The notes under the pieces are model-generated. The model did no database searches. It had not been told where the DNA came from and saw nothing but the letters and a program-made list of their open reading frames with translations. Of a stretch of DNA of 64,000 nt, positions 1-64,000 are shown one piece after another. The stretch's first letter is position 1. Every line of letters starts with the position of its first letter. The translations under genes and the position numbers were made by a program. The DNA comes from Pseudomonas sp. St316. GTDB lineage: Bacteria; Pseudomonadota; Gammaproteobacteria; Pseudomonadales; Pseudomonadaceae. The DNA is taken from the NCBI RefSeq assembly GCF_018325905.1, contig NZ_AP021901.1:2976001-3040000 (forward strand), given 5' to 3'.

Positions 1-2
1 AC

Positions 3-875
3 GACAGTGAAACCAACGGCACCGACACCGCCATCGACGTGCGCCAGTTCTACGGCACCGTGGCCAACCCGGAGTGGGGCGAGGTGCTGATCGGTAAGGA
101 CTTCGGCCTGTTTGCCCGCTCCAACATCCTGCTGGACGAACTGCTCACCGGTTACGGCCAGGTCAGCGACACCCTGGGGCTGGTGGACGGCGGCGGCGTG
201 TCGTTCGGCAACATCGGCAGCGGTTATCCGTACCCGTTCCCGACCTCGCAGATCACCTACCGCACGCCGGTGATGGAGGGCTTGCGGGTGGCGGTGGGGA
301 TCATGGACCCGGTGGACACCAACGACAACAGCGCCACCGGCAAGGCCTACCAGAAAAACCCGCGCACTGAGAGCGAGATCACCTACCAGTTCGACTTGGG
401 CGGGGCGAAGATCTACAGCTGGCTGAACGGCAGCTACCAGACCTCCGACAACACCGACTCCACCGTCGAGTCGGTCACTTCCAAGGGCCTGGGGTATGGT
501 GTGCAGGCCAAGATGGGTGGGTTGTCGCTCACCGGTTCGGGGTTCCAGGCCAAGGGCATCAATCCGTTCTTCACCAACAACGCCGGTGAAGCCACGCTGC
601 GCAATGTCGACAGCAAGGGCTACCTGTTGCAGGGCTCCTACAAGCTGGGCAAGAACCGCCTGGCGTTGTCCTATGGCAAGACCGATGACGACGGCAACGG
701 CGTGGTGGGCAGTGGCGCCGATTATGAAACCCGTGGCATCGCGCTGTTCCACGACATCAACGACAACCTCAAGCTCGTGGCCGAGTACAACCAGTTCGAA
801 ATCAACGGCCACGATACCAGCGCCCAGAATGAAGACACCGACACCTTTGCGGTGGGGGCGGTGCTCACCTGGTGA
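3..875 (+). CDS. Outer-membrane porin, 3' part (5' end outside the window)
   Basis: The reading frame is open from the first bases, so this is the C-terminal 290 residues of a longer protein. The sequence alternates polar and aromatic residues in the manner of beta strands, with turns rich in D, N and G. It ends in ...AVGAVLTW, an aromatic C-terminus of the kind recognised by the BAM machinery. The stretch VRQFYGTVANPEWGEVLIGK resembles Gram-negative porins of the Porin_4 type. It probably acts as a general diffusion channel; the substrate cannot be told. It converges on nirN, with a REP pair between them, and is not obviously part of the denitrification operon. The GTG at 39 is internal, because homology-like sequence continues upstream of it. 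Confidence 0.8.
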   Translation, partial: DSETNGTDTAIDVRQFYGTVANPEWGEVLIGKDFGLFARSNILLDELLTGYGQVSDTLGLVDGGGVSFGNIGSGYPYPFPTSQITYRTPVMEGLRVAVGIMDPVDTNDNSATGKAYQKNPRTESEITYQFDLGGAKIYSWLNGSYQTSDNTDSTVESVTSKGLGYGVQAKMGGLSLTGSGFQAKGINPFFTNNAGEATLRNVDSKGYLLQGSYKLGKNRLALSYGKTDDDGNGVVGSGADYETRGIALFHDINDNLKLVAEYNQFEINGHDTSAQNEDTDTFAVGAVLTW

Positions 876-905
876 GGGTTGGATCCTTTTGACCCGGCGC
901 CGTCT

Positions 906-993
906 GTGGGAGCAAGGCTTGCCCGCGATAGCCGCCCCGCGGTCAAACAGCGGAACCGCGTTATCGTTCATCGCGGGCAAGCCTTGCTCCCAC
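906..993. repeat. REP doublet (REPIN) between porin and nirN
   Basis: Two REP arms in inverted orientation, GTGGGAGCAAGGCTTGCCCGCGAT and its near reverse complement, are separated by about 40 bases. The element lies between convergent genes, where it could act as a bidirectional transcription end. Confidence 0.85.
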
Positions 994-1032
994 AGGCTTT
1001 TGCTCCAGGGGCTGCGCATCAGCCCCCTTTTT

Positions 1033-2529
1033 TCAGTGTGACGTCCCCTCGGCGAATTCGATCTTGTTGCCGACGTTGTACTTGCCCGAAGGCTTGTTCA
1101 TGGGCAGGCGCTTGATTTCCTTGAGGGTGTTGCTGTCGTAGACGATCAGCGCGCCATCGGTATCCCAGATGCTCAGCAGCAGGTAGCGGCCGTCGCGAGT
1201 GAACTCGACGTGGGCGGCGGTTTTGCCGGGCATGGGCCGCAGGGTGTGGGCGATTTCCAGGGTCTGTTTGTCGATCAGGTGGATGGCATCGTTGTCCGGG
1301 CCGAAGAACACGTCGGTCCAGGCGTAGCGGGAGTTGGCGTGGCTGCGCAGGAAGAAGCCCGGCCCCAGCGTGGGGATCTGCTTGATGACTTTCCAGGTGT
1401 CGAAGTCGATCACCGAAATCAGCCCCTTGCTGATATTGGGCGTGGCGAACACCCAGTGCCCATTACGTTTCCAATAGGTCCCCGAGCCCAGGTGCGGCAT
1501 ACCCGGCAGGGCGATGTCGGTGACGATCCGCCCCGTGTCGAGGTCGATCACCTGGCCGCCCTGGGCCTTGCGCGAGGTGGCGAGCAATTGCCGGTAATCG
1601 GGCGAGAAGGAAAAGTCATCAAGGTAATCCTCGGCCTCGATCCGCCGGGGTACAAAGTCCGGATTCGGGCCGGTGGACAGCTCCCAGAGCTCTTTCACAT
1701 CTTTCAAGGCCACGATGAAGCTGTTGCGCGGCGGCGCGGTATAGACCGCACTGACCCGCGACGCCTGGCCGTCCAGCCCCACGGTTGCAACGGTCTTGAC
1801 CCATGACAGGTCGCGGGCATCAAGCACCACCAGGTTGCCGGGCAGGGTGTTGCCCACCAGCACCCAGCGCCCGTCCTTGCTGACCGCCAGGTTGCGGGTA
1901 TTGAGCCCGGCCCGTACTTCGGCGATGAGCGTGAGGTTGTGCAGGTCATACAGGCTGATCCAGCCGTCCCGGGAGGCGAAATAGACGAAGCGTCCATCCG
2001 GCGAAAACTTCGGTCCGCCATGCACCGCGAAGTGTGAGGCGAAGCGCGCCAGGACTTCGAAGCGATCTCCGTCGACGATGTCGATGTGATGATCGCCAGC
2101 CTCCACCACCACGAACAGGTTCAGCGGGTCGGCGTGGTGCTGGGGTTTATCGGGCAGGCTGGCGACATCCGCCAGCAGGCGATGGCTGCGGCGCGTGTCG
2201 TCCTCGCTCCAGGTCGGTTCGACCGCGGGCGGACGCTGGAGATAGTGGGTCAGGCCATCGATCTGCGCAGGCTCCAATACCGCACCGAACGCCGCCATCT
2301 GGCTGGCCGGGCGACCATTTTCGATCACCTGGCGGATCTCGTCGGGCTTGATCCGACTCAGGCTTTGGGGCAACAGCGCCGGCCCGGGGCCACCGATGCG
2401 ATTCACCCCGTGGCATTGCTGGCAGTGTTGCTGGTAGTTCTGTTCGGCCAAGGCCAGGTCCGGTTCAGGCGCCGTGGCGCCGTGGACGGCACCGATCCAC
2501 AGCAAGGGGGCAAGCCAGCCGATTCTCAT
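1033..2529 (-). CDS. nirN: NirN, dihydro-heme d1 dehydrogenase (c-type cytochrome with a d1 domain)
   Basis: This 498-residue periplasmic protein has an N-terminal signal peptide (about residues 1-18), a cytochrome c domain with CQQCH at 36-40, and a C-terminal eight-bladed propeller related to NirS. In the known pathway NirN oxidises the propionate side chain in the last step of heme d1 synthesis and helps hand d1 to NirS. The ATG at 2529 gives a clean signal peptide and overlaps the nirE stop by ATGA, so the longer open frame upstream is not used. It is the last gene of nirSMCFDLGHJEN, as in P. aeruginosa. NirS itself is a separate gene at 8643-10322, so this paralogue is NirN by position and size. 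Confidence 0.93.
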   Translation of the reverse strand: MRIGWLAPLLWIGAVHGATAPEPDLALAEQNYQQHCQQCHGVNRIGGPGPALLPQSLSRIKPDEIRQVIENGRPASQMAAFGAVLEPAQIDGLTHYLQRPPAVEPTWSEDDTRRSHRLLADVASLPDKPQHHADPLNLFVVVEAGDHHIDIVDGDRFEVLARFASHFAVHGGPKFSPDGRFVYFASRDGWISLYDLHNLTLIAEVRAGLNTRNLAVSKDGRWVLVGNTLPGNLVVLDARDLSWVKTVATVGLDGQASRVSAVYTAPPRNSFIVALKDVKELWELSTGPNPDFVPRRIEAEDYLDDFSFSPDYRQLLATSRKAQGGQVIDLDTGRIVTDIALPGMPHLGSGTYWKRNGHWVFATPNISKGLISVIDFDTWKVIKQIPTLGPGFFLRSHANSRYAWTDVFFGPDNDAIHLIDKQTLEIAHTLRPMPGKTAAHVEFTRDGRYLLLSIWDTDGALIVYDSNTLKEIKRLPMNKPSGKYNVGNKIEFAEGTSH

Positions 2530-3368
2530 GAGGCCGCCCTCGCGACACTTGGCTGGAGTGGTAGTGCCGGGTGCAGGCGAGCCGGATGCTCCAATACCTG
2601 ATGGGCAAACAAGCCAACCACCTTGCCGATCACCGTCAAGGTCGGCAGGCCCTCGGCGCATGCCAACGCCATCTGCGGCAGTTGCTGGAGGGTGCCGCGC
2701 AGGACCTGCTGGTCGGGGCGCGTGCCGTTGCTGATCAGCGCCGCTGGCGTATCAGCCGCCAGGCCCGCCGCGATCAGCCGTGCGGCGATGGTGCCGAGGT
2801 TCGACAGACCCATGTAGAACACCAGGGTCTGGCTGTCATCGGCCAGGCTTTGCCAGGGCAGGTTCAGATCACCTTCGCGTTGCAGGTGACCGGTGATGAA
2901 CCGGCAGGAATTGACCAGGTCGCGATGGGTCAGGGGAATGCCGGCATAGGTGCTGCAACCGGCCGCGGCGGTGATGCCGGGCACGACTTGGCAATCGATA
3001 CCTCGGGCCAGCAGATACTCCAGCTCCTCGGCGCCGCGACCGAAAATGAACGGATCGCCGCCCTTGAGTCGCACCACCCGCTGGCCCTGTTCGGCCAGGT
3101 CGGCCAGCAGTTCGTTGATCTGCGGCTGGGGCAGGCTGTGGCAACCGGCGGCCTTGCCGACGTAGTGCCGGGCGCAGGTCAGCGGGATCAGGCTGAGCAA
3201 TTGCGCGCTGATCAAACGGTCGTAGACCACCGCGTCGGCCTGCATCAACAGGCTCCAGGCGCGCAATGTCAGCAGGCCCGGGTCACCGGGGCCGGCGCCG
3301 ACCAGGGCGACTTCACCCGGTCTGAAGGGTGATTGCAGGGCAGCGGGCAAAACGATAGAGGAGGGCAT
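2526..3368 (-). CDS. nirE: NirE, uroporphyrinogen-III C-methyltransferase
   Basis: This 280-residue SUMT-family enzyme makes precorrin-2 from uroporphyrinogen III with two SAM molecules, the entry step of heme d1 synthesis. Seen in the sequence are the N-terminal VGAGPGDPGLLTLRA SAM-binding loop, VVRLKGGDPFIFGRG, and VVPGITAAAGCSTYAGIPLTHR. It lacks the CysG-type N-terminal dehydrogenase domain, as expected of a dedicated NirE. The stop overlaps the nirN start by 4 nt. A cobA- or cysG-type gene is the alternative by homology, but the position inside the nir operon decides for nirE. Confidence 0.93.
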   Translation of the reverse strand: MPSSIVLPAALQSPFRPGEVALVGAGPGDPGLLTLRAWSLLMQADAVVYDRLISAQLLSLIPLTCARHYVGKAAGCHSLPQPQINELLADLAEQGQRVVRLKGGDPFIFGRGAEELEYLLARGIDCQVVPGITAAAGCSTYAGIPLTHRDLVNSCRFITGHLQREGDLNLPWQSLADDSQTLVFYMGLSNLGTIAARLIAAGLAADTPAALISNGTRPDQQVLRGTLQQLPQMALACAEGLPTLTVIGKVVGLFAHQVLEHPARLHPALPLQPSVARAAS

Positions 3369-3407
3369 GGAAATTCCTTGGTTCGGTATCAGGTTCGCCG
3401 TCGGTTA

Positions 3408-4586
3408 TCAGGCGCAGGGCATCGCAACACTAGGGATCGCGTGCAAGCCGATTTCTTCGTCGCTGAGGTGGCAGCCGGGGTCCTGGCCCCACAGGTCGCC
3501 GTCGGCCCAGGCCCGGGTGCGGGTATTGCCGTTGCAGATCGCCAGCCAGCGGCATTGCCCGCAGCGACCGCCCACGGCCCGTGGGTGTTCGCGCAGCTTG
3601 AGCAGCAGGGCATCGGGGCGATCGAGCCAGAGTGTCTTGAATGGCGTCTGGCGGACATTGCCCACCGAGTGCTGCCACCAGTAGGTGTCGGGATGGACCT
3701 CGCCGGTATTGTCGATGTTGGCGATGCCGCTACCCGACGCGTTGCCGCCCCAGGCCCGCAGCATCTGCTCCAGTGCGGCGTAGTGTTGAGGCAGGCGGCG
3801 GGAGACCCATTGCAGCAACAGGATCGCGTCGGCGTCGTTGTTGCCGCTGACGAAGTCACTGTCGCGACCCTGTTCGATGTCGCGCCAGGCCCGCTCGAAG
3901 ATCAAGGTCATGGCCTCGCGGCTCATCTGCTGATGGGCATCAAGCTTGCGACTGCGCTTGCCCCGCCCGCTGTAGTTGAGGTGCGACAGGTAGAATTTCT
4001 GTACGTCGTACTCATTCATCAAGTCCAGCAGGCGCGGCAACTGGGCATGGTTTTGTTGGGTGAGGGTGGTGCGCAATCCGACCCGGATGCCTTGCTCGCG
4101 GCAAAGCCGGATGGCCGCCATGGAGCTGGCGAAACTGCCCTTGAGCTGGCGGAATTCATCGTGGATGGCTTCCAGGCCGTCGATGCTGATGCCGACGTAG
4201 TCGAAGTGTGATTCGCTGATTTGCTGGATATTGCTCGCGTCGATCAGCGTGCCGTTGGTGGACAGGGCGAGGAAAAAGCCCTTGCCGCGTGCATAGGCGC
4301 TGAGCTGGAACAGGTCGTCGCGTAGCAAGGGTTCGCCACCGGACAGGATCAGCACGCGCACGCCGGCATCGTGCAGGTCGTCGATGACCTGGAGCGCCGC
4401 CGGGGTGTCCAGTTCATCGCGAAACACGCTGTCGGCCGACGTTGCATAGCAGTGTTTGCAGGTCAGGTTGCAGCGCCTGAGCAGGTTCCAGATCACCACG
4501 GGCGGGCGGTGGCTGCCCGGTGGCGCGACGCGTGGGGCGGGGCAATGCCCGGCCAGGGCTCGCAGGTAGTGACTGATCCTCAACAT
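3408..4586 (-). CDS. nirJ: NirJ, radical SAM enzyme of heme d1 synthesis
   Basis: This 392-residue cytoplasmic radical SAM protein has the CX3CX2C motif CNLTCKHC at residues 39-46. A C-terminal SPASM-type cysteine region includes CGQCRWLAICNGN. NirJ removes the two propionate side chains of 12,18-didecarboxysiroheme during d1 formation. LSGGEPLLRDD is the usual GGE motif that contacts SAM. It lies between nirH and nirE with short gaps, all on the minus strand. Confidence 0.93.
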   Translation of the reverse strand: MLRISHYLRALAGHCPAPRVAPPGSHRPPVVIWNLLRRCNLTCKHCYATSADSVFRDELDTPAALQVIDDLHDAGVRVLILSGGEPLLRDDLFQLSAYARGKGFFLALSTNGTLIDASNIQQISESHFDYVGISIDGLEAIHDEFRQLKGSFASSMAAIRLCREQGIRVGLRTTLTQQNHAQLPRLLDLMNEYDVQKFYLSHLNYSGRGKRSRKLDAHQQMSREAMTLIFERAWRDIEQGRDSDFVSGNNDADAILLLQWVSRRLPQHYAALEQMLRAWGGNASGSGIANIDNTGEVHPDTYWWQHSVGNVRQTPFKTLWLDRPDALLLKLREHPRAVGGRCGQCRWLAICNGNTRTRAWADGDLWGQDPGCHLSDEEIGLHAIPSVAMPCA

Positions 4587-4637
4587 AAGACGCTCCTTGA
4601 GTCGGCGTGTGGCTTGAGCGCGGCTTATCTCCCCTTG

Positions 4638-4720
4638 GTGGGAGCAAGGCTTGCCCGCGATGAAGCCGATGCGGTCTTTCAGAAACCGGCGCCTGTTTCG
4701 CGAGCAAGCTTTACTCCCAC
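4638..4720. repeat. REP doublet overlapping the 3' end of nirH
   Basis: Inverted REP arms, GTGGGAGCAAGGCTTGCCCGCGA and TCGCGAGCAAGCTTTACTCCCAC, lie between nirJ and nirH. The arm nearer nirH is inside the coding frame, and the nirH stop (4679-4681) sits in the loop of the element. Confidence 0.85.
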
Positions 4721-5245
4721 AGGCGACAGGCGCAGGCCGGTTTTTTTCAGGATGCGGCTGCTCACCAGCATGTCGTCGGCGGCGCAGGCGTCCCCCAGCA
4801 GGTAGCGCAGGTGTTCGCGGTAGCTGTCGATTTCTTCGCGGCTGCGGCCATGGACCATGGCGAACAAGTTGTAGCGCCAGCCGGGCCGGCGCGGGCGCCG
4901 GTAGCAGTGGCTGACGAAGGGCTGCGCCCCCAGCAGGGCACCCAGGCGTGAGATGTCGACGTCGGCCACGTCCCAGACCGTCATGCCGTTGTGGCGATAG
5001 CCCAGGCGATAGTGATTGGGCACGGCAGCGATGCGGCGGATCGCGCCTTCGGCCTGCAAGCGCTTGAGCAGGTCGAGGGTGGATTCCACGCTCAAGCCCA
5101 GTTGCTCAGCCAGCCAGGCCCAAGGGTCTTCAAGCAAGGGCAGGCCGGCCTGGGTCAACTCCACCAGCCGCAGCGCCAAGGGCGTTTCATCCAGTCGTGG
5201 TGGCGCTTGCGACAAAGACTCAGACGGGGAAATACAGGCCGACAT
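4679..5245 (-). CDS. nirH: NirH, siroheme decarboxylase subunit (Lrp/AsnC-like)
   Basis: This 188-residue protein is one of four related Lrp/AsnC-fold proteins (NirD, L, G, H). Together they decarboxylate siroheme to 12,18-didecarboxysiroheme. The winged-helix start (LTQAGLPLLEDPWAWLAEQLGLS) and the ligand-binding half (HCYRRPRRPGWRYNLFAMVHGR) match its paralogue NirL at 5656-6168. It overlaps nirG by 26 nt. The last 13 or so residues after ILKKTGLRLSP are encoded by a REP arm, so the natural C-terminus seems to have been replaced by repeat-derived sequence. Confidence 0.9.
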   Translation of the reverse strand: MSACISPSESLSQAPPRLDETPLALRLVELTQAGLPLLEDPWAWLAEQLGLSVESTLDLLKRLQAEGAIRRIAAVPNHYRLGYRHNGMTVWDVADVDISRLGALLGAQPFVSHCYRRPRRPGWRYNLFAMVHGRSREEIDSYREHLRYLLGDACAADDMLVSSRILKKTGLRLSPVGVKLARETGAGF

Positions 5246-5663
5246 GGTAGGTCTCCTCTTTGGGCAGGTTCAGCGGCACCAGGCCGGTCAGGTGTTCGAT
5301 GCGCAGCAGGGTGTCGTTGATCGCCTGTTCGCTGGGGCAGGCCAGCACGAACCACATGTTCCAGGTGTGCTCGCGGCGGTAGTTGTGGGCGACCTCGGGC
5401 ATGTCCATGAGCAGTTCGGCGATGGCCTCGAAGCGCGGCTCGGGCACCGCCAGCGCCGCCAGGGTGAAGGCACCGCCCAGGCGATCGATGTCGAACATCG
5501 GGCCGAAGCGGGTGAGTACGCCGTCGTTGAGCAGCTCATGCACGCGATCGAGCAATTCGCTACTGCTGCTGTCCAGCTCTTGGGCCAGGGCCTGCCAAGG
5601 GTGGCGCACCAGCGGCAGGCCCAGTTGCAGGCGGTTGATCAGGCGCCGGTCCAGGTCATCCAT
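5220..5663 (-). CDS. nirG: NirG, siroheme decarboxylase subunit (Lrp/AsnC-like)
   Basis: This 147-residue Lrp/AsnC-fold protein is a partner of NirD, NirL and NirH in siroheme decarboxylation. It shows the family pattern [20 protein letters not shown] followed by [19 protein letters not shown]. It is most similar to NirD (6165-6623) in the HNYxREHxxNxWFVL segment. Despite the DNA-binding-like fold, the known role is enzymatic. The start overlaps the nirL stop by 8 nt, and translational coupling through the operon is likely. Confidence 0.92.
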
Positions 5664-6168
5664 CGATACGGGCTCCGGCCGGCGCGGCGTAACGTGCGCC
5701 GCATTGCTTGAACAGGTGCGTGCTGAACAGCAACTGGTGGGGCAGGTCGTCTAGCCGATGTTCTTCCAGCAGCGCCTGGACCTGGGCTTCGACACGGTCA
5801 CGCTGGCGACCGTGGATCATGCAGAACAGGTTGTATTGCCACTGGGGCAGGCGCCGAGGACGTTGGTAGCAAAGGTTGATGCCCGGGGCTTTTCCGAGGC
5901 GGCGTCCGACCTCATCGACCAAGGCGTCCGGCACATCCAGCACCAGCATGGCGTTGGCGGCAAACCCCAAGGCGCGATGGTTGACCACCAGGCCGACACG
6001 ACGGAACAGCCCCTGTTCATGCCAATGTTGCACCTGCTCGAGCACCTGTTGCTCGCTGGCCTCGATCTGCTCGGCCAGGGCCTGGAAGGGACGCGATGTC
6101 AGGGGCAGGCCGGTTTCCAGCAAACGGCGCAGCGCCAGTGACTGTTGTTCGCTCAGGGTGTTTTTCAT
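5656..6168 (-). CDS. nirL: NirL, siroheme decarboxylase subunit (Lrp/AsnC-like)
   Basis: This 170-residue protein is of the NirH type within the four-protein siroheme decarboxylase set. The start at ATG 6168 ([17 protein letters not shown]) overlaps the nirD stop by 4 nt and is preferred over the much longer open frame upstream, which runs through nirD. The motif [20 protein letters not shown] parallels NirH. It lies in the operon order D-L-G-H, as in P. aeruginosa. Confidence 0.92.
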
Positions 6169-6623
6169 GAGGTGGCCTCCAGGGCGAAGCCCAGGTCGAT
6201 GCGGTAGGCGGTCAGCATGGGCAGGTCCAGTGGCGTGAGACCGGTGTCGTTCTCCAGTTCCTGGAGAATGTTTTCCAGGTGGGCGCGGTTGGGGCCGGTC
6301 AGCACGAACCAGAGGTTGTAGCGATGTTCCCGGGCATAGTTGTGATTGACTTCCGGGTATTGGCTGATGCGTGCGGCCACCTGGTGCAAGCGGTCTTCGG
6401 GCACGGCCAGGGCGGCCAGGGTGCTGGCCCCGGCCCGGGTGTGTTCGAACACCGGGCCGACCCGCGATAAGGTCCCGGCCACTTGCAGGTGCTGCAGGCA
6501 GTCGATGACCTGGGCCTCGCTGCAACCCAAGGTCTCGGCCATGGCCCGATAGGGCTCGGCGCACAACGGCAGGCCATGCTGGAACTGATCGATCAGGCGC
6601 CGGGCCAGTGAGCTGGAGGTCAT
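6165..6623 (-). CDS. nirD: NirD, siroheme decarboxylase subunit (Lrp/AsnC-like)
   Basis: This 152-residue protein is the NirG-type member of the siroheme decarboxylase group. ATG 6623 ([20 protein letters not shown]) follows nirF with no gap to speak of, and the stop overlaps nirL by ATGA. The segment [20 protein letters not shown] holds the conserved residues of the heme-substrate half. Some organisms fuse D and L into NirDL; here they are separate. Confidence 0.92.
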
Positions 6624-6625
6624 GG

Positions 6626-7804
6626 TCAGTACCCCGGCTTGTGCGCGCGGCTGCTGAAGAAAATCCCGCTGGGGCTCAGGGCCGGCAGGCTGCCCAGGCG
6701 CTCGAGCCGATACGGGTTCCAAACCTGTACCTCGCCACCGTCCCGGGCGGACAACCACAACTGGTCACCCCGTGCGGTGAATTCCATGTGCAGCACCGCC
6801 GGGCCTGGCCGCAGGTCGGCGACGATGGCGTGGGTCTGGGTGTCGATGACCTGGACGCGGTCGTTGTCCGGGTAGGCGAAGTTGACCCACAGCTGCCGGC
6901 CGTCCGGGCGCGCCGTGACGAACACCGGTTGGCCGGCCACGGCAATGGCGTCGGTCTGCTGCCAATCCTGGGCGTTCATCACCAACACCTGGTGATGCCC
7001 GACGGCAGGCACGAAGGCTTGCTGGTCGGCCAGGGCCCAGCCTTCCAGATGCGGCATCTTGTACACCGGGAGCCGATCCTGGCCGCGGCCGTAATGGCCC
7101 AGTACCCGTTTCACCCCGCGCTCCGGGTGCCAGAGATCGAGTTGGGCCATGCCGTCTTCACCGAACAGCCCGGCCATGTAATAACGCCCGTCCGGGGTGA
7201 TCAGTGCGTCGTAGGGTTGTTGGCCGATGGCGGTGAAACGCTCGATGCGCGGGGTTAGGCCCAGGCTGAAGTCGGCGGTCCAGATTTCGCCGGTGTCGAA
7301 CAGGCTGAACACAAAGCGCTGTCCCGGGGCGTCCACCAGCCCCACCACGCGCGAACGTTTCTTGCCGTCAGGCAAGGGTGTGGCTGGAATGTCAGCGACC
7401 TGTTCCAGGGTCCGGGCATCGAACACCTTGACCCCGCCGGGCTCGTAGTTGGAGACGGCGATCAGCTTGCCGTCCTGGCTGATTGCGCCGCCGATGCTGT
7501 TGCCGCCCTGGATGATCCGGCGGTCGATGCGTGCGCTCAGCAGGTCGACTTTGCTCAGGCCCCCATCGCGGCCGAACACGTAGGCGTAGCGCTGGTCGCG
7601 GGAGAACACCACCGAGGCGTGGGACAAGTCGCCCAGGCCTTCGACGCGGCCCAGGGCGGTGCGGGTGTCGCTTTCAATGATTTGCAGGCTGCCGCTGGCA
7701 CGCTCCACCACCACGCCCAAATCGCCGGTGCCGCGCAACGGTGTCTGGGCGCAACCGCAGAGCAGCAGGGCGATGGCGGTGGAGGAGAGGAAAAAACGGA
7801 TCAT
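6626..7804 (-). CDS. nirF: NirF, heme d1 biosynthesis lipoprotein
   Basis: This 392-residue protein has a d1-type beta propeller without a cytochrome c domain. The N-terminus ([18 protein letters not shown]) is a lipoprotein-type signal with a cysteine at about residue 18, fitting a periplasmic membrane-anchored protein. Known work places NirF late in heme d1 synthesis, in contact with NirN and NirS. ATG 7804 overlaps the nirC stop by ATGA. Blade repeats such as [16 protein letters not shown] and [17 protein letters not shown] are visible. Confidence 0.92.
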
Positions 7805-8130
7805 GAGGCGGGTTTTCCTTGAAGGAGCCGGTCCACCAGCCAGCGAATGTCGTCGGGCGCGAGCAGCGGTGCCCAACCGGGCATGGCGCTGCCGGGCCGT
7901 CCGAGGGTGACGGTGGCGATGAGGCTGTCGCGGGATTTTCCAGCCAGGGCCTCGAGGGTCAGGGGTGGGCCGAGGCCGCCGGTCATGTACAGGCCGTGGC
8001 AGGCGCCACAATCCTGGTCCAGCAGGTGTTGCAGTTGGGCCTGGCGCTGGCTGTCGGGAGCGGCCAGCACGCAGGAGGAGAAAACAAAGAGGAGGGTGGT
8101 GATCAAGGTTGCAGAGCTGTGTCGTTCCAT
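7801..8130 (-). CDS. nirC: NirC, periplasmic c-type cytochrome
   Basis: This 109-residue single-heme cytochrome has a signal peptide ending near residue 24 and CGACH at 41-45. In P. aeruginosa NirC can donate electrons to NirS and contributes to heme d1 maturation. ATG 8130 has a strong ribosome site (GGAGGACGTC before ATG). The upstream ATG at 8151 lies before that site and is less likely. A REP doublet separates it from nirM. Confidence 0.9.
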   Translation of the reverse strand: MERHSSATLITTLLFVFSSCVLAAPDSQRQAQLQHLLDQDCGACHGLYMTGGLGPPLTLEALAGKSRDSLIATVTLGRPGSAMPGWAPLLAPDDIRWLVDRLLQGKPAS

Positions 8131-8188
8131 GACGTCCTCCTGATCAAGCAATAAAGTCGGGCGCGGCCCCTGTGGTGAGGGGATTTAT

Positions 8189-8273
8189 GTGGGAGCAAAG
8201 CTTGCTCGCGAAACAGGCGCCTTGATCTCTCAAAGACCGTACCGTCCCCATCGCGGGCAAGCCTTGCTCCCAC
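8189..8273. repeat. REP doublet between nirM and nirC
   Basis: Inverted REP arms (GTGGGAGCAAAGCTTGCTCGCGA and TCGCGGGCAAGCCTTGCTCCCAC) lie inside the nir operon. As a transcribed hairpin it may protect the upstream nirSM message from 3' decay, which is a known effect of such elements. That would raise NirS and NirM relative to the biosynthetic genes. Confidence 0.85.
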
Positions 8274-8309
8274 ATAATTCCCGTCGCCACGCAGGTGTGC
8301 TCTTTAGTG

Positions 8310-8618
8310 TTATTTAAGGGTCAAGACCCACGCAGCCAGGATCTTGGCTTCCTCTTCCGTCACAGGGTTGGCCGGCATCGGCATCGGTCCCCAGTTGCCT
8401 TGCGTCCCTTCCTTGATGTGCTTGGCGAGTAAATCCTGTGCTCCGGCGACGCCGGCGTTTTTCGCCGCGACGTCCTTGAGCGCCGGGCCAACCACTTTGG
8501 TATCAATGGAATGGCAGGCCGCGCAGGGCTTGCTCTTGAACAGTGTCGGGCCGTCTTGTGCCAACGCCGGCAGGCTGTAGGCGGCGGTCAGGGCCAAGGC
8601 AATCAGAATAGGCTTCAT
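8310..8618 (-). CDS. nirM: NirM, cytochrome c551
   Basis: This 102-residue precursor has a signal peptide (1-20), the heme motif CAACH at 32-36 and the methionine-ligand region GPMPMPANP. It is the usual periplasmic electron donor from the bc1 complex to NirS. Length and sequence match Pseudomonas cytochrome c551 closely. It follows nirS by a short gap on the same strand. Confidence 0.95.
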
Positions 8619-8642
8619 GGTTTTTCCTCTTATTGATGGGGC

Positions 8643-10508
<1,866 letters not shown>

Positions 10509-10520
10509 TCAGGCCCTGCC

Positions 10521-11324
10521 ATGAACGCTATCCACACTTTGCAGCACCCCGACGAACCCTTTTATCAACCCCAGGACAACGAGCAGGCGATGTTCGAACA
10601 GGCCTGGCATCACGGCATGCCGGTGCTGATCAAAGGCCCTACCGGCTGCGGCAAGACCCGTTTCGTCCAGCACATGGCCCACCGCCTGAAACTGCCGCTG
10701 TACACCGTGGCCTGCCACGATGACTTGAGCGCGGCCGATTTGGTGGGCCGTCACTTGATCGGTGCCCAGGGCACTTGGTGGCAGGACGGCCCCTTGACCC
10801 GGGCCGTGCGCGAGGGCGGTATCTGTTATCTGGATGAGGTGGTCGAAGCGCGTCAGGACACGGCCGTGGTGTTGCACCCGCTGGCCGATGATCGTCGCCA
10901 GTTGTACCTGGAGCGCACCGGCGAAGTACTGCAGGCGCCGCCGTCCTTCATGCTGGTGGTGTCGTACAACCCCGGTTACCAGAACCTGCTCAAGGGCATG
11001 AAACCCAGCACTCGCCAGCGTTTCGTGGCGATGCGTTTCGGTTATCCGGCGGTGGCCGATGAAGAGCGCATCGTTGCCCGTGAAGCGGGTGTGGATATGG
11101 CCTTGGCGGCCCAGGTGGTGCGATTGGGGCAGGCGCTGCGCCGGCTGGATCAGCATGACCTGGAGGAAGTCGCCTCGACGCGCTTGCTGATTTTCGCCGC
11201 GCGCATGATCGGCTCCGGCATGGACCCGCGCCAAGCCTGCCTGGCGTGCCTGGCCGAGCCATTGAGTGACGACCCGCAGACTGTTGCCGCGCTGATGGAT
11301 GTGGTCGATGTCCACTTCGGCTGA
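10521..11324 (+). CDS. nirQ: NirQ, MoxR-type AAA+ ATPase for nitrite/NO reductase activation
   Basis: This 267-residue cytoplasmic AAA+ protein (NorQ/CbbQ family) has Walker A GPTGCGKT near residues 39-46, Walker B (ICYLDEVVEA) and the CbbQ_C region at the end. It acts with the von Willebrand protein NorD to activate NorCB and is needed for functional NO reductase. It reads away from nirS from the shared ANR/DNR box and overlaps nirO by about 17 nt. Confidence 0.93.
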   Translation: MNAIHTLQHPDEPFYQPQDNEQAMFEQAWHHGMPVLIKGPTGCGKTRFVQHMAHRLKLPLYTVACHDDLSAADLVGRHLIGAQGTWWQDGPLTRAVREGGICYLDEVVEARQDTAVVLHPLADDRRQLYLERTGEVLQAPPSFMLVVSYNPGYQNLLKGMKPSTRQRFVAMRFGYPAVADEERIVAREAGVDMALAAQVVRLGQALRRLDQHDLEEVASTRLLIFAARMIGSGMDPRQACLACLAEPLSDDPQTVAALMDVVDVHFG

Positions 11325-11892
11325 ACCCGCGACGGTGTCCCGGCGGTTGCCCGGGGATTTGGCGATGTGGTTTTTCATTCTCGCCGAGCTGTCGGTGTTC
11401 GCATTGTTGATCCTGACGTTCACCGTCGCTCAGGCGTTGTACCCGCAGACTTTCAGCGAAGGCCGGCAGCTGCTGGACCGCTCCACGGGCCTGGCGATGA
11501 CCCTCAGCCTGCTGACCGCTGGCCTGTTCGCGGCCCTGGCCCAGGAGCAAGTCAGGCAGGACCGGCCGCGTCGAGGCGCGCTGTTGTTGTGTGTGGCGTT
11601 GTTGCTCGCTTGCGGCTACGTGGGGATCAAGCTCACGGAGTATGCCCATCTGTTGGCGAACGGCCTGGGGATGGAGCACGACACGTTCTTCACCTTGTAC
11701 TGGATCCTCACCGCGTTTCATTTCCTCCATGTGCTGCTGGGCATGGTGATCCTCGCCTGGCTGGCCGAGGGTTGTCGGCGACGTCGTCATGGGGCGCAGC
11801 GCAGCAGTGGGCTGGAATCCGGCGTGCTGTATTGGCACATGGTCGATCTGGTCTGGGTGCTGCTGTTCCCGGTTGTCTACATCCTTGATTGA
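11308..11892 (+). CDS. nirO: NirO (NorE-like), cytochrome c oxidase subunit III family membrane protein
   Basis: This 194-residue protein has about five membrane helices and the subunit III signature (HFLHVLLGMVILAWLAEG, YWHMVDLVWVLLFPVVYI). In denitrifiers NirO/NorE accompanies NO reductase and improves its assembly or performance without being part of the catalytic core. Two in-frame ATGs exist, at 11299 and 11308. The second is chosen because GGATG lies at a good distance before it. The gene overlaps nirQ, so translation is probably coupled. Confidence 0.85.
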   Translation: MSTSAEPATVSRRLPGDLAMWFFILAELSVFALLILTFTVAQALYPQTFSEGRQLLDRSTGLAMTLSLLTAGLFAALAQEQVRQDRPRRGALLLCVALLLACGYVGIKLTEYAHLLANGLGMEHDTFFTLYWILTAFHFLHVLLGMVILAWLAEGCRRRRHGAQRSSGLESGVLYWHMVDLVWVLLFPVVYILD

Positions 11893-11904
11893 GCGGAGGT
11901 GCTC

Positions 11905-12162
11905 ATGTCGGCTTCCCGTGTCTTGATCGCCTGCTGGATGACGCTGGCCGTGTTGAGCACCGGCACCGTCGCCCTGGGCCAGGTCGCGGCTACCGGGCTG
12001 GTGTCCATCGCCATCCTGGTGCTGGCGGTGACCAAGGCCTGGCTGATCGCCGACGGCTTCATGGAACTGCGCCACGCGCCGCGGTTGTGGCGACGGTTGG
12101 TGTTGAGTTGGGCGGCGCTGCTGGCGGTTGTGATCGGGATCGTCATCTCATCCACGCTCTGA
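11905..12162 (+). CDS. nirP: NirP (NorF-like), small membrane protein, subunit IV type
   Basis: This 85-residue protein has three predicted helices, including a segment (VTKAWLIADGFMELRHAP) typical of the NorF / prokaryotic cytochrome oxidase subunit IV family. It works with NirO in NO reductase function. ATG 11905 follows GGAGG by 5 nt. It is the last gene of nirQOP, with a GC hairpin 20 nt downstream. Confidence 0.85.
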   Translation: MSASRVLIACWMTLAVLSTGTVALGQVAATGLVSIAILVLAVTKAWLIADGFMELRHAPRLWRRLVLSWAALLAVVIGIVISSTL

Positions 12163-12180
12163 CCCCTGCAAGCACAAACC

Positions 12181-12212
12181 TGTGGTGAGGGGATAAATCC
12201 CCTCGCCACAGC
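12181..12212. terminator. GC-rich hairpin after nirP
   Basis: An inverted repeat (CTGTGGTGAGGGG / CCCCTCGCCACAG around a 6-nt loop) lies 18 nt after the nirP stop. It has no U tract. It could end nirQOP transcription by a REP-like mechanism or just be a common pseudomonad palindrome. Confidence 0.45.
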
Positions 12213-12264
12213 AAGCTCTCTCGCCACCCGAGCGCGAACAACCCACCAAAACCATCGGAGATTC

Positions 12265-12278
12265 TTGATCGCCATCAA
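12265..12278. promoter_or_regulatory. ANR/DNR box of the norCBD promoter
   Basis: TTGATCGCCATCAA matches the consensus perfectly. A -10-like TAGAAT at 12302-12307 predicts a start near 12314, placing the box at about -41.5, the class II FNR position. DNR with NO is the expected activator. Confidence 0.88.
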
Positions 12279-12335
12279 GCGGTTTCCGACCCCGCGCTTC
12301 CTAGAATGAACACGCCAAGCAATGAGGAAGTGACC

Positions 12336-12776
12336 ATGTCAGATACCTTCACCAAAGGCATGGCCAGGAATATTTATTTCGGGGGAAGCATCTTCTTCTT
12401 CCTGATATTCCTGGCCCTGACCTACCACACGGAACAGACCTTTCCAGAACGCAGCAACCAGGCGCAATTGACGGAATCGGTGATACGCGGCAAGGGCGTC
12501 TGGGAGCGCAACAACTGCATCGGCTGCCATACCCTGCTGGGCGAGGGCGCGTACTTTGCGCCGGAGCTGGGCAACGTGGTCAACCGTCGCGGTGGCGAGG
12601 AAGCCTTCAAGCCGTTCCTGCAGGCCTGGATGAAAATGCAGCCGCTGAACGTTCCGGGGCGTCGGGCCATGCCGCAGTTCAACCTGAGCGAGCAAGAAGT
12701 CGACGACATCGCCGAGTTCCTTAAATGGAGCTCGAAAATCAATACCAATGGCTGGCCGCCAAACAAGGAGGGCTGA
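12336..12776 (+). CDS. norC: NorC, cytochrome c subunit of NO reductase
   Basis: This 146-residue protein has one N-terminal membrane anchor (about residues 13-30) and the periplasmic heme motif CIGCH at 61-65. It carries electrons from c-type cytochromes to NorB. ATG 12336 (MSDTFTKGMARNIYFGG) matches other pseudomonad NorC starts and follows GAGGAAG; the upstream ATG at 12306 would add ten unrelated residues. It sits 3 nt before norB. Confidence 0.96.
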   Translation: MSDTFTKGMARNIYFGGSIFFFLIFLALTYHTEQTFPERSNQAQLTESVIRGKGVWERNNCIGCHTLLGEGAYFAPELGNVVNRRGGEEAFKPFLQAWMKMQPLNVPGRRAMPQFNLSEQEVDDIAEFLKWSSKINTNGWPPNKEG

Positions 12777-14207
<1,431 letters not shown>

Positions 14208-14254
14208 ATCACCACAACTACTGAGCCGGACTCATTTGTGATGAGAGGGCCTAT

Positions 14255-14339
14255 GTGGGAGCAAGGCTTGCCCGCGATGGGGGCGATGCGGTCTTTCAGA
14301 GATCAAGGCGCCTGTTTCGCGAGCAAGCTTTGCTCCCAC
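14255..14339. repeat. REP doublet between norB and norD
   Basis: Inverted arms GTGGGAGCAAGGCTTGCCCGCGA / TCGCGAGCAAGCTTTGCTCCCAC fill most of the 178-nt gap between norB and norD. The element probably separates the stability of the abundant norCB message from that of norD. Confidence 0.85.
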
Positions 14340-14385
14340 ATGAATCCCCTCGCCACAATGGGTTCGGCTCAAGAGGAGAATAACC

Positions 14386-16224
14386 ATGGCATTCACCCTT
14401 GAGCTGGAAGAATGGGTCGGCAGTGTCTGGCACCGGTTTATCACTCGCCGCGCCAGTGTGGATTTTCCCGAAGCGCGGGTGGAGCTGATCCCCCGGCAAC
14501 GCTCGTTGCAGGTGCTGTTTCGCGCCACCGGCGGTGCGCCTCACCTGGGAGTGGAAGCGGTCAGCGACCGCGACCTGTTGCTGCGTCGCAACCTGTTGCA
14601 GCAGATCGCTGGCACCTGCAAGCAAGTGCCTCTGGCCTGTTGCGATGGCGACAATCTACGGTTGCCGGCGAGCCTGGCGGCGTTTCCCGATGTCGGGCTC
14701 AACGAAGAGTTGTATCGCTGGCTTGCGTTGCTGGCCGCGCAGTCCGGGCCGATGAAACACTGGGGGCGGGACAATCAGCGCTGGACCCTGGCGGTGTTGA
14801 AACGCTACCCGGCGCTGCGTCCTCGCTACCGGCGACTGGTGGACGCGCACCTGTCCCTGCGCCCCGATCCGGCCACGCTCAACCTGGCCGAAGCGGCCCT
14901 GGAACGGGCGTTGTGCCAAGCCTTGCGCGAACCGGGCAGTGTCGAACATTTTCCACGCAGCGAGCGGGCGGCCTGGCCGTTGCCGCTGTGGCTGTACCCA
15001 CCCCAACACCTGGCCAATCCCCAGGCCGCCAACCTCGAGGAGTCCGAGCAATACCTGGCGACGCCACCCGGTGAACAGCAGGGCGGGCGCAAGCGCGCCG
15101 AGCGAATCGACGACACCACCCGTGACGGTGGGTTGCTGATCGTGCGCCTGGAAAACCTGTTCAGCTGGACCGAACACGTGGACCTGGATCGCTGGGCGGA
15201 TGACAGCGAAGACCCGGACGCTGCCCGCGTCGCCGAGGACCTGGACCAATTGACTCTATCGCGCACCCGCGTGCGCAAGGGCGGTGGTTTGAAACTGCAC
15301 CTGGACCTGCCCCCGGCGGATGTGGATGACATCCCGTTGGGCGCAGGCATCCTCTTGCCGGAATGGGATTACCGCAAACAGCGCCTACAGGACGACTTCG
15401 TCAGCCTGCAAACCTTCACCCCTCGCGATTGCCAGCCCCAGCCGTTGCCCGCACGTCTGCGAAGCTCGGCCCAGCGCTTGCGTCGCCAGTTCGAACACTT
15501 GCGTAACGATCGCCAGTGGTTGCGCCAGCAAACCCAAGGCTCGGAGCTGGACCTGCAAGCCTGGCTGGACTTTCATGTCGAGCGCCAGCACGGGCAATGC
15601 AGCGAGCGCGGGTTGTTCATGGACCAGCGCCAGACTCGCCGCGACCTGGCGTGTTTGCTGCTGGCCGATCTGTCGATGTCCACCGACGCGCACCTCAATG
15701 ATGAGCACCGGGTGATCGATGTGATTCGCGACAGCCTGTTGCTGTTCGGCGAAACCCTGTCGGTGCTGGGAGACGACTTTGCCTTGTACGGGTTCTCTTC
15801 CCTGCGTCGTCAGCAGGTGCGCATGCATGAACTCAAGGCCTTCAACCAGCGCTATGACGACCACACCCGGGGGCGAATCCAGGGGCTCAAGCCCGGTTAC
15901 TACACGCGCATGGGCGCCGCCATTCGCCAGGCCACGCAGCGCCTGGAAGGGTGCAAGCGACGGCGCAAGTTGTTGTTGCTGCTCAGCGATGGCAAGCCCA
16001 ATGACCTGGATCTCTATGAGGGCCGCTACGGTGTGGAAGACACCCGCCAGGCGGTGCTGGAAGCGCGGCGCCAGGGGTTGACGCCGTTTTGCATCACCAT
16101 TGATCGGGAGGCGGGGGATTACCTGCCGTACATGTTCGGGGCCAACGGCTACACCTTGATTCGCCAGCCCGAGCAACTGCCGCTGCGTTTACCGCAGTTG
16201 TACCGGCAATTGACTCAGGATTGA
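14386..16224 (+). CDS. norD: NorD, von Willebrand factor A protein for NO reductase activation
   Basis: This 612-residue cytoplasmic protein has a C-terminal VWA domain (about residues 410-600). The metal site shows DLSMST followed later by LLLLSDGKPND. NorD pairs with the AAA+ ATPase NirQ/NorQ to mature NorCB, probably in iron insertion. ATG 14386 follows AAGAGGAGAATAACC. It converges with the dnrP-like gene, leaving 4 nt between stop codons. Confidence 0.93.
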   Translation: MAFTLELEEWVGSVWHRFITRRASVDFPEARVELIPRQRSLQVLFRATGGAPHLGVEAVSDRDLLLRRNLLQQIAGTCKQVPLACCDGDNLRLPASLAAFPDVGLNEELYRWLALLAAQSGPMKHWGRDNQRWTLAVLKRYPALRPRYRRLVDAHLSLRPDPATLNLAEAALERALCQALREPGSVEHFPRSERAAWPLPLWLYPPQHLANPQAANLEESEQYLATPPGEQQGGRKRAERIDDTTRDGGLLIVRLENLFSWTEHVDLDRWADDSEDPDAARVAEDLDQLTLSRTRVRKGGGLKLHLDLPPADVDDIPLGAGILLPEWDYRKQRLQDDFVSLQTFTPRDCQPQPLPARLRSSAQRLRRQFEHLRNDRQWLRQQTQGSELDLQAWLDFHVERQHGQCSERGLFMDQRQTRRDLACLLLADLSMSTDAHLNDEHRVIDVIRDSLLLFGETLSVLGDDFALYGFSSLRRQQVRMHELKAFNQRYDDHTRGRIQGLKPGYYTRMGAAIRQATQRLEGCKRRRKLLLLLSDGKPNDLDLYEGRYGVEDTRQAVLEARRQGLTPFCITIDREAGDYLPYMFGANGYTLIRQPEQLPLRLPQLYRQLTQD

Positions 16225-16228
16225 GGGC

Positions 16229-16429
16229 TCAGGCGATGCTGCGGGGCAGCCAGAAGAACATGACGATGCAGAAGATCGTCAAGCCGACGCAAAACCAGGT
16301 GAAGCGCCGCAGCCGGCGTTCGCCGGCCATCGCCGCTTCGGCCGGCAGGGGCATGCCGCACTGGTGGCACTCGGTTTCATCGGCAGGGTTGGCCTCCTGG
16401 CAATACAGGCAGGTGGGCTGCGCGCTCAT
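16229..16429 (-). CDS. DnrP-like small zinc-ribbon membrane protein
   Basis: This 66-residue protein has an N-terminal zinc ribbon (CLYC at 7-10 and CHQC at 21-24) and one C-terminal membrane helix (FTWFCVGLTIFCIVMFFWLP). Small proteins of this kind next to dnr are annotated DnrP in other pseudomonads; the function is unknown. The start overlaps the dnr stop by ATGA, so the two are cotranscribed. Two paired CXXC motifs near a membrane anchor would suit metal or redox sensing, but that is inference. Confidence 0.75.
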   Translation of the reverse strand: MSAQPTCLYCQEANPADETECHQCGMPLPAEAAMAGERRLRRFTWFCVGLTIFCIVMFFWLPRSIA

Positions 16430-17109
16430 TCGAATTGCTCCAGGCGCAGGCGATCGAGAATGGCGATCTGGCGACCGTCCTGAGTGATGATTTTTTCATC
16501 GATCAGGCGCCGGATGATCCGCGAGAAGGTTTCCGGCTGGATCGACAAGTGCCCGGCGATCAACTGCTTGGCCATCGGCAATTCGAACTGGCAATCCACC
16601 GCTTGCAGGCGCACCAGCTGCGTCAGCAGGTAGCGCACCACGCGGTGAGTGGCGTTCTTCAGCGACAGGGTTTCAATCTCGTTGACCCGTTGGTGCAGGC
16701 GCACGCAGAGCTTGCCGAGCAGGGCGAAGGTCAGCCGGCTGTTGCTTTGCAGCAGCCGCATGTAGGTGGCGTTGGACAGTCGGTACACCTGGGTCGGGCC
16801 AACGGCTTCGGCGGACGCCACGTAGTTGGGTGTGTCCATCAGCATCATGGCTTCGGCGAAGGTCTGGCGCTCGCCGATCACCTCGAAGACCTTTTCCTGG
16901 CCATCCGGGGTCAGCCGGTAGATTTTCACGGCCCCGGAAATCACGAAGTAAAACGCCTGCGCCGGCTCTCCCTGACGGAACAGTGGGTCGCCCTTATCGA
17001 TGTTCAGGAGTTGGCTGTTGCTCATCAATTCGTTGAGCTCTTCTTCGTTCAAGGGCTCGAACAGGTGATGGCTGCGCAGAATCTGGTGATGGACGCGGTG
17101 GAGCACCAT
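16426..17109 (-). CDS. dnr: Dnr, Crp/Fnr-type NO-responsive regulator of denitrification
   Basis: This 227-residue protein has a cyclic-nucleotide-type sensor domain (1-120), a dimer helix (125-150) and a C-terminal helix-turn-helix whose recognition helix contains IQPETFSRIIRRL. It lacks the N-terminal cysteine cluster of ANR, so it is the heme-dependent NO sensor that activates nir and nor promoters. No ANR box was found upstream. Instead a sigma-54 promoter and three NorR-type sites precede it, with a 29-codon ORF in between. ATG 17109 follows AAGGATTCCATGCC. Confidence 0.93.
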   Translation of the reverse strand: MVLHRVHHQILRSHHLFEPLNEEELNELMSNSQLLNIDKGDPLFRQGEPAQAFYFVISGAVKIYRLTPDGQEKVFEVIGERQTFAEAMMLMDTPNYVASAEAVGPTQVYRLSNATYMRLLQSNSRLTFALLGKLCVRLHQRVNEIETLSLKNATHRVVRYLLTQLVRLQAVDCQFELPMAKQLIAGHLSIQPETFSRIIRRLIDEKIITQDGRQIAILDRLRLEQFE

Positions 17110-17148
17110 GGCATGGAATCCTTGTAAGGGCGAAAGAGGTGATCGGGG

Positions 17149-17238
17149 TCAGACCAGGGTCAGGGACAGGCCGCTGGCAAGCGCCACGACGCAGGAGAGC
17201 AAGACGAACCAGGTAAGCGGCAGAACTACGGATTTCAT
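17149..17238 (-). CDS. Candidate 29-residue hydrophobic small protein ahead of dnr
   Basis: A short ORF lies 39 nt upstream of dnr on the same strand. It encodes Met-Lys followed by an almost wholly apolar stretch (VVLPLTWFVLLSCVVALASG...), the profile of a single-helix membrane microprotein. It begins about 25 nt after the predicted sigma-54 start, so it would be the first gene of the dnr transcript. The ribosome site is weak (GGGG 6 nt before ATG). It could be a leader peptide, a real microprotein, or chance coding. Confidence 0.4.
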   Translation of the reverse strand: MKSVVLPLTWFVLLSCVVALASGLSLTLV

Positions 17239-17273
17239 GGATGACCCCGACAAGAAAGGTGATGCAGTGCCTG

Positions 17274-17289
17274 AGCAAGAGACGGGCCA
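17274..17289 (-). promoter_or_regulatory. Sigma-54 promoter (-24/-12) for the small ORF and dnr
   Basis: On the minus strand TGGCCCGTCTCTTGCT fits TGGCAC-N5-TTGCW with one mismatch and the required GG-N10-GC. A start near 17263 is predicted. Three NorR-type sites begin 42 bp upstream of the -24 GG, almost the same arrangement as at dnrN. Confidence 0.7.
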
Positions 17290-17329
17290 TGCTTGCGGGC
17301 ATTGATTCGTCGGGCTTTAGGATCGATGA

Positions 17330-17389
17330 GGGTATAAATGACCCTGGCGAGATAGGGTAAAAACAACCACGAAAGGGTATTTAGTACCC
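17330..17389. promoter_or_regulatory. Three GGT-N7-ACC NorR-type enhancer sites between dnr and nnrS
   Basis: Sites lie at 17330-17344 (GGGTATAAATGACCC), 17355-17369 (GGGTAAAAACAACCA) and 17375-17389 (GGGTATTTAGTACCC). Start-to-start spacing is 25 and 20 bp. GGT-N7-ACC in three copies is the known NorR motif of Ralstonia eutropha. The norR gene is 3 kb away in this window. Confidence 0.8.
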
Positions 17390-17407
17390 TTATCAGCTAC
17401 AGTCGTT

Positions 17408-17510
17408 GTGGGAGCCGAGCTTCTGTGGGAGCCGAGCTTGCTCGCGATGAAAGCGCCGCGGTCCACGCAGGACGGCGTTATCGTTCATCGCGAACAAGCT
17501 CGGCTCCCAC
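17408..17510. repeat. REP doublet with a duplicated arm upstream of nnrS
   Basis: Inverted REP arms with the consensus GTGGGAGCCGAGCTTGCTCGCGA are present; the left arm begins with a 15-bp tandem duplication (GTGGGAGCCGAGCTT twice). It lies between the NorR-type sites and nnrS. Confidence 0.85.
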
Positions 17511-17512
17511 AA

Positions 17513-17528
17513 CGGCAAGCCCCTTGCA
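17513..17528 (+). promoter_or_regulatory. Possible sigma-54 promoter for nnrS
   Basis: CGGCAAGCCCCTTGCA keeps GG-N10-GC but has two mismatches to TGGCAC-N5-TTGCA. A weak FNR-like site (TTGATCTGAGACAA, 17567-17580) is the alternative route of control for nnrS. Confidence 0.4.
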
Positions 17529-17663
17529 AGTACCTGTTCGAGACGGGAGGTTGCCGATGCGCTGGCTTGATCTGAGACAAGGCCGGCCGGCGTCGATAGC
17601 CGATCATTCGAACCCTGGTTTGTCGTACCTCGCTGGCGGTTCAGCGAGGCAAAGGAGTGGTGT

Positions 17664-18854
17664 ATGCAAGTGCTTGACCGTCGCAAGGCCATGGCCATTT
17701 CGCCGTTGTGGCGCCTGGCGTTCCGGCCGTTTTTTTTGGCCGGGTGTGTATTGGCGCTGTTGGTCGTTCCCCTTTGGCTCGCGGCGTTCACTGGACGCTT
17801 GTCGGCCTGGCAGCCGGCTGGCGGCTGGTTGGCCTGGCACCGGCATGAACTGTTGTTCGGTTTCGGCCTGGCGATCATCGCCGGGTTCCTGCTGACGGCG
17901 GTGCAAACCTGGACGGGAATCCCCGGCCTCAGCGGCAAGCGCCTGGCCACCCTGGCGTTATTGTGGCTGGGCGCGCGGCTGGCCTGGCTGGTCGATGCGC
18001 CCTGGCCGTTACTGACGCTGCTGGAGCTGGGTTTTGCCCTGGCGGTCGCGGCGTTGATGGGCGTGATGTTGTGGCGTGTGCGGCAGAAGCGCAATTACCC
18101 GATTGTGCTGGTATTGCTGCTGTTGGCCGCCGCCGATGGGTTATCCGTATACGGTCTGGTGCAGCACAACGAGGGCTTGCAGCGCCAGAGCGTGCTCACC
18201 GGCCTGTGGCTGGTGGCGGCGATGATGGGGTTGATCGGCGGGCGCGTGATTCCATTCTTTACCCAGCGCGGCCTCGGTCGGGTGGAGGGCGTTGCCCCTT
18301 GGCCGTGGCTCGATCGCCTGTTGCTGGCAGGGTCGGCGTTAGTGGCGTTGTTGTATGCCTTCGGTCCGGCGCTGGTGACCAGCGTCTGGGTCGGCCTGTT
18401 GTTCGCCGCGTTGGCGGTGGGCCACGGGATTCGACTGGTGCGTTGGCATGATCGGGAGTTGTGGCGGGTGCCGCTGCTGTGGTCGTTGCACCTGGCCTAC
18501 GCCTGGCTGGCGGTTGCCTGCCTGGGCATGGCGCTGTGGCACTTCGGCGTGCCGGTGAACCCGAGCCTGGCGGTGCACGGCCTGACCATCGGCGCCATGG
18601 CCGGGTTGATCCTGGCGATGATTGCCCGTGTCAGCCTGGGCCATACCGGGCGCGCCCTCGAGCCGCCGACGGGCATGACCCTGGCATTCATCCTGCTGAA
18701 CCTGGCGTGCCTGAGCCGCGTGCTGTTGGTGCTGCTGTTGCCGTTGGCCGGGCTGTGGCTGGCGGCGCTGTGCTGGACGTTGGGGTTCGGTCTATACGCC
18801 TGGCGTTATGGCCCGATGCTGTTGCGCGCCCGGGTGGACGGGCATCCGGGATGA
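17664..18854 (+). CDS. nnrS: NnrS family membrane protein
   Basis: This 396-residue protein has about 12 hydrophobic helices. NnrS is a heme- and copper-containing membrane protein found with denitrification genes, and in other bacteria it helps cells resist nitrosative stress. Its start MQVLDRRKAMAISPLWRLAFRPFFLAG carries the family FRPFFL motif. ATG 17664 follows AAAGGAG. Control by NorR or DNR is likely from the upstream region (sites at 17330-17389, with a REP in between). Confidence 0.9.
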   Translation: MQVLDRRKAMAISPLWRLAFRPFFLAGCVLALLVVPLWLAAFTGRLSAWQPAGGWLAWHRHELLFGFGLAIIAGFLLTAVQTWTGIPGLSGKRLATLALLWLGARLAWLVDAPWPLLTLLELGFALAVAALMGVMLWRVRQKRNYPIVLVLLLLAAADGLSVYGLVQHNEGLQRQSVLTGLWLVAAMMGLIGGRVIPFFTQRGLGRVEGVAPWPWLDRLLLAGSALVALLYAFGPALVTSVWVGLLFAALAVGHGIRLVRWHDRELWRVPLLWSLHLAYAWLAVACLGMALWHFGVPVNPSLAVHGLTIGAMAGLILAMIARVSLGHTGRALEPPTGMTLAFILLNLACLSRVLLVLLLPLAGLWLAALCWTLGFGLYAWRYGPMLLRARVDGHPG

Positions 18855-18879
18855 GCCGGTTGGGCAGAGGGGATCGATA

Positions 18880-19317
18880 ATGTATGGGATCTTGCTGGTC
18901 ACGCACCTGCTGGCGGCCATCGCTTTCATTGGCACGCTGTTTTTCGAGGTCTTCATCTGGCATAGCGCCCGCCGGCCCTTGGCCCAAGGCGTCAAGGACG
19001 CTGCCGACCAAGCCATCGCCCAGCGTTCGCGGCATGTGTTGCACGGCGTCGTGCTGGTGCTGTACGGCGCCGGCATGGCCCTGGCCTGGCAGCATCGCGG
19101 CGCATTGAGCCAGCCATTTAACAACAGCTTCGGCCTGCTGCTGAGCCTGAAGATCCTGCTGGCATTGAGCATCATCGGTCACTATTTGTGGTTGGCGTAT
19201 TGGCTCAAGAGCGGCCGGCTGACCCCGCGCCGAGCCTGTTGGCTGCGGCGCAGCATCCTGGGGCATATGGTGCTGATCGTGGTGTTGGCCAAGGCGATGT
19301 TCTATTGGCAGTTTTGA
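18880..19317 (+). CDS. CopD-like four-helix membrane protein
   Basis: This 145-residue protein has four predicted helices with histidines in or near them (LLVTHLLAAIAFIG, RHVLHGVVLVLYG, SIIGHYLWLAYW, ILGHMVLIVVLAKAMFYWQF). The pattern suggests a small heme-b or copper membrane protein of the CopD superfamily. ATG 18880 follows AGAGGGGATCGATA and lies 25 nt after nnrS, so it is probably cotranscribed. The function is not established; a redox partner of NnrS is an inference from position. Confidence 0.75.
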   Translation: MYGILLVTHLLAAIAFIGTLFFEVFIWHSARRPLAQGVKDAADQAIAQRSRHVLHGVVLVLYGAGMALAWQHRGALSQPFNNSFGLLLSLKILLALSIIGHYLWLAYWLKSGRLTPRRACWLRRSILGHMVLIVVLAKAMFYWQF

Positions 19318-19356
19318 GCAGCGGATGAGGGCGGCAAATGAGAGCTGAAGATGCCT

Positions 19357-19446
19357 GTGGGAGCAAAGCTTGCTCGCGATAGCGGTGAATCAGTCAACAT
19401 TGATATTGACTGACACTACGCCATCGCGAGCAAGCTTTGCTCCCAC
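19357..19446. repeat. REP doublet between convergent CopD-like gene and dnrN
   Basis: Perfectly matched inverted arms GTGGGAGCAAAGCTTGCTCGCGAT lie around a loop that itself contains the inverted repeat GTCAACATTGATATTGAC. The position between converging genes suits bidirectional termination. Confidence 0.85.
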
Positions 19447-19471
19447 AGGAGTAATGGGCAATGTTTGAGGC

Positions 19472-20146
19472 TCAGCGTACTGGTTTCATCGCATTGACGA
19501 ACAACACGTTGTTTTCCAGGTGGATGTGCTGCATCAGGTCGTCGCGAAATTCCACCAGCCCGCGATACAGGGCGCGCCAGGTGTTGCAGGCGTCGGAGGG
19601 CGGGGTGATCTGGTCGGTCAGGGTGAGCATGGTTTCCAGGGCTTCACCGTGCTGGTCGTGTTCGTAGCGCAAGACCTGGATCGGCGCCGAGGCCCGTTCG
19701 CCCAGGCCCTGTTGCAGCATCGGGAACAGCACCTGTTCTTCCTTGAGCATGTGGCCTTCGAGTTCCTGATACATGTCCTGCAAGTGATCGGCCAGGCCGT
19801 TGGGGCAACTGGCTCGTGCGCCATGGACCAGCTCGACGCGCCGGGCCAGGCGGATCAGTTCCGGCAGTTGTTCGCGATGACGCGCGTGGTAGCGCTCCAG
19901 GATGTGGGCAATCAAGGTTGCCTGGGGTTCGTCGCGCCAGTCATGGCCCAGCTCTCCGGCCGCTTGCAGGGTGCGCAGGGCATCGGCGATCAGCAGTGGG
20001 TTCAGGCCCTTGCCGAGCGCGGCTTCGCGCAAGGATTTTCGCCCGCCACAACAGAAGTCGAGGTTGTAATGATGGAAGGTACGGGTAGCACCGGGAATGT
20101 CGCAGGCCAGTTGGCCGAGGCTTTGTTCCAGCAGATCGAGGCTCAT
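19472..20146 (-). CDS. dnrN: DnrN/YtfE, di-iron protein for repair of iron-sulfur clusters (RIC)
   Basis: This 224-residue protein has an N-terminal ScdA-like domain with a paired cysteine (FCCGG, 32-33) and a hemerythrin-like C-terminal domain with spaced His and Glu ligands (HILERYHARHREQLPEL, ELEGHMLKEEQVLFPM, EHDQHGE, HIHLENNVLF). Such proteins repair or protect Fe-S clusters after NO damage. It is divergent from norR, with a strong sigma-54 promoter and three NorR-type sites between them. Confidence 0.93.
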   Translation of the reverse strand: MSLDLLEQSLGQLACDIPGATRTFHHYNLDFCCGGRKSLREAALGKGLNPLLIADALRTLQAAGELGHDWRDEPQATLIAHILERYHARHREQLPELIRLARRVELVHGARASCPNGLADHLQDMYQELEGHMLKEEQVLFPMLQQGLGERASAPIQVLRYEHDQHGEALETMLTLTDQITPPSDACNTWRALYRGLVEFRDDLMQHIHLENNVLFVNAMKPVR

Positions 20147-20192
20147 CGTGTTTCCTTGGGTTGAATCCCGGCAGGGACAGATGAGTGGACTT

Positions 20193-20208
20193 TGCAGCCG
20201 GTGTGCCA
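20193..20208 (-). promoter_or_regulatory. Sigma-54 promoter (-24/-12) of dnrN
   Basis: On the minus strand TGGCACACCGGCTGCA matches TGGCAC-N5-TTGCA with one mismatch. The predicted start near 20182 leaves a leader of about 36 nt before the dnrN ATG at 20146. Confidence 0.82.
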
Positions 20209-20247
20209 GATTTAACTGACTGAAAATAAAGCATTAAATTTTTTGAA

Positions 20248-20306
20248 GGGTGATTGTCACCCTGATTGTGAAGGGTCAAACGAACCCTGGAGGGTCATCA
20301 TTACCA
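20248..20306. promoter_or_regulatory. Three GGT-N7-ACC NorR sites between dnrN and norR
   Basis: Sites lie at 20248-20262 (GGGTGATTGTCACCC), 20273-20287 (GGGTCAAACGAACCC) and 20292-20306 (GGGTCATCATTACCA). Spacing is 25 and 19 bp. The third touches the norR start codon, so NorR bound there could also hold down its own synthesis. Confidence 0.85.
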
Positions 20307-21838
20307 TGCTGCGTGAAAGCCTGGCCGCCGACCTGATCGTCGAGTTGCCCAATGCGGTGCGATTGCAGCGCCTGGTGCAGACCCTGCGCGAATACTTCAA
20401 CAGTGGCGCCGTGGGTTTGTTGCGCCTGGACGATGACAGCCTCAGGCCCGTGGCCACCGTAGGGCTGGTCCACGAGGCGTTGGGCCGGCGCTTCGTGATT
20501 GCCCAGCACCCGCGCCTGGCGGCGATCATGGCGTCGCGCGAACCCACCTGGTTCGAGCCGGACAGCCGTTTGCCGGACCCTTATGACGGCTTGCTCGACA
20601 ACCACGTCGGCGAGCCGCTGCCGGTGCATGACTGCATGGGCGTAAGCCTGTACGTGGAGGGCCGGCTCTGGGGCGCGATTACCCTGGATGCGTTGCACGC
20701 CGGTACCTTTGACAGCCGCGCCCGGGAGGAACTCAAGCGCTGTACGTTACAGATCGAGGCAGCGGTGCGAGTCACTCGGCTGGAACAGGAAAACCGTAGC
20801 TTGCGGGCGTCGCGCAGCGACCAGACCGACCTGCGGTTACCAGCGGAGGAGGGCGAGATCCTCGGGCGCAGCGAAGGTTTACAGCAATTGCTCAATGAGT
20901 TGGATGTGCTGGCCGACTCCGAACTGCCGGTGCTGTTGCTGGGGGAAACCGGTGTCGGCAAGGAGTTGTTCGCCCGGCGCTTGCATCGCTTGTCCCGGCG
21001 CGGCCACAAGCCGCTGGTTCAGGTCAACTGTGCGGCGTTGCCGGAGTCCCTGGCCGAAAGCGAGTTGTTCGGCCATGTCAAAGGTGCATTTTCCGGCGCG
21101 ACCACCGACCGTGCCGGGCGTTTCGATGCGGCCAATGGCGGCACGTTGTTTCTCGATGAGGTCGGTGAATTGCCGCTGAGCGTGCAGGCCAAGTTGTTGC
21201 GCACTTTGCAGAATGGTGAGATCCAGCGCTTGGGGGCGGATAAGCCGCTGCACGTCGATGTACGGATCATCGCTGCCACCAACCGGCATTTGCCCGACAG
21301 TATCCGCGACGGGCTGTTTCGCGCCGACCTGTACCACCGGCTTTCGGTCTACCCGGTGCCGATCCCGCCGCTGCGCGAGCGCGGCCACGATGTGTTGATG
21401 CTGGCCGGGCACTTTCTCGAACTGAATCGTACGCGCCTGGGCCTGCGCGGCTTGCGCCTGTCACCGGCCGCCGAACAGGCGTTGTTGGCGTACAGCTGGC
21501 CCGGCAATGTCCGGGAGCTGGAGCATGTGATCAGTCGCGCCGCGTTGAAGCAACTGAGCCATGGCGCCAGTCGCAGCTTGATCATGACTTTGGAGCCGCA
21601 GGTGCTGGACCTCGATGTCAATGCCAGCGCAGGCGTGATGCAAGCGATACCGGAGCAGGCCCTGCAAGCGTTGGATGCGCCCGTGCAACCCTTGAGCGAG
21701 GCTGTCGATGGTTGCCAGCGACAGGCGATCCTCAGGGCCTTGGAACGCTGTGGGCAAAACTGGGCGGGCGCGGCGCGGCTGTTGGAGGTTGATCCCAGCA
21801 ACCTGCATAAACTGGCGCGGCGGTTGGGGCTCAAGTAG
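20306..21838 (+). CDS. norR: NorR, NO-sensing sigma-54 activator
   Basis: This 510-residue protein has an N-terminal GAF domain (about 15-165) that in the family binds NO through a non-heme iron, a central AAA+ domain (about 190-420: Walker A GETGVGKE, Walker B GGTLFLDEVGELP) and a C-terminal Fis-type helix-turn-helix. The sigma-54 contact loop reads GAFSGA (about 260-265) rather than the usual GAFTGA. ATG 20306 is preferred over the longer frame because the latter would read through the operator region. It is divergent from its likely target dnrN. Confidence 0.93.
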   Translation: MLRESLAADLIVELPNAVRLQRLVQTLREYFNSGAVGLLRLDDDSLRPVATVGLVHEALGRRFVIAQHPRLAAIMASREPTWFEPDSRLPDPYDGLLDNHVGEPLPVHDCMGVSLYVEGRLWGAITLDALHAGTFDSRAREELKRCTLQIEAAVRVTRLEQENRSLRASRSDQTDLRLPAEEGEILGRSEGLQQLLNELDVLADSELPVLLLGETGVGKELFARRLHRLSRRGHKPLVQVNCAALPESLAESELFGHVKGAFSGATTDRAGRFDAANGGTLFLDEVGELPLSVQAKLLRTLQNGEIQRLGADKPLHVDVRIIAATNRHLPDSIRDGLFRADLYHRLSVYPVPIPPLRERGHDVLMLAGHFLELNRTRLGLRGLRLSPAAEQALLAYSWPGNVRELEHVISRAALKQLSHGASRSLIMTLEPQVLDLDVNASAGVMQAIPEQALQALDAPVQPLSEAVDGCQRQAILRALERCGQNWAGAARLLEVDPSNLHKLARRLGLK

Positions 21839-21867
21839 CTGTTTACCTGTTAACCCGAGTTGCATTC

Positions 21868-22013
21868 ATCGCGAGCAAGCTCGCTCCCACAGGGGGGGTG
21901 AACACCGCCGATCCTCTGTGGGAGACCGAGTTGCCTTCATCGCGAGCAGGCTCGCTCCCACAGGGGTGGTGTGAACACCGCAGATCAATTGTGGGAGCGA
22001 GCTTGCTCGCGAA
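21868..22013. repeat. Cluster of three to four REP arms between norR and pdxH
   Basis: Successive arms occur at 21868-21890, 21916-21961 and 21990-22013 in alternating orientation (TCGCGAGCAAGCTCGCTCCCAC, GTGGGAGACCGAG..., TCGCGAGCAGGCTCGCTCCCAC, GTGGGAGCGAGCTTGCTCGCGA). It looks like one and a half REPINs, one arm being degraded. Confidence 0.8.
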
Positions 22014-22116
22014 GGCAGCCTCCCATTCACCACAAGAGGTGCCATTGACAACGATCAAGGCCAGCTAACGCAGTCGACTCCACACTGGCTCAAACCCACA
22101 GTGGAGATCACCCCAG

Positions 22117-22764
22117 ATGCCCCTTTCCCTGGCCAACATGCGCCGTCAGTACACCCTCGATGGGCTGGGTGAAGCCCAGGCACCCGCCGACCCCATGGCA
22201 TTGTTCGCGCTCTGGATGCAGCAGGCCCGCGACACCGAAAGCCCTCCGGTGGAAGCCAACAGCATGGCCCTGGCGACCGTGGACGAGCAGGGCCGGCCTC
22301 ACTGTCGGGTGTTGTTGCTCAAGGGCTTCGACGCCCAAGGCTTTTCTTTTTTTGGCAACTACGACAGCGGCAAGGGGCAGGACCTGGCGGCCAATCCCTG
22401 GGCGGCCATGACGTTTTTCTGGCCAGGACTGGAACGCCAAGTGCGCATCGAAGGGCCGGTCGCCAAGCTCGCCCCGGCGTTGTCGGATGCCTATTTTGAG
22501 TCCCGTTCCGTGGCCAGTCGCCTGGGGGCCTGGGCGTCGCCACAAAGCCGAGCACTGGCAGATCGTGCCGCGCTGGACACCTTGCTCGCGCAGACTGAAC
22601 AACGCTTCGCCGAGCAACCGGTGCCGCGTCCCGCACATTGGGGTGGCTATTGCCTGCGACCGGAACGATTGGAGTTCTGGCAGGGCCGTGCCGACCGTTT
22701 GCATGATCGCCTCGACTACCGCCTGCAAGATGGCGCCTGGCAGCGCAGCCGCCTGGCACCCTGA
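22117..22764 (+). CDS. pdxH: PdxH, pyridoxamine/pyridoxine 5'-phosphate oxidase
   Basis: This 215-residue FMN enzyme makes pyridoxal 5'-phosphate. Family features seen are [13 protein letters not shown] at the start, [20 protein letters not shown] for FMN binding, [12 protein letters not shown] and the C-terminal [18 protein letters not shown]. Length is normal. It is a housekeeping gene flanked by repeats on both sides and not part of an obvious operon. Confidence 0.96.
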
Positions 22765-22776
22765 AGGGATGCCTTT

Positions 22777-22871
22777 GTAGGAGCTGCCGAAGGCTGCGAT
22801 CTTTTGATCTTCGCTTGAGACTCAAGTGGCCCGGGAAAGATCGCAGCCTCGCTACGCTCGGCAGCTCCTAC
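22777..22871. repeat. Second-family palindromic repeat between pdxH and moaB
   Basis: A 95-bp imperfect palindrome begins GTAGGAGCTGCCGAAGGCTG and ends with its complement (CGGCAGCTCCTAC). It differs from the GTGGGAGC family found elsewhere in the window. It lies 13 nt after the pdxH stop and may end its transcript. Confidence 0.8.
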
Positions 22872-22906
22872 GGGGACAGAATCGTTCCTGCTGATGCCGA
22901 GGGAGG

Positions 22907-22922
22907 TACCTCCAAGGAGGAA
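22907..22922. promoter_or_regulatory. Possible NarL 7-2-7 site upstream of moaB
   Basis: TACCTCC-AA-GGAGGAA is an inverted heptamer pair with 2-bp spacing and one deviation from symmetry. It resembles the perfect pair upstream of narK1 at 31901. Centre is about 67 bp before the moaB ATG. Nitrate/NarL control of cofactor synthesis would make sense but is inferred. Confidence 0.45.
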
Positions 22923-22981
22923 TAGGCCCGGCAACGATTGCAGTTCAGGCTGGGCCATCTTTTCTGACAGGACGGCTGATC

Positions 22982-23536
22982 ATGGCCCATCTGACGCAAC
23001 GCCTCTTTCAACCGCTGAACATCGCGGTCCTCACCATCAGTGACACCCGCACCTTCGAGACCGACACCTCGGGCCAGACCCTGGCGGACCTGCTGCAAAC
23101 GGCCGGGCATGTGCTGATCGACCGTGGGCTGGTGAGGGACGATATCTACCAGATCCGTGCCCAGGTCTCACAGTGGATCGCCGACCCCAAGGTGCAGGTG
23201 GTGTTGATGACCGGCGGTACCGGTTTCACCCCGCGCGACAACACGCCCCAGGCGGTGGCGCCGTTGCTGGACAAACAGGTAGACGGTTTCGGCGAGCTGT
23301 TCCGTCAGGTGTCACTGGCAGAGATCGGCATGTCCACCCTGCAATCGCGCGCCTTGGCGGGCATGAGCAATGGGGTGCTGGTGTGCTGCTTGCCGGGTTC
23401 GCCGGGCGCTTGCCGGACCGGTTGGGAGCAGATCCTGGCCGGGCAGCTGGACAGCCGCACCGGTCCGTGCAATTTCACCCCGCACCTCAAGCCCCAGGAC
23501 GGCATCGCCCCGACGGCTTGCGAGACGCGCTCATGA
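22982..23536 (+). CDS. moaB: MoaB, molybdenum cofactor biosynthesis protein
   Basis: This 184-residue MoCF-domain protein is related to MogA and adenylylates molybdopterin. The glycine-rich site [16 protein letters not shown] is present, as is the [25 protein letters not shown] region. It overlaps moeA by ATGA, so the two form a unit that inserts molybdenum. Their product is needed by NarG, 10 kb downstream. Confidence 0.93.
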
Positions 23537-24768
23537 GCGGCCGGGTGTGCGACAGCGGCGTGCTGATGCCTGTGGATGAAGCGATCCGTCATTTGCTCGA
23601 CCAGGCTCCGCCGCCACCGCCCGTGCAGCGGGTTGGCCTGGACCAGGCCCTGGCCCGTGTGCTGGCTACCGATATTTTCTGCCCGATGAACCTGCCAGCC
23701 TGGGACAACAGCGCGATGGACGGCTATGCCCTGCGTGCCGCTGACCTGCCGGTTGACGGCGGCTACCTGCTGTTGGGCGGGCGGATCGCCGCGGGTGACG
23801 ATCCGGGCGAACCGTTGCAGGCAGGGCAGGTCGTGCGGATTTTCACCGGCGCGCCGCTGCCGCCGGGGGCCGATACGGTGGTGCCACAGGAAAGCTGTCG
23901 CGTCGATGGCGAGCGGGTCTGGTTGCCGTCGGTCAACGGGGGTGACCATGTGCGCAAGGAAGGTGAGGAGCTGCGTCGAGGTGATCGCCTGCTCGCGGCC
24001 GGCAGGCGTTTGCGCGCCCAGGAGTTGGGTTTGCTCGCTGGCGCCGGAGTCGGCCAAGTGGACGTTTATCGCCCCTTGCAAGTGGGCTTGCTCAGCAGCG
24101 GCGATGAGCTGCGCGAACCGGGCGAGCCGCTGGCGCCGGGGCAGATCTACAACAGCAATCGTCATAGCCTCGCCGCACTGTTGCGCGGCTGGGGTGTCGA
24201 GGTGCATGACTTCGGGGTCATGCCCGACCAGTTATTGGCCAGTCGACAAGCGTTGCGCCTGGCCGCCGCCGAATGCGATGTGCTGATCACATCGGGCGGT
24301 GTATCGGTGGGTGAAGAAGACCATCTCAAGCAAGCCATCGAAGCTTTGGGCAGCATTGACCTCTGGCGCCTCGCCATCCAGCCGGGCAAGCCCTTGGCCT
24401 TTGGGGATGTGGAAGGCAAGCCTTGGATCGGGCTGCCGGGCAATCCGTCGGCGGCATTGATTACCGCGCTGATCGTCGTGCGTCCGTTCCTGTTCCGGGC
24501 CCAGGGCATGGGCGACGTGTTGCCGGTACCGTTGCAGGTGCCGGCCGGGTTCGACTGGCTCAAGCGCAACCGGCGCCGACAGTACCTGCGGGCCAGGTTG
24601 GTTCCGGATGCCAACGGCCACCTGTGCGTGGAACTGCACCCGCAGCAAAGTTCGGCAATGCTGACGGCCGCCTGCTGGGCCGATGGGCTGGCGGTGGTGG
24701 AGTGTGAGGCGCAACTGCACAAGCACGACAAAGTGCTGTACCTGCCATTCGCCGAACTGATGCATTGA
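23533..24768 (+). CDS. moeA: MoeA, molybdopterin molybdenumtransferase
   Basis: This 411-residue enzyme inserts molybdate into adenylylated molybdopterin. Motifs seen are PAWDNSAMDGYA, GEPLQAGQVVRIFTGAPLPPGAD, the MoCF site VLITSGGVSVGEEDH and WIGLPGNPSAA. The stop codon forms the left edge of a palindrome that carries the ANR box of the next operon. As one of the moaB-moeA pair it probably serves anaerobic nitrate reductase rather than being the only copy in the genome. Confidence 0.94.
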   Translation: MSGRVCDSGVLMPVDEAIRHLLDQAPPPPPVQRVGLDQALARVLATDIFCPMNLPAWDNSAMDGYALRAADLPVDGGYLLLGGRIAAGDDPGEPLQAGQVVRIFTGAPLPPGADTVVPQESCRVDGERVWLPSVNGGDHVRKEGEELRRGDRLLAAGRRLRAQELGLLAGAGVGQVDVYRPLQVGLLSSGDELREPGEPLAPGQIYNSNRHSLAALLRGWGVEVHDFGVMPDQLLASRQALRLAAAECDVLITSGGVSVGEEDHLKQAIEALGSIDLWRLAIQPGKPLAFGDVEGKPWIGLPGNPSAALITALIVVRPFLFRAQGMGDVLPVPLQVPAGFDWLKRNRRRQYLRARLVPDANGHLCVELHPQQSSAMLTAACWADGLAVVECEAQLHKHDKVLYLPFAELMH

Positions 24769-24774
24769 CGGCAA

Positions 24775-24788
24775 TTGATTGCCGTCAA
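24775..24788. promoter_or_regulatory. ANR/DNR box of ubiUVT within a 24-bp perfect palindrome
   Basis: TTGATTGCCGTCAA fits TTGA-N6-TCAA. A -10-like TAGACT at 24810-24815 predicts a start near 24822, placing the box at about -41. It is the right half of a perfect inverted repeat with 11-bp arms and 2-bp centre (24765-24788) beginning in the moeA stop. Confidence 0.8.
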
Positions 24789-24849
24789 GGTCGCCGGCCA
24801 AGGGCTGGCTAGACTGGCGGCGGCCTTAGTTTTCTCACGAGGATGCCCC

Positions 24850-25845
24850 ATGCAACTGGTTTGCCCGGCAGGGAATCTGCCTGCCCTAAAAGCGGCGGTG
24901 CGCCAAGGCGCCGATGCTGTCTATGTCGGTTTTCGCGATGACACCAACGCCCGGCACTTCGCCGGGCTGAACATGGACGACAAACAGTTCGACGCAGCGG
25001 TCGCGCACATCCGTCAGCACCAACGCAAGCTGTACGTGGCGGTCAATACCTACCCGCAACCCAAGGGCTGGGAGCGCTGGCAACGTGCCGTGGACCGTGC
25101 CGCCGATTTCGGCGTGGACGCGCTGATTGCCGCCGATCCCGGTGTGCTCAGCTACGCCAGCCAGCGCCATCCGCAACTGGCGCTGCACCTGTCGGTACAG
25201 GGCTCGGCGACCCACGCCGCGGCGCTGGCGTTTTACGCCGAGCGCTACGGTATCCGTCGCGCTGTGCTGCCACGGGTACTGTCCCTGGCCCAGGTACGGC
25301 AGGTGGCGGCGGCCAGCCCGGTGCCGATCGAAGTCTTTGGTTTCGGCAGCCTGTGCATCATGGCCGAGGGCCGTTGCCACTTGTCTTCCTACATCACTGG
25401 CGAGTCGCCGAACCTGTGCGGCGTCTGTTCGCCCGCCAAGGCGGTGCGCTGGAGCGAGGATGCCCAAGGCCTCAGCGCACGTCTGAGCGAGGTGCTGATC
25501 GACCGCTACACCCCCGAAGAGCCGGCCGGTTACCCGACCTTGTGCAAAGGCCGCTTCCTGGTAGGCGGCAAGCGCTTCCATGCGCTGGAAGAACCCACCA
25601 GCCTCGACACCCTCGACCTGCTGCCGGAGCTGGCGGCCATCGGCGTCGAAGCGGTGAAGATCGAGGGGCGCCAACGCAGCCCGGCCTACGTGGAACAAGT
25701 CACCCGGGTCTGGCGCGCCGCACTGGATGCTCACCAGGTCGCGCCGCAACGGTTCCGGGTACAGGAAGAATGGCGCCAGGTGCTGGCTGGCTTGTCCGAA
25801 GGCAGCCAGACCACCCTGGGTGCCTACCATCGATCATGGCAATGA
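24850..25845 (+). CDS. ubiU: UbiU, O2-independent ubiquinone hydroxylation protein (U32 family)
   Basis: This 331-residue U32-family protein forms with UbiV the oxygen-independent hydroxylase of ubiquinone synthesis and binds a 4Fe-4S cluster. Cysteines at 169, 176, 190 and 193 include the ligand positions known from E. coli (169, 176, 193). ATG 24850 (MQLVCPAGN) is the conserved start; a 25-residue extension to 24775 would run into the regulatory box. It gives the cell ubiquinone when nitrate replaces oxygen. Confidence 0.94.
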   Translation: MQLVCPAGNLPALKAAVRQGADAVYVGFRDDTNARHFAGLNMDDKQFDAAVAHIRQHQRKLYVAVNTYPQPKGWERWQRAVDRAADFGVDALIAADPGVLSYASQRHPQLALHLSVQGSATHAAALAFYAERYGIRRAVLPRVLSLAQVRQVAAASPVPIEVFGFGSLCIMAEGRCHLSSYITGESPNLCGVCSPAKAVRWSEDAQGLSARLSEVLIDRYTPEEPAGYPTLCKGRFLVGGKRFHALEEPTSLDTLDLLPELAAIGVEAVKIEGRQRSPAYVEQVTRVWRAALDAHQVAPQRFRVQEEWRQVLAGLSEGSQTTLGAYHRSWQ

Positions 25846-25855
25846 AGGAGGCCAG

Positions 25856-26746
25856 ATGAAACTCAGCCTGGGACCGGTCCTGTTTTACTGGGACAAAGCG
25901 CAACTGGGGAATTTCTATGCCGAGATGTCGGCATTGCCGCTGGACGTGATTTACCTGGGGGAAACCGTGTGTTCGAAACGCCGGGCGTTCTCCCTGGATC
26001 AGTGGCTGGGGTTGGCGCGCGAGCTGCAAGCGTGCAGCCAGGCGCAGATTGTGTTGTCGAGCCTGACGCTGATCGAAGCAGCCTCGGAGCTGTCCTCACT
26101 GCGACGCCTGTGTGACAACGGCCAGTTGTTGGTGGAAGCCAATGACATGGGCGCGGTGCAGTTCATGGCTGAACGCAAGCTGCCTTTCGTCGGCGGCCCG
26201 GCGCTGAACTTGTACAACGGCCACGCCCTGGGGCAATTGCTCGACAGCGGCATGATCCGTTGGGTGCCGCCCGTCGAGTGCTCGGCGGCGCTGATCGGCG
26301 ATGTGCTGGAGCAGGTACGGGACATGGACCGTGAGGTGCCCGAGGTGGAGATTTTCGCCTACGGTCATCTGCCCTTGGCGTACTCGGCGCGCTGCTTTAC
26401 CGCCCGAGCCGAAAATCGCCCCAAGGACGACTGTCAGTTCTGCTGCATCAACTACCCCGACGGCCTGGCGTTGAGCAGTCAGGAAGGCCAACAGCTGTTC
26501 ACCCTCAACGGCATCCAGACGATGTCCGGCGAGGTGACGAACCTGCTGGCCGATTACAACGCGCTGATGGCCTGCGGCGCCGATGTGCTGCGCCTGAGCC
26601 CGCGCGCCCAGGGCATGGCCGAGGTGGTCACGGCCTTTGACAAAGTTCGCCAGGGCGAGGCACCACCGTTGTTCGTGGACGGTTGCAATGGTTACTGGCA
26701 CGGCCATGCCGGCATGTTGAAGGTAGAGGAGGCGGGCCTGTGTTGA
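25856..26746 (+). CDS. ubiV: UbiV, O2-independent ubiquinone hydroxylation protein (U32 family)
   Basis: This 296-residue partner of UbiU has cysteines at 39, 180, 193 and 197, matching the 4Fe-4S ligands of E. coli UbiV exactly in spacing. It starts 10 nt after ubiU with AAGGAGGCCAG before ATG. It overlaps ubiT by 7 nt. The sequence SARCFTARAENRPKDDCQFC holds the main cluster motif. Confidence 0.94.
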   Translation: MKLSLGPVLFYWDKAQLGNFYAEMSALPLDVIYLGETVCSKRRAFSLDQWLGLARELQACSQAQIVLSSLTLIEAASELSSLRRLCDNGQLLVEANDMGAVQFMAERKLPFVGGPALNLYNGHALGQLLDSGMIRWVPPVECSAALIGDVLEQVRDMDREVPEVEIFAYGHLPLAYSARCFTARAENRPKDDCQFCCINYPDGLALSSQEGQQLFTLNGIQTMSGEVTNLLADYNALMACGADVLRLSPRAQGMAEVVTAFDKVRQGEAPPLFVDGCNGYWHGHAGMLKVEEAGLC

Positions 26747-27210
26747 GTCCAAAGAAGTGGGTGCTCAAAGGTGCCGACCGCTTGCTGCCGCTGGTGGGCA
26801 AGGTACCGTTCGTGGTGCAGCGCCTGGCGTTGCAGCAGGCGCTCAATCGTTGCCTGGCCGAGCCGCTGCGCGATGGCGGGTTCGATGTGCTGCGTGGACG
26901 CTGGTTGTGCCTGCGCGTGCCGGACCTCAAGCTCTGCTGGTACCTGACCCTGGCGCGCGACGGCTTACGCATCGCCGAGCGGGCTGAGGCCCAGGTCACC
27001 ATCAGCGGCAACTGGCGCGAGTTCCTGTTGCTGGCCAGCCGTCAGGAGGATCCGGACACGTTGTTCTTTCGGCGGCGGTTGGTGATCGAGGGCGACACCG
27101 AACTGGGGCTGGCGCTTAAGAATCTGATCGACAGCCTCGATCCTGATGTATTGCCGCCGTGGCTGTGGCGCAATCTGGAGCGGGCGGGCAAGGGGTTGGC
27201 GACCGTGTGA
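26740..27210 (+). CDS. ubiT: UbiT, SCP2-domain accessory factor for anaerobic ubiquinone synthesis
   Basis: This 156-residue SCP2-type lipid-binding protein presents polyprenyl intermediates in the anaerobic ubiquinone pathway. The start is taken as GTG 26740 because AGGAGG lies 7 nt before it; TTG 26743 and GTG 26758 are alternatives. Motifs FDVLRGRWLCLRVPDLKLCW and VTISGNWREFLLLASRQEDPDTLFFRR match the family. The stop overlaps the next start (TGATG). Confidence 0.9.
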   Translation: MLSPKKWVLKGADRLLPLVGKVPFVVQRLALQQALNRCLAEPLRDGGFDVLRGRWLCLRVPDLKLCWYLTLARDGLRIAERAEAQVTISGNWREFLLLASRQEDPDTLFFRRRLVIEGDTELGLALKNLIDSLDPDVLPPWLWRNLERAGKGLATV

Positions 27211-27575
27211 TGAAAGCGCCGAGCCCGCTGCCCCTGGTGTATTCCTGTTCCGGTTGTTCCAATGTGGCGCAACTGGCCAACACTGTCGCCCTGCGCCTGG
27301 ACCGCGCCGGCCTGGCCGAGATGTCCTGCATCGTCGGGGTCGGCGGGCATGTCGCAGCGCTGGTCAACAAGGCCCGCTCGGGGCGGCGGATCATTGCGCT
27401 GGATGGGTGTCCTTTGCAATGCGTCCAGGCGTGCTTGCAGCAGCATGACCTCGAGGCGGATGTGCATGTGATTCTGAACCAGCTGGGGTTGCGCAAGCGG
27501 TTTGGGGTTGAGTGTGGTGAGCCCGAGATGGAGTTGGTGTTTTCGCGGGTGGTTGCGTTGATTGATGTGGGCTAG
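27210..27575 (+). CDS. DGC-domain putative zinc-binding protein
   Basis: This 121-residue protein carries the DGC motif that names its family (ALDGCPLQC, D65-G66-C67) and further cysteines at 13, 16, 71 and 75. The four- to five-cysteine pattern suggests metal binding. The start shares one base with the ubiT stop, making it the fourth gene of an ANR-controlled ubiUVT operon. The function is unknown; a link to Fe-S or metal supply for UbiUV is an inference from position only. Confidence 0.75.
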   Translation: MKAPSPLPLVYSCSGCSNVAQLANTVALRLDRAGLAEMSCIVGVGGHVAALVNKARSGRRIIALDGCPLQCVQACLQQHDLEADVHVILNQLGLRKRFGVECGEPEMELVFSRVVALIDVG

Positions 27576-27591
27576 GGTTGGGTGAATATCC

Positions 27592-28355
27592 ATTTCTTCG
27601 GTAACGACGGCTTATGGTTCCGCCCTTACATTTGCCCCACCGCGAGGCGGCCTTATAGCCGACCTGGTTCTTGGTGCAGACCGCGTTTCCCTGTGGGAGC
27701 GAGCCTGCTCGCGAAAACGGTGGTTCTGTTTGCGGTGATGTTGGATGTACCAACGTCATCGCGAGCAGGCTCGCTCCCACAGGTTCTTGTGTCGTGTGCG
27801 GATGCGTTGAACACCCGCTGCCCCCTGTGGGAGCGAGCCTGCTCGCGAAAGCGGTGGTTTAGTTTGCGGTGATGTTGGATGTACCAACGTCATCGCGAGC
27901 AAGCTCGCTCCCACAGGTTCTTGTGTCGTGTGCGGATGCGTTGAACACCCGCTGCCCCCTGTGGGAGCGAGCCTGCTCGCGAAAGCGGTGGTTCAGTTTG
28001 CGGTGATGTTGGATGTACCGACGTCATCGCGAGCAGGCTCGCTCCCACAGGTTCTTGTGTCGTGTGCAGATGCTTTGAATATCCGCAGCCCCATGTGGCG
28101 GAGTATCAGTTTGTGGTGAGGTGGCTGTGCCAACGCCTTCGCGAGCTACCCGCTCCCACAGGAGAAACGCGGTCTGCACCAAGAACCAGGTCGGCCTCGC
28201 GGCGGCCCACGGAGCAATGCCTTCGTTCAGGCACACCGAGCCTGGGCGAGGTGCCGAGTGGTGGGGCAGAAGCGCTTTGGTTACTTTCGCGCTTTTTTCG
28301 AAAGTGACCCGCTGTAAGGGCGGAACCATAAGTCGCCGTGACCTAAATAACGGAT
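27592..28355. repeat. REPIN block flanked by inverted copies of a longer repeat
   Basis: The centre holds three REP doublets starting at 27693, 27827 and 27961 (period 134 bp). Left flank 27592-27692 and right flank about 28155-28355 are inverted copies of one sequence: both contain CTTATGGTTCCGCCCTTACA and GCCGACCTGGTTCTTGGTGC, or their complements. The left copy lacks an internal stretch of about 90 bp. No convincing gene is seen in this 790-bp stretch. Confidence 0.75.
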
Positions 28356-28367
28356 ACTCACACAAAC

Positions 28368-29045
28368 CTACTGCTGATAACCCTCAAGCCCATCCTCGGA
28401 CAAGATACGAATCTGACGTCGCTCCATGGCAATCAACCCCCCATCCACCAACCGATGAAGAATCCGCGAAAAGGTCTCCGGCTGAATCCCCAGCTTGGAA
28501 GCCACCAAGCGTTTGGATACCTGCAACACCAACTGACCATCCCGCGGATCGCGCTCTTGCAGCAGGAAATTGATCACCCGCCGGCTGGCGCTGGCCAAGG
28601 TCAGGTTGTCGATGTCCTTGAGGCGCTGGTGCAGATGAATGCTCATGCTTGCCAGGATCGCCAGGCAAACCTTGGGCTGGTCCTCCAGGGCCTTGCGGTA
28701 ATGCGTGCCCTCGATGCTCACCAGCACGCTGTCCTTGATCGCCGACGCGCTGACCGGGTAGCAACGGGCCTGGCTGAACAGTAGGGCCTCGGCGAAGGTC
28801 TGTCCGGGCTGGATGATCTCCACCAGGTTTTCCTGGCCTTCGCCAGTGACTCGGAACAGCTTGATCTGGCCACTGACCAGCAAGAAAAACCGCTTGGCCG
28901 GATCGCCTTGGTGCATGAGCGTGCTGTTGCATTCCAGGCGCCTGAGGACGGCCAGGCTGCAGACATCTTCAAAGACCCGCTCCGGCAGTTGGCTGAACAG
29001 GTGATGACGACGCAACAGTAAAACGATGGAAGGGTGGGTCAGCAT
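28368..29045 (-). CDS. Second Dnr-type Crp/Fnr regulator (DnrE-like)
   Basis: This 225-residue protein has a sensor domain (1-120) and a helix-turn-helix with IQPETFSRILHRL, almost the same recognition helix as Dnr at 16426. It lacks the ANR cysteine cluster. In P. stutzeri a similar gene, dnrE, lies next to narXL, as here. It probably binds the same TTGAT-N4-ATCAA sites and may add nitrate-dependent input. Ribosome site GGAGGTACGCC before ATG is strong. The 5' region holds only a weak NarL-like heptamer pair near 29110. Confidence 0.85.
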   Translation of the reverse strand: MLTHPSIVLLLRRHHLFSQLPERVFEDVCSLAVLRRLECNSTLMHQGDPAKRFFLLVSGQIKLFRVTGEGQENLVEIIQPGQTFAEALLFSQARCYPVSASAIKDSVLVSIEGTHYRKALEDQPKVCLAILASMSIHLHQRLKDIDNLTLASASRRVINFLLQERDPRDGQLVLQVSKRLVASKLGIQPETFSRILHRLVDGGLIAMERRQIRILSEDGLEGYQQ

Positions 29046-29151
29046 GGCGTACCTCCGCGTGCCGTCATGGTAGAGCCCAAATCGCCGTGGGCCTATGCCT
29101 CGGCAGGCCTACCTCGGAAGAGGGATGAGCCCCGCTCAAAACACAAACCTT

Positions 29152-29241
29152 GTGGGAGCAAAGCTTGCTCGCGATAGCGGTGGGTCAGCTTGCCGGGATG
29201 CTGAATGTGCCGCCGTCATCGCAAGCAAGCTGTGCTCCCAC
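29152..29241. repeat. REP doublet downstream of narL
   Basis: Inverted arms GTGGGAGCAAAGCTTGCTCGCGA / TCGCAAGCAAGCTGTGCTCCCAC lie between narL and the dnrE-like gene. A G-rich hexamer repeat follows immediately. Confidence 0.85.
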
Positions 29242-29242
29242 A

Positions 29243-29265
29243 GGGGGTAGGGGTAGGGGTAGGGG
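29243..29265 (+). repeat. G-quadruplex-forming GGGGTA repeat at the 3' end of narL
   Basis: One run of five and three runs of four G, each separated by TA, lie 10 nt beyond the narL stop on the strand opposite the narL sense strand. This fits the G4 pattern with very short loops. Confidence 0.8.
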
Positions 29266-29274
29266 TTGGCTGGG

Positions 29275-29922
29275 TTAGCCCGCTCCGCGCAAATGCTCCA
29301 TCGCCCACACCGCCGCTTCTACCCGGGAGCGCAAGCCGAGCTTGTGCAGCAGGTTCTTCACATGGACCTTGACCGTGCCTTCAGTGATACCCAGCTTGTG
29401 CCCGATGACCTTGTTGCTGTAGCCGCCGGCGATGGTCTTGAGCACCTGGCGTTCGCGCTCGGTCAGTTCCACATCGGCCTGGCGCGGCGGGGAGCGCAGG
29501 GCCTGGGCCATGACGCGGGTCAGGCCGGGGCTGATCACCAGGGCGCCGTTGAGGGCGTCGCGGATGTACTGGATCAGCAACTCGGGCTCCATGTCCTTGA
29601 GCAGGTAACCATTGGCATCCAGGCGCAGGGCATCGCGGATGTCGTCCTCGGCATCGGACACGGTGAACAGCAGCACCTTGCCGGTGTAGTGCATGGCACG
29701 CAGCCGGCGCAGGGTCTCGATGCCGTTCATCTGCGGCATGTTGTTGTCCAGCAGCACCAGGTCGGGCTTGAGCGGCTCTATCAGGGTCAGGGCCTCTTCG
29801 CCGTGGCTGGCTTCGCCGACAATCTGCAGATCGTCTTCAAGTTCAAGCATCTGGCGGATGCCGCGACGCATCATCGGATGATCGTCGACCAGTAGCAGGG
29901 TATGGCGCAGGGGGGCGTTCAT
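29275..29922 (-). CDS. narL: NarL, nitrate/nitrite response regulator
   Basis: This 215-residue protein has an N-terminal receiver domain (acidic pocket VDDHP, phospho-acceptor in LVLLDNNMP near residue 59) and a C-terminal LuxR-type helix-turn-helix (GYSNKVIGHKLGITEGTVKVH). It is phosphorylated by NarX and binds heptamer pairs such as that at 31901-31916. The start overlaps narX by 4 nt. Confidence 0.94.
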   Translation of the reverse strand: MNAPLRHTLLLVDDHPMMRRGIRQMLELEDDLQIVGEASHGEEALTLIEPLKPDLVLLDNNMPQMNGIETLRRLRAMHYTGKVLLFTVSDAEDDIRDALRLDANGYLLKDMEPELLIQYIRDALNGALVISPGLTRVMAQALRSPPRQADVELTERERQVLKTIAGGYSNKVIGHKLGITEGTVKVHVKNLLHKLGLRSRVEAAVWAMEHLRGAG

Positions 29923-31718
29923 GTTGCGAGGCCTTCGGTGTGTTGGCCCAGGAATTCCGGTTGGAAATGCACCTGGATACGGGTGCCCTGGGGTGTACGG
30001 GAGAGAATCTGCAGTTGGCCACGCAGGCTGCGGGCTCGTTCGTTCATGATGTTGAGGCCATGGTGTTCGCGCTGGTCCACTTCGCCGCTGAAGCCGCGGC
30101 CATCGTCTTCGATCGACAGCCGTACGGTCTCGCCTTCCTGGCGTAGTTCAAGCCAGGCGTTCTCGGCATGGGCATGGCGCAGGCAATTGGACAAAGCCTC
30201 GCGGGTGATCTGCAGGATGTGGATCTGCTCGCTGGCCGACAGCTCGAAGGCCAAGGTGTCGACGAACAGGTGCACCTGGAAATCCCCTCGGTTGGAGAAC
30301 TCCTCGGCGGTGTCCTTGAGCTCCTCCACCAGGCCATCGTCGTGGATCTGCAAGCGAAAGGTGGTGAGCAGTTCACGCAGTTGGCGATAAGCGTTGTTCA
30401 GCCCTTCGCGCAGCTCGCCGGTGACGGTTTCCAAGGTCTGCACCGGCTCGCCCCGACGCATCAGGGTCTGCATGCGGCTGACTTGCAGCTTCATGTACGA
30501 CAAGGCCTGGGCCAGGGAATCATGCAGCTCGCGGGCAATGATCGTGCGTTCATCGAGCAGCAGCAGGCGATGGTCCTGTTCCCGCTGGCGCTTGAGGGAC
30601 AGCGACGTGCCGATCAGGTTGGCCAGGGCCTGGATCAATGCGGTTTCCCAGGGCTGCGCGGCGTGGCCGTCGACAAAATGCGCCTTGAGCTCACCCAGCT
30701 CGTTGCCCTGGTTGCTGATGCTGAAGGCCTGCGGGCGTGCAGCGTTGTGTTTATGGCAACTGGCGCAATCGCTGCTGGCGCAGACCTGACGGCTGTCGGC
30801 GCCATGCAGGGCCAGCAAATGCCTGGCCGGTGTCTGCAATTGCCCTTGCAGGCACAGCGTCAGGCGCAGGCCCGGCAGGCGCTGCTGGAAGCGCCGGATC
30901 AACTCGTCCAGCCCTTCGGCATTGGCCTGTCGCGTCGCCAGGCTGCGACTGCTCTGGTACAGCAGCTCCAGGGCGGCGTTGGCTTGTTGCAGGTTCAGGG
31001 TCTTTTGCTGGACCTGGTTTTCCAGGGTGCGGTGCGATTGTTCGATGGTTTCGGCCATGGTGTTGAAACTGGTCGCCAACTGGCCCAGCTCATCTTCGGA
31101 CTGGTGATTGACCCGCACCTGGAATTCGCCACGGCGAAAGCGCTGGGTGGCGTCCACCAACTCCTGCAAGGGCGTGACCACGCCGTACTGCAACTCATAC
31201 AGGCCAATCAGCAGGATGATCATGGTGCTGAACAGCGCCGCGCCCTGGATCGTCTGTTGCCAGCCTTGTTTGTGTTCGCTCTGGCGTTGCAGCAGGGTAA
31301 CGAACTGGTCCAACTGCTCAACGAAAGAGCTGGCGCTGCTTTGGAAAAACGCCGAATCGCCGCGCTCGATGGCCGGGCGCAAGGTCTGGTCCCAGCGTTG
31401 CACAAGGTTCTGGTAGCTCTGGCGCAGGGAGGTTGTCGGCCCGTCTTCCAGTACGGCGCGCAGGGCAGGGCTGTCGAGGCGTTGTTGCAGGCTGGCGATG
31501 ATCGCCGGGATGTCCTCGTTGTCTCCCGCCGCCAGCTTCCAGCTCAGGTGGTAGGTCTCCATGCGCACGGAACCGGCGGTGTTGATGGCGGCAGCGTCGC
31601 CCTGGCTGAACCAGGCGATCAATCCGGCACTCAAGGAACTGGCCAGGGCCAGGATGGCGATCAGGATCACCGCCAGCCCGGCGCGAGCGGGCAGGGAACT
31701 GCGCAGCCAACGCATCAT
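29919..31718 (-). CDS. narX: NarX, nitrate/nitrite sensor histidine kinase
   Basis: This 599-residue inner-membrane sensor has two helices flanking a periplasmic domain with the nitrate-binding P-box (AAINTAGSVRMETYHLSWKL), then HAMP, a linker with cysteines (CASSDCASC), and HisKA_3/HATPase domains. The phospho-acceptor histidine lies in ELHDSLAQALSYMKLQVSR. ATG 31718 (MMRWLRSSLPARAG) is chosen over a TTG at 31739. It is divergent from narK1. Confidence 0.93.
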   Translation of the reverse strand: MMRWLRSSLPARAGLAVILIAILALASSLSAGLIAWFSQGDAAAINTAGSVRMETYHLSWKLAAGDNEDIPAIIASLQQRLDSPALRAVLEDGPTTSLRQSYQNLVQRWDQTLRPAIERGDSAFFQSSASSFVEQLDQFVTLLQRQSEHKQGWQQTIQGAALFSTMIILLIGLYELQYGVVTPLQELVDATQRFRRGEFQVRVNHQSEDELGQLATSFNTMAETIEQSHRTLENQVQQKTLNLQQANAALELLYQSSRSLATRQANAEGLDELIRRFQQRLPGLRLTLCLQGQLQTPARHLLALHGADSRQVCASSDCASCHKHNAARPQAFSISNQGNELGELKAHFVDGHAAQPWETALIQALANLIGTSLSLKRQREQDHRLLLLDERTIIARELHDSLAQALSYMKLQVSRMQTLMRRGEPVQTLETVTGELREGLNNAYRQLRELLTTFRLQIHDDGLVEELKDTAEEFSNRGDFQVHLFVDTLAFELSASEQIHILQITREALSNCLRHAHAENAWLELRQEGETVRLSIEDDGRGFSGEVDQREHHGLNIMNERARSLRGQLQILSRTPQGTRIQVHFQPEFLGQHTEGLAT

Positions 31719-31803
31719 CGACGCGGGCCTGCGAGGCAAAACTGTGAACCGAGCATAGGGGGCGCCCTGGACCTGGGGGTGTAGCAGCCAATCCTGGGCG
31801 CAC

Positions 31804-31819
31804 TACCTCTAAAGAGTTG
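31804..31819. promoter_or_regulatory. Weak distal NarL-like heptamer pair
   Basis: TACCTCT-AA-AGAGTTG has one good heptamer and one imperfect partner at 2-bp spacing. It lies about 95 bp upstream of the perfect pair in the narX-narK1 region. Confidence 0.35.
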
Positions 31820-31859
31820 TCGGCCGCTCCATTTCCATAAAAGCTTCGGCAGACTTGAT

Positions 31860-31872
31860 CAAGGTATTGATA
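31860..31872 (-). promoter_or_regulatory. Possible IHF site in the narX-narK1 region
   Basis: On the minus strand TATCAATACCTTG fits the IHF core WATCAA-N4-TTR. It lies between the distal and proximal NarL-like pairs, where bending would bring NarL near the promoter, as known for P. aeruginosa narK1. Confidence 0.4.
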
Positions 31873-31900
31873 AATAAAGGGTTGTATCAATATCCGGGTC

Positions 31901-31916
31901 TACCTCCTTGGAGGTA
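31901..31916. promoter_or_regulatory. NarL 7-2-7 site upstream of narK1
   Basis: TACCTCC-TT-GGAGGTA is a perfectly symmetrical heptamer pair. Its centre is 53 bp upstream of the centre of the ANR box. Confidence 0.7.
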
Positions 31917-31954
31917 GATGGGCCAAGCATAGACCTGGACCGCCTCGGCGTACG

Positions 31955-31968
31955 TTGACCCAGGTCAA
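31955..31968. promoter_or_regulatory. ANR/DNR box of the narK1 promoter
   Basis: TTGACCCAGGTCAA is a symmetrical FNR-type site. A -10-like TAGGCT at 31991-31996 predicts a start near 32003, with the box at about -41.5. Confidence 0.82.
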
Positions 31969-32026
31969 GTTTTCGCGGGGTTCGTATCACTAGGCTGCGC
32001 TCATCGAACTGACGGAGTGCATCGTG

Positions 32027-33328
32027 ATGCGAGCGCAAGTGCAACAAGGGCTGGTACTAGGGATGAGTACCCTGGCCTTCACCGTGTGCTTCATGGTCTG
32101 GATGATGTTTGCTGTGCTGGGCGTTCCGATCAAGGAAATGCTGGCCCTCAATGAAACCCAATTCGGCCTGCTGGCCGCCACACCGGTGTTGACCGGTTCG
32201 CTGGTGCGCTTGCCCCTGGGGCTTTTGACTGACCGCTTCGGCGGGCGGATCGTGTTCTTCCTGTTGATGCTGTCCTGCGTATTGCCGCTGTACCTGATCA
32301 CCCTGGCCACCGCCTTCTGGCAGTTCCTGGTGCTGGGCCTGTTCGTCGGCCTGGCCGGCGGTTCGTTCTCGGTGGGCATTGCCTACGTCGCCAAGTGGTT
32401 CGATAAACAGAACCAGGGCTTCGCCATGGGCATCTTCGGCGCCGGCAACGCGGGGGCCGCGGTAACCAAGTTCCTGGCCCCGGCCTTGATCGCGTTTGGC
32501 TCCTGGCACTTGGTGCCGAAAGTGTTCAGCGCCATCCTCTTCATTACCGCGCTGCTGTTCTGGTTTCTCACCAGCGAGAAAAAGGAACACAGCGGCGCGG
32601 GTGGCGCCACTTTGCGCGAGCAGTTGAAAACCCTGAAAGAACCGGCCGTGTGGCGCTACTGCCAGTACTACTCGATTGTGTTTGGTGGCTACGTGGCCCT
32701 GGCCCTGTGGATGACCAAATACTACGTGCAGGAATACGGTTTCAACCTACAAAGCGCAGCGTTGCTGGCGGCATGTTTCTCCCTGCCCGGTGGCGTGTTG
32801 CGGGCTGTCGGTGGCTGGATGTCCGACCGCTGGGGCGCCCAGAGCGTGACTTGGTGGGTGCTGTGGGTCAGCTGGATCTGCCTGTTCCTGTTGTCCTATC
32901 CCCAGACTCAACTGCAAGTACAGACCGTCAACGGCATCGTCGATTTCCACATCGGCCTCAGCCCCACGCTGTTCACCGTGCTGCTGTTCGTGATGGGCAT
33001 TGCCTTCGCGTTCGGCAAGGCCTCGGTCTTCAAGTACATCGCCAACGACTATCCGAAAAACATGGGCGCAGTGTCCGGCATTGTCGGCTTGGCCGGCGGC
33101 CTGGGCGGGTTCGTGCTGCCCATCATGTTTGGCGCCTTGATGGACCTCACCGGCGTGCGCTCGTCCTGCTTCATGTTGATGTACGGCGTGGTTTGGGTCT
33201 CCCTCATCTGGATGTACTTCAGCGAAATACGCAAGCGCCCACTGCTGGGTAAGCAGTCGTCGGCCAGCCAATCCTCGTTTTCCAGCATTGCCCAAGGAGA
33301 AGAACATGTCCGTTCTACAAACGCCTGA
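32027..33328 (+). CDS. narK1: NarK1, nitrate/nitrite transporter (MFS)
   Basis: This 433-residue MFS protein has 12 helices and the nitrate signature GNAGAAVTKFLAPALIAFG; the second one is GIVGLAGGLGGFVLP. NarK1-type proteins import nitrate, probably with protons. ATG 32027 follows CGGAG at 9 nt. It is the first gene of narK1K2GHJI and overlaps narK2 by 23 nt. Confidence 0.93.
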   Translation: MRAQVQQGLVLGMSTLAFTVCFMVWMMFAVLGVPIKEMLALNETQFGLLAATPVLTGSLVRLPLGLLTDRFGGRIVFFLLMLSCVLPLYLITLATAFWQFLVLGLFVGLAGGSFSVGIAYVAKWFDKQNQGFAMGIFGAGNAGAAVTKFLAPALIAFGSWHLVPKVFSAILFITALLFWFLTSEKKEHSGAGGATLREQLKTLKEPAVWRYCQYYSIVFGGYVALALWMTKYYVQEYGFNLQSAALLAACFSLPGGVLRAVGGWMSDRWGAQSVTWWVLWVSWICLFLLSYPQTQLQVQTVNGIVDFHIGLSPTLFTVLLFVMGIAFAFGKASVFKYIANDYPKNMGAVSGIVGLAGGLGGFVLPIMFGALMDLTGVRSSCFMLMYGVVWVSLIWMYFSEIRKRPLLGKQSSASQSSFSSIAQGEEHVRSTNA

Positions 33329-34703
33329 AAAAGGCCCGGTCATTCATGACTGGCGTCCGGAAGACCCTGCTTTCTGGGGCAGTAGCGGCAAACTGACTGC
33401 CCGGCGCAACCTGTGGATTTCCATCCCGGCGCTGCTGTTGGCCTTCGCGGTATGGATGGTCTGGAGCACGGTGATCGTGCGCCTGAACGCCATCGGCTTC
33501 AGTTTCACCACTGACCAGTTGTTCTGGCTGGCGGCCCTGCCGGGGTTGTCGGGTGCCACCTTGCGCATCTTCTATTCGTTCATGGTGCCGATCTTCGGCG
33601 GCCGGCGTTGGACCGCCCTGAGCACCGCGTCGCTGCTGGTGCCGGCACTGTGGATGGGCTTCGCGGTGCAGAACCCGGCTACACCCTACAACGTGTTCGT
33701 GCTGATCGCGTTGCTCTGCGGGTTTGGTGGCGGCAACTTCGCCTCGAGCATGTCCAACATCAGCTTCTTTTACCCCAAGTCTCAACAGGGCACGGCCCTG
33801 GGCTTGAACGCCGGGTTGGGTAACCTGGGTGTGTCGGTGATGCAGTTCTGCGTGCCGCTGGTGATTTCCTTCGGTGTGTTCGGCTTTATGGGCGGGCAGC
33901 CACAGGTGCTGGCTGACGGCAGCTCGCTGTGGCTGCAGAACGCTGGCTTTATCTGGGTACCGTTCATTGCCGCCGTCACCTTGATCGCCTGGTTCGGCAT
34001 GAACGACCTGTCCAGCGCCCGGGCATCGTTCAGCGAGCAGGCCGTGATCTTCAAGCGCAAGCACAACTGGCTGATGTGCTGGTTGTACCTGGCGACCTTT
34101 GGTTCGTTCATCGGTTTCTCCGCCGCGTTTCCACTGCTGATCAAAACCTCGTTCCCAGAGGTCATCGCCCTGAAATTTGCCTTCCTCGGCCCGCTGGTCG
34201 GTGCACTGGTGCGGCCGTTGGGCGGTTGGCTGGCGGACAAGCTCGGTGGTGCGAAGGTCACCCTGTGGAACTTCGTGCTGATGATCGTGATGGTGTTCGG
34301 TGTCTTGCACTTTCTCCCGCAAGGCGGCCAGGGCGGCAACTTCTACGGTTTCCTGGGCATGTTCATGTTGCTGTTCATCACCACCGGCGTTGGCAACGGT
34401 TCGACCTTCCGCATGATCCCGGTGATCTTCCGCACCCTGCACGAAAAGTCCGCCAAGGGGAAAAAGCCCGAGGTGCGCGAACAAGCGCTCAAGAACGCCG
34501 GCAAGGAGTCGGCCGCGGTGCTGGGGTTCAGCTCTGCCATAGGCGCCTTCGGAGCGTTCTTCATCCCCAAATCCTTTGGCACTTCGATGGCCCTGACTGG
34601 CGGCCCGGAGATGGCCTTCTACATGTTCGTCGGCTTCTACCTGAGCTGCATCGTGGTGACCTGGTGGTGGTACGCCCGCAAGGGCGCGGCGACACCCTGC
34701 TAA
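33306..34703 (+). CDS. narK2: NarK2, nitrate/nitrite antiporter (MFS)
   Basis: This 465-residue MFS protein has 12 helices and the signature GLNAGLGNLGVSVMQFCVPL. NarK2-type proteins exchange nitrate for nitrite and are the main transporters in denitrifying growth. The cytoplasmic loop near residues 370-400 (KSAKGKKPEVREQALKNAG) is typical. ATG 33306 follows AAGGAGAAGAAC. Confidence 0.93.
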   Translation: MSVLQTPEKGPVIHDWRPEDPAFWGSSGKLTARRNLWISIPALLLAFAVWMVWSTVIVRLNAIGFSFTTDQLFWLAALPGLSGATLRIFYSFMVPIFGGRRWTALSTASLLVPALWMGFAVQNPATPYNVFVLIALLCGFGGGNFASSMSNISFFYPKSQQGTALGLNAGLGNLGVSVMQFCVPLVISFGVFGFMGGQPQVLADGSSLWLQNAGFIWVPFIAAVTLIAWFGMNDLSSARASFSEQAVIFKRKHNWLMCWLYLATFGSFIGFSAAFPLLIKTSFPEVIALKFAFLGPLVGALVRPLGGWLADKLGGAKVTLWNFVLMIVMVFGVLHFLPQGGQGGNFYGFLGMFMLLFITTGVGNGSTFRMIPVIFRTLHEKSAKGKKPEVREQALKNAGKESAAVLGFSSAIGAFGAFFIPKSFGTSMALTGGPEMAFYMFVGFYLSCIVVTWWWYARKGAATPC

Positions 34704-34768
34704 GACGAATTCAACTATTGCGTGGGCGGGGCGCAGACCCCGCGGAGCAAGCCTGAGAGGAACACACT

Positions 34769-37700
34769 GTGAGTCATTTATTGGATCAACTGCGGTTTTT
34801 CAACCGCAAGCAAGGCGAGTTTTCCGATGGTCACGGCGAGACCCGCAAGGAATCCCGGGACTGGGAGAACGTTTACCGTTCCCGCTGGCAGTACGACAAG
34901 ATCGTACGCTCCACCCATGGGGTGAACTGCACCGGCTCGTGCTCGTGGAAGATCTACGTCAAGAACGGCCTGATCACCTGGGAAACCCAGCAGACCGACT
35001 ACCCGCGCACCCGTAACGATCTGCCCAACCACGAACCACGCGGCTGCCCTCGCGGCGCGAGCTACAGCTGGTACATCTACAGCGCCAACCGGCTCAAGTA
35101 CCCGAAAATCCGCAAGCCATTGCTCAAACTGTGGCGCGAAGCCCGGCTGACCCTGCCGCCGGTGGAAGCCTGGGCCAGCATCGTCGAGGACAAGGTCAAG
35201 GCCGACTCCTATAAAAGCAAGCGCGGCATGGGTGGCTTCATCCGTTCCAACTGGGAAGAAGTCAACGAGATCATCGCTGCAGCCAACGTCTACACCATCA
35301 AGGAACACGGTCCGGACCGGGTGGTGGGCTTCTCGCCGATCCCAGCCATGTCGATGGTCAGCTATGCCGCCGGCTCGCGTTACCTGTCGCTGATCGGTGG
35401 CGTGTGCCTGAGCTTCTATGACTGGTATTGCGACTTGCCGCCCGCCTCGCCGATGGTGTGGGGCGAGCAGACCGACGTGCCGGAATCGGCCGACTGGTAC
35501 AACTCCAACTACATCATTGCCTGGGGCTCCAACGTCCCGCAGACCCGTACCCCCGACGCCCACTTCTTCACCGAGGTGCGCTACAAGGGCACCAAGACCG
35601 TGGCGATCACCCCGGACTACTCGGAAGTCGCCAAGCTCACCGACCTGTGGCTCAACCCCAAGCAGGGCACCGACGCCGCGTTGGCCCAGGCCTTCAACCA
35701 TGTGATCTTCAAAGAGTTTCACCTGGACAAGCCCAGCGCCTATTTCACCGAATACGCCAAGCGCTACACCGACCTGCCGGTGCTGGTGATGCTCAAGCCA
35801 ATGCTCGGCGTGGCGCCGGGTGCGGGCTACCAGCCCGATCGCTTCCTGCGCGCCAGTGACTTGACCGAAAACCTGGGTCAGGAAAACAACCCGGAATGGA
35901 AAACCATCGCCCTGGATGCCAGCGGCGAACTGGTTTCACCTCAAGGCTCCATCGGCTATCGCTGGGGCGAGAAGGGCAAGTGGAACATCCTGCCGCGCGA
36001 AGGCGGCGAGGGGCGTGAGATCGACCTCAAGCTGAGCCTGATCGGCGGCGACGTCGCCGAGGTGGCGTTCCCGTACTTCGCCGGCGAAGCCCAAGAGTAC
36101 TTCCAGCACGTGGCCGGTGACGCGGTGCAGTACCGTCGCGTGCCAGTGCACAGCGTGGTGCTGGCCGACGGCAGCGTGGCGAAAGTCGCCACCGTATTCG
36201 ACCTGTCGGCCGCCAACCTGGCCATCGACCGTGGCCTGGGCGGCGCCAACGTTGCCAAGGATTACGACGACGCTTCGGTGCCTGGAACCCCGGCCTGGCA
36301 GGAGCAGATCACCGGCGTGAGCCGCGAGAAGGCGATCCAGATCGCTCGCGAATTCGCCGACAACGCCGACAAGACCCGTGGACGCTCGATGATCATTGTC
36401 GGTGCGGCGATGAACCACTGGTACCACATGGACATGAACTACCGCGGGCTGATCAACATGCTCATGCTCTGCGGTTGCGTCGGCCAGACCGGTGGTGGCT
36501 GGGCCCACTACGTCGGCCAGGAAAAACTCCGTCCGCAATGCGGCTGGCTGCCCCTGGCCTTCGGCCTGGACTGGAACCGTCCGTCACGGCAGATGAACGG
36601 CACCAGCTTCTTCTACGGCCACAGTTCGCAATGGCGCCACGAGAAGATGAGCATGCACGACGTGCTCTCGCCTTTGGCCGACAAATCACAGTTCCCCGAA
36701 CACGCCCTGGACTACAACATCCGCGCTGAACGGGCCGGTTGGTTGCCGAGCGCACCGCAGCTCAACACCAACCCGCTGCACATCTGCCGTGATGCCGCCG
36801 CCGCGGGTCTGGACCCCAAGGACTACGTGGTCAAGTCGCTGCAGGACGGTTCGCTGCGCTTTGCCTGCGAGCAGCCTGACAGCCCGGTGAACTTCCCGCG
36901 CAACATGTTCATCTGGCGTTCCAACCTGCTGGGCTCCTCGGGCAAGGGCCACGAGTACATGCTCAAGTACCTGCTGGGCACCAAGAACGGCGTGATGAAC
37001 GAAGACATCGGCCATAGCAGCGAGTGCAAGCCCACCGAGGCCGAATGGGTCGACGAAGGCGCCATTGGCAAGCTCGACCTGGTGACCACCCTGGACTTCC
37101 GCATGTCCTCGACCTGCGTGTATTCCGACATCGTCTTGCCGACCGCTACCTGGTACGAAAAAGACGACATGAACACCTCGGACATGCACCCGTTCATCCA
37201 CCCACTGTCGGCCGCTATCGATCCGGCCTGGGAGTCGCGTTCGGACTGGGAAATCTACAAAGGCATCGCCAAGGCGTTTTCCGCCATGTCGGTCGGGCAC
37301 CTGGGTGTCGAGAAAGACCTGGTCACCGTGCCGTTGATGCATGACAGCGTCGGCGAACTGGCCCAGCCCTTTGGCGGTACCGACTGGAAAAGCGCCGGTG
37401 TGGCGCCGGTGCCGGGCAAGAACGCGCCGAACCTGCAAGTGGTGGAGCGCGACTACCCGAACATCTACAAGCAGTTCACGTCCCTGGGCCCAATGCTCGA
37501 GAAGCTCGGCAACGGCGGCAAGGGCATCAACTGGAACACCGACACTGAAGTCAAATTCCTTGGTGAACTGAACCACAAGGAAGTCGAGGCCGGCATCAGC
37601 CAAGGGCGGCCGAAGATTGACAGCGCCATCGACGCTGCCGAAGTGATCCTGTCCCTGGCCCCGGAAACCAACGGCCATGTCGCGGTGAAAGCCTGGGCGG

Positions 37701-38542
37701 CGCTGTCGGAGTTCACCGGTATCGACCACAGCCACCTGGCCGTGTCCAAGGAGCACGAGGCGATTCGTTTCCGCGACATCCAGGCCCAGCCGCGCAAGAT
37801 CATTTCCAGCCCGACCTGGTCTGGCCTGGAAGACGATCACGTGAGCTACAACGCTGGCTACACCAACGTTCACGAGGCGATCCCATGGCGCACCATCACC
37901 GGTCGCCAGCAGTTCTACCAGGATCACCCGTGGATGCAGGCGTTCGGCGAGCAGCTGATGAGCTACCGGCCACCGGTCAACACCCGCACCATCGAAGGCG
38001 TGAAAGGCAAGCGCAGCAACGGCGAGACCGAGATTGTCCTGAACTGGATCACCCCGCACCAGAAGTGGGGCATTCACAGCACCTACAGCGACAACCTGCT
38101 GATGCTGACCTTGAGCCGTGGCGGACCGATTGTCTGGCTCTCGGAAATCGACGCCAAGCGCGCCGGTATCGAGGACAACGACTGGATCGAATGCTTCAAC
38201 GTCAACGGTGCACTGACCGCCCGTGCGGTGGTCAGCCAGCGTGTCAAGGAAGGCATGGTGATGATGTATCACGCCCAGGAACGGATCGTGAACGTGCCGG
38301 GCTCGGAAACCACCAAGACCCGTGGCGGCCACCACAACTCGGTGACCCGCGTGGTGCTCAAGCCCACCCACATGATCGGTGGCTACGCCCAACAGGCCTA
38401 CGGCTTCAACTATTACGGCACGGTCGGATGCAACCGCGACGAATTCGTCGTGGTGCGCAAGATGTCCAAGGTCGATTGGCTCGACGGTTCCAGTGGCGAT
38501 GATCTGCCGCGTCCACTGCCGACTGATATCGAGGAGAACTGA
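34769..38542 (+). CDS. narG: NarG, molybdenum catalytic subunit of membrane nitrate reductase
   Basis: This 1257-residue cytoplasmic subunit carries bis-MGD and the FS0 4Fe-4S cluster (HGVNCTGSC near residue 50). It reduces nitrate to nitrite. It starts with GTG (VSHLLDQLRFFNRK) after GAGAGG. Length and sequence are typical. It needs moaA, moaB and moeA products and the chaperone NarJ. Confidence 0.97.
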   Translation: MSHLLDQLRFFNRKQGEFSDGHGETRKESRDWENVYRSRWQYDKIVRSTHGVNCTGSCSWKIYVKNGLITWETQQTDYPRTRNDLPNHEPRGCPRGASYSWYIYSANRLKYPKIRKPLLKLWREARLTLPPVEAWASIVEDKVKADSYKSKRGMGGFIRSNWEEVNEIIAAANVYTIKEHGPDRVVGFSPIPAMSMVSYAAGSRYLSLIGGVCLSFYDWYCDLPPASPMVWGEQTDVPESADWYNSNYIIAWGSNVPQTRTPDAHFFTEVRYKGTKTVAITPDYSEVAKLTDLWLNPKQGTDAALAQAFNHVIFKEFHLDKPSAYFTEYAKRYTDLPVLVMLKPMLGVAPGAGYQPDRFLRASDLTENLGQENNPEWKTIALDASGELVSPQGSIGYRWGEKGKWNILPREGGEGREIDLKLSLIGGDVAEVAFPYFAGEAQEYFQHVAGDAVQYRRVPVHSVVLADGSVAKVATVFDLSAANLAIDRGLGGANVAKDYDDASVPGTPAWQEQITGVSREKAIQIAREFADNADKTRGRSMIIVGAAMNHWYHMDMNYRGLINMLMLCGCVGQTGGGWAHYVGQEKLRPQCGWLPLAFGLDWNRPSRQMNGTSFFYGHSSQWRHEKMSMHDVLSPLADKSQFPEHALDYNIRAERAGWLPSAPQLNTNPLHICRDAAAAGLDPKDYVVKSLQDGSLRFACEQPDSPVNFPRNMFIWRSNLLGSSGKGHEYMLKYLLGTKNGVMNEDIGHSSECKPTEAEWVDEGAIGKLDLVTTLDFRMSSTCVYSDIVLPTATWYEKDDMNTSDMHPFIHPLSAAIDPAWESRSDWEIYKGIAKAFSAMSVGHLGVEKDLVTVPLMHDSVGELAQPFGGTDWKSAGVAPVPGKNAPNLQVVERDYPNIYKQFTSLGPMLEKLGNGGKGINWNTDTEVKFLGELNHKEVEAGISQGRPKIDSAIDAAEVILSLAPETNGHVAVKAWAALSEFTGIDHSHLAVSKEHEAIRFRDIQAQPRKIISSPTWSGLEDDHVSYNAGYTNVHEAIPWRTITGRQQFYQDHPWMQAFGEQLMSYRPPVNTRTIEGVKGKRSNGETEIVLNWITPHQKWGIHSTYSDNLLMLTLSRGGPIVWLSEIDAKRAGIEDNDWIECFNVNGALTARAVVSQRVKEGMVMMYHAQERIVNVPGSETTKTRGGHHNSVTRVVLKPTHMIGGYAQQAYGFNYYGTVGCNRDEFVVVRKMSKVDWLDGSSGDDLPRPLPTDIEEN

Positions 38543-38543
38543 G

Positions 38544-40082
38544 ATGAAGATTCGCTCACAAATCGGCATGGTCCTGAACCTGGACAAATGCATCGGCTGC
38601 CACACCTGCTCGATCACCTGCAAGAACGTCTGGACCAGCCGTGAAGGCATGGAATACGCCTGGTTCAACAACGTTGAGTCCAAGCCTGGCATCGGCTATC
38701 CCAAGGAGTGGGAAAACCAGGACAAGTGGAAGGGCGGCTGGATCCGCAACGCTGACGGCTCGATCAACCCGCGCATCGGCGGCAAGTTCCGCGTGCTGGC
38801 GAACATCTTCGCCAACCCGGACCTGCCGAGCCTGGACGATTACTACGAACCGTTCGACTTCGACTACCAGCACCTGCACACCGCGCCACTGGGCGAGCAT
38901 CAGCCCACTGCACGGCCGCGTTCGCTGGTGTCTGGCAAACGCATGCAGAAAATCGAATGGGGCCCGAACTGGGAAGAAATCCTGGGTACCGAATTCGCCA
39001 AGCGGCGCAAGGACAAGAACTTCGACAAGATCCAGGCGGACATCTACGGCGAGTACGAAAACACCTTCATGATGTACCTGCCGCGCCTGTGCGAGCACTG
39101 CCTGAACCCGGCGTGCGCGGCGTCGTGCCCAAGCGGTGCGATCTACAAGCGCGAGGAGGACGGCATCGTCCTGATCGACCAGGAAAAGTGCCGCGGCTGG
39201 CGCATGTGCATCAGCGGCTGCCCGTACAAGAAAATCTACTTCAACTGGAAGAGCGGCAAGTCGGAAAAATGCATCTTCTGCTACCCGCGCATCGAAGCCG
39301 GGATGCCGACCGTTTGCGCTGAAACCTGCGTTGGCCGGATCCGTTACCTCGGCGTGTTGCTGTATGACGCCGACCGCATCAGCGAAGTGGCCAGCACTGC
39401 CAATGAGCAGGACCTGTACGAGAAACAACTGGAGATCTTCCTCGACCCGAACGACCCGGCGGTGATTCGCCAGGCCCTGGCCGATGGCGTACCGCAGTCG
39501 GTCATCGACTCGGCGCAACGCTCGCCGGTCTACAAGATGGCCGTGGACTGGAAACTCGCGCTGCCGCTGCACCCGGAATACCGCACCTTGCCAATGGTCT
39601 GGTATGTGCCGCCGCTGTCGCCAATCCAGAACGCCGCCGCTGCTGGTACCGTAGGCATGAACGGGGTGATCCCGGATGTCGACAGCCTGCGCATTCCGCT
39701 GCGTTACCTGGCCAACATGCTCACCGCGGGCGATGAAAAACCAGTCAAGCGCGCCCTCAAGCGTCTGCTGGCGATGCGCGCCTACAAGCGCTCCGAACAG
39801 GTCGACGGCGTACAGGATCTGCAAGTGCTGGCCGACGTTGGCTTGAGCGTGAACCAGGTGGAAGAGATGTACCGCTACCTGGCCATCGCCAACTACGAGG
39901 ACCGTTTCGTCGTGCCAAGCGCCCACCGCGAAGACGCCATGAGCGACGCATTCGCCGAGCGCTCCGGCTGCGGCTTCAGCTTTGGCAGCGGTTGCAGCGG
40001 CAGCTCCGACACCAACATGTTCGGTGGCAAGAAGGCCAACCGCCGCGACGTGATCAAAACCGTGCAGTTGTGGGAGGAATGA
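38544..40082 (+). CDS. narH: NarH, iron-sulfur subunit of nitrate reductase
   Basis: This 512-residue subunit passes electrons from NarI to NarG through one 3Fe-4S and three 4Fe-4S clusters. Motifs are CIGCHTCSITCKN, CEHCLNPACAASCP and CRGWRMCISGCPYKK, where Trp replaces a Cys to give the 3Fe-4S site. ATG 38544 lies 1 nt after the narG stop. The C-terminus is rich in Gly, Ser and Cys (CGFSFGSGCSGSS). Confidence 0.97.
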   Translation: MKIRSQIGMVLNLDKCIGCHTCSITCKNVWTSREGMEYAWFNNVESKPGIGYPKEWENQDKWKGGWIRNADGSINPRIGGKFRVLANIFANPDLPSLDDYYEPFDFDYQHLHTAPLGEHQPTARPRSLVSGKRMQKIEWGPNWEEILGTEFAKRRKDKNFDKIQADIYGEYENTFMMYLPRLCEHCLNPACAASCPSGAIYKREEDGIVLIDQEKCRGWRMCISGCPYKKIYFNWKSGKSEKCIFCYPRIEAGMPTVCAETCVGRIRYLGVLLYDADRISEVASTANEQDLYEKQLEIFLDPNDPAVIRQALADGVPQSVIDSAQRSPVYKMAVDWKLALPLHPEYRTLPMVWYVPPLSPIQNAAAAGTVGMNGVIPDVDSLRIPLRYLANMLTAGDEKPVKRALKRLLAMRAYKRSEQVDGVQDLQVLADVGLSVNQVEEMYRYLAIANYEDRFVVPSAHREDAMSDAFAERSGCGFSFGSGCSGSSDTNMFGGKKANRRDVIKTVQLWEE

Positions 40083-40084
40083 GC

Positions 40085-40840
40085 ATGCGCATTCTCAAGG
40101 TGATTTCGTTGCTGCTCGATTACCCGACCGAGACCCTGGTGGCCGGTCGGGATGAGCTGGAACAAGCGATTGTCCAAGCACGGGAAATCAGTCCCAACCA
40201 GCGTGCCGGGCTGTTTGAATTGCTGGAAGTGATCTGCGGCAAGGACCTGATGGACGGCCAGGAGCACTACGGTGCGCTGTTCGGCCGGGGGCGTTCGCTG
40301 TCACTGTTGTTGTTCGAACACGTGCACGGCGAATCCCGTGATCGGGGCCAGGCCATGGTCGACATGATGGCCCAGTACGAGGAAGCCGGTTTCGCCATCG
40401 GCGTCAAGGAACTGCCCGACTACATCCCGCTGTACCTGGAGTACCTCTCCACCCGCGAAGACATCGAGGCCCGCGAGGGCCTGGCCGATGTGGCGCACCT
40501 GCTGGCCTTGCTCGCGGCGCGCCTGGACGAGCGTGAAAGCGTCTACGCCAGTTGCTTCCGGGCCTTGTTGCAAATCGCCGGGGCCGAACCCCAGGGCGCG
40601 GTCGCCGAGTTGCGTGAGCAAGTGAAGGCCGAGCCACGGGACGACTCCCTCGAAGCCCTGGACAAGATCTGGGAGGAAGAGGCGGTGGATTTCATGAAGG
40701 CTGAGCAGCAGGACCGTTGCAGTTCACTGCCCAGCGCGCCAGGCAAGGCGCGGGGCGAAAGCGCGGTGCCGTTGCACTGGGTGGATTTTCAGCATGAAGG
40801 GCTGGCCGCAGCGCCAGCCGGGGAGGTGGGTAATGTCTAA
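40085..40840 (+). CDS. narJ: NarJ, nitrate reductase assembly chaperone
   Basis: This 251-residue TorD/NarJ-family chaperone guides cofactor insertion into NarG. The start LKVISLLLDYPTE and the motif LPDYIPLYLEYLS are characteristic. ATG 40085 has the better ribosome spacing (GGAGGA 7 nt before); ATG 40079 overlaps the narH stop and would add two residues. It overlaps narI by 8 nt. Confidence 0.94.
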   Translation: MRILKVISLLLDYPTETLVAGRDELEQAIVQAREISPNQRAGLFELLEVICGKDLMDGQEHYGALFGRGRSLSLLLFEHVHGESRDRGQAMVDMMAQYEEAGFAIGVKELPDYIPLYLEYLSTREDIEAREGLADVAHLLALLAARLDERESVYASCFRALLQIAGAEPQGAVAELREQVKAEPRDDSLEALDKIWEEEAVDFMKAEQQDRCSSLPSAPGKARGESAVPLHWVDFQHEGLAAAPAGEVGNV

Positions 40841-41513
40841 ATGGGATCTGTTGTTGTTCGGGGTCTACCCCTATGTCGCGTTGGCGATTTGCCTGCTGGG
40901 CAGTTGGGCACGGTTTGACCTGTCCCAGTACACCTGGAAGGCCGGTTCCAGCCAGATGCTGAACAAGCGCGGCATGCGCGTAGCCAGCAACCTGTTCCAT
41001 GTCGGCGTGCTGTTCGTGCTGGCCGGCCACTTCGTCGGCCTGCTGACACCGGCGGCGATCTACCACCACGTGCTGAGCACCGAGAACAAGCAGTTGCTGG
41101 CGATGGTCTCCGGCGGTTTCTTCGGCGTGCTGGGCCTGATCGGCCTGGTGATGTTGCTCAACCGTCGCCTGACCGACCCACGGGTGCGTGCCACGTCCAA
41201 TCCCTCGGACATCCTCGTGCTGGTGGTGTTGCTGGTGCAGTTGGTGCTGGGGCTGATGACCATCGTGGCGTCCACCGCCCACATGGACGGCTCGGTGATG
41301 GTGATGCTGGCCGACTGGGCCCAGAACACCGTGCTGTTGCGTCCGGTGGAAGCGGCCACCTCGATCGCACCGGTGGGCTTGGTCTACAAGCTTCATGTGG
41401 TGCTGGGCCTGACCCTGTTCGTGTTGTTCCCGTTCACCCGTCTGGTCCATATCGTCAGTGCGCCGGTCTGGTACCTGGGGCGTCGTTATCAAATCGTTCG
41501 GCAGAAGTTTTGA
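40833..41513 (+). CDS. narI: NarI, cytochrome b subunit of nitrate reductase
   Basis: This 226-residue membrane protein has five helices with heme-ligand histidines (NLFHVGVLFVLAGHF, YKLHVVLGLTLF, RLVHIVS). It takes electrons from the quinol pool. Start and length match the family. Confidence 0.96.
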   Translation: MSKWDLLLFGVYPYVALAICLLGSWARFDLSQYTWKAGSSQMLNKRGMRVASNLFHVGVLFVLAGHFVGLLTPAAIYHHVLSTENKQLLAMVSGGFFGVLGLIGLVMLLNRRLTDPRVRATSNPSDILVLVVLLVQLVLGLMTIVASTAHMDGSVMVMLADWAQNTVLLRPVEAATSIAPVGLVYKLHVVLGLTLFVLFPFTRLVHIVSAPVWYLGRRYQIVRQKF

Positions 41514-41523
41514 GGAGAAGATC

Positions 41524-42495
41524 ATGGCGAGTGGATGCGGATGTGGCGGTGGTGGTGGCGGCAGCGGCGGTTGTGGTTCTTCGGCAAAAGCGGCACCGGT
41601 GATGGCGCCGGTTGCCGAGGTCGAACCGACCGGGGCGGTGCAGTTCGAGCCGGCCCAGGCCGGGCCGGCGACAGGCGATGAAGCCGAGCCTCAATTGATT
41701 GCCAGCAGTGAGCAGGAATGGCCGATCATCAGCGTTAACGGGGTCTCGATCACCCCGCAGGTGATGGCCCAGGAGCTGCAATATCACCCGGCTGACAGTC
41801 GCGAGGAGGCGGTCTACCAGGCCGCGCGGGCTCTGGTGATTCGCGAGTTGCTCCAGCAGCGTATTGCCGAGTTGGGCCTGGCGTTGCAGGTCGGTGCCGG
41901 TGAAAACGAAGAGGAAGCAGCGACGCGGTTGTTGCTCGAACGTGAGGTGCAGGTGCCGCAGTGTGACGAGGCCACTTGCCTGCGTTACTACGAAAGCAAC
42001 CGGACGCGCTTTCACAGCGCACCGTTGCTGGCGGTGCGGCACATCCTGCTCGAATGTGCGCCGGACGATGCCGAGGCGCGCAGCCTGGCTCATGTCCAGG
42101 CCGAGCTGCTGCTGGAGCGGCTGGACCAGTTCCCGGGCAGCTTCGCTGAGCTGGCGCTGAAGTATTCAGCATGTCCGTCCAAGGAGCAGGGCGGTTCTCT
42201 GGGGCAGATCAGCAAGGGCCAGACCGTGCCTGAGCTGGAGCGCCAGTTGTTCACCCTGCCGGCGGGCCTGGCCAGCAAACCGCTGGAAAGTCGCTACGGC
42301 TGGCACGTGATCAGCATCGACCAGCGAATCGATGGCCAACCATTGCCGTATGAAGCCGTGGCGACGGCGATTCGTACCCAGTTGCAGCAGGGAGTGTGGC
42401 AAAAGGCACTGGTGCAGTACCTGCAAACCCTGATCGGTGCGGCGGACATTCGCGGCATTCACCTTCAGGGCGCCGACTCGCCGCTGGTGCAGTGA
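41524..42495 (+). CDS. Parvulin-type peptidyl-prolyl isomerase of the nar operon
   Basis: This 323-residue protein has a C-terminal parvulin domain (about 175-275; [40 protein letters not shown]). An unusual Gly/Cys-rich N-terminus ([19 protein letters not shown]5, C7, C17) and a low-complexity linker precede it. No signal peptide is seen, so it is likely cytoplasmic and may help fold Nar subunits. A similar gene follows narI in P. aeruginosa. It starts 10 nt after narI. Confidence 0.87.
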
Positions 42496-42520
42496 GCACG
42501 GGCTCAATCGGGAGATCTTC

Positions 42521-43513
42521 ATGAACGCGGTGTTGCAGGACGGATTTGGGCGCCAGATCGATTATTTGCGGATGTCGGTGACCGATCGTTGTGATTTTCG
42601 TTGTGTGTATTGCATGGCGAAAAACATGACTTTCCTGCCGCGCCAGCAAGTGTTGACCTTGGAGGAGTTGCAGCGCCTGGCGCGGCTGTTCGTCGGCCTG
42701 GGGGTGAAGAAAATCCGCCTGACCGGTGGTGAGCCGCTGATTCGTCCGGGCATCGTCGGGTTGTGTCGCGAAATCGCGGCGCTGCCCGGCCTGCGGGAAC
42801 TGGTGATGACCAGCAACGGCTCGCAGCTGGGGCGACTGGCCCAGCCGCTGGTCGAAGCGGGCGTCAAGCGCATGAACATCAGCCTCGACAGCCTGGACGA
42901 CGAACGCTTTCGGGCGATCACCCGCAACGGCAACCTGGACCAGGTGTTGGCCGGCATTGAAGCGGCGAAGGTGGCCGGGTTCGAGCGGATCAAGCTCAAC
43001 TGCGTGGTGATGAAAGGGCGCAACTTCGACGAAGTTCCGGCCCTGGTGCAATACGCCATCGACCAACGCATCGACATCAGCTTCATCGAGGAAATGCCGT
43101 TGGGTGAGGTCGGGCGTTCCCGGGGCGAGTCGTTCTGTTCCAGCGACGAGGTCCGGGCCGTGATCGCCAGCCATCACCGGCTGCTCGACAGTGCCGAGAA
43201 CAGCGGCGGGCCGGCGCGCTATGTGCGCCTGGAGCGTCATCCGGATACCCGGATCGGTTTCATTTCACCCAACACCCATAACTTCTGCGCCAGTTGCAAC
43301 CGCGTACGCATGACCGTCGAAGGGCGGTTGCTGTTGTGCCTGGGGCAGGAGGACTCCCTGGATCTGCGGGGCTTGCTGCGGCGTTATCCGCTGGATGACC
43401 AACCGCTGATCCAGGCGGTGCAACAGGCGCTGCGTGGCAAACCGTTGCGCCATGACTTCACCCCGGACGGGGAGGTGCAGATTGTGCGGTTCATGAACAT
43501 GAGCGGGGGCTGA
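42521..43513 (+). CDS. moaA: MoaA, GTP 3',8-cyclase
   Basis: This 330-residue radical SAM enzyme starts molybdopterin synthesis. The N-terminal cluster motif CDFRCVYC is at 24-31. The C-terminal cluster cysteines are in [20 protein letters not shown]. It is the last gene of the nar operon and probably raises cofactor supply in step with NarG. The canonical C-terminal GG is replaced by SGG at the very end (MNMSGG). Confidence 0.95.
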
Positions 43514-43526
43514 GCAGTACAGGTCT

Positions 43527-44799
43527 CACAGGGGATTTGCGGTGGTTGCGGATCCTGCGGTCAGCCCAGAACCAATGTGGGAGCGAGCCTGCTCGCGAAG
43601 GCGGTGGGTCAGCTTGCATGGATGTTGACTGTGCTGGCCTCATCGCGAGCAGGCTCGCTCCCACAGGGGCGGCGGCGGTGCGGATCCTGCGGTCAGCCCA
43701 ACACCCACAGGGGATTTGTGGTGGTTGCGGATCCTGCGGTCAGCCCAGAACCAATGTGGGAGCGAGCTTGCTCGCGAAGGTGGTGGGTCAGCTTGCATGG
43801 ATGTTGACTGTGCTGGCCTCATCGCGAGCAAGCTCGCTCCCACAGGGGCGGCGGCGGTGCGGATTCTGCGGTCAGCCCAACGCCCACAGGGGATTTGTGG
43901 TGGTTGCGGATCCTGCGGTCAGCCCAGAACCAATGTGGGAGCGAGCTTGCTCGCGAAGGCGGTGGGTCAGCTTGCATGGATGTTGACTGCGCTGGCCTCA
44001 TCGCGAGCAAGCTCGCTCCCACAGGGGCGGCGGCGGTGCGGATCCTGCGGTCAGCCCAACACCCACAGGGGATTTGTGGTGGTTGCGGATCCTGTGGTCA
44101 GCCCAGAACCAATGTGGGAGCGAGCCTGCTCGCGAAGGCGGTGGGTCAGCTTGCATGGATGTTGACTGTGCTGGCCTCATCGCGAGCAGGCTCGCTCCCA
44201 CAGGGGCGGCGGCGGTGCGGATCCTGCGGTCAACCCAACGCCCACAGGGGATTTGTGGTGGTTGCGGATCCTGCGGTCAGCCCAGAACCAATGTGGGAGC
44301 GAGCTTGCTCGCGAAGGCGGTGGGTCAGCTTGCATGGATGTTGACTGTGCTGGCCTCATCGCGAGCAGGCTCGCTCCCACAGGGGGGGCGGCGGTGGGAT
44401 CCTGCGGTCAGCCCAGAATCAATGTGGGAGCGAGCTTGCTCGCGAAGGCGGTGGGTCAGCTTGCATGGATGTTGACTGCGCTGGCCTCATCGCGAGCAAG
44501 CTCGCTCCCACAGGGGCGGCGGCGGTGCGGATCCTGCGGTCAACCCAACACCCACAGGGGATTTGTGGTGGTTGCGGATCCTGTGGTCAGCCCAGAACCA
44601 ATGTGGGAGCGAGCTTGCTCGCGAAGGCGGTGGGTCAGCTTGCATGGATGTTGACTGTGCTGGCCTCATCGCGAGCAGGCTCGCTCCCACAGGGGCGGCG
44701 GCGGTGCGGATCCTGCGGTCAGCCCAACACCCACAGGGGCGGCGGCGGTGCGGATCCTGCGGTCAACCCAACACCCACAGGGGATTTGTGGTGGTTGCA
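43527..44799. repeat. Seven-copy tandem array of 179-bp REPIN units
   Basis: REP doublets begin at 43577, 43756, 43935, 44114, 44293, 44424 and 44603. The period is exactly 179 bp except for one 131-bp unit (48-bp deletion of the spacer). Each unit has GTGGGAGCGAGC...GCTCGCGA, a loop with GTCAGCTTGCATGGATGTTGA, the reverse arm, and the spacer GGATCCTGCGGTCAGCCCA. The last part is a spacer-only duplication. No gene is seen in this 1.3-kb stretch between moaA and nrdD. Confidence 0.93.
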
Positions 44800-44840
44800 A
44801 AAATGACTTTTCGAGCCTGAATGTGGCTCGCTCCCGATTC

Positions 44841-44854
44841 TTGATGCCGATCAA
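44841..44854. promoter_or_regulatory. ANR/DNR box of nrdD
   Basis: TTGATGCCGATCAA is a perfect match. A -10-like TACCCT at 44877-44882 predicts a start near 44889, with the box at about -41.5. Confidence 0.87.
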
Positions 44855-44882
44855 TTGCAACCCTGCCATTTGCCCGTACCCT

Positions 44883-44929
44883 CCACTGCATATTGTGTTT
44901 GTAAAAATCAAAAAGCCTATATGTAGTGT
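44883..44929. promoter_or_regulatory. Pair of NrdR boxes upstream of nrdD
   Basis: CCACTGCATATTGTGT (44883-44898) and AGCCTATATGTAGTGT (44914-44929) each match ACACWATATATWGTGT at 13 of 16 positions. Their starts are 31 bp apart, about three helical turns, as usual for NrdR. They cover the predicted start and leader. Confidence 0.75.
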
Positions 44930-44940
44930 CTGGAGCCAAA

Positions 44941-46956
44941 ATGCAGAGCACGTTGATCGCAGTAGGATGTAACCGCTTGCACAAGCGCGATGGCAGTGTG
45001 GTTGCCTTTGACGCGGACAAGATCCGCCAGGCGCTGATCGCCGCTGGCAAGGCCACTGGCGAATACGCCGAAGCCGAGGCCGAAGGGTTGCTGGAGGTGG
45101 TGCTGGCCCGGTTGGAAGGGCAAACGCGTTTGAGCGTCGAGCAGATCCAGGACCGTGTCGAACGGGTGTTGATGGACGCTGGGTTCTTCCTCTCCATGCG
45201 GGCCTATATCGTCTACCGCGAACAACATGGACGCCTGCGTCGGGACCGTCGCACCCTGGTGGAAGTCGCCACCTCGATGAACGAATACCTGGACCGCGAA
45301 GACTGGCGCGTGCAGGCCAACGCCAACCAGGGTTATTCCCTCGGCGGGCTGATCCTCAACGTTTCGGGCAAGGTCACCGCCAACTACTGGCTCGACGAGG
45401 TCTACAGCCAGGCCATCGGCCAGGCGCACCGCGAAGCCGACCTGCACATCCACGACCTGGACATGCTTGCCGGCTACTGTGCCGGTTGGTCCTTGCGCAC
45501 CCTGTTGCACGAGGGCCTCAACGGTGTACCGGGTCGGGTCGAGGCTGGGCCACCCAAGCACTTGAGCAGCGCCCTGGGGCAGATGGTCAACTTCCTCGGC
45601 ACCCTGCAAAACGAATGGGCCGGGGCCCAGGCGTTCAGCTCGTTCGACACTTACTTGGCGCCCTACGTGCGCAAGGACGGGCTCAGCTACGACGAGGTCC
45701 GCCAGTCGTTGCAGGAGTTCATCTACAACCTCAATGTGCCGTCGCGCTGGGGCACGCAAACCCCGTTCACCAACCTCACGTTCGATTGGGTCTGCCCGGA
45801 CGATCTGCGCGAACAGATCCCGGTGATCGGTGGCGAGGAGATGCCGTTCGCCTACGGTGACCTGCAAACGGAAATGGAACTGATCAACCGCGCCTACATC
45901 GAGGTGATGCAGGCCGGCGACGCGAAAGGGCGGGTATTCACCTTCCCGATCCCAACCTACAACATCACCCATGACTTCCCCTGGGACAGCGAGAACGCCG
46001 ATCGGCTGTTCGAAATGACCGCCCGCTACGGCCTGCCGTATTTCCAGAACTTCCTCAATTCGGACATGCAGCCCAATCAGGTGCGGTCGATGTGCTGCCG
46101 CCTGCAACTGGACGTGCGTGAATTGCTCAAGCGTGGTGGTGGCCTGTTCGGCTCAGCGGAACAGACCGGCTCCCTGGGGGTGGTGACGATCAACTGCGCG
46201 CGCCTGGGCTACCTGTACAAAGGTGATACCAGCGCATTGCTGCAACGCATCGATACGCTGATGGAACTGGCGATGGAGAGCCTGGAGGTCAAGCGCAAGG
46301 TTATCCAGCATCACATGGATGCCGGTTTGTACCCCTACACCAAGCGCTACCTGGGCACCCTGCGCAATCACTTCTCCACCATTGGCTTGAATGGCCTGCA
46401 CGAAATGCTGCGCAATTTCACTGATGACCAGCAAGGCATGCACACCGAGCAGGGCCGGGCATTCGCCCTGAAACTGCTGGATCACGTGCGGGCCACGCTG
46501 CTGCGTTTCCAGGAAGAAACCGGCCACCTCTACAACCTCGAAGCCACGCCTGCCGAAGGCACCACTTACCGCTTCGCCAAGGAAGACCTCAAGCGCTACC
46601 CCGACATCCTGCAGGCCGGCAGCCCGGTCGCACCGTACTACACCAACTCGTCGCAACTGCCGGTGGGGTTCACCGACGATCCATTCGAAGCCCTGGAGCT
46701 GCAAGACGAACTGCAATGCAAATACACCGGCGGCACCGTGTTGCACCTGTACATGGCCGAGCAGATTTCCTCGACCCAGGCCTGCAAACAGCTGGTGCGC
46801 AAGGCCCTGGGGCGTTTCCGCCTGCCGTACCTGACCATCACGCCAACCTTTTCCATCTGCCCGGTGCACGGTTACCTGGCCGGCGAACACGAGTTCTGCC
46901 CCAAATGCGACGAAGCCTTGCTGCTGCAACAGCAGTTGGCAGGCAGCGTTCACTGA
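44941..46956 (+). CDS. nrdD: NrdD, class III (anaerobic) ribonucleoside-triphosphate reductase, main part
   Basis: This 671-residue protein has an N-terminal ATP-cone (about 1-95) and the catalytic barrel with the active-site region RSMCCRLQLDV. It makes dNTPs without oxygen. The C-terminal zinc region (SICPVHGYLAGEHEFCPKC) is present, but the protein stops about 15 residues later without the RVxGY glycyl-radical motif. That motif is in the next gene, in another frame. Control by ANR and NrdR is indicated upstream. Confidence 0.93.
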   Translation: MQSTLIAVGCNRLHKRDGSVVAFDADKIRQALIAAGKATGEYAEAEAEGLLEVVLARLEGQTRLSVEQIQDRVERVLMDAGFFLSMRAYIVYREQHGRLRRDRRTLVEVATSMNEYLDREDWRVQANANQGYSLGGLILNVSGKVTANYWLDEVYSQAIGQAHREADLHIHDLDMLAGYCAGWSLRTLLHEGLNGVPGRVEAGPPKHLSSALGQMVNFLGTLQNEWAGAQAFSSFDTYLAPYVRKDGLSYDEVRQSLQEFIYNLNVPSRWGTQTPFTNLTFDWVCPDDLREQIPVIGGEEMPFAYGDLQTEMELINRAYIEVMQAGDAKGRVFTFPIPTYNITHDFPWDSENADRLFEMTARYGLPYFQNFLNSDMQPNQVRSMCCRLQLDVRELLKRGGGLFGSAEQTGSLGVVTINCARLGYLYKGDTSALLQRIDTLMELAMESLEVKRKVIQHHMDAGLYPYTKRYLGTLRNHFSTIGLNGLHEMLRNFTDDQQGMHTEQGRAFALKLLDHVRATLLRFQEETGHLYNLEATPAEGTTYRFAKEDLKRYPDILQAGSPVAPYYTNSSQLPVGFTDDPFEALELQDELQCKYTGGTVLHLYMAEQISSTQACKQLVRKALGRFRLPYLTITPTFSICPVHGYLAGEHEFCPKCDEALLLQQQLAGSVH

Positions 46957-46987
46957 TCCGATCCATCCACCGCAAGGAGCTTCATCC

Positions 46988-47149
46988 ATGAGCGCATCAC
47001 AATCTCTTCCGCAGGCACAGCGTCAACGTTGCGAAGTCTGGACCCGAGTGATGGGGTATCACCGCCCGGTGGCGGCCTTCAACCCGGGCAAGCAATCTGA
47101 GCACCGTGAGCGGGTGCACTTCACCGAACGCGCGGCCGGGCGTCCATGA
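46988..47149 (+). CDS. Separate glycyl-radical segment of NrdD (53 residues)
   Basis: This short gene encodes CEVWTRVMGYHRPVAAFN and GKQSEHRERVHF, which match the C-terminal end of one-piece class III reductases. RVMGY (G23) corresponds to the glycyl-radical site. It has its own ribosome site (AAGGAGCTTCATCC before ATG), is in a different frame from nrdD, and overlaps nrdG by ATGA. It therefore is a gene and not a simple frameshift remnant. It would have to dock on NrdD, as the spare part YfiD/GrcA does on pyruvate formate-lyase. Confidence 0.85.
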   Translation: MSASQSLPQAQRQRCEVWTRVMGYHRPVAAFNPGKQSEHRERVHFTERAAGRP

Positions 47150-47841
47150 GTCGAGTGCTACGGGTCGGGGGCATGGTGCCCCTGACCACCCTCGATTATC
47201 CGGGCCAACTGGCGTGCGTACTGTTTTGCCAGGGGTGTGCCTGGCGTTGTCGTTATTGCCATAACCCGCAACTGATCCCGCCACGCGGTAGCGAGGAGGT
47301 GGATTGGTGCCGGGTGCTGGCGTTTTTGCAACGCCGTCAGGATCTGCTCGACGCCGTGGTGTTCAGCGGCGGTGAGCCAACCCTGCAAGACGGCCTGGCG
47401 CCGGCCATGGAGGAAGTGCGGCAGATGGGCTTTCGCATCGGCCTGCACAGCGCTGGCATCAAGCCGGCGGCCTTCGCCAAAGTGGTCGGGCAAGCCGACT
47501 GGGTGGGTTTCGACATCAAGGCCTTGCCCGAAGATGCCCTGGACGTGACCCGGGTCGAAGGCAGCGGCGCCGCCAACTGGCGCAGTCTCGACCATCTGCT
47601 GGCCAGCGGCGTGGATTATGAATGCCGCACCACGGTGCACTGGCATCTGTTCGACCCCGAGCGCCTGTTGACCCTCGCCCGGCGCTTGAGCGAACGGGGC
47701 GTCACCCGGTTTGCCGTGCAACTGGTACGTACCGCGCGGATGCTCGATCCGCATCTTTCCAGCGTCTCGGCACACGGCTTGCAACCTGAACTGTGGGCCG
47801 CGATGCGCGAGCTGTTTCCTTCGTTCGTGTTGCGCAGTTGA
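47146..47841 (+). CDS. nrdG: NrdG, activating radical SAM enzyme of class III reductase
   Basis: This 231-residue protein has the motif CAWRCRYC (C31, C35, C38) and FSGGEPTLQDG. It abstracts a hydrogen from the glycine of the NrdD glycyl-radical segment encoded just upstream. ATG 47146 overlaps that gene's stop. A terminator-like hairpin follows. Confidence 0.93.
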   Translation: MSRVLRVGGMVPLTTLDYPGQLACVLFCQGCAWRCRYCHNPQLIPPRGSEEVDWCRVLAFLQRRQDLLDAVVFSGGEPTLQDGLAPAMEEVRQMGFRIGLHSAGIKPAAFAKVVGQADWVGFDIKALPEDALDVTRVEGSGAANWRSLDHLLASGVDYECRTTVHWHLFDPERLLTLARRLSERGVTRFAVQLVRTARMLDPHLSSVSAHGLQPELWAAMRELFPSFVLRS

Positions 47842-47867
47842 CCGAGTGTCGGCGTGAGCGACCGACA

Positions 47868-47899
47868 GCGGTCCGGGATCACCGGGCCACTCTTTTTTC
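47868..47899 (+). terminator. Rho-independent terminator after nrdG
   Basis: GC-rich imperfect stem (GGTCCGG...CCGGGCC) is followed by CTCTTTTTTC, 27 nt after the nrdG stop. It separates the nrd genes from the chemoreceptor gene. Confidence 0.6.
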
Positions 47900-47953
47900 A
47901 TGGTTTTCAAATGCGCTGCCAGTGGGCAGGTAGTTGAACAGGGAGCATTTGAC

Positions 47954-49573
47954 ATGACCAGACTCACCACCGCCCGACGTATCGTGCTTGGTTTCGCCAT
48001 CGCGCCGTTGGCCTTGATCGCCTTGACGATCTACGCCTTGAGCGACCTGGCGATGTTGCGCGATCAGGCCGAACAGATCGTCAGGCAGGATTGGCCGAAG
48101 ATCGATCCGATCATGGTAATCGCCACAGGCGTGCGCGATAACGCCAGGAACACCCGGGACTTGCTGATCGACAAGAACAATGCGCAGGTCCAACAATCGA
48201 TCGATGCCACCCGGCAACGGATTACCCAGGCTTTTGCCACGCTGGAGCCGCTGTTCGATCAGCCTGAAGGCAAGGCCGCGTATGCCGAGCTGAAGAAGCG
48301 CCGCGAGGCCTATGTGGCGGCGTTCGTCCAGGTGCAGGCGTTGATCCGCCAAGGCGCTACGGACGAGGCGATGACGCAGCTCAAGCAAGGCGTGATGCCG
48401 GCAGAGCTTGAGGTGTACAAAAGCCTGGATGTGCTGATGGCGATGCAGGGCAAGGTCTTTGTCGAACGTGAACAGTTGGCCCAGGCGCGTTACAGCGATG
48501 CGCGGCGCAACATGCTGGCGTTGGTGCTGGCTTGCCTGGCCTTGGTGAGTACCGTGGCGATTCTGGTGACCCGCAGCGTGACCCGTCCCCTGGGCGGTGA
48601 ACCCAATGACGCGGCGCGGGTGCTTAACCTCATCGCCCAGGGTGACCTGACGATCCGCGTGCCGGTGGGTGTCGGCGCCAACGACAGTGTGATGAGCAAC
48701 ATGCATGACATGCAGCAGAGCCTCAACAGCATGGTTCGGCACATTGCGGCCTCGGTGGATCGGGTGGCCAGTTCCTCCGAAGAACTGAGCGCGGTGAGCA
48801 GCCAGACCAGCAGCACCTTGCAGTTGCAAGGGCATGAAATCGAACAGGCCGCCGCGGCCGTGAACCAGATGACCGCTGCGGTGGATGAAGTGGCGCGCAA
48901 TGCGGTGAGCACCAGCGAAGCCTCGCGAGTGTCCGAGCAAACGGCCCAGCGCGGGCGTGAACAGGTCCAGGAAACGGTCGCTTCCATTACCGCGCTGGCC
49001 GAAGGTGTGACGGACAGTTCCGGCCGAATCCAGCAATTGGCCGGGCGGGTGCAGGACATCAGTTCGGTGTTGGATGTGATCCGCAGCATTGCCGAGCAGA
49101 CCAATCTTCTGGCACTGAACGCTGCCATTGAAGCAGCCCGTGCCGGCGATGCCGGGCGTGGCTTTGCGGTGGTGGCCGATGAAGTCCGGGCGCTGGCTCA
49201 TCGGACCCAGGATTCAACTCGGGAAATCGAGGGCATGATCGGTAACATCCGCCTGGACAGCGGGCACGCGGTGAGCTCCATGCAAAACAACAGCGAGCTG
49301 GTGCAGGCTACGTTGCAAGTGGCCCAGCGTTCCGGCGATGCCCTGGACGAAATCGCCCGCTCGATCTCGCAGATCAACGAGCGCAACCTGATGATCGCCA
49401 GCGCCACGGAACAGCAGGCCCTGGTGGCACGAGAGGTGGACCGTAACCTGGTGGGCATTCGCAACCTGTCCGAACAGGTCATGCTGGGCGCCCGGCACAC
49501 CGACACCGCCGGCCAGGACTTGGCGCAGATGGCCGGGTCACTGCATCAGACGGTGGCGCGGTTCAAGGTGTAG
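47954..49573 (+). CDS. Methyl-accepting chemotaxis protein with 4HB sensor domain
   Basis: This 539-residue receptor has one helix near residues 10-32, a periplasmic four-helix bundle (about 33-185), a second helix, HAMP, and the signalling domain with the conserved tip [19 protein letters not shown]. The ligand is unknown. ATG 47954 is used; an 18-residue extension to 47900 has no ribosome site. It lies next to anaerobic genes, but no ANR box was found. Confidence 0.9.
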
Positions 49574-49625
49574 CCATTGCGAGAGTGAGGTGCTCAGCGA
49601 AATCGAGCGCTGTACACATCGCCCT

Positions 49626-49713
49626 GTGGGAGCGAGCTTGCTCGCGATAGCGGTGGGTCAGCTTGCATTGATGCCGAACTTGCCGACGTCATCGCGAGCA
49701 AGCTCGCTCCCAC
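49626..49713. repeat. REP doublet between chemoreceptor and ftrD
   Basis: Inverted arms GTGGGAGCGAGCTTGCTCGCGAT and complement surround a loop with GTCAGCTTGCATTGATG, close to the loop of the 179-bp array. It lies between converging genes. Confidence 0.85.
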
Positions 49714-49738
49714 AGGGTTTTGTGTCGAGTTCGGGGGA

Positions 49739-51105
49739 TCACCATCCCCAGAACTGTAGCCACCAGCCATACCCCACCAGGCCGCTGGCCAATACCAGGC
49801 AGGCCATGGCGGCCAGTCGCTGAACGGGTGATGCGGCGGTCTGTTCCAGGCGTTTGTAACCCAGCCACAGGCTCCAGGCAATCGCCGCTAGCAACAGACC
49901 GGCTCGCGCCGGCTGGACCCATTCAAGCAACAACCCTTCATAACGCAGCAGTTTGACCGTGGTGGCCGACAAGCCGAGGAACAACCCTGCACCGCCAAGG
50001 GGCGTCAGGGTGATGGCCAAGGGCCAATATTGTGCGCTATCCCCGAGAGGCGTGCCGCCAGGCGCATCAGCAGCGTCAGCGAAGTGCCTATCAGCAGCGC
50101 ACTCATGCCCAGGTACGCGACGATGCAAAATCCATCGAGCCAACTGAAACTGTCATTGAGTTGCGGATAGTGCGTCAGCAGCCACCAGGGCGCGTTGTCC
50201 TGGAGCGCCCAGAGCCAATCGTGACTGACCAGCCATTGGGCCAGGCTTTGTTTGAGGGCAATGAACCAAGGGCTGACGGTCCACTGGAAGGCGCCCATGG
50301 CCAGGCCTATGACACCGAACAACAGCAAGCGAACATCCCAGGATGAGAGGGTGTTAGCCGTGGAGTGCAGGATTTCTTCGTTGCTGGAGCGGGCAATCAA
50401 CCGCACCGCATCGCGTTGGCCACTGCATCGACCACAGGCGTGGCAATCGGCGGCGCCGCGCATACGGCGGATGTCCAGCAAGGGCGCGCAGTTGGGAGGA
50501 GGGCGACGTGGTGCCGGGTTTTCCAGCCAGCGTTGTTCGTCGACCTGAAAGTGCACCGGTGCCAAGCGAGCGAGTAGGGAAAAGACGCCGCTGACCGGGC
50601 ACAGGTACCGGCACCACACCCGCTTGCCCCGGGCGAACAACAGGCCGACGATCACCGCGGCGACCGTCGAGCCCCCCAGGATCAATAGCGCAGCCTGGGC
50701 GTAGTCGTAGACGCTGATCAGTTGACCGTAGAGGGTGGTCAGGCTGAACGCCAAGGTCGGCCACCCAGCCCAGCGCAACCCGCGTGGCATTCCCAGGCCC
50801 TTGCCATACTGGCTGGCCCATTCACTCAAGGCGCCTTCGGGGCACAGCACGCCACACCAGAGGCGACCGAACAACACGATCGACAGCAACACGAACGGCC
50901 ACCACAGGCCCCAGAACAGGAACTGCGCCAGCAGCGTGAGATTGTCGAACAGGCGTGCCTGACCGCTGGGCAATGGCAGCAGGGCCGGCACCACCAGCAG
51001 CACCGCGTAGAACAGCACCACCGCCCATTGCACGGCACGAATGGTTGCGCCATGGCGCCGCATGCCGTCGCCCAGGCGTTGGAGCCAGGGGTTCAGGTCG
51101 GGCAT
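49739..51105 (-). pseudogene. ftrD: FtrD-like 4Fe-4S membrane protein, interrupted by a frameshift
   Basis: Two overlapping frames encode one protein. From 51105 (MPDLNPWLQRLGDGM) it runs through several helices and CRYLCPVSG and CHACGRCSG cluster motifs to about 50046. There the frame would end at 50005 after ARLSGIAHNIGPWPSP. The next frame (49739 upwards) continues sensibly with GDSAQYWPLAITLTPLGGAG and two more helices. One extra G in the GGGG run at about 50042-50045 would join them. It may be a true loss or a sequencing error. The family feeds electrons in FtrABCD ferrous iron uptake. Confidence 0.75.
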
Positions 51106-51947
51106 GGCAGGTTTTCCGCCTTGCGCGGCCACAGCCAGCCTGCGACGACGCCCCAATAGCCCAGCCACACCAGCAGCGTCATCGCACTCGGGCTTGCGCG
51201 ATACCCGGTGAAGTCCGCGAGGAACCCGCCCAGACCATGGCCGTCGTCGAGTATCGCGCTGCTGTCCCACAGTGCGTCGCCAATGCCGCGATACACCGCC
51301 TCAGGCCAATCCATCGCGAGCAGTTGCCCGCCGACCCGCTCGATACCGCTGACCAGCAACGCCGCCCCCAACAGCAGCAGGATCGCTTCGCTGATGGCAA
51401 AGAAACGTGGCCATGAGATGAACCGGCGGCTGCTGTGCAGCAAGGAGACGGTCAGCAGCGACAGCACCAGCCCGGCCAGCGCGCCCACAGCGAACAAGCC
51501 CAGTTGCGGCCCTTGCAGACGCGCACCAGCGCCATACAGGAACACCACGGTTTCACTGCCTTCGCGGCTGACCGCCAGCAACGCCAGCACCAACAGCCCC
51601 AGGCCGCCCTGGCGGCTCAGGCGCAGGTCGGCGTGGCGCGTCAGGTCATGCTTGAGCGTCCTCGCGTTTCGGTGCATCCAGCCGACCATCTGCACGATCA
51701 GCAGGCTGGCGACCAGTGCCAACGATGCCTGGAACCATTCATTGGCCGTCCCGCTCATGGCCTCGCCGGCCAGCAGGATCAGGCCGGCCAGTACGCCCGA
51801 AAGCAACAGGCCCAGCGCCGCGCCGGTCCATACATAGCGCAACAGCTGGCTGGACTGTTGTTGCCGGCTGACCCAGGCCTGGAGAATCCCGATCACCAAT
51901 AACGCCTCGACGCTTTCGCGCCAGACAATAAACATTGATTGAGTCAT
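51093..51947 (-). CDS. ftrC: FtrC, FTR1-family iron permease
   Basis: This 284-residue protein has seven helices and two REXXE motifs (RESVE at 10-14 and REGSE near 134), which bind iron in FTR1 permeases. In the FtrABCD system it moves iron after oxidation of periplasmic Fe(II). It overlaps ftrD by 13 nt. Confidence 0.9.
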   Translation of the reverse strand: MTQSMFIVWRESVEALLVIGILQAWVSRQQQSSQLLRYVWTGAALGLLLSGVLAGLILLAGEAMSGTANEWFQASLALVASLLIVQMVGWMHRNARTLKHDLTRHADLRLSRQGGLGLLVLALLAVSREGSETVVFLYGAGARLQGPQLGLFAVGALAGLVLSLLTVSLLHSSRRFISWPRFFAISEAILLLLGAALLVSGIERVGGQLLAMDWPEAVYRGIGDALWDSSAILDDGHGLGGFLADFTGYRASPSAMTLLVWLGYWGVVAGWLWPRKAENLPCPT

Positions 51948-51969
51948 GCAAATGCCTCTTGCTGGCCGA

Positions 51970-52332
51970 TTACTGGGCGAGAATCCCGCCCTCGGGCAGT
52001 TGCGGATTGAATTCGTCGAAAAACGGATAGTGCCCGGGGCGTAGCGGGTGGATGACCACGAACGTGGTGACGCCGGGCGAGAGCACTTTCTCGACGCGCA
52101 ATGGTGTGCTTTCGAACTCCGCCGGACCCTGGCCGATGTTTTTCAGCACGATCTTGAACCGTTGCCCGGCCGGCACTTGCAGTTGCGACGGTGTGAAATG
52201 CCCATCGCGGATGCTCAGCTCGTAGGTCGGCAATTCGGCATGGGCGATCGAGGGCAGTAGCAAACCGGCCAGCGTCAACCAGGCCAGGCGTCGATGAGGC
52301 GCGAGGTGCCGGAGGCAGGAAGAGCAGCGCAT
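51970..52332 (-). CDS. ftrB: FtrB, periplasmic cupredoxin-like protein
   Basis: This 120-residue protein has an N-terminal signal and a cupredoxin-like fold (LSIRDGHFTPSQLQVPAGQRF, FVVIHPLRPGHYPFFDEF). In FtrABCD-type systems this component is thought to oxidise Fe(II) for the permease. The mature part lacks an obvious full copper-ligand set, so its chemistry is uncertain. It starts 2 nt after the ftrA stop. Confidence 0.8.
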   Translation of the reverse strand: MRCSSCLRHLAPHRRLAWLTLAGLLLPSIAHAELPTYELSIRDGHFTPSQLQVPAGQRFKIVLKNIGQGPAEFESTPLRVEKVLSPGVTTFVVIHPLRPGHYPFFDEFNPQLPEGGILAQ

Positions 52333-52334
52333 GC

Positions 52335-52865
52335 TCAGTACCCGCCTTTTTTACCGATCCCGGCGTAGACGAATTCGTAATGCAGTTCGCAGCGTTCGAA
52401 CCATGGTGCCACGCCGGTTTCCTTGTCGGTATGGCGGCCGAGGGAGCCATGGCCGCCAGGTGGCAGGACGGTGAACGTCAGTTGATATTTGCCAGGGCCG
52501 AGCAGCTTGACGTTGTCGCCATAGTGCGGCCCGTCATTGGCGACCATGGCGTGGAAGTCACCCTTGAGCTCAGTGTCGTTGCCTTGTTTCTTCAGTTGGA
52601 ACGACACATTGAGGTAGGGCACGAAACTGCCTTCCTGGAAACCCTGCTGGTTGTTCGCCGTGGCGCGGATGTCGGCTTCCAGGTGCACGTCGGAATCGGC
52701 TGTGGCGCGCATCATACCGGCCGGGGCCATTTCAATCGGCTGCAAATACACCGCACCGACCTCCAGTCCTGGGCACAGTTGCGGTTCGCCGATGGGGTAT
52801 TCCTTGGCCTGGGCCAGTGGTGCGAGAAACAGCAAGGCCAGAGGCAGAGTTGCAAGTGTGCGCAT
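52335..52865 (-). CDS. ftrA: FtrA, periplasmic P19/Tp34-family iron-binding protein
   Basis: This 176-residue protein has a signal peptide (1-20) and the P19 pattern: YPIGEPQLCPGLEVGAVYL, MAPAGMMRATADSDVHLEAD, FVPYLNVSFQL and GPHYGDNVKL. P19 proteins bind Fe(II) and copper. It is the first gene of ftrABCD. A Fur-like site lies about 55 bp upstream. Confidence 0.9.
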   Translation of the reverse strand: MRTLATLPLALLFLAPLAQAKEYPIGEPQLCPGLEVGAVYLQPIEMAPAGMMRATADSDVHLEADIRATANNQQGFQEGSFVPYLNVSFQLKKQGNDTELKGDFHAMVANDGPHYGDNVKLLGPGKYQLTFTVLPPGGHGSLGRHTDKETGVAPWFERCELHYEFVYAGIGKKGGY

Positions 52866-52918
52866 GATGACTTCCTGGTTGGCTAAATGATGGCGCCGAG
52901 TCTAGGAAGCTTTGCTGC

Positions 52919-52938
52919 GAATAATAATGATTCTTGTC
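52919..52938. promoter_or_regulatory. Possible Fur box upstream of ftrA
   Basis: GAATAATAATGATTCTTGTC resembles the AT-rich Fur site (repeated NAT triplets, GATAAT-like hexamers). It fits an iron-uptake operon but is not a close consensus match. Confidence 0.5.
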
Positions 52939-52995
52939 AATTTTCAGCGCGAATTTTTGAACGCCGAATGCCGATTCGATTCTGCACGGTTGTTC

Positions 52996-53009
52996 TTGAT
53001 CGGGATCAA
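52996..53009. promoter_or_regulatory. ANR/DNR box upstream of the DUF3079 gene
   Basis: TTGATCGGGATCAA is a perfect match. A -10-like TAGGGT at 53032-53037 predicts a start near 53044, placing the box at about -41.5. Confidence 0.85.
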
Positions 53010-53069
53010 GGGGCACTGCGCCCCGACGCTGTAGGGTGCGGGTACACCCATCAGTTATACGGGGTCGTC

Positions 53070-53321
53070 ATGGCAAAGCCCTTTCCTATCAGTCCCAAAC
53101 ATCCCGAGCGCATTTGCTGGGGGTGTGACCGTTACTGTCCGACCAGTGCCTTGGCCTGCGGCAACGGTGCCGATCGCACGATGCACCCGGCCGAGATGAT
53201 CGGGGAGGATTGGTACCTGCATGGGGATTGGGGGTTGGAGCTGGTCGACATTACCGCCAAGGTCATCGATCCAAGCGCCACTCACGTGAAGGAAGAAGGC
53301 AAACCTGTGGCCAGGGATTGA
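53070..53321 (+). CDS. DUF3079 family four-cysteine protein
   Basis: This 83-residue protein starts MAKPFPISPKHPERICWGCD and has cysteines at 16, 19, 23 and 30 (CX2CX3CX6C), followed by TMHPAEM and GDWGLE. The pattern suggests an Fe-S or zinc site. The function is unknown. It is a single gene behind a well-placed ANR box, so it is expected to be made under low oxygen. ATG 53070 is preferred to upstream starts, which would read through the promoter. Confidence 0.85.
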   Translation: MAKPFPISPKHPERICWGCDRYCPTSALACGNGADRTMHPAEMIGEDWYLHGDWGLELVDITAKVIDPSATHVKEEGKPVARD

Positions 53322-53412
53322 TCTCGCTCGGTTGCGCAGTGACCGCAACTTCTTGGAGCTGCTGCGCACCCAGCGGGAGCAAGCTCCCTCGCCACAGTGG
53401 ATCACACTTGTC

Positions 53413-55152
53413 TTAGAGCTTCGGCAATTGCCCGATCCGCCCCATCATCTCGGTCACGATCTGCAAGTCCAGCAGGAACTGCTCCACCGTCTTGAACTCA
53501 TTGTCGTTGTGACCGGTGTACTTGACGTCGGGCATGGCCAGGCCGAACTGCACGCCATTGGGCAAGTCATGAACCGAAGTGGCGCCGGCAGAGGTGCCGT
53601 ACTTGTGTTCCATGCCCAGGTTTTCACTTGCCACGGCCAGCAGTGCCTTGACCCATTCACCCTCAGGGTTGCGGTACATCGGTTCGTCAATGGAATAGTC
53701 GAAGGCCACCGCGACGTCGGACTTCTTGCTCCAGGCGGCCAGTTTGTCGGCGATGTCAGTCTTCAGGGCTTGCGTGGACTTGCCCACCGGCACCCGCAGG
53801 TTGACCGCCAACTTGAAGGTCTTCTCATCCATGCCGACGTAGGTCAGGGACGCGGTCAGCGGGCCCATGAAGGCGTCGGAAAAACCAATGCCCAGTTTGC
53901 TGCCCAGATAGTCCAGGCCCCAGTTGTCGGCGGCATAGCGGGCGGCGTCGGTGATGTGGTTGCGTTTGAGCGCGACCTTGCCATCGAGGCCGTTGATGAA
54001 GTCCAGCATCCTTGCCACCGGGTTGACGCCTGACTCGGGCTCGGAGGAGTGGGCGGAAACGCCGGTGAAGGTCAGTTGAACGTCCTTGCCGACGACCTGG
54101 CTGGTCACCTCGAAGTTACCGCCATTGCGCTTGGCATAGTCGGTACCGGCCTTGAGCAGGCTGGCAGCCAGTTCGGCGGGCTTGTCGCTGGCGAAGGTGG
54201 CAACGGACGTCGACGGAATCTGATTGGTCGCCAGGCCGCCCGTCAGCGCGGTAATTTCTGCCCCCTTGCCCTGTGCGGCGCGCCGGGTGAAGTTCGCCAT
54301 GACGGTGCCGTAGCCTTTCTCGGCAATCACTACGGGGTAGCCGCCATCCAGCGCCAGGTTGTAGTTGGGCGTCGGGTTGCGTTCGAAATAATAGGGGATG
54401 GCGTCGCCGCTGGTTTCCTCGGTGGTGTCGACCAGCAGTTTGAAGTTGCGCGCCAGCGGCAGTTTTTCTTCCTTGATGATTTTCATGGCATAGAGCGCGA
54501 CCACGATGCCGTTCTTGTCGTCTTCGGTACCGCGGCCATACATGCGGTCGCCCACCAGGGTGACCTTGAACGGGTCGAGGCGGGTGCCATCTTTCAACAC
54601 CCAGTTTTCTGGCGTTACCGGCACCACATCGGCATGGGCGTGAATGCCCACGACTTCGTCGCCGCTGCCTTCGAGGGAAATCTCATAGACGCGGTTGTCG
54701 ACATTGCGGAAGTTGAGGTTGAACGCCTCGGCCAGGCTTTTGATCTTGTCGGCGATCTTGAGGAACTCCGGGTTCTCGTGCTGGGCAACGCCGTCCTTGC
54801 GAAAGGTCGGGATGGCGACCAGTTCCTTGAGTGTCTCGGTGGCCGCTTGGCCGTATTTGACTCGGGCATAGAGGCCCAGCAGGCGGTGGATTTCGTTCTG
54901 CTGTTCAGCGGAAAGGGCTTTGTTGCCTTCGAACGCGCTGATGGCCGGGCCGAGGTTGGCGGTTTTGCCCAGGTCGCTCTTGGCCACCTCTGTCAGGAAT
55001 TGCCTGAAATCGGGGGCTGAGGTGTTGGAGAAGGTTTTGACGAGGGCTGCGCCCTGTTGGGCGGTGATGTTGGCGAAGGCCGGCGTGGCCATCGATGCAA
55101 GGCCGGACAGCATCAGGGTGGCTATGGCCAGGTGTTTGAGCGAGAAGTCCAT
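53413..55152 (-). CDS. Secreted M20 family dipeptidase
   Basis: This 579-residue metallopeptidase has a signal peptide (about 1-27). Zinc-site motifs include VGIHAHADVVP, YGRGTEDDKNG and DTTEETSGD, with a later histidine in FTGVSAHSSEPESG. It is likely a PepV-like dipeptidase of the periplasm. It stands alone, between DUF3079 and a repeat cluster, with no sign of anaerobic control. Confidence 0.88.
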   Translation of the reverse strand: MDFSLKHLAIATLMLSGLASMATPAFANITAQQGAALVKTFSNTSAPDFRQFLTEVAKSDLGKTANLGPAISAFEGNKALSAEQQNEIHRLLGLYARVKYGQAATETLKELVAIPTFRKDGVAQHENPEFLKIADKIKSLAEAFNLNFRNVDNRVYEISLEGSGDEVVGIHAHADVVPVTPENWVLKDGTRLDPFKVTLVGDRMYGRGTEDDKNGIVVALYAMKIIKEEKLPLARNFKLLVDTTEETSGDAIPYYFERNPTPNYNLALDGGYPVVIAEKGYGTVMANFTRRAAQGKGAEITALTGGLATNQIPSTSVATFASDKPAELAASLLKAGTDYAKRNGGNFEVTSQVVGKDVQLTFTGVSAHSSEPESGVNPVARMLDFINGLDGKVALKRNHITDAARYAADNWGLDYLGSKLGIGFSDAFMGPLTASLTYVGMDEKTFKLAVNLRVPVGKSTQALKTDIADKLAAWSKKSDVAVAFDYSIDEPMYRNPEGEWVKALLAVASENLGMEHKYGTSAGATSVHDLPNGVQFGLAMPDVKYTGHNDNEFKTVEQFLLDLQIVTEMMGRIGQLPKL

Positions 55153-55333
55153 TGCTGGGCATTCCTTTGCAGGCGGTAGGTGGGAAGTGTCTGATTTGAT
55201 GACACAAACGCTTGCAACCTAACACCGCGAGGAAGTAGTGGGGGAGTCCTGCAGGAAAATCTGTCGCACAGCGAAGCAAAAACGGCGCACAAATGAAAAA
55301 TGGCGCAGGGCCATCAAATACCCGAGAACCTAT

Positions 55334-55625
55334 GTGGGAGCGAGCTTGCTCGCGATGGCGGCGCCACATTCAACATCGATGCAGGCAGACCCACCGCTAT
55401 CGCGAGCAAGCCCGCTCACACAGGGAATCGGTGCCGGATACCAAGTGCCGTGAACACCCGCAATCCACTGTGGGAGCGAGCTTGCTCGCGATGGCGGCGC
55501 CACATTCAACATCGATGCAGGCAGACCCACCGCTATCGCGAGCAAGCTCGCTCCCACAGGGAATCGGTGCCGGACACCAAGTGTCGTGAACACCCGCAAC
55601 CCACTGTGGGAGCAAGTGCTCCCAC
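55334..55625. repeat. Two tandem REP doublets and a collapsed third copy
   Basis: REP doublets begin at 55334 and 55470 with a 136-bp period. A third start at 55606 is reduced to a 20-bp perfect hairpin (GTGGGAGCAAGTGCTCCCAC). It lies between converging genes upstream of the M20 gene and at the 3' end of rlhA. Confidence 0.88.
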
Positions 55626-55638
55626 AGGTGCGCATTGC

Positions 55639-57639
55639 TTAATGCGGTGCGCGAGGGATTGTCTTGAGCAGGTCTTCAGGGCTGATGTAGCCGACCACGG
55701 GCTGCGCCGTGCTGCCGGGCAGTGGCAGGTCCAGGATGTGTCCCTTGATCTTGCCGACCACATGCATTTCGCAGGGCTTGCAGTCGAACTTCAGCGTCAG
55801 CACTTCATCCCCGTGTATCAGTTGCATCGGTGCCACTTTGGTGCGCACGCCGGTGACGCCCTTGGCCTGCTTGGGGCAGAGGTTGAACGAGAAGCGCAGG
55901 CAGTGCTTGGTGATCATCACCGGCACTTCGCCGGTCTCCTCGTGGGCCTCGAACGCCGCGTCGATCAGCTTGACGCCGTGACGATGATAGAAGTCGCGGG
56001 CCTTCTGGTTGTAGACGTTGGCCAGGAACGACAGGTGCGATTCCGGGTACACCGGCGGCGGGCTGGTCTCGGCCTTGCGGCCGCCGCGTGGGTGGGCTTG
56101 GATGCGGGCGGCGGTCAGGGCCTCGATGGCTTCGCGACGCAAAGCCTTGAGCTGCGAGTTGGGGATGAAGAACGCCTGGGGCGCATCCAGCTCGATCGCG
56201 GTGGCGTGGTATTCGGTGGTGCCTAGCTGGCCAAGCAGGTCGTGCAACTGCTCCAGGGCCTGTTCCGGCTTGTTGGCCACGCCGAACGGCCCATCCAGGG
56301 CGACGCTGGCGCTGATGCCTTCCTCGCTGGTGGCGGTCAGTTCCAGGCGCGCTTCACGCAGGCGTGCAACCCAGGACAGGCCTATGCGGCGTTCGGAGGA
56401 GGTCTTGAGCAATGCGTGCTGCCAGTTGTGGTCCAGGTTGCGGCTCAACGGGTGGTTGGGGCGCAACTGGTACATGCCGGCCGGCATCTCGTTGGGTTCG
56501 ACGCGGTAGCGGTAACGCTTCTGGCCGTCCTCTTCGAACTCACCCTTGGGCTCGGCGATGTTGGCACGGAAACCGACGACTTCGCGCTTGACCAGCACAT
56601 TGAGGCCGTCGCCGTTGGACAGCGGATCGAAGGTCACTACCTGCAGGTCGCGCTTGCCGACTTTCTCCACCACGCCCACCGGCACGCCGGTAAAGGTCGG
56701 CGAATCGAAGGCGCCAATGTCGATCTTGCGTTCGCTGACGAAATAGTCGGTGCTGCCACGGTGGAAGGTCTTGTCCGGGTCGGGGACGAAGAAGTGCGCG
56801 GTGCGGCCGCTGGACGCGCGGGCCAGGTCCGGACGGTCTTCGAGGACATCGTCCAGGCGCTGGCGGTAATAGGCGGTGATGTTCTTCACATAGCCCATGT
56901 CCTTGTAGCGCCCTTCGATCTTGAATGAGCGCACGCCGGCTTCGACCAGGGCGCGGATGTTGGCGCTCTGGTTGTTGTCTTTCATCGACAGCAGGTGTTT
57001 TTCGTAGGCAACCACCCGGCCCTGGTCGTCTTTTAGGGTGTAGGGCAGGCGACAGGCCTGGGAGCAGTCGCCACGGTTGGCGCTGCGGCCGTTCTGGGCG
57101 TGGGAGATGTTGCACTGGCCGGAAAACGCCACGCACAGCGCGCCGTGGATGAAGAATTCGATGGCCGCGTCGGTCTCATCGGCAATGGCGCGGATTTCCT
57201 GCAGGTTCAGCTCACGGGCCAATACCAGTTGCGAGAAACCCGCCTGGTCGAGGAACTTTGCCCGGGCCAGGGTGCGGATGTCGGTCTGGGTGCTGGCGTG
57301 CAGCTCGATGGGCGGAATATCCAGCTCCATCACCCCCAGGTCCTGGACGATCAGCGCATCGACGCCGGCATCGTACAACTGGTGGATCAGTTGGCGGGCC
57401 GGTTCCAGCTCGTTGTCGTGCAGGATGGTGTTGATCGTGGTGAACACCCGGGCATGGTAGCGATGGGCGAACTCCACCAACTGGGCGATATCGCCCACTT
57501 CGTTGCAAGCGTTGTGACGCGCGCCGAAACTCGGGCCACCGATGTACACGGCGTCAGCGCCATGCAGGATGGCCTCGCGGGCGATGGTCACGTCGCGGGC
57601 GGGGCTGAGCAATTCCAGATGATGTTTGGGCAAGGACAT
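55639..57639 (-). CDS. rlhA: RlhA, 23S rRNA C2501 hydroxylation protein (U32 family)
   Basis: This 666-residue U32 protein closely follows E. coli RlhA (YdcP) over its length, from LELLSPARDVTIAREAILHG to EDLLKTIPRAP. Seen are the U32 cysteine region (GALCVAFSGQCNISH, GDCSQACRLPY) and the C-terminal domain with LCPKQAKG and CKPCEMHV. RlhA is needed for 5-hydroxycytidine in 23S rRNA. It is the third U32 protein in the window, unlike UbiU/UbiV in size and role. Confidence 0.92.
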   Translation of the reverse strand: MSLPKHHLELLSPARDVTIAREAILHGADAVYIGGPSFGARHNACNEVGDIAQLVEFAHRYHARVFTTINTILHDNELEPARQLIHQLYDAGVDALIVQDLGVMELDIPPIELHASTQTDIRTLARAKFLDQAGFSQLVLARELNLQEIRAIADETDAAIEFFIHGALCVAFSGQCNISHAQNGRSANRGDCSQACRLPYTLKDDQGRVVAYEKHLLSMKDNNQSANIRALVEAGVRSFKIEGRYKDMGYVKNITAYYRQRLDDVLEDRPDLARASSGRTAHFFVPDPDKTFHRGSTDYFVSERKIDIGAFDSPTFTGVPVGVVEKVGKRDLQVVTFDPLSNGDGLNVLVKREVVGFRANIAEPKGEFEEDGQKRYRYRVEPNEMPAGMYQLRPNHPLSRNLDHNWQHALLKTSSERRIGLSWVARLREARLELTATSEEGISASVALDGPFGVANKPEQALEQLHDLLGQLGTTEYHATAIELDAPQAFFIPNSQLKALRREAIEALTAARIQAHPRGGRKAETSPPPVYPESHLSFLANVYNQKARDFYHRHGVKLIDAAFEAHEETGEVPVMITKHCLRFSFNLCPKQAKGVTGVRTKVAPMQLIHGDEVLTLKFDCKPCEMHVVGKIKGHILDLPLPGSTAQPVVGYISPEDLLKTIPRAPH

Positions 57640-57757
57640 TTGTTTTTAGTCAGGCTGGTCACGGTCGAAGCGAGCATTGTAGCCGCCAGGCGCCTTGCAG
57701 GCACCTGTGGACTTGGGTTTGCGCGACCTTGACCGATACGCGGCGGTCCCGCGGGGT

Positions 57758-59332
57758 TTACCCAGGTATCGAACCGGCGCTGCACCAACGGTTGCGCCCG
57801 GTGTTCTTGGCCAGGTACAAGAAGGCGTCCGCCGCCTTGATCAGCATGGCTGGGGTTACGTCCTCGCCGCCCGGCTGGCTGGTGGTGATGCCCGCGCTGA
57901 TGGTCACAATGCCCAAGGGGTGATCGCCATGTTCGATGTTCAGGGCCCTGACGGCTTCGAGGATTTGCTGCGCGACCTTGGCGGCACCCGTGCTGTCGGT
58001 GTTGGGCAGCAACACAGTGAACTCTTCGCCGCCATAGCGGACCGCCAGGTCGCCCGGCCTTTTGATGGTCTTGCTGACCGCGGCGGCTATCGCGCGCAGG
58101 CAATCGTCCCCGGCAGCGTGGCCGTATCTGTCGTTGAAACGCTTGAAGTAATCGACGTCGAGCATGATCAATGCGAGGGAAGAACCCTGGCGCTTGGCCA
58201 GGCGAATCTCGTCGGCCAACGCGATGTCCAGCCGCCTGCGGTTGCCCAGCCCGGTCAGGCTGTCGGTCAGCGCCATGTCGCGCATGGTCTGGTGGGCGCT
58301 GCGGATCTGCTTTTCCATGGTCATCCGGTAACGCAACTGGCTCAGCACAATGAGCCCGAAGCCGACGAGGATCACGATCAGGAAAATCAGCACGAAGCTG
58401 GTCTTGAACAGGTCACGGCGCCACGGGGCGATGATGGACTCGCGCGACAATCCGGCTTCTACCACCAGCGGGTAGGTGGTCAGGGCTCGATAGCCATACA
58501 GGCGCTCGGTGTCGTCGACCACGGCCCTGGCCTGCGCGATGCCCTGGTTCGACGTGGGCAGGTAGTTCCTGAAGATCACGCTGTTGACCAGGCTCTTGCC
58601 GATCACTGATTCGACGAAGGGGCGCCGTACCAGGATGGTTCCGCTGCGTGTGGCCAGGACCAGCGCACCCTTGTCGTCGATCTTGAAATCGCCGTAGTAG
58701 TCGACGAAATAACTGACCTTGACCGTTCCGAGCAGCACACCTGCGAACGAGCCATCGGGATTGTTCAAGCGACGGGACACCGGAATGATCAGCTCGTTGG
58801 TGGATCGGCTCTTGATCACTTCGCCGATGCGCACGCCCCGGTCCTCGTGGGTACGGTGATACTGGAAGTAGTCGCGGTCGGCGTTGTTCGCCGTTTCCGG
58901 GATGACTTCCTTGTCCGTTACCAGCCATTGGCCGTCCGGGCCATAGATAAACAACCCATGCAGTTGCGGCATGATGGCGGCCTGTTGCACCAATAGCCTG
59001 TGGATGCGCGGGACGTCCATGTTCTGCAGGCCATCGCCTTCCACCCGTTCACTGAGGGCGGCGGTGACCACATCCACTTGTCGAATGGTATCTTCGGCGT
59101 GCTGGGCCGTCGCCCGTGCCAGGTTCGTCACCGAATCCTGGGCAGAGGCAAAAACGGCGCGGTAATCGCGCCAGGTCCGCCAGCCTTCAACCGCCAGGAA
59201 GGCGATGACGACCACAAGCATGAAACTCACGGTCAGCCGAAATACAGCACCGGCCCGCACAGCCTGCTGGGAGAAGGCTTCATCGGGGCTTTCGATCTTG
59301 GGCTCTGGCTGCTTGCGTCCGAGCATTGACAT
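57758..59332 (-). CDS. Membrane diguanylate cyclase with periplasmic dCACHE sensor
   Basis: This 524-residue protein has helices near residues 32-52 and 300-322 around a dCACHE sensor, then a GGDEF domain. The active site reads YGGEEF, which is functional in the family. An RPGD inhibitory site lies five residues before it, so feedback by c-di-GMP is likely. Its ligand is unknown. Confidence 0.92.
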   Translation of the reverse strand: MSMLGRKQPEPKIESPDEAFSQQAVRAGAVFRLTVSFMLVVVIAFLAVEGWRTWRDYRAVFASAQDSVTNLARATAQHAEDTIRQVDVVTAALSERVEGDGLQNMDVPRIHRLLVQQAAIMPQLHGLFIYGPDGQWLVTDKEVIPETANNADRDYFQYHRTHEDRGVRIGEVIKSRSTNELIIPVSRRLNNPDGSFAGVLLGTVKVSYFVDYYGDFKIDDKGALVLATRSGTILVRRPFVESVIGKSLVNSVIFRNYLPTSNQGIAQARAVVDDTERLYGYRALTTYPLVVEAGLSRESIIAPWRRDLFKTSFVLIFLIVILVGFGLIVLSQLRYRMTMEKQIRSAHQTMRDMALTDSLTGLGNRRRLDIALADEIRLAKRQGSSLALIMLDVDYFKRFNDRYGHAAGDDCLRAIAAAVSKTIKRPGDLAVRYGGEEFTVLLPNTDSTGAAKVAQQILEAVRALNIEHGDHPLGIVTISAGITTSQPGGEDVTPAMLIKAADAFLYLAKNTGRNRWCSAGSIPG

Positions 59333-59702
59333 ATCCTTTCCACGACGGGTCTGCGCCTTTCAGGGCGCAGCCTATCCTATTCGATTTCAGCATGTTAGCT
59401 AACTGCAACGAGGCCGCTGCGGGGGGCGATGTTCATTGAGATGCCACGTTATAAACTAAGGACACAAACGCCCTTTGTTAATGCCAAATACCGATCAGTC
59501 AAACCTATGCTGCTGCCGCAAGGCCTTGTCTGCGCCATTGTGGCGAGGAGTACACACGGAGTTGGGGCACATGGGCTTTTGTGGCGAGGGACAGAGAAAT
59601 GCAGGCCGGCAGCGGTTCACGCTGCCGGTGACGCTGGCATTGGTCGAGGTGAGTGTTAACGCGATCGAGCCGCGGCTAGTCCACTTGCTGGAATGAACAC
59701 GC
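59333..59702. other. Gap without a recognisable gene
   Basis: No convincing ORF, REP doublet or regulatory motif was found in these 370 bp. A short piece of the GTGGCGAGG type repeat lies near 59580. Confidence 0.5.
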
Positions 59703-60605
59703 TTACCTGAAGTATTTGTCGACGTAGGACTGGATTTCCTTGCGCATGAAGCGCCCGGAATCATCGGCCCGCTCTTCCCAGCCGAACACGCACGCGGTGA
59801 CGATGCCATCGAAGCCGGTCTTGGCCAGTTCGCTGAAAAACAGGTCCCAGTCGATCTCGCCCTGGTGCATGTCCATGTGCTGGTGGACGGTGACCTTGGC
59901 ACCGGGCGGGTTGACGATGTAGCGCAGGCCGGACGAGGCCTTGTGGTTGTAGGTGTCGGCGATGTGGACATGGGCGATCATCGACCCGGCCTCGGCGATC
60001 ATGGCTTTCATGTCATCGCCGAAATAGAAGGTGTGCGGCGTGCAATAGAGGAACTTGACGTTGTCCGAGCCGAGGGTCTTGAGCATGTCGAGGGCCGGGT
60101 TAAGGGTCTCGCACCAGTCTTCCGGGTGAGGTTCGACGTTCAGCGTGACGCCTTCTGCCTCCAGGACAGGCACCAGTTCTTCCATCGAGCGCCACCAGGC
60201 CGCTTCGCTCGACTCATGGCTGTGCACGCCACCGCAACAGCTGACTTTATGCCCGCGATCAGGCGATGGCCCGCGGCCAAACTCCGAGTTCATCGTCGTG
60301 CAACCCATTTGCACGGCGATCTGGATGGCCTCCTTCCAGTAGTTCACCGCTGCCCGGCGTTCGTCTTCGTGGGGGCTGGCCCAACGATACATCGGCAGCA
60401 GGGAGGCCAGTTGCAGATCGTGGTCGCGCAGGGCTTTCTTGAATTCGGCGATGCGTGCCTTGTGGGCACGGGGGCGTACCCACCAAGGCAGGAAATCTTC
60501 CCGTGGCGACAACTCCAGGTACTGGTAGCCAAGTTCGGCGGTTTTGCGGCACAGGTCCGGCAGGCTCAGGTGGCGGTGCATGTAGGGGTCAAGAGCGATT
60601 TTCAT
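59703..60605 (-). CDS. Sugar phosphate isomerase/epimerase family protein (TIM barrel)
   Basis: This 300-residue AP-endonuclease-2-type TIM barrel has metal-ligand motifs (LNVEPHPEDW, AHVHIADTYNHKASSG, HQHMDMHQGEIDWD). It resembles proteins of inositol and related polyol pathways (IolH type). It follows the oxidoreductase gene by about 40 nt and belongs to a three-gene catabolic unit. The substrate is unknown. Confidence 0.82.
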   Translation of the reverse strand: MKIALDPYMHRHLSLPDLCRKTAELGYQYLELSPREDFLPWWVRPRAHKARIAEFKKALRDHDLQLASLLPMYRWASPHEDERRAAVNYWKEAIQIAVQMGCTTMNSEFGRGPSPDRGHKVSCCGGVHSHESSEAAWWRSMEELVPVLEAEGVTLNVEPHPEDWCETLNPALDMLKTLGSDNVKFLYCTPHTFYFGDDMKAMIAEAGSMIAHVHIADTYNHKASSGLRYIVNPPGAKVTVHQHMDMHQGEIDWDLFFSELAKTGFDGIVTACVFGWEERADDSGRFMRKEIQSYVDKYFR

Positions 60606-60647
60606 TGTTGTTCTCCGTCAAGTAATGCTCAGTACCGTGGCGAGGGG

Positions 60648-61817
60648 TCAATAGGCGACCCAGATGGAATCCTGATTGGCTGATTCCACGCAGCGTTCGA
60701 CCCAGCGCACGCCTTCCACGCCGGCGTCGATGTCGGGGTAGCGCAGGGCGGCCAGCGCCTCGCTGTCGCCCCGGTTCGCCGCATCCATGGCCAGGGCGAA
60801 GCGGCGATAGAGATTGGACCAGGCTTCGAACAGCCCTTCGGGGTGGCCGCCACCGATGCGGTCGTCCTGCAGCGCGTCGGCGTGCAGGTAGCCCATGCCG
60901 CGTTCCAGGATCTGCGCGGGTTGGCCCTGGATTTCGAGGCTCAGCTGGTTGGGCCGCTCGTCCCACCATTCAAGGCTGGCCCGGGAGCCGATCACGCGGA
61001 TTTTCTGTCCGTGCATGGAACCGGCATTCACGGCGCTGGACCAGACCATGCCCATGGTGCCGCCTTCGTATTCCATCAAGGTGTAGGCGTTGTCTTCCAA
61101 CGGGGCGCGGCTGGCGACGAAGCTCTGTCGGCTGCACATCAAGCGTTTGATCTTGAGATCGGGCAGCATCACCTTGGACAAATACAACGGGTGCGTGCCG
61201 ACATCCCCCAGTACGTAACTGGGCCCGGCTTGGCGCGGGTCGACGCGCCACTGGGTGGCCTGGTTCTGCGCCTCCACCGGTGCGCTGTGAAAACCATGGG
61301 CAAACTGCATGTGCACCATGCGGATCTCGCCCAGTGCCTGCGCCGCGATCATCGTCCGGGCCTGCTCGATCAACTGGTGCCCGGCATAGCCGTAGGTCAA
61401 GCCAACGATGCGTCCCTTGGAGTGCGCCAGGGTGCGCAGCACCTCGGCCTGCTCGAAGGTAAAGCACAGCGGCTTTTCGCAGACCACATGCAGCCCGGCT
61501 TCCAGGGCGGCTCGGGTGATGGCGTAGTGGGTGTCGTTGGGCGTGGCAATCGACACCGCTTCAATTCCATCGGGACGTTGTGCTTCCAGCTCGAACAGGC
61601 TGAGGTAGTCCGAATAGCAGCGCTTGGGGTCGATACCCAGTTGCTCGCCAAAGGCTCGGCCAAGGGCGGGATCGATGTCCAGCGCCGCGGCGACCAATTC
61701 GAAATTCCGGTCGCGCAGGGCGGCCGATCGGTGGATGTAGCCGATCTGGCTGTGCTCGCCGCCACCGACCATGGCCCAACGGATGGGGCGCGTGATTGTT
61801 TTGCTGCCGTTGATCAT
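60648..61817 (-). CDS. Gfo/Idh/MocA family oxidoreductase
   Basis: This 389-residue NAD(P)-dependent dehydrogenase has an N-terminal Rossmann motif (MVGGGEHSQIGYIHR), the family CEKPLCFTFEQAEVL segment (catalytic Lys) and a C-terminal alpha/beta domain. It probably oxidises a sugar or inositol. It is the middle gene of the cluster. Confidence 0.87.
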   Translation of the reverse strand: MINGSKTITRPIRWAMVGGGEHSQIGYIHRSAALRDRNFELVAAALDIDPALGRAFGEQLGIDPKRCYSDYLSLFELEAQRPDGIEAVSIATPNDTHYAITRAALEAGLHVVCEKPLCFTFEQAEVLRTLAHSKGRIVGLTYGYAGHQLIEQARTMIAAQALGEIRMVHMQFAHGFHSAPVEAQNQATQWRVDPRQAGPSYVLGDVGTHPLYLSKVMLPDLKIKRLMCSRQSFVASRAPLEDNAYTLMEYEGGTMGMVWSSAVNAGSMHGQKIRVIGSRASLEWWDERPNQLSLEIQGQPAQILERGMGYLHADALQDDRIGGGHPEGLFEAWSNLYRRFALAMDAANRGDSEALAALRYPDIDAGVEGVRWVERCVESANQDSIWVAY

Positions 61818-61835
61818 GACGTTGTCCTTGTGTGA

Positions 61836-62759
61836 TCAGAAACCGATGCGGGCCAGGTAGGCGCGGCTGGCAGCCACGTCGTCGAGGCTGCTTGCGGCGT
61901 TGCGTGGGTCACGCTCCTGTTCGACGGTGATGCAGCCCACATAACCCAGTTCATGTACGAGGCTGTGCAGTGCCGGGTAATCGATGACGCCACGCCCGAT
62001 AGGGCACATCACGCCGCGGGCGCAGGCGGCGAAGAAACGGATGTGTTCGTTCAGCACCTGGTCGAACACCATCGGGTCGATGTCCTTGAAGTGCAGGTAG
62101 TCCAGGCGGTGGGCGTAGGTGCGCAGCGACGCGACGGGGTCCATGCCCGCGTAATAGAGATGCCCGGTGTCCAGGCACAGCCCGGCGACGTCGTCGGGAA
62201 TGTCGTCTACCAGGCGCGCCAACTCGTCGGCGAACTCGATGTGGCCACCGGCGTGGGGATGGATGACGGCGCGGATGCCGTATTGATGCCAGGCGATGTC
62301 AGCGATGGCGCAGATGTGCGCCATCATCGTGTTCCAGCGCGCATCGTCCAGGCGCGGGGCGCGGTCCGAGTGACCGGCTGCGTAATCGCGCGTCTCGTGG
62401 CCCCAGTCGATGATCACCAGGTAGGGACCGGCAAAGCGTTGGCCGACCTGTCTTTCCATGGCGGGCAACTGCTTGAGCAGTGCGCAGATGTCGTGGGCCT
62501 GGCGCAGCAGTTCAGGCAGGTTGGCGGGGTTGACCAGGTCGTCGAAAATCGTCCCCGCAACCACGTGCAGGCCGTGTTCGGACAAGGCCGAGCCTACGCC
62601 TTCGGCGTCCAGTGGCAAGTAACCATAGGGCCCCAGTTCAATGCCGCGATAACCCGCCTCGGCGGCCTCGCCAAGCACTCGGCGCCACGGTGGCAGGAAC
62701 GGATTCTTGACGTCGTCGACGCCCCAACAGCAGGGCGCTGTGCAGATATGGATCGCCAT
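61836..62759 (-). CDS. Sugar phosphate isomerase/epimerase family protein (TIM barrel, IolE-like)
   Basis: This 307-residue TIM barrel has metal-site motifs AVIHPHAGGHIEF, LCLDTGHLYYAG and LHFKDIDPMVF, as in IolE-type dehydratases and epimerases. It is the first gene of the unit and is divergent from the LacI gene across 127 bp, in which no clear palindromic operator was recognised. Confidence 0.83.
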   Translation of the reverse strand: MAIHICTAPCCWGVDDVKNPFLPPWRRVLGEAAEAGYRGIELGPYGYLPLDAEGVGSALSEHGLHVVAGTIFDDLVNPANLPELLRQAHDICALLKQLPAMERQVGQRFAGPYLVIIDWGHETRDYAAGHSDRAPRLDDARWNTMMAHICAIADIAWHQYGIRAVIHPHAGGHIEFADELARLVDDIPDDVAGLCLDTGHLYYAGMDPVASLRTYAHRLDYLHFKDIDPMVFDQVLNEHIRFFAACARGVMCPIGRGVIDYPALHSLVHELGYVGCITVEQERDPRNAASSLDDVAASRAYLARIGF

Positions 62760-62886
62760 GGAGGTACTCCGCCGTGTTTATTGTTATGGGCTGGGCCTGA
62801 TGCTATTGCGTTGCCGGGAAGGGGGCCATGGGGTGTTGGCTTAATCTGTCAAAACCCCTCATGATGCCCCTAAGAGGTGTCAAGAC

Positions 62887-63942
62887 ATGTCAGAAAAGCC
62901 ACGCCGAATGCTTCGCCCCACCATGGCCGATGTCGCCCGGGAAGCCGGCGTCAGCCTGTCTACCGTCGACCGGGTGCTGAACCTGCGCGCTGATGTGCGC
63001 GCCGACACCGCCCAGCGCATTGCCGCGGCGGCCGCGCGGTTGGGGTTCCATGCCAAGGGCGTTATCGAGCAGCGGGTGCTCAACGACCGCCCGACCTTGC
63101 GGCTTGGCTTCCTGTTGCAGAAAAGCGGCGTGCCTTTTTACCAAGGACTTGCCCACGCGTTGTCGGATGCTGCCGCGACCTGCACGCGAGCACGGATTCG
63201 CGTGGTCATCGGCTACTTGGACGACCTCGACCCGGTCATCGTGGCGCAACGCATCCTGGCCCTGCGCGATCAAGTGGACGGGCTGGGTGTGGTGGCGGTG
63301 GATCATCCCCGGGTCCGAGAGGCGGTTGCGCAATTGCGCGAGACAGGTGTTTCGGTGGTGGCGCTGTTGTCGGAGTTGTCCAGCGCCAGCGGCACGGGGT
63401 ATGTCGGGTTGGACAATCGACTCACGGGCCGCACGGCAGGCTGGTTCATCAGCCGTCTGGCGAGGCAACCCGGGGCGGTGGCGGTGATGCTCAGCAGCCA
63501 GCGTTTCCAGTGCCAGGAATTGTGTGAGCTGAGCTTTCGCAGTTATCTGGCCGAGCACTCCAGCGAATGGGAGCTGCTCGCATCGCGCCTGACGCTGGAG
63601 GACGATGAGTTCGCGTATGGCAACACGTTGGACTTGCTCAGCGCAGAGCCTGACCTGGTGGGGCTTTACGTGGCCGGTGGTGGCATCGCCGGCGTGTTGC
63701 GGGCCTTGCGCAGCCTCCAGGACCAGCAGATTCGCTTGCCCGTGGTGGTGTGCCACGACTTGACGCCGTTGACACGCGAGGCGTTGAAGACGGGGCTGGT
63801 CCAGGCGGTGCTGTCCCATCCCGTCGTGACCATGGCCGAACAGGCAGTCCAAGCCCTGCTCGAAGCGGCCACTGCTACGCTGCCTGGCCCGGCGCCGAGG
63901 CGGGTGGTGCCGCTTCAGATTGATGTATCAGAAAGCGTATAG
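62887..63942 (+). CDS. LacI family transcriptional regulator
   Basis: This 351-residue repressor has an N-terminal helix-turn-helix (TMADVAREAGVSLSTVDRVL) and a periplasmic-binding-protein-like effector domain (about 65-350). It is divergent from the sugar cluster and is its probable regulator. Nothing recognisable follows in the last 58 bp of the window. Confidence 0.9.
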   Translation: MSEKPRRMLRPTMADVAREAGVSLSTVDRVLNLRADVRADTAQRIAAAAARLGFHAKGVIEQRVLNDRPTLRLGFLLQKSGVPFYQGLAHALSDAAATCTRARIRVVIGYLDDLDPVIVAQRILALRDQVDGLGVVAVDHPRVREAVAQLRETGVSVVALLSELSSASGTGYVGLDNRLTGRTAGWFISRLARQPGAVAVMLSSQRFQCQELCELSFRSYLAEHSSEWELLASRLTLEDDEFAYGNTLDLLSAEPDLVGLYVAGGGIAGVLRALRSLQDQQIRLPVVVCHDLTPLTREALKTGLVQAVLSHPVVTMAEQAVQALLEAATATLPGPAPRRVVPLQIDVSESV

Positions 63943-64000
63943 CGAAACATTCGAGCCGGTTTATTCATCCTGCGAACTGAGCATCGTGACCACTAAGCGA

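What the first reader, a model, noticed from the sequence alone, without database searches (positions are those of the whole stretch)
17109..17389. dnr looks like a direct NorR/sigma-54 target
Upstream of dnr there is a good -24/-12 element (17274-17289) and three GGT-N7-ACC sites (17330-17389). The layout is almost identical to dnrN/norR: first site 42 bp (dnr) or 41 bp (dnrN) from the -24 GG, then spacings of 25 and 20 (dnr) or 25 and 19 (dnrN). No ANR box was found at dnr, unlike the ANR to DNR cascade known in P. aeruginosa. This implies an NO relay in which NorR senses NO and makes DNR, which then needs NO itself: a double gate.
Basis: partly seen in the sequence, partly recalled or inferred. 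Interest (0 to 1): 0.85.

Follow-up and report, generated by a model that had tools for sequence, protein, structure and literature searches.

The report
Nitric-oxide switch controls denitrification regulator
In many soil pseudomonads the gene for DNR, a nitric-oxide-sensing master regulator of denitrification, sits behind a conserved promoter built for another nitric-oxide sensor, NorR, so it appears to be switched on by nitric oxide itself rather than only by lack of oxygen.

Summary
Upstream of dnr lie three GGT-N7-ACC boxes and a -24/-12 element laid out as at dnrN/norR; the genome (6.78 Mb) has no other overlapping triplet. The layout follows NorR: 54 of 56 dnr-bearing genomes of the genus with this NorR have triplet plus sigma-54 element, 0 of 12 without it, though all 12 keep another NorR-like protein. 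The tie looks old: in 19 of 20 genomes of group g15 (probably Stutzerimonas) the triplet precedes a dnrN-(dnrO)-dnr cluster. Published RNA-seq of Pseudomonas donghuensis P482 under presumed NO stress shows dnr, nnrS and ytfE/dnrN rising together without nir genes. NorR control of dnr is very likely; the 'double gate' is an untested inference. Independent evolutionary events are few, and there are exceptions. Prior work partly anticipates it: NorR sites predicted at P. stutzeri dnrN and, recalled, NO induction in the dnrD operon. New variant of a known kind.

The parts
16426..17109 (-). dnr, CRP/FNR-family regulator, 227 aa
   Evidence: Pfam cNMP_binding and HTH_Crp_2; best solved structure 3dkw, 'DNR protein', E 4.3e-96 over residues 3-227
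17149..17238 (-). 29-codon gene, a miniature dnrO (one hydrophobic segment), between the promoter and dnr
   Evidence: 29-codon form in 51 of 68 genomes; pN/pS 0.43 in frame against 0.92 and 2.38 in the other frames; a form of it, short or long, in 61 of 68; matches the N-terminus of longer DnrO proteins
17274..17289 (-). -24/-12 (sigma-54) element for dnrO-dnr
   Evidence: TGGCCCGTCTCTTGCT; positions not required by the scan are 97-99% conserved against 63-79% in the spacers, in two groups of 23 and 10 genomes
17331..17343 (.). NorR box 1, GGTATAAATGACC
17356..17368 (.). NorR box 2, GGTAAAAACAACC
17376..17388 (.). NorR box 3, GGTATTTAGTACC
17404..17514 (.). REP-like inverted repeat lying between the NorR boxes and the nnrS promoter
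   Evidence: two inverted-repeat pairs, 28 nt at 96% and 19 nt at 100%; the gap from boxes to the nnrS -24 varies from 34 to 233 bp over 45 loci; 'REP' is a recalled label
17513..17528 (+). -24/-12 (sigma-54) element facing nnrS
   Evidence: CGGCAAGCCCCTTGCA, 10 of 12; score of 10 or more in 48 of 48 NorR genomes with nnrS beside dnr, 0 of 8 without NorR
17567..17580 (+). FNR/DNR-like box of nnrS (TTGATCTGAGACAA, 2 mismatches)
   Evidence: such a box within 200 bp of nnrS in 50 of 56 loci, with or without NorR
17664..18854 (+). nnrS
   Evidence: Pfam NnrS, E 8.4e-108
19472..20146 (-). dnrN (ytfE/RIC, iron-sulfur repair)
   Evidence: NF008221, E 5.4e-98
20193..20208 (-). -24/-12 element of dnrN, TGGCACACCGGCTGCA
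20249..20305 (.). NorR triplet shared by dnrN and norR; the last box ends directly before the likely norR ATG
   Evidence: 20249-20261, 20274-20286, 20293-20305
20306..21838 (+). norR (start at 20306 inferred from the E. coli alignment; the mechanical ORF begins at 20243)
   Evidence: NF003451 NorR, 689.6 bits against a cut-off of 476; aligned with E. coli NorR
12265..12278 (+). perfect FNR/DNR box upstream of norCB (norC 12306-12776, norB 12780-14207; names from sequence, not family hits)
   Evidence: TTGATCGCCATCAA
10425..10438 (-). FNR/DNR box, one mismatch, upstream of the likely nirS start (10322; nirS named by eye)
   Evidence: TTGACCGCGATCAA

Best explanation
The nnrS-dnr intergenic region is a NorR-controlled divergent promoter. 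NorR, bound to the three boxes, senses NO through its GAF domain and activates sigma-54 RNA polymerase at 17274-17289, making a dnrO(mini)-dnr transcript starting near 17263. Very probably it also acts on the opposite-facing sigma-54 element at 17513-17528, which drives nnrS. The same NorR drives dnrN from its second triplet and probably represses its own gene there. DNR then needs NO to activate norCB and nirS, whose upstream regions carry FNR/DNR boxes. So NO sensing by NorR supplies DNR, and NO sensing by DNR spends it: a serial, NO-only gate in place of the ANR gate on dnr. Shown here: the sites, their layout, conservation and co-occurrence with NorR. Supported by a published transcriptome: co-induction of dnr, nnrS and dnrN. 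Inferred: NorR binding, the start site, use of one enhancer by both promoters, and the double gate.
For: No other overlapping triplet in the genome. Composite pattern 59 of 298 genomes, reversed control 0 of 298. Triplet plus sigma-54 at dnr in 54 of 56 NorR genomes and 0 of 12 without, although all 12 keep a NorR-like match at E 1e-130 or better; strict boxes 53 of 56 and 0 of 12. nnrS-facing sigma-54: 48 of 48 against 0 of 8. The gap from the nearest box to the dnr -24 element is 40-43 bp in all 49 loci with two or more strict boxes that include the nearest, while the distance from the element to dnr varies from 37 to 954 bp. In G015 norR lies about 1 Mb from dnr, yet the triplet is there. 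19 of 20 g15 genomes have the triplet before dnrN-(dnrO)-dnr; the one without it also lacks NorR and has a perfect FNR box at dnr -100. E. coli norVW shows the same plan. NorR keeps R75, D96, D99, H111, C113, D131 of E. coli numbering (their role is recalled). P. donghuensis P482 RNA-seq, log2 fold change in tomato exudate: dnr 3.23, nnrS 4.99, ytfE 6.36, norC/B/D 4.2-4.4, norR -1.67, nir genes not induced (PMC10256816, passages).
Against: No binding or expression data for this strain. On the dnr tree the NorR label changes only 3 times, so the co-occurrence rests on 2-3 independent events and the paired sign test cannot reach 0.05. G300, G316, G360 and G438 have NorR at 75-78% but no triplet at dnr. 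P. chlororaphis PCL1601 has only a fragmentary NorR in its locus yet keeps loose boxes; L199 keeps loose boxes with no NorR in its locus, where one may lie elsewhere. In P. donghuensis norCBD rose but nir did not, so DNR induction does not by itself switch on the pathway; the NO there was inferred by the authors, and P482's own promoter was not examined, only that of strain HYS. E. coli NorR R81 is A here. The nnrS-facing element differs from consensus at two positions in this genome (resampling P 0.019).
Confidence: 0.82

Rival explanations
1. The triplet exists mainly for nnrS, and the dnr-facing element is weak or a by-product; dnr is expressed from another promoter.
For: nnrS has its own conserved sigma-54 element; Rodionov et al. 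predicted NorR control of nnrS in P. aeruginosa and V. cholerae (passages).
Against: The gap from the nearest box to the dnr element is 40-43 bp in 49 of 49 loci and matches dnrN, while the gap to the nnrS element varies from 34 to 233 bp. The dnr-facing element is the better match here (11 of 12 against 10). In g15 the triplet stands before dnrN-(dnrO)-dnr, and in G082, G180, G187, G222, G224 and G288 before dnrO-dnr, with no nnrS match in the fetched upstream DNA.
Confidence: 0.07
2. A different sigma-54 activator, the paralog about 53% identical to NorR (FhpR-like, name recalled), is the protein that uses the dnr boxes.
For: 291 of 298 genomes carry a NorR-like match at E 1e-130 or better; as far as the list shows, most are this paralog. 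Paralogs may recognise similar boxes.
Against: All 12 dnr-bearing genomes without the window-type NorR keep a NorR-like match yet lack the triplet. Against this, P. chlororaphis PCL1601 keeps loose boxes with a fragmentary NorR.
Confidence: 0.08
3. NorR only adds a detoxification boost; the main control of dnr during denitrification is anaerobic (ANR/NarL) through an unrecognised site or through read-through.
For: ANR and NarL control dnr in P. aeruginosa (reviewed in PMC8139620 and PMC4338189, passages). Some g15 genomes have an FNR box about 100 bp before dnr besides the upstream triplet.
Against: No FNR box with 2 or fewer mismatches within 300 bp of dnr and no sigma-70-like site at 17100-17680. 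NarL boxes were not tested.
Confidence: 0.25

Closest known systems
E. coli norR-norVW (NorR, sigma-54, three GT-N7-AC sites)
   Same: Three boxes and a sigma-54 element in the norR-norV gap, spacings 21 and 24; the window protein is NorR by NCBIfam.
   Different: The target there is an NO reductase, not a second NO-sensing regulator; the E. coli boxes do not fit the GGT/ACC form seen here.
P. stutzeri dnrN-dnrO-dnrD operon
   Same: NorR sites and sigma-54 predicted before dnrN (Rodionov 2005, passages); 19 of 20 unnamed g15 genomes show the triplet before dnrN-(dnrO)-dnr. NO induction of dnrN-dnrO upstream of dnrD is recalled from Vollack and Zumft 2001, not held.
   Different: Here nnrS and a copD-like gene lie between dnrN and dnrO-dnr; dnr has its own triplet and promoter; dnrO is cut to 29 codons; nnrS has a divergent sigma-54 element.
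P. aeruginosa ANR to DNR cascade
   Same: DNR itself: the solved structure 3dkw matches end to end. The neighbouring norCBD and small zinc-ribbon genes are recalled as shared.
   Different: There dnr is under ANR with NarL; here no FNR box is near dnr and a NorR promoter takes its place. The unnamed g9/g12 genomes carry an FNR box in 17 of 20 and no triplet.
V. cholerae NorR regulon (hmp, nnrS)
   Same: nnrS as a predicted NorR target (Rodionov 2005, passages).
   Different: No dnr there in that account; here one triplet may serve nnrS and dnr.

Membership tests
NorR/sigma-54 regulated promoter | Three tandem GT-N7-AC boxes | tested here: met
NorR/sigma-54 regulated promoter | -24/-12 element at a fixed distance downstream | tested here: met
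NorR/sigma-54 regulated promoter | norR in the same genome and co-occurring with the site across genomes | tested here: met
   54 of 56 against 0 of 12 in the genus; 20 of 24 against 0 of 32 among 56 sampled genomes of other genera; few independent events
NorR/sigma-54 regulated promoter | NO-, NorR- and RpoN-dependent transcription in vivo; NorR footprint | not testable with these tools
   only indirect: P482 RNA-seq
NorR protein | GAF, AAA+ sigma-54 activator domain, above the NCBIfam cut-off | tested here: met
   GAFSGA instead of GAFTGA
DNR protein | CRP/FNR fold protein matching the solved P. aeruginosa DNR over its length | tested here: met
   3dkw over residues 3-227; that 3dkw is from P. 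aeruginosa is recalled
DNR protein | haem-based NO activation | not testable with these tools
   from literature on DNR (PMC6152468, passages)
ANR-controlled dnr promoter | FNR box near the dnr promoter | tested here: not met
   no box with 2 or fewer mismatches within 300 bp
sigma-54 promoter of nnrS | -24/-12 element conserved and linked to NorR | tested here: met
   48 of 48 against 0 of 8

The most novel reading that the evidence does not exclude
In this lineage DNR has been rewired from an oxygen-gated to an NO-gated regulator. One NorR triplet fires two diverging sigma-54 promoters, so NO alone, even with oxygen present, makes DNR, NnrS, DnrN and the DnrO micro-protein together. DNR then acts first as an arm of NO detoxification (norCBD) and only later, at higher NO or low oxygen, opens nirS. 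This would make entry into denitrification an NO-triggered, possibly all-or-none switch that a cell cannot start without outside or leaked NO.
Probability: 0.4. Interest if true: 0.75.

Novelty: new variant of a known kind. Interest (0 to 1): 0.6.

Why it matters
The usual Pseudomonas cascade puts DNR under ANR and NarL. Here, and in 54 of the 56 sampled genomes of the genus that have both NorR and dnr, the sequence says NO itself supplies DNR. That would change how models predict when these soil and rhizosphere bacteria begin denitrification, how NO from plants or neighbours primes them, and whether they respond all-or-none. It is testable with two gene deletions and a reporter. It also points to a conserved 29-residue protein of unknown function between promoter and regulator.

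Tried and rejected
Chance: rejected by resampling, the genome-wide scan and the reversed controls. nnrS as sole target and the paralog as activator: judged unlikely (see rivals). Strict GGT/ACC boxes alone undercount: G169 and G006 keep the boxes about 165 bp further from the promoter; P. chlororaphis L198, L199 and L207 keep only looser GT-N7-AC boxes. The looser full-triplet test in turn misses G205 and G114, which keep two strict boxes and one. In one search the third number of the spacing tally is the distance to the dnr start, not to the -24 element; one search gives the latter. NarL heptamers and IHF sites were not tested. The paired test on the tree is underpowered and not claimed as significant; the Fisher P ignores shared ancestry and is not used. 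Pfam searches of DnrO and of two 29-residue forms gave nothing above cut-off.

Papers: PMC1274295, PMC13086519, PMC8139620, PMC4338189, PMC10256816, PMC12403760, PMC6152468 and PMC11526790 were seen as passages by term search only; all others only as search listings. The nine searches turned up no statement that NorR controls dnr in the listings or passages seen; supplementary tables were not read and most subscription papers are not held. Vollack and Zumft 2001 is recalled, not read.

It corrected the count of loci without any dnrO-like ORF (7 of 68, not 8); contig lengths showed that L110 and L200 are one genome. Confidence was lowered by 0.01 for the P. chlororaphis and L199 exceptions.

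Full report
WHAT IS THERE. The dnr gene (16426-17109, minus) and nnrS (17664-18854, plus) diverge from a 554-bp gap. On the minus strand, about 165 bp before dnr, is TGGCCCGTCTCTTGCT (17274-17289), 11 of 12 letters of the -24/-12 consensus. Behind it stand GGT-N7-ACC boxes at 17331-17343, 17356-17368 and 17376-17388. The other triplet, at dnrN/norR (20249-20305, sigma-54 at 20193-20208), has the same layout within a base or two. A scan of the 6.78 Mb genome for paired boxes found overlapping pairs, that is triplets, at these two places only. Resampled intergenic DNA gave no triplet in 20,000 trials.

IDENTITY OF THE PLAYERS. The dnr product matches the solved DNR protein end to end (3dkw, E 4.3e-96). 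The norR product passes the NCBIfam NorR cut-off (689.6 against 476 bits). It shares 233 aligned identities with E. coli NorR and keeps R75, D96, D99, H111, C113 and D131, but has A for R81 (that these residues form or flank the iron site is recalled). The E. coli norR-norVW gap, used as a positive control, shows three GT-N7-AC boxes and a sigma-54 element. No FNR box with 2 or fewer mismatches lies within 300 bp of dnr; boxes with none or one mismatch lie upstream of norC (12265) and nirS (10425).

CONSERVATION INSIDE THE GENUS. Of 298 genomes drawn from the genus, 71 had a match to Dnr and 68 an ortholog of 71% or more; three (G071, G130, G284) held only distant paralogs and were left out. 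I fetched all 68 neighbourhoods. Window-type NorR (75% or more over most of its length) is present in 56 of these 68. With strict boxes, 53 of 56 have at least two boxes plus a sigma-54 element before dnr; 0 of 12 without NorR do. With the looser GT-N7-AC triplet the numbers are 54 of 56 and 0 of 12, and 0 of 68 in reversed upstream sequences. The two misses, G205 and G114, keep two strict boxes and one. All 12 NorR-less genomes still have a NorR-like match at E 1e-130 or better. Two of the 12 (G101, G004) hold a NorR without its sensor part, and three (G013, G054, G248) a 65-67% homolog; all were counted as absent. On the dnr tree NorR presence changes only three times, so this is 2-3 independent events, too few for significance. 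The nearest box lies 40-43 bp from the -24 element in all 49 loci tested. Positions of the dnr sigma-54 element not required by the scan are 97-99% conserved, against 63-79% in the spacers. In G015 norR is about 1 Mb away from dnr and the triplet is still there. Among 80 named loci, many of them the same genomes, 68 have strict boxes and three more only loose ones; in two of the 68 (P. marginalis L154, P. veronii L163) the boxes stand before dnrN, which precedes dnr. One of the three with loose boxes, P. chlororaphis PCL1601, has only a fragmentary NorR in its locus, a case against a strict tie.

OUTSIDE THE GENUS. Of 248 genomes drawn from the family, 95 had a dnr match; I fetched 60, of which 56 lie in other genera. 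In g15, 19 of 20 have the triplet and sigma-54 element in front of dnrN, with dnr downstream and dnrO between them seen in 17. The twentieth, G412, lacks NorR at E 1e-170, lacks the triplet and has a perfect FNR box 100 bp before dnr. In g9 and g12, 0 of 20 have a triplet, and 17 of 20 have an FNR box of 2 or fewer mismatches within 400 bp upstream of dnrN in a dnrN-dnr arrangement. Among the 56, NorR of 73% or more occurs in 24, of which 20 have the triplet; 0 of 32 without it do. The four exceptions are G300, G316, G360 and G438.

First, a -24/-12 element faces nnrS at 17513-17528. In 56 of 68 loci nnrS lies beside dnr; a score of 10 or more of 12 is found in 48 of 48 with NorR, and the best score in the 8 without NorR is 8. 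One triplet may thus serve two diverging sigma-54 promoters. In this genome a REP-like inverted repeat (17404-17514) sits between the boxes and that promoter. Second, a 29-codon gene lies between promoter and dnr (17149-17238). The 29-codon form occurs in 51 of 68 genomes with pN/pS 0.43 in frame, against 0.92 and 2.38 in the other frames; ten more have a longer form, and 7 of 68 have no such motif within 1.5 kb. It matches the N-terminal hydrophobic segment of longer proteins at the same place, up to 181 aa in G187; one relative of those is named DnrO by its source. So the primary transcript is dnrO(mini)-dnr.

EXPRESSION EVIDENCE FROM PRINT. In P. donghuensis P482, tomato root exudate raised dnr by 3.23, nnrS 4.99, ytfE (dnrN) 6.36, norC/B/D 4.2-4.4 and hmp 6.13 log2 units, lowered norR by 1.67, and did not induce nir genes; with maize exudate dnr, nnrS and ytfE changed by 0.3-0.5 only (PMC10256816, passages). 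Strain HYS of the same species has the boxes and the sigma-54 element before dnr (L205); P482 itself was not examined. The authors ascribe the response to exogenous NO and do not, in the passages seen, link dnr to NorR. Three predicted NorR targets rise together, and norR falls, as expected if NorR represses itself from boxes that end directly before its likely ATG. norCBD rising fits DNR being active.

HOW IT LIKELY WORKS. NO binds NorR; NorR remodels sigma-54 polymerase at the dnrO-dnr promoter and probably at the nnrS one; DNR accumulates; DNR, itself needing NO (literature), turns on norCB and nirS. The first steps rest on sequence and on co-induction; the double gate follows from known properties of the two proteins and is not shown here.

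PRIOR KNOWLEDGE. Rodionov and colleagues predicted NorR sites with sigma-54 promoters at hmp and dnrN of P. stutzeri and NorR control of nnrS in P. aeruginosa and V. cholerae; dnr is not named as a NorR target in the passages seen. From memory, Vollack and Zumft (2001) reported that NO induces dnrN and dnrO upstream of dnrD in P. stutzeri; the paper is not held. So NO-inducible transcription reaching dnr has precedent. What appears new is the direct NorR promoter at dnr in the fluorescens lineage, its tie to NorR presence, the divergent nnrS element and the shrunken dnrO.

VERDICT. A new variant of a known kind, interest 0.6.

Noticed in passing
L082 (G101), L110 and L200 (both G004, P. rhodesiae), L154 (P. 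marginalis), L163 (P. veronii): four genomes: A NorR lacking the GAF NO-sensing domain (matches begin near residue 199-206 of 531, frame open) stands beside a DnrN whose match begins only at residue 69 in the three named genomes; the triplet at dnrN is kept, while dnr and nnrS have none in G101 and G004. A sensor-less NorR would need another signal or be always on.
   Followed up: partly
window 17149-17238, minus: Conserved 29-residue hydrophobic micro-protein, a reduced DnrO; 61 of 68 genomes have a short or long form before dnr. Function unknown.
   Followed up: partly
L108 and L113 (G169, G006): About 165 bp inserted between the NorR boxes and the dnr sigma-54 element, with the boxes still intact: a natural test of enhancer distance.
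   Followed up: no
window 20249-20305: The dnrN triplet ends directly before the likely norR ATG (20306), which suggests that NorR represses its own gene.
   Followed up: no
L252 (G412): A g15 genome without NorR and without the triplet has a perfect FNR box 100 bp before dnr, as if the gate had been swapped.
   Followed up: partly
window 28368-29045, minus: A second CRP/FNR regulator (about 36-37% identical to Dnr) next to sensor-kinase and response-regulator ORFs at 29275-31739 that look like NarXL (read by eye from the ORF list, not tested); its place recalls DnrE of P. stutzeri.
   Followed up: no
window 12265-12278 and 10425-10438: norC has a perfect FNR/DNR box and nirS a one-mismatch box; this may relate to norCBD but not nir rising in P. 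donghuensis.
   Followed up: no
window norR, AAA+ domain: GAFSGA replaces the GAFTGA loop of E. coli NorR, also in the GAF-less relatives.
   Followed up: no
L198 (P. chlororaphis PCL1601): NorR matches only in two pieces (225 residues covered) although loose NorR boxes and both sigma-54 elements remain.
   Followed up: no
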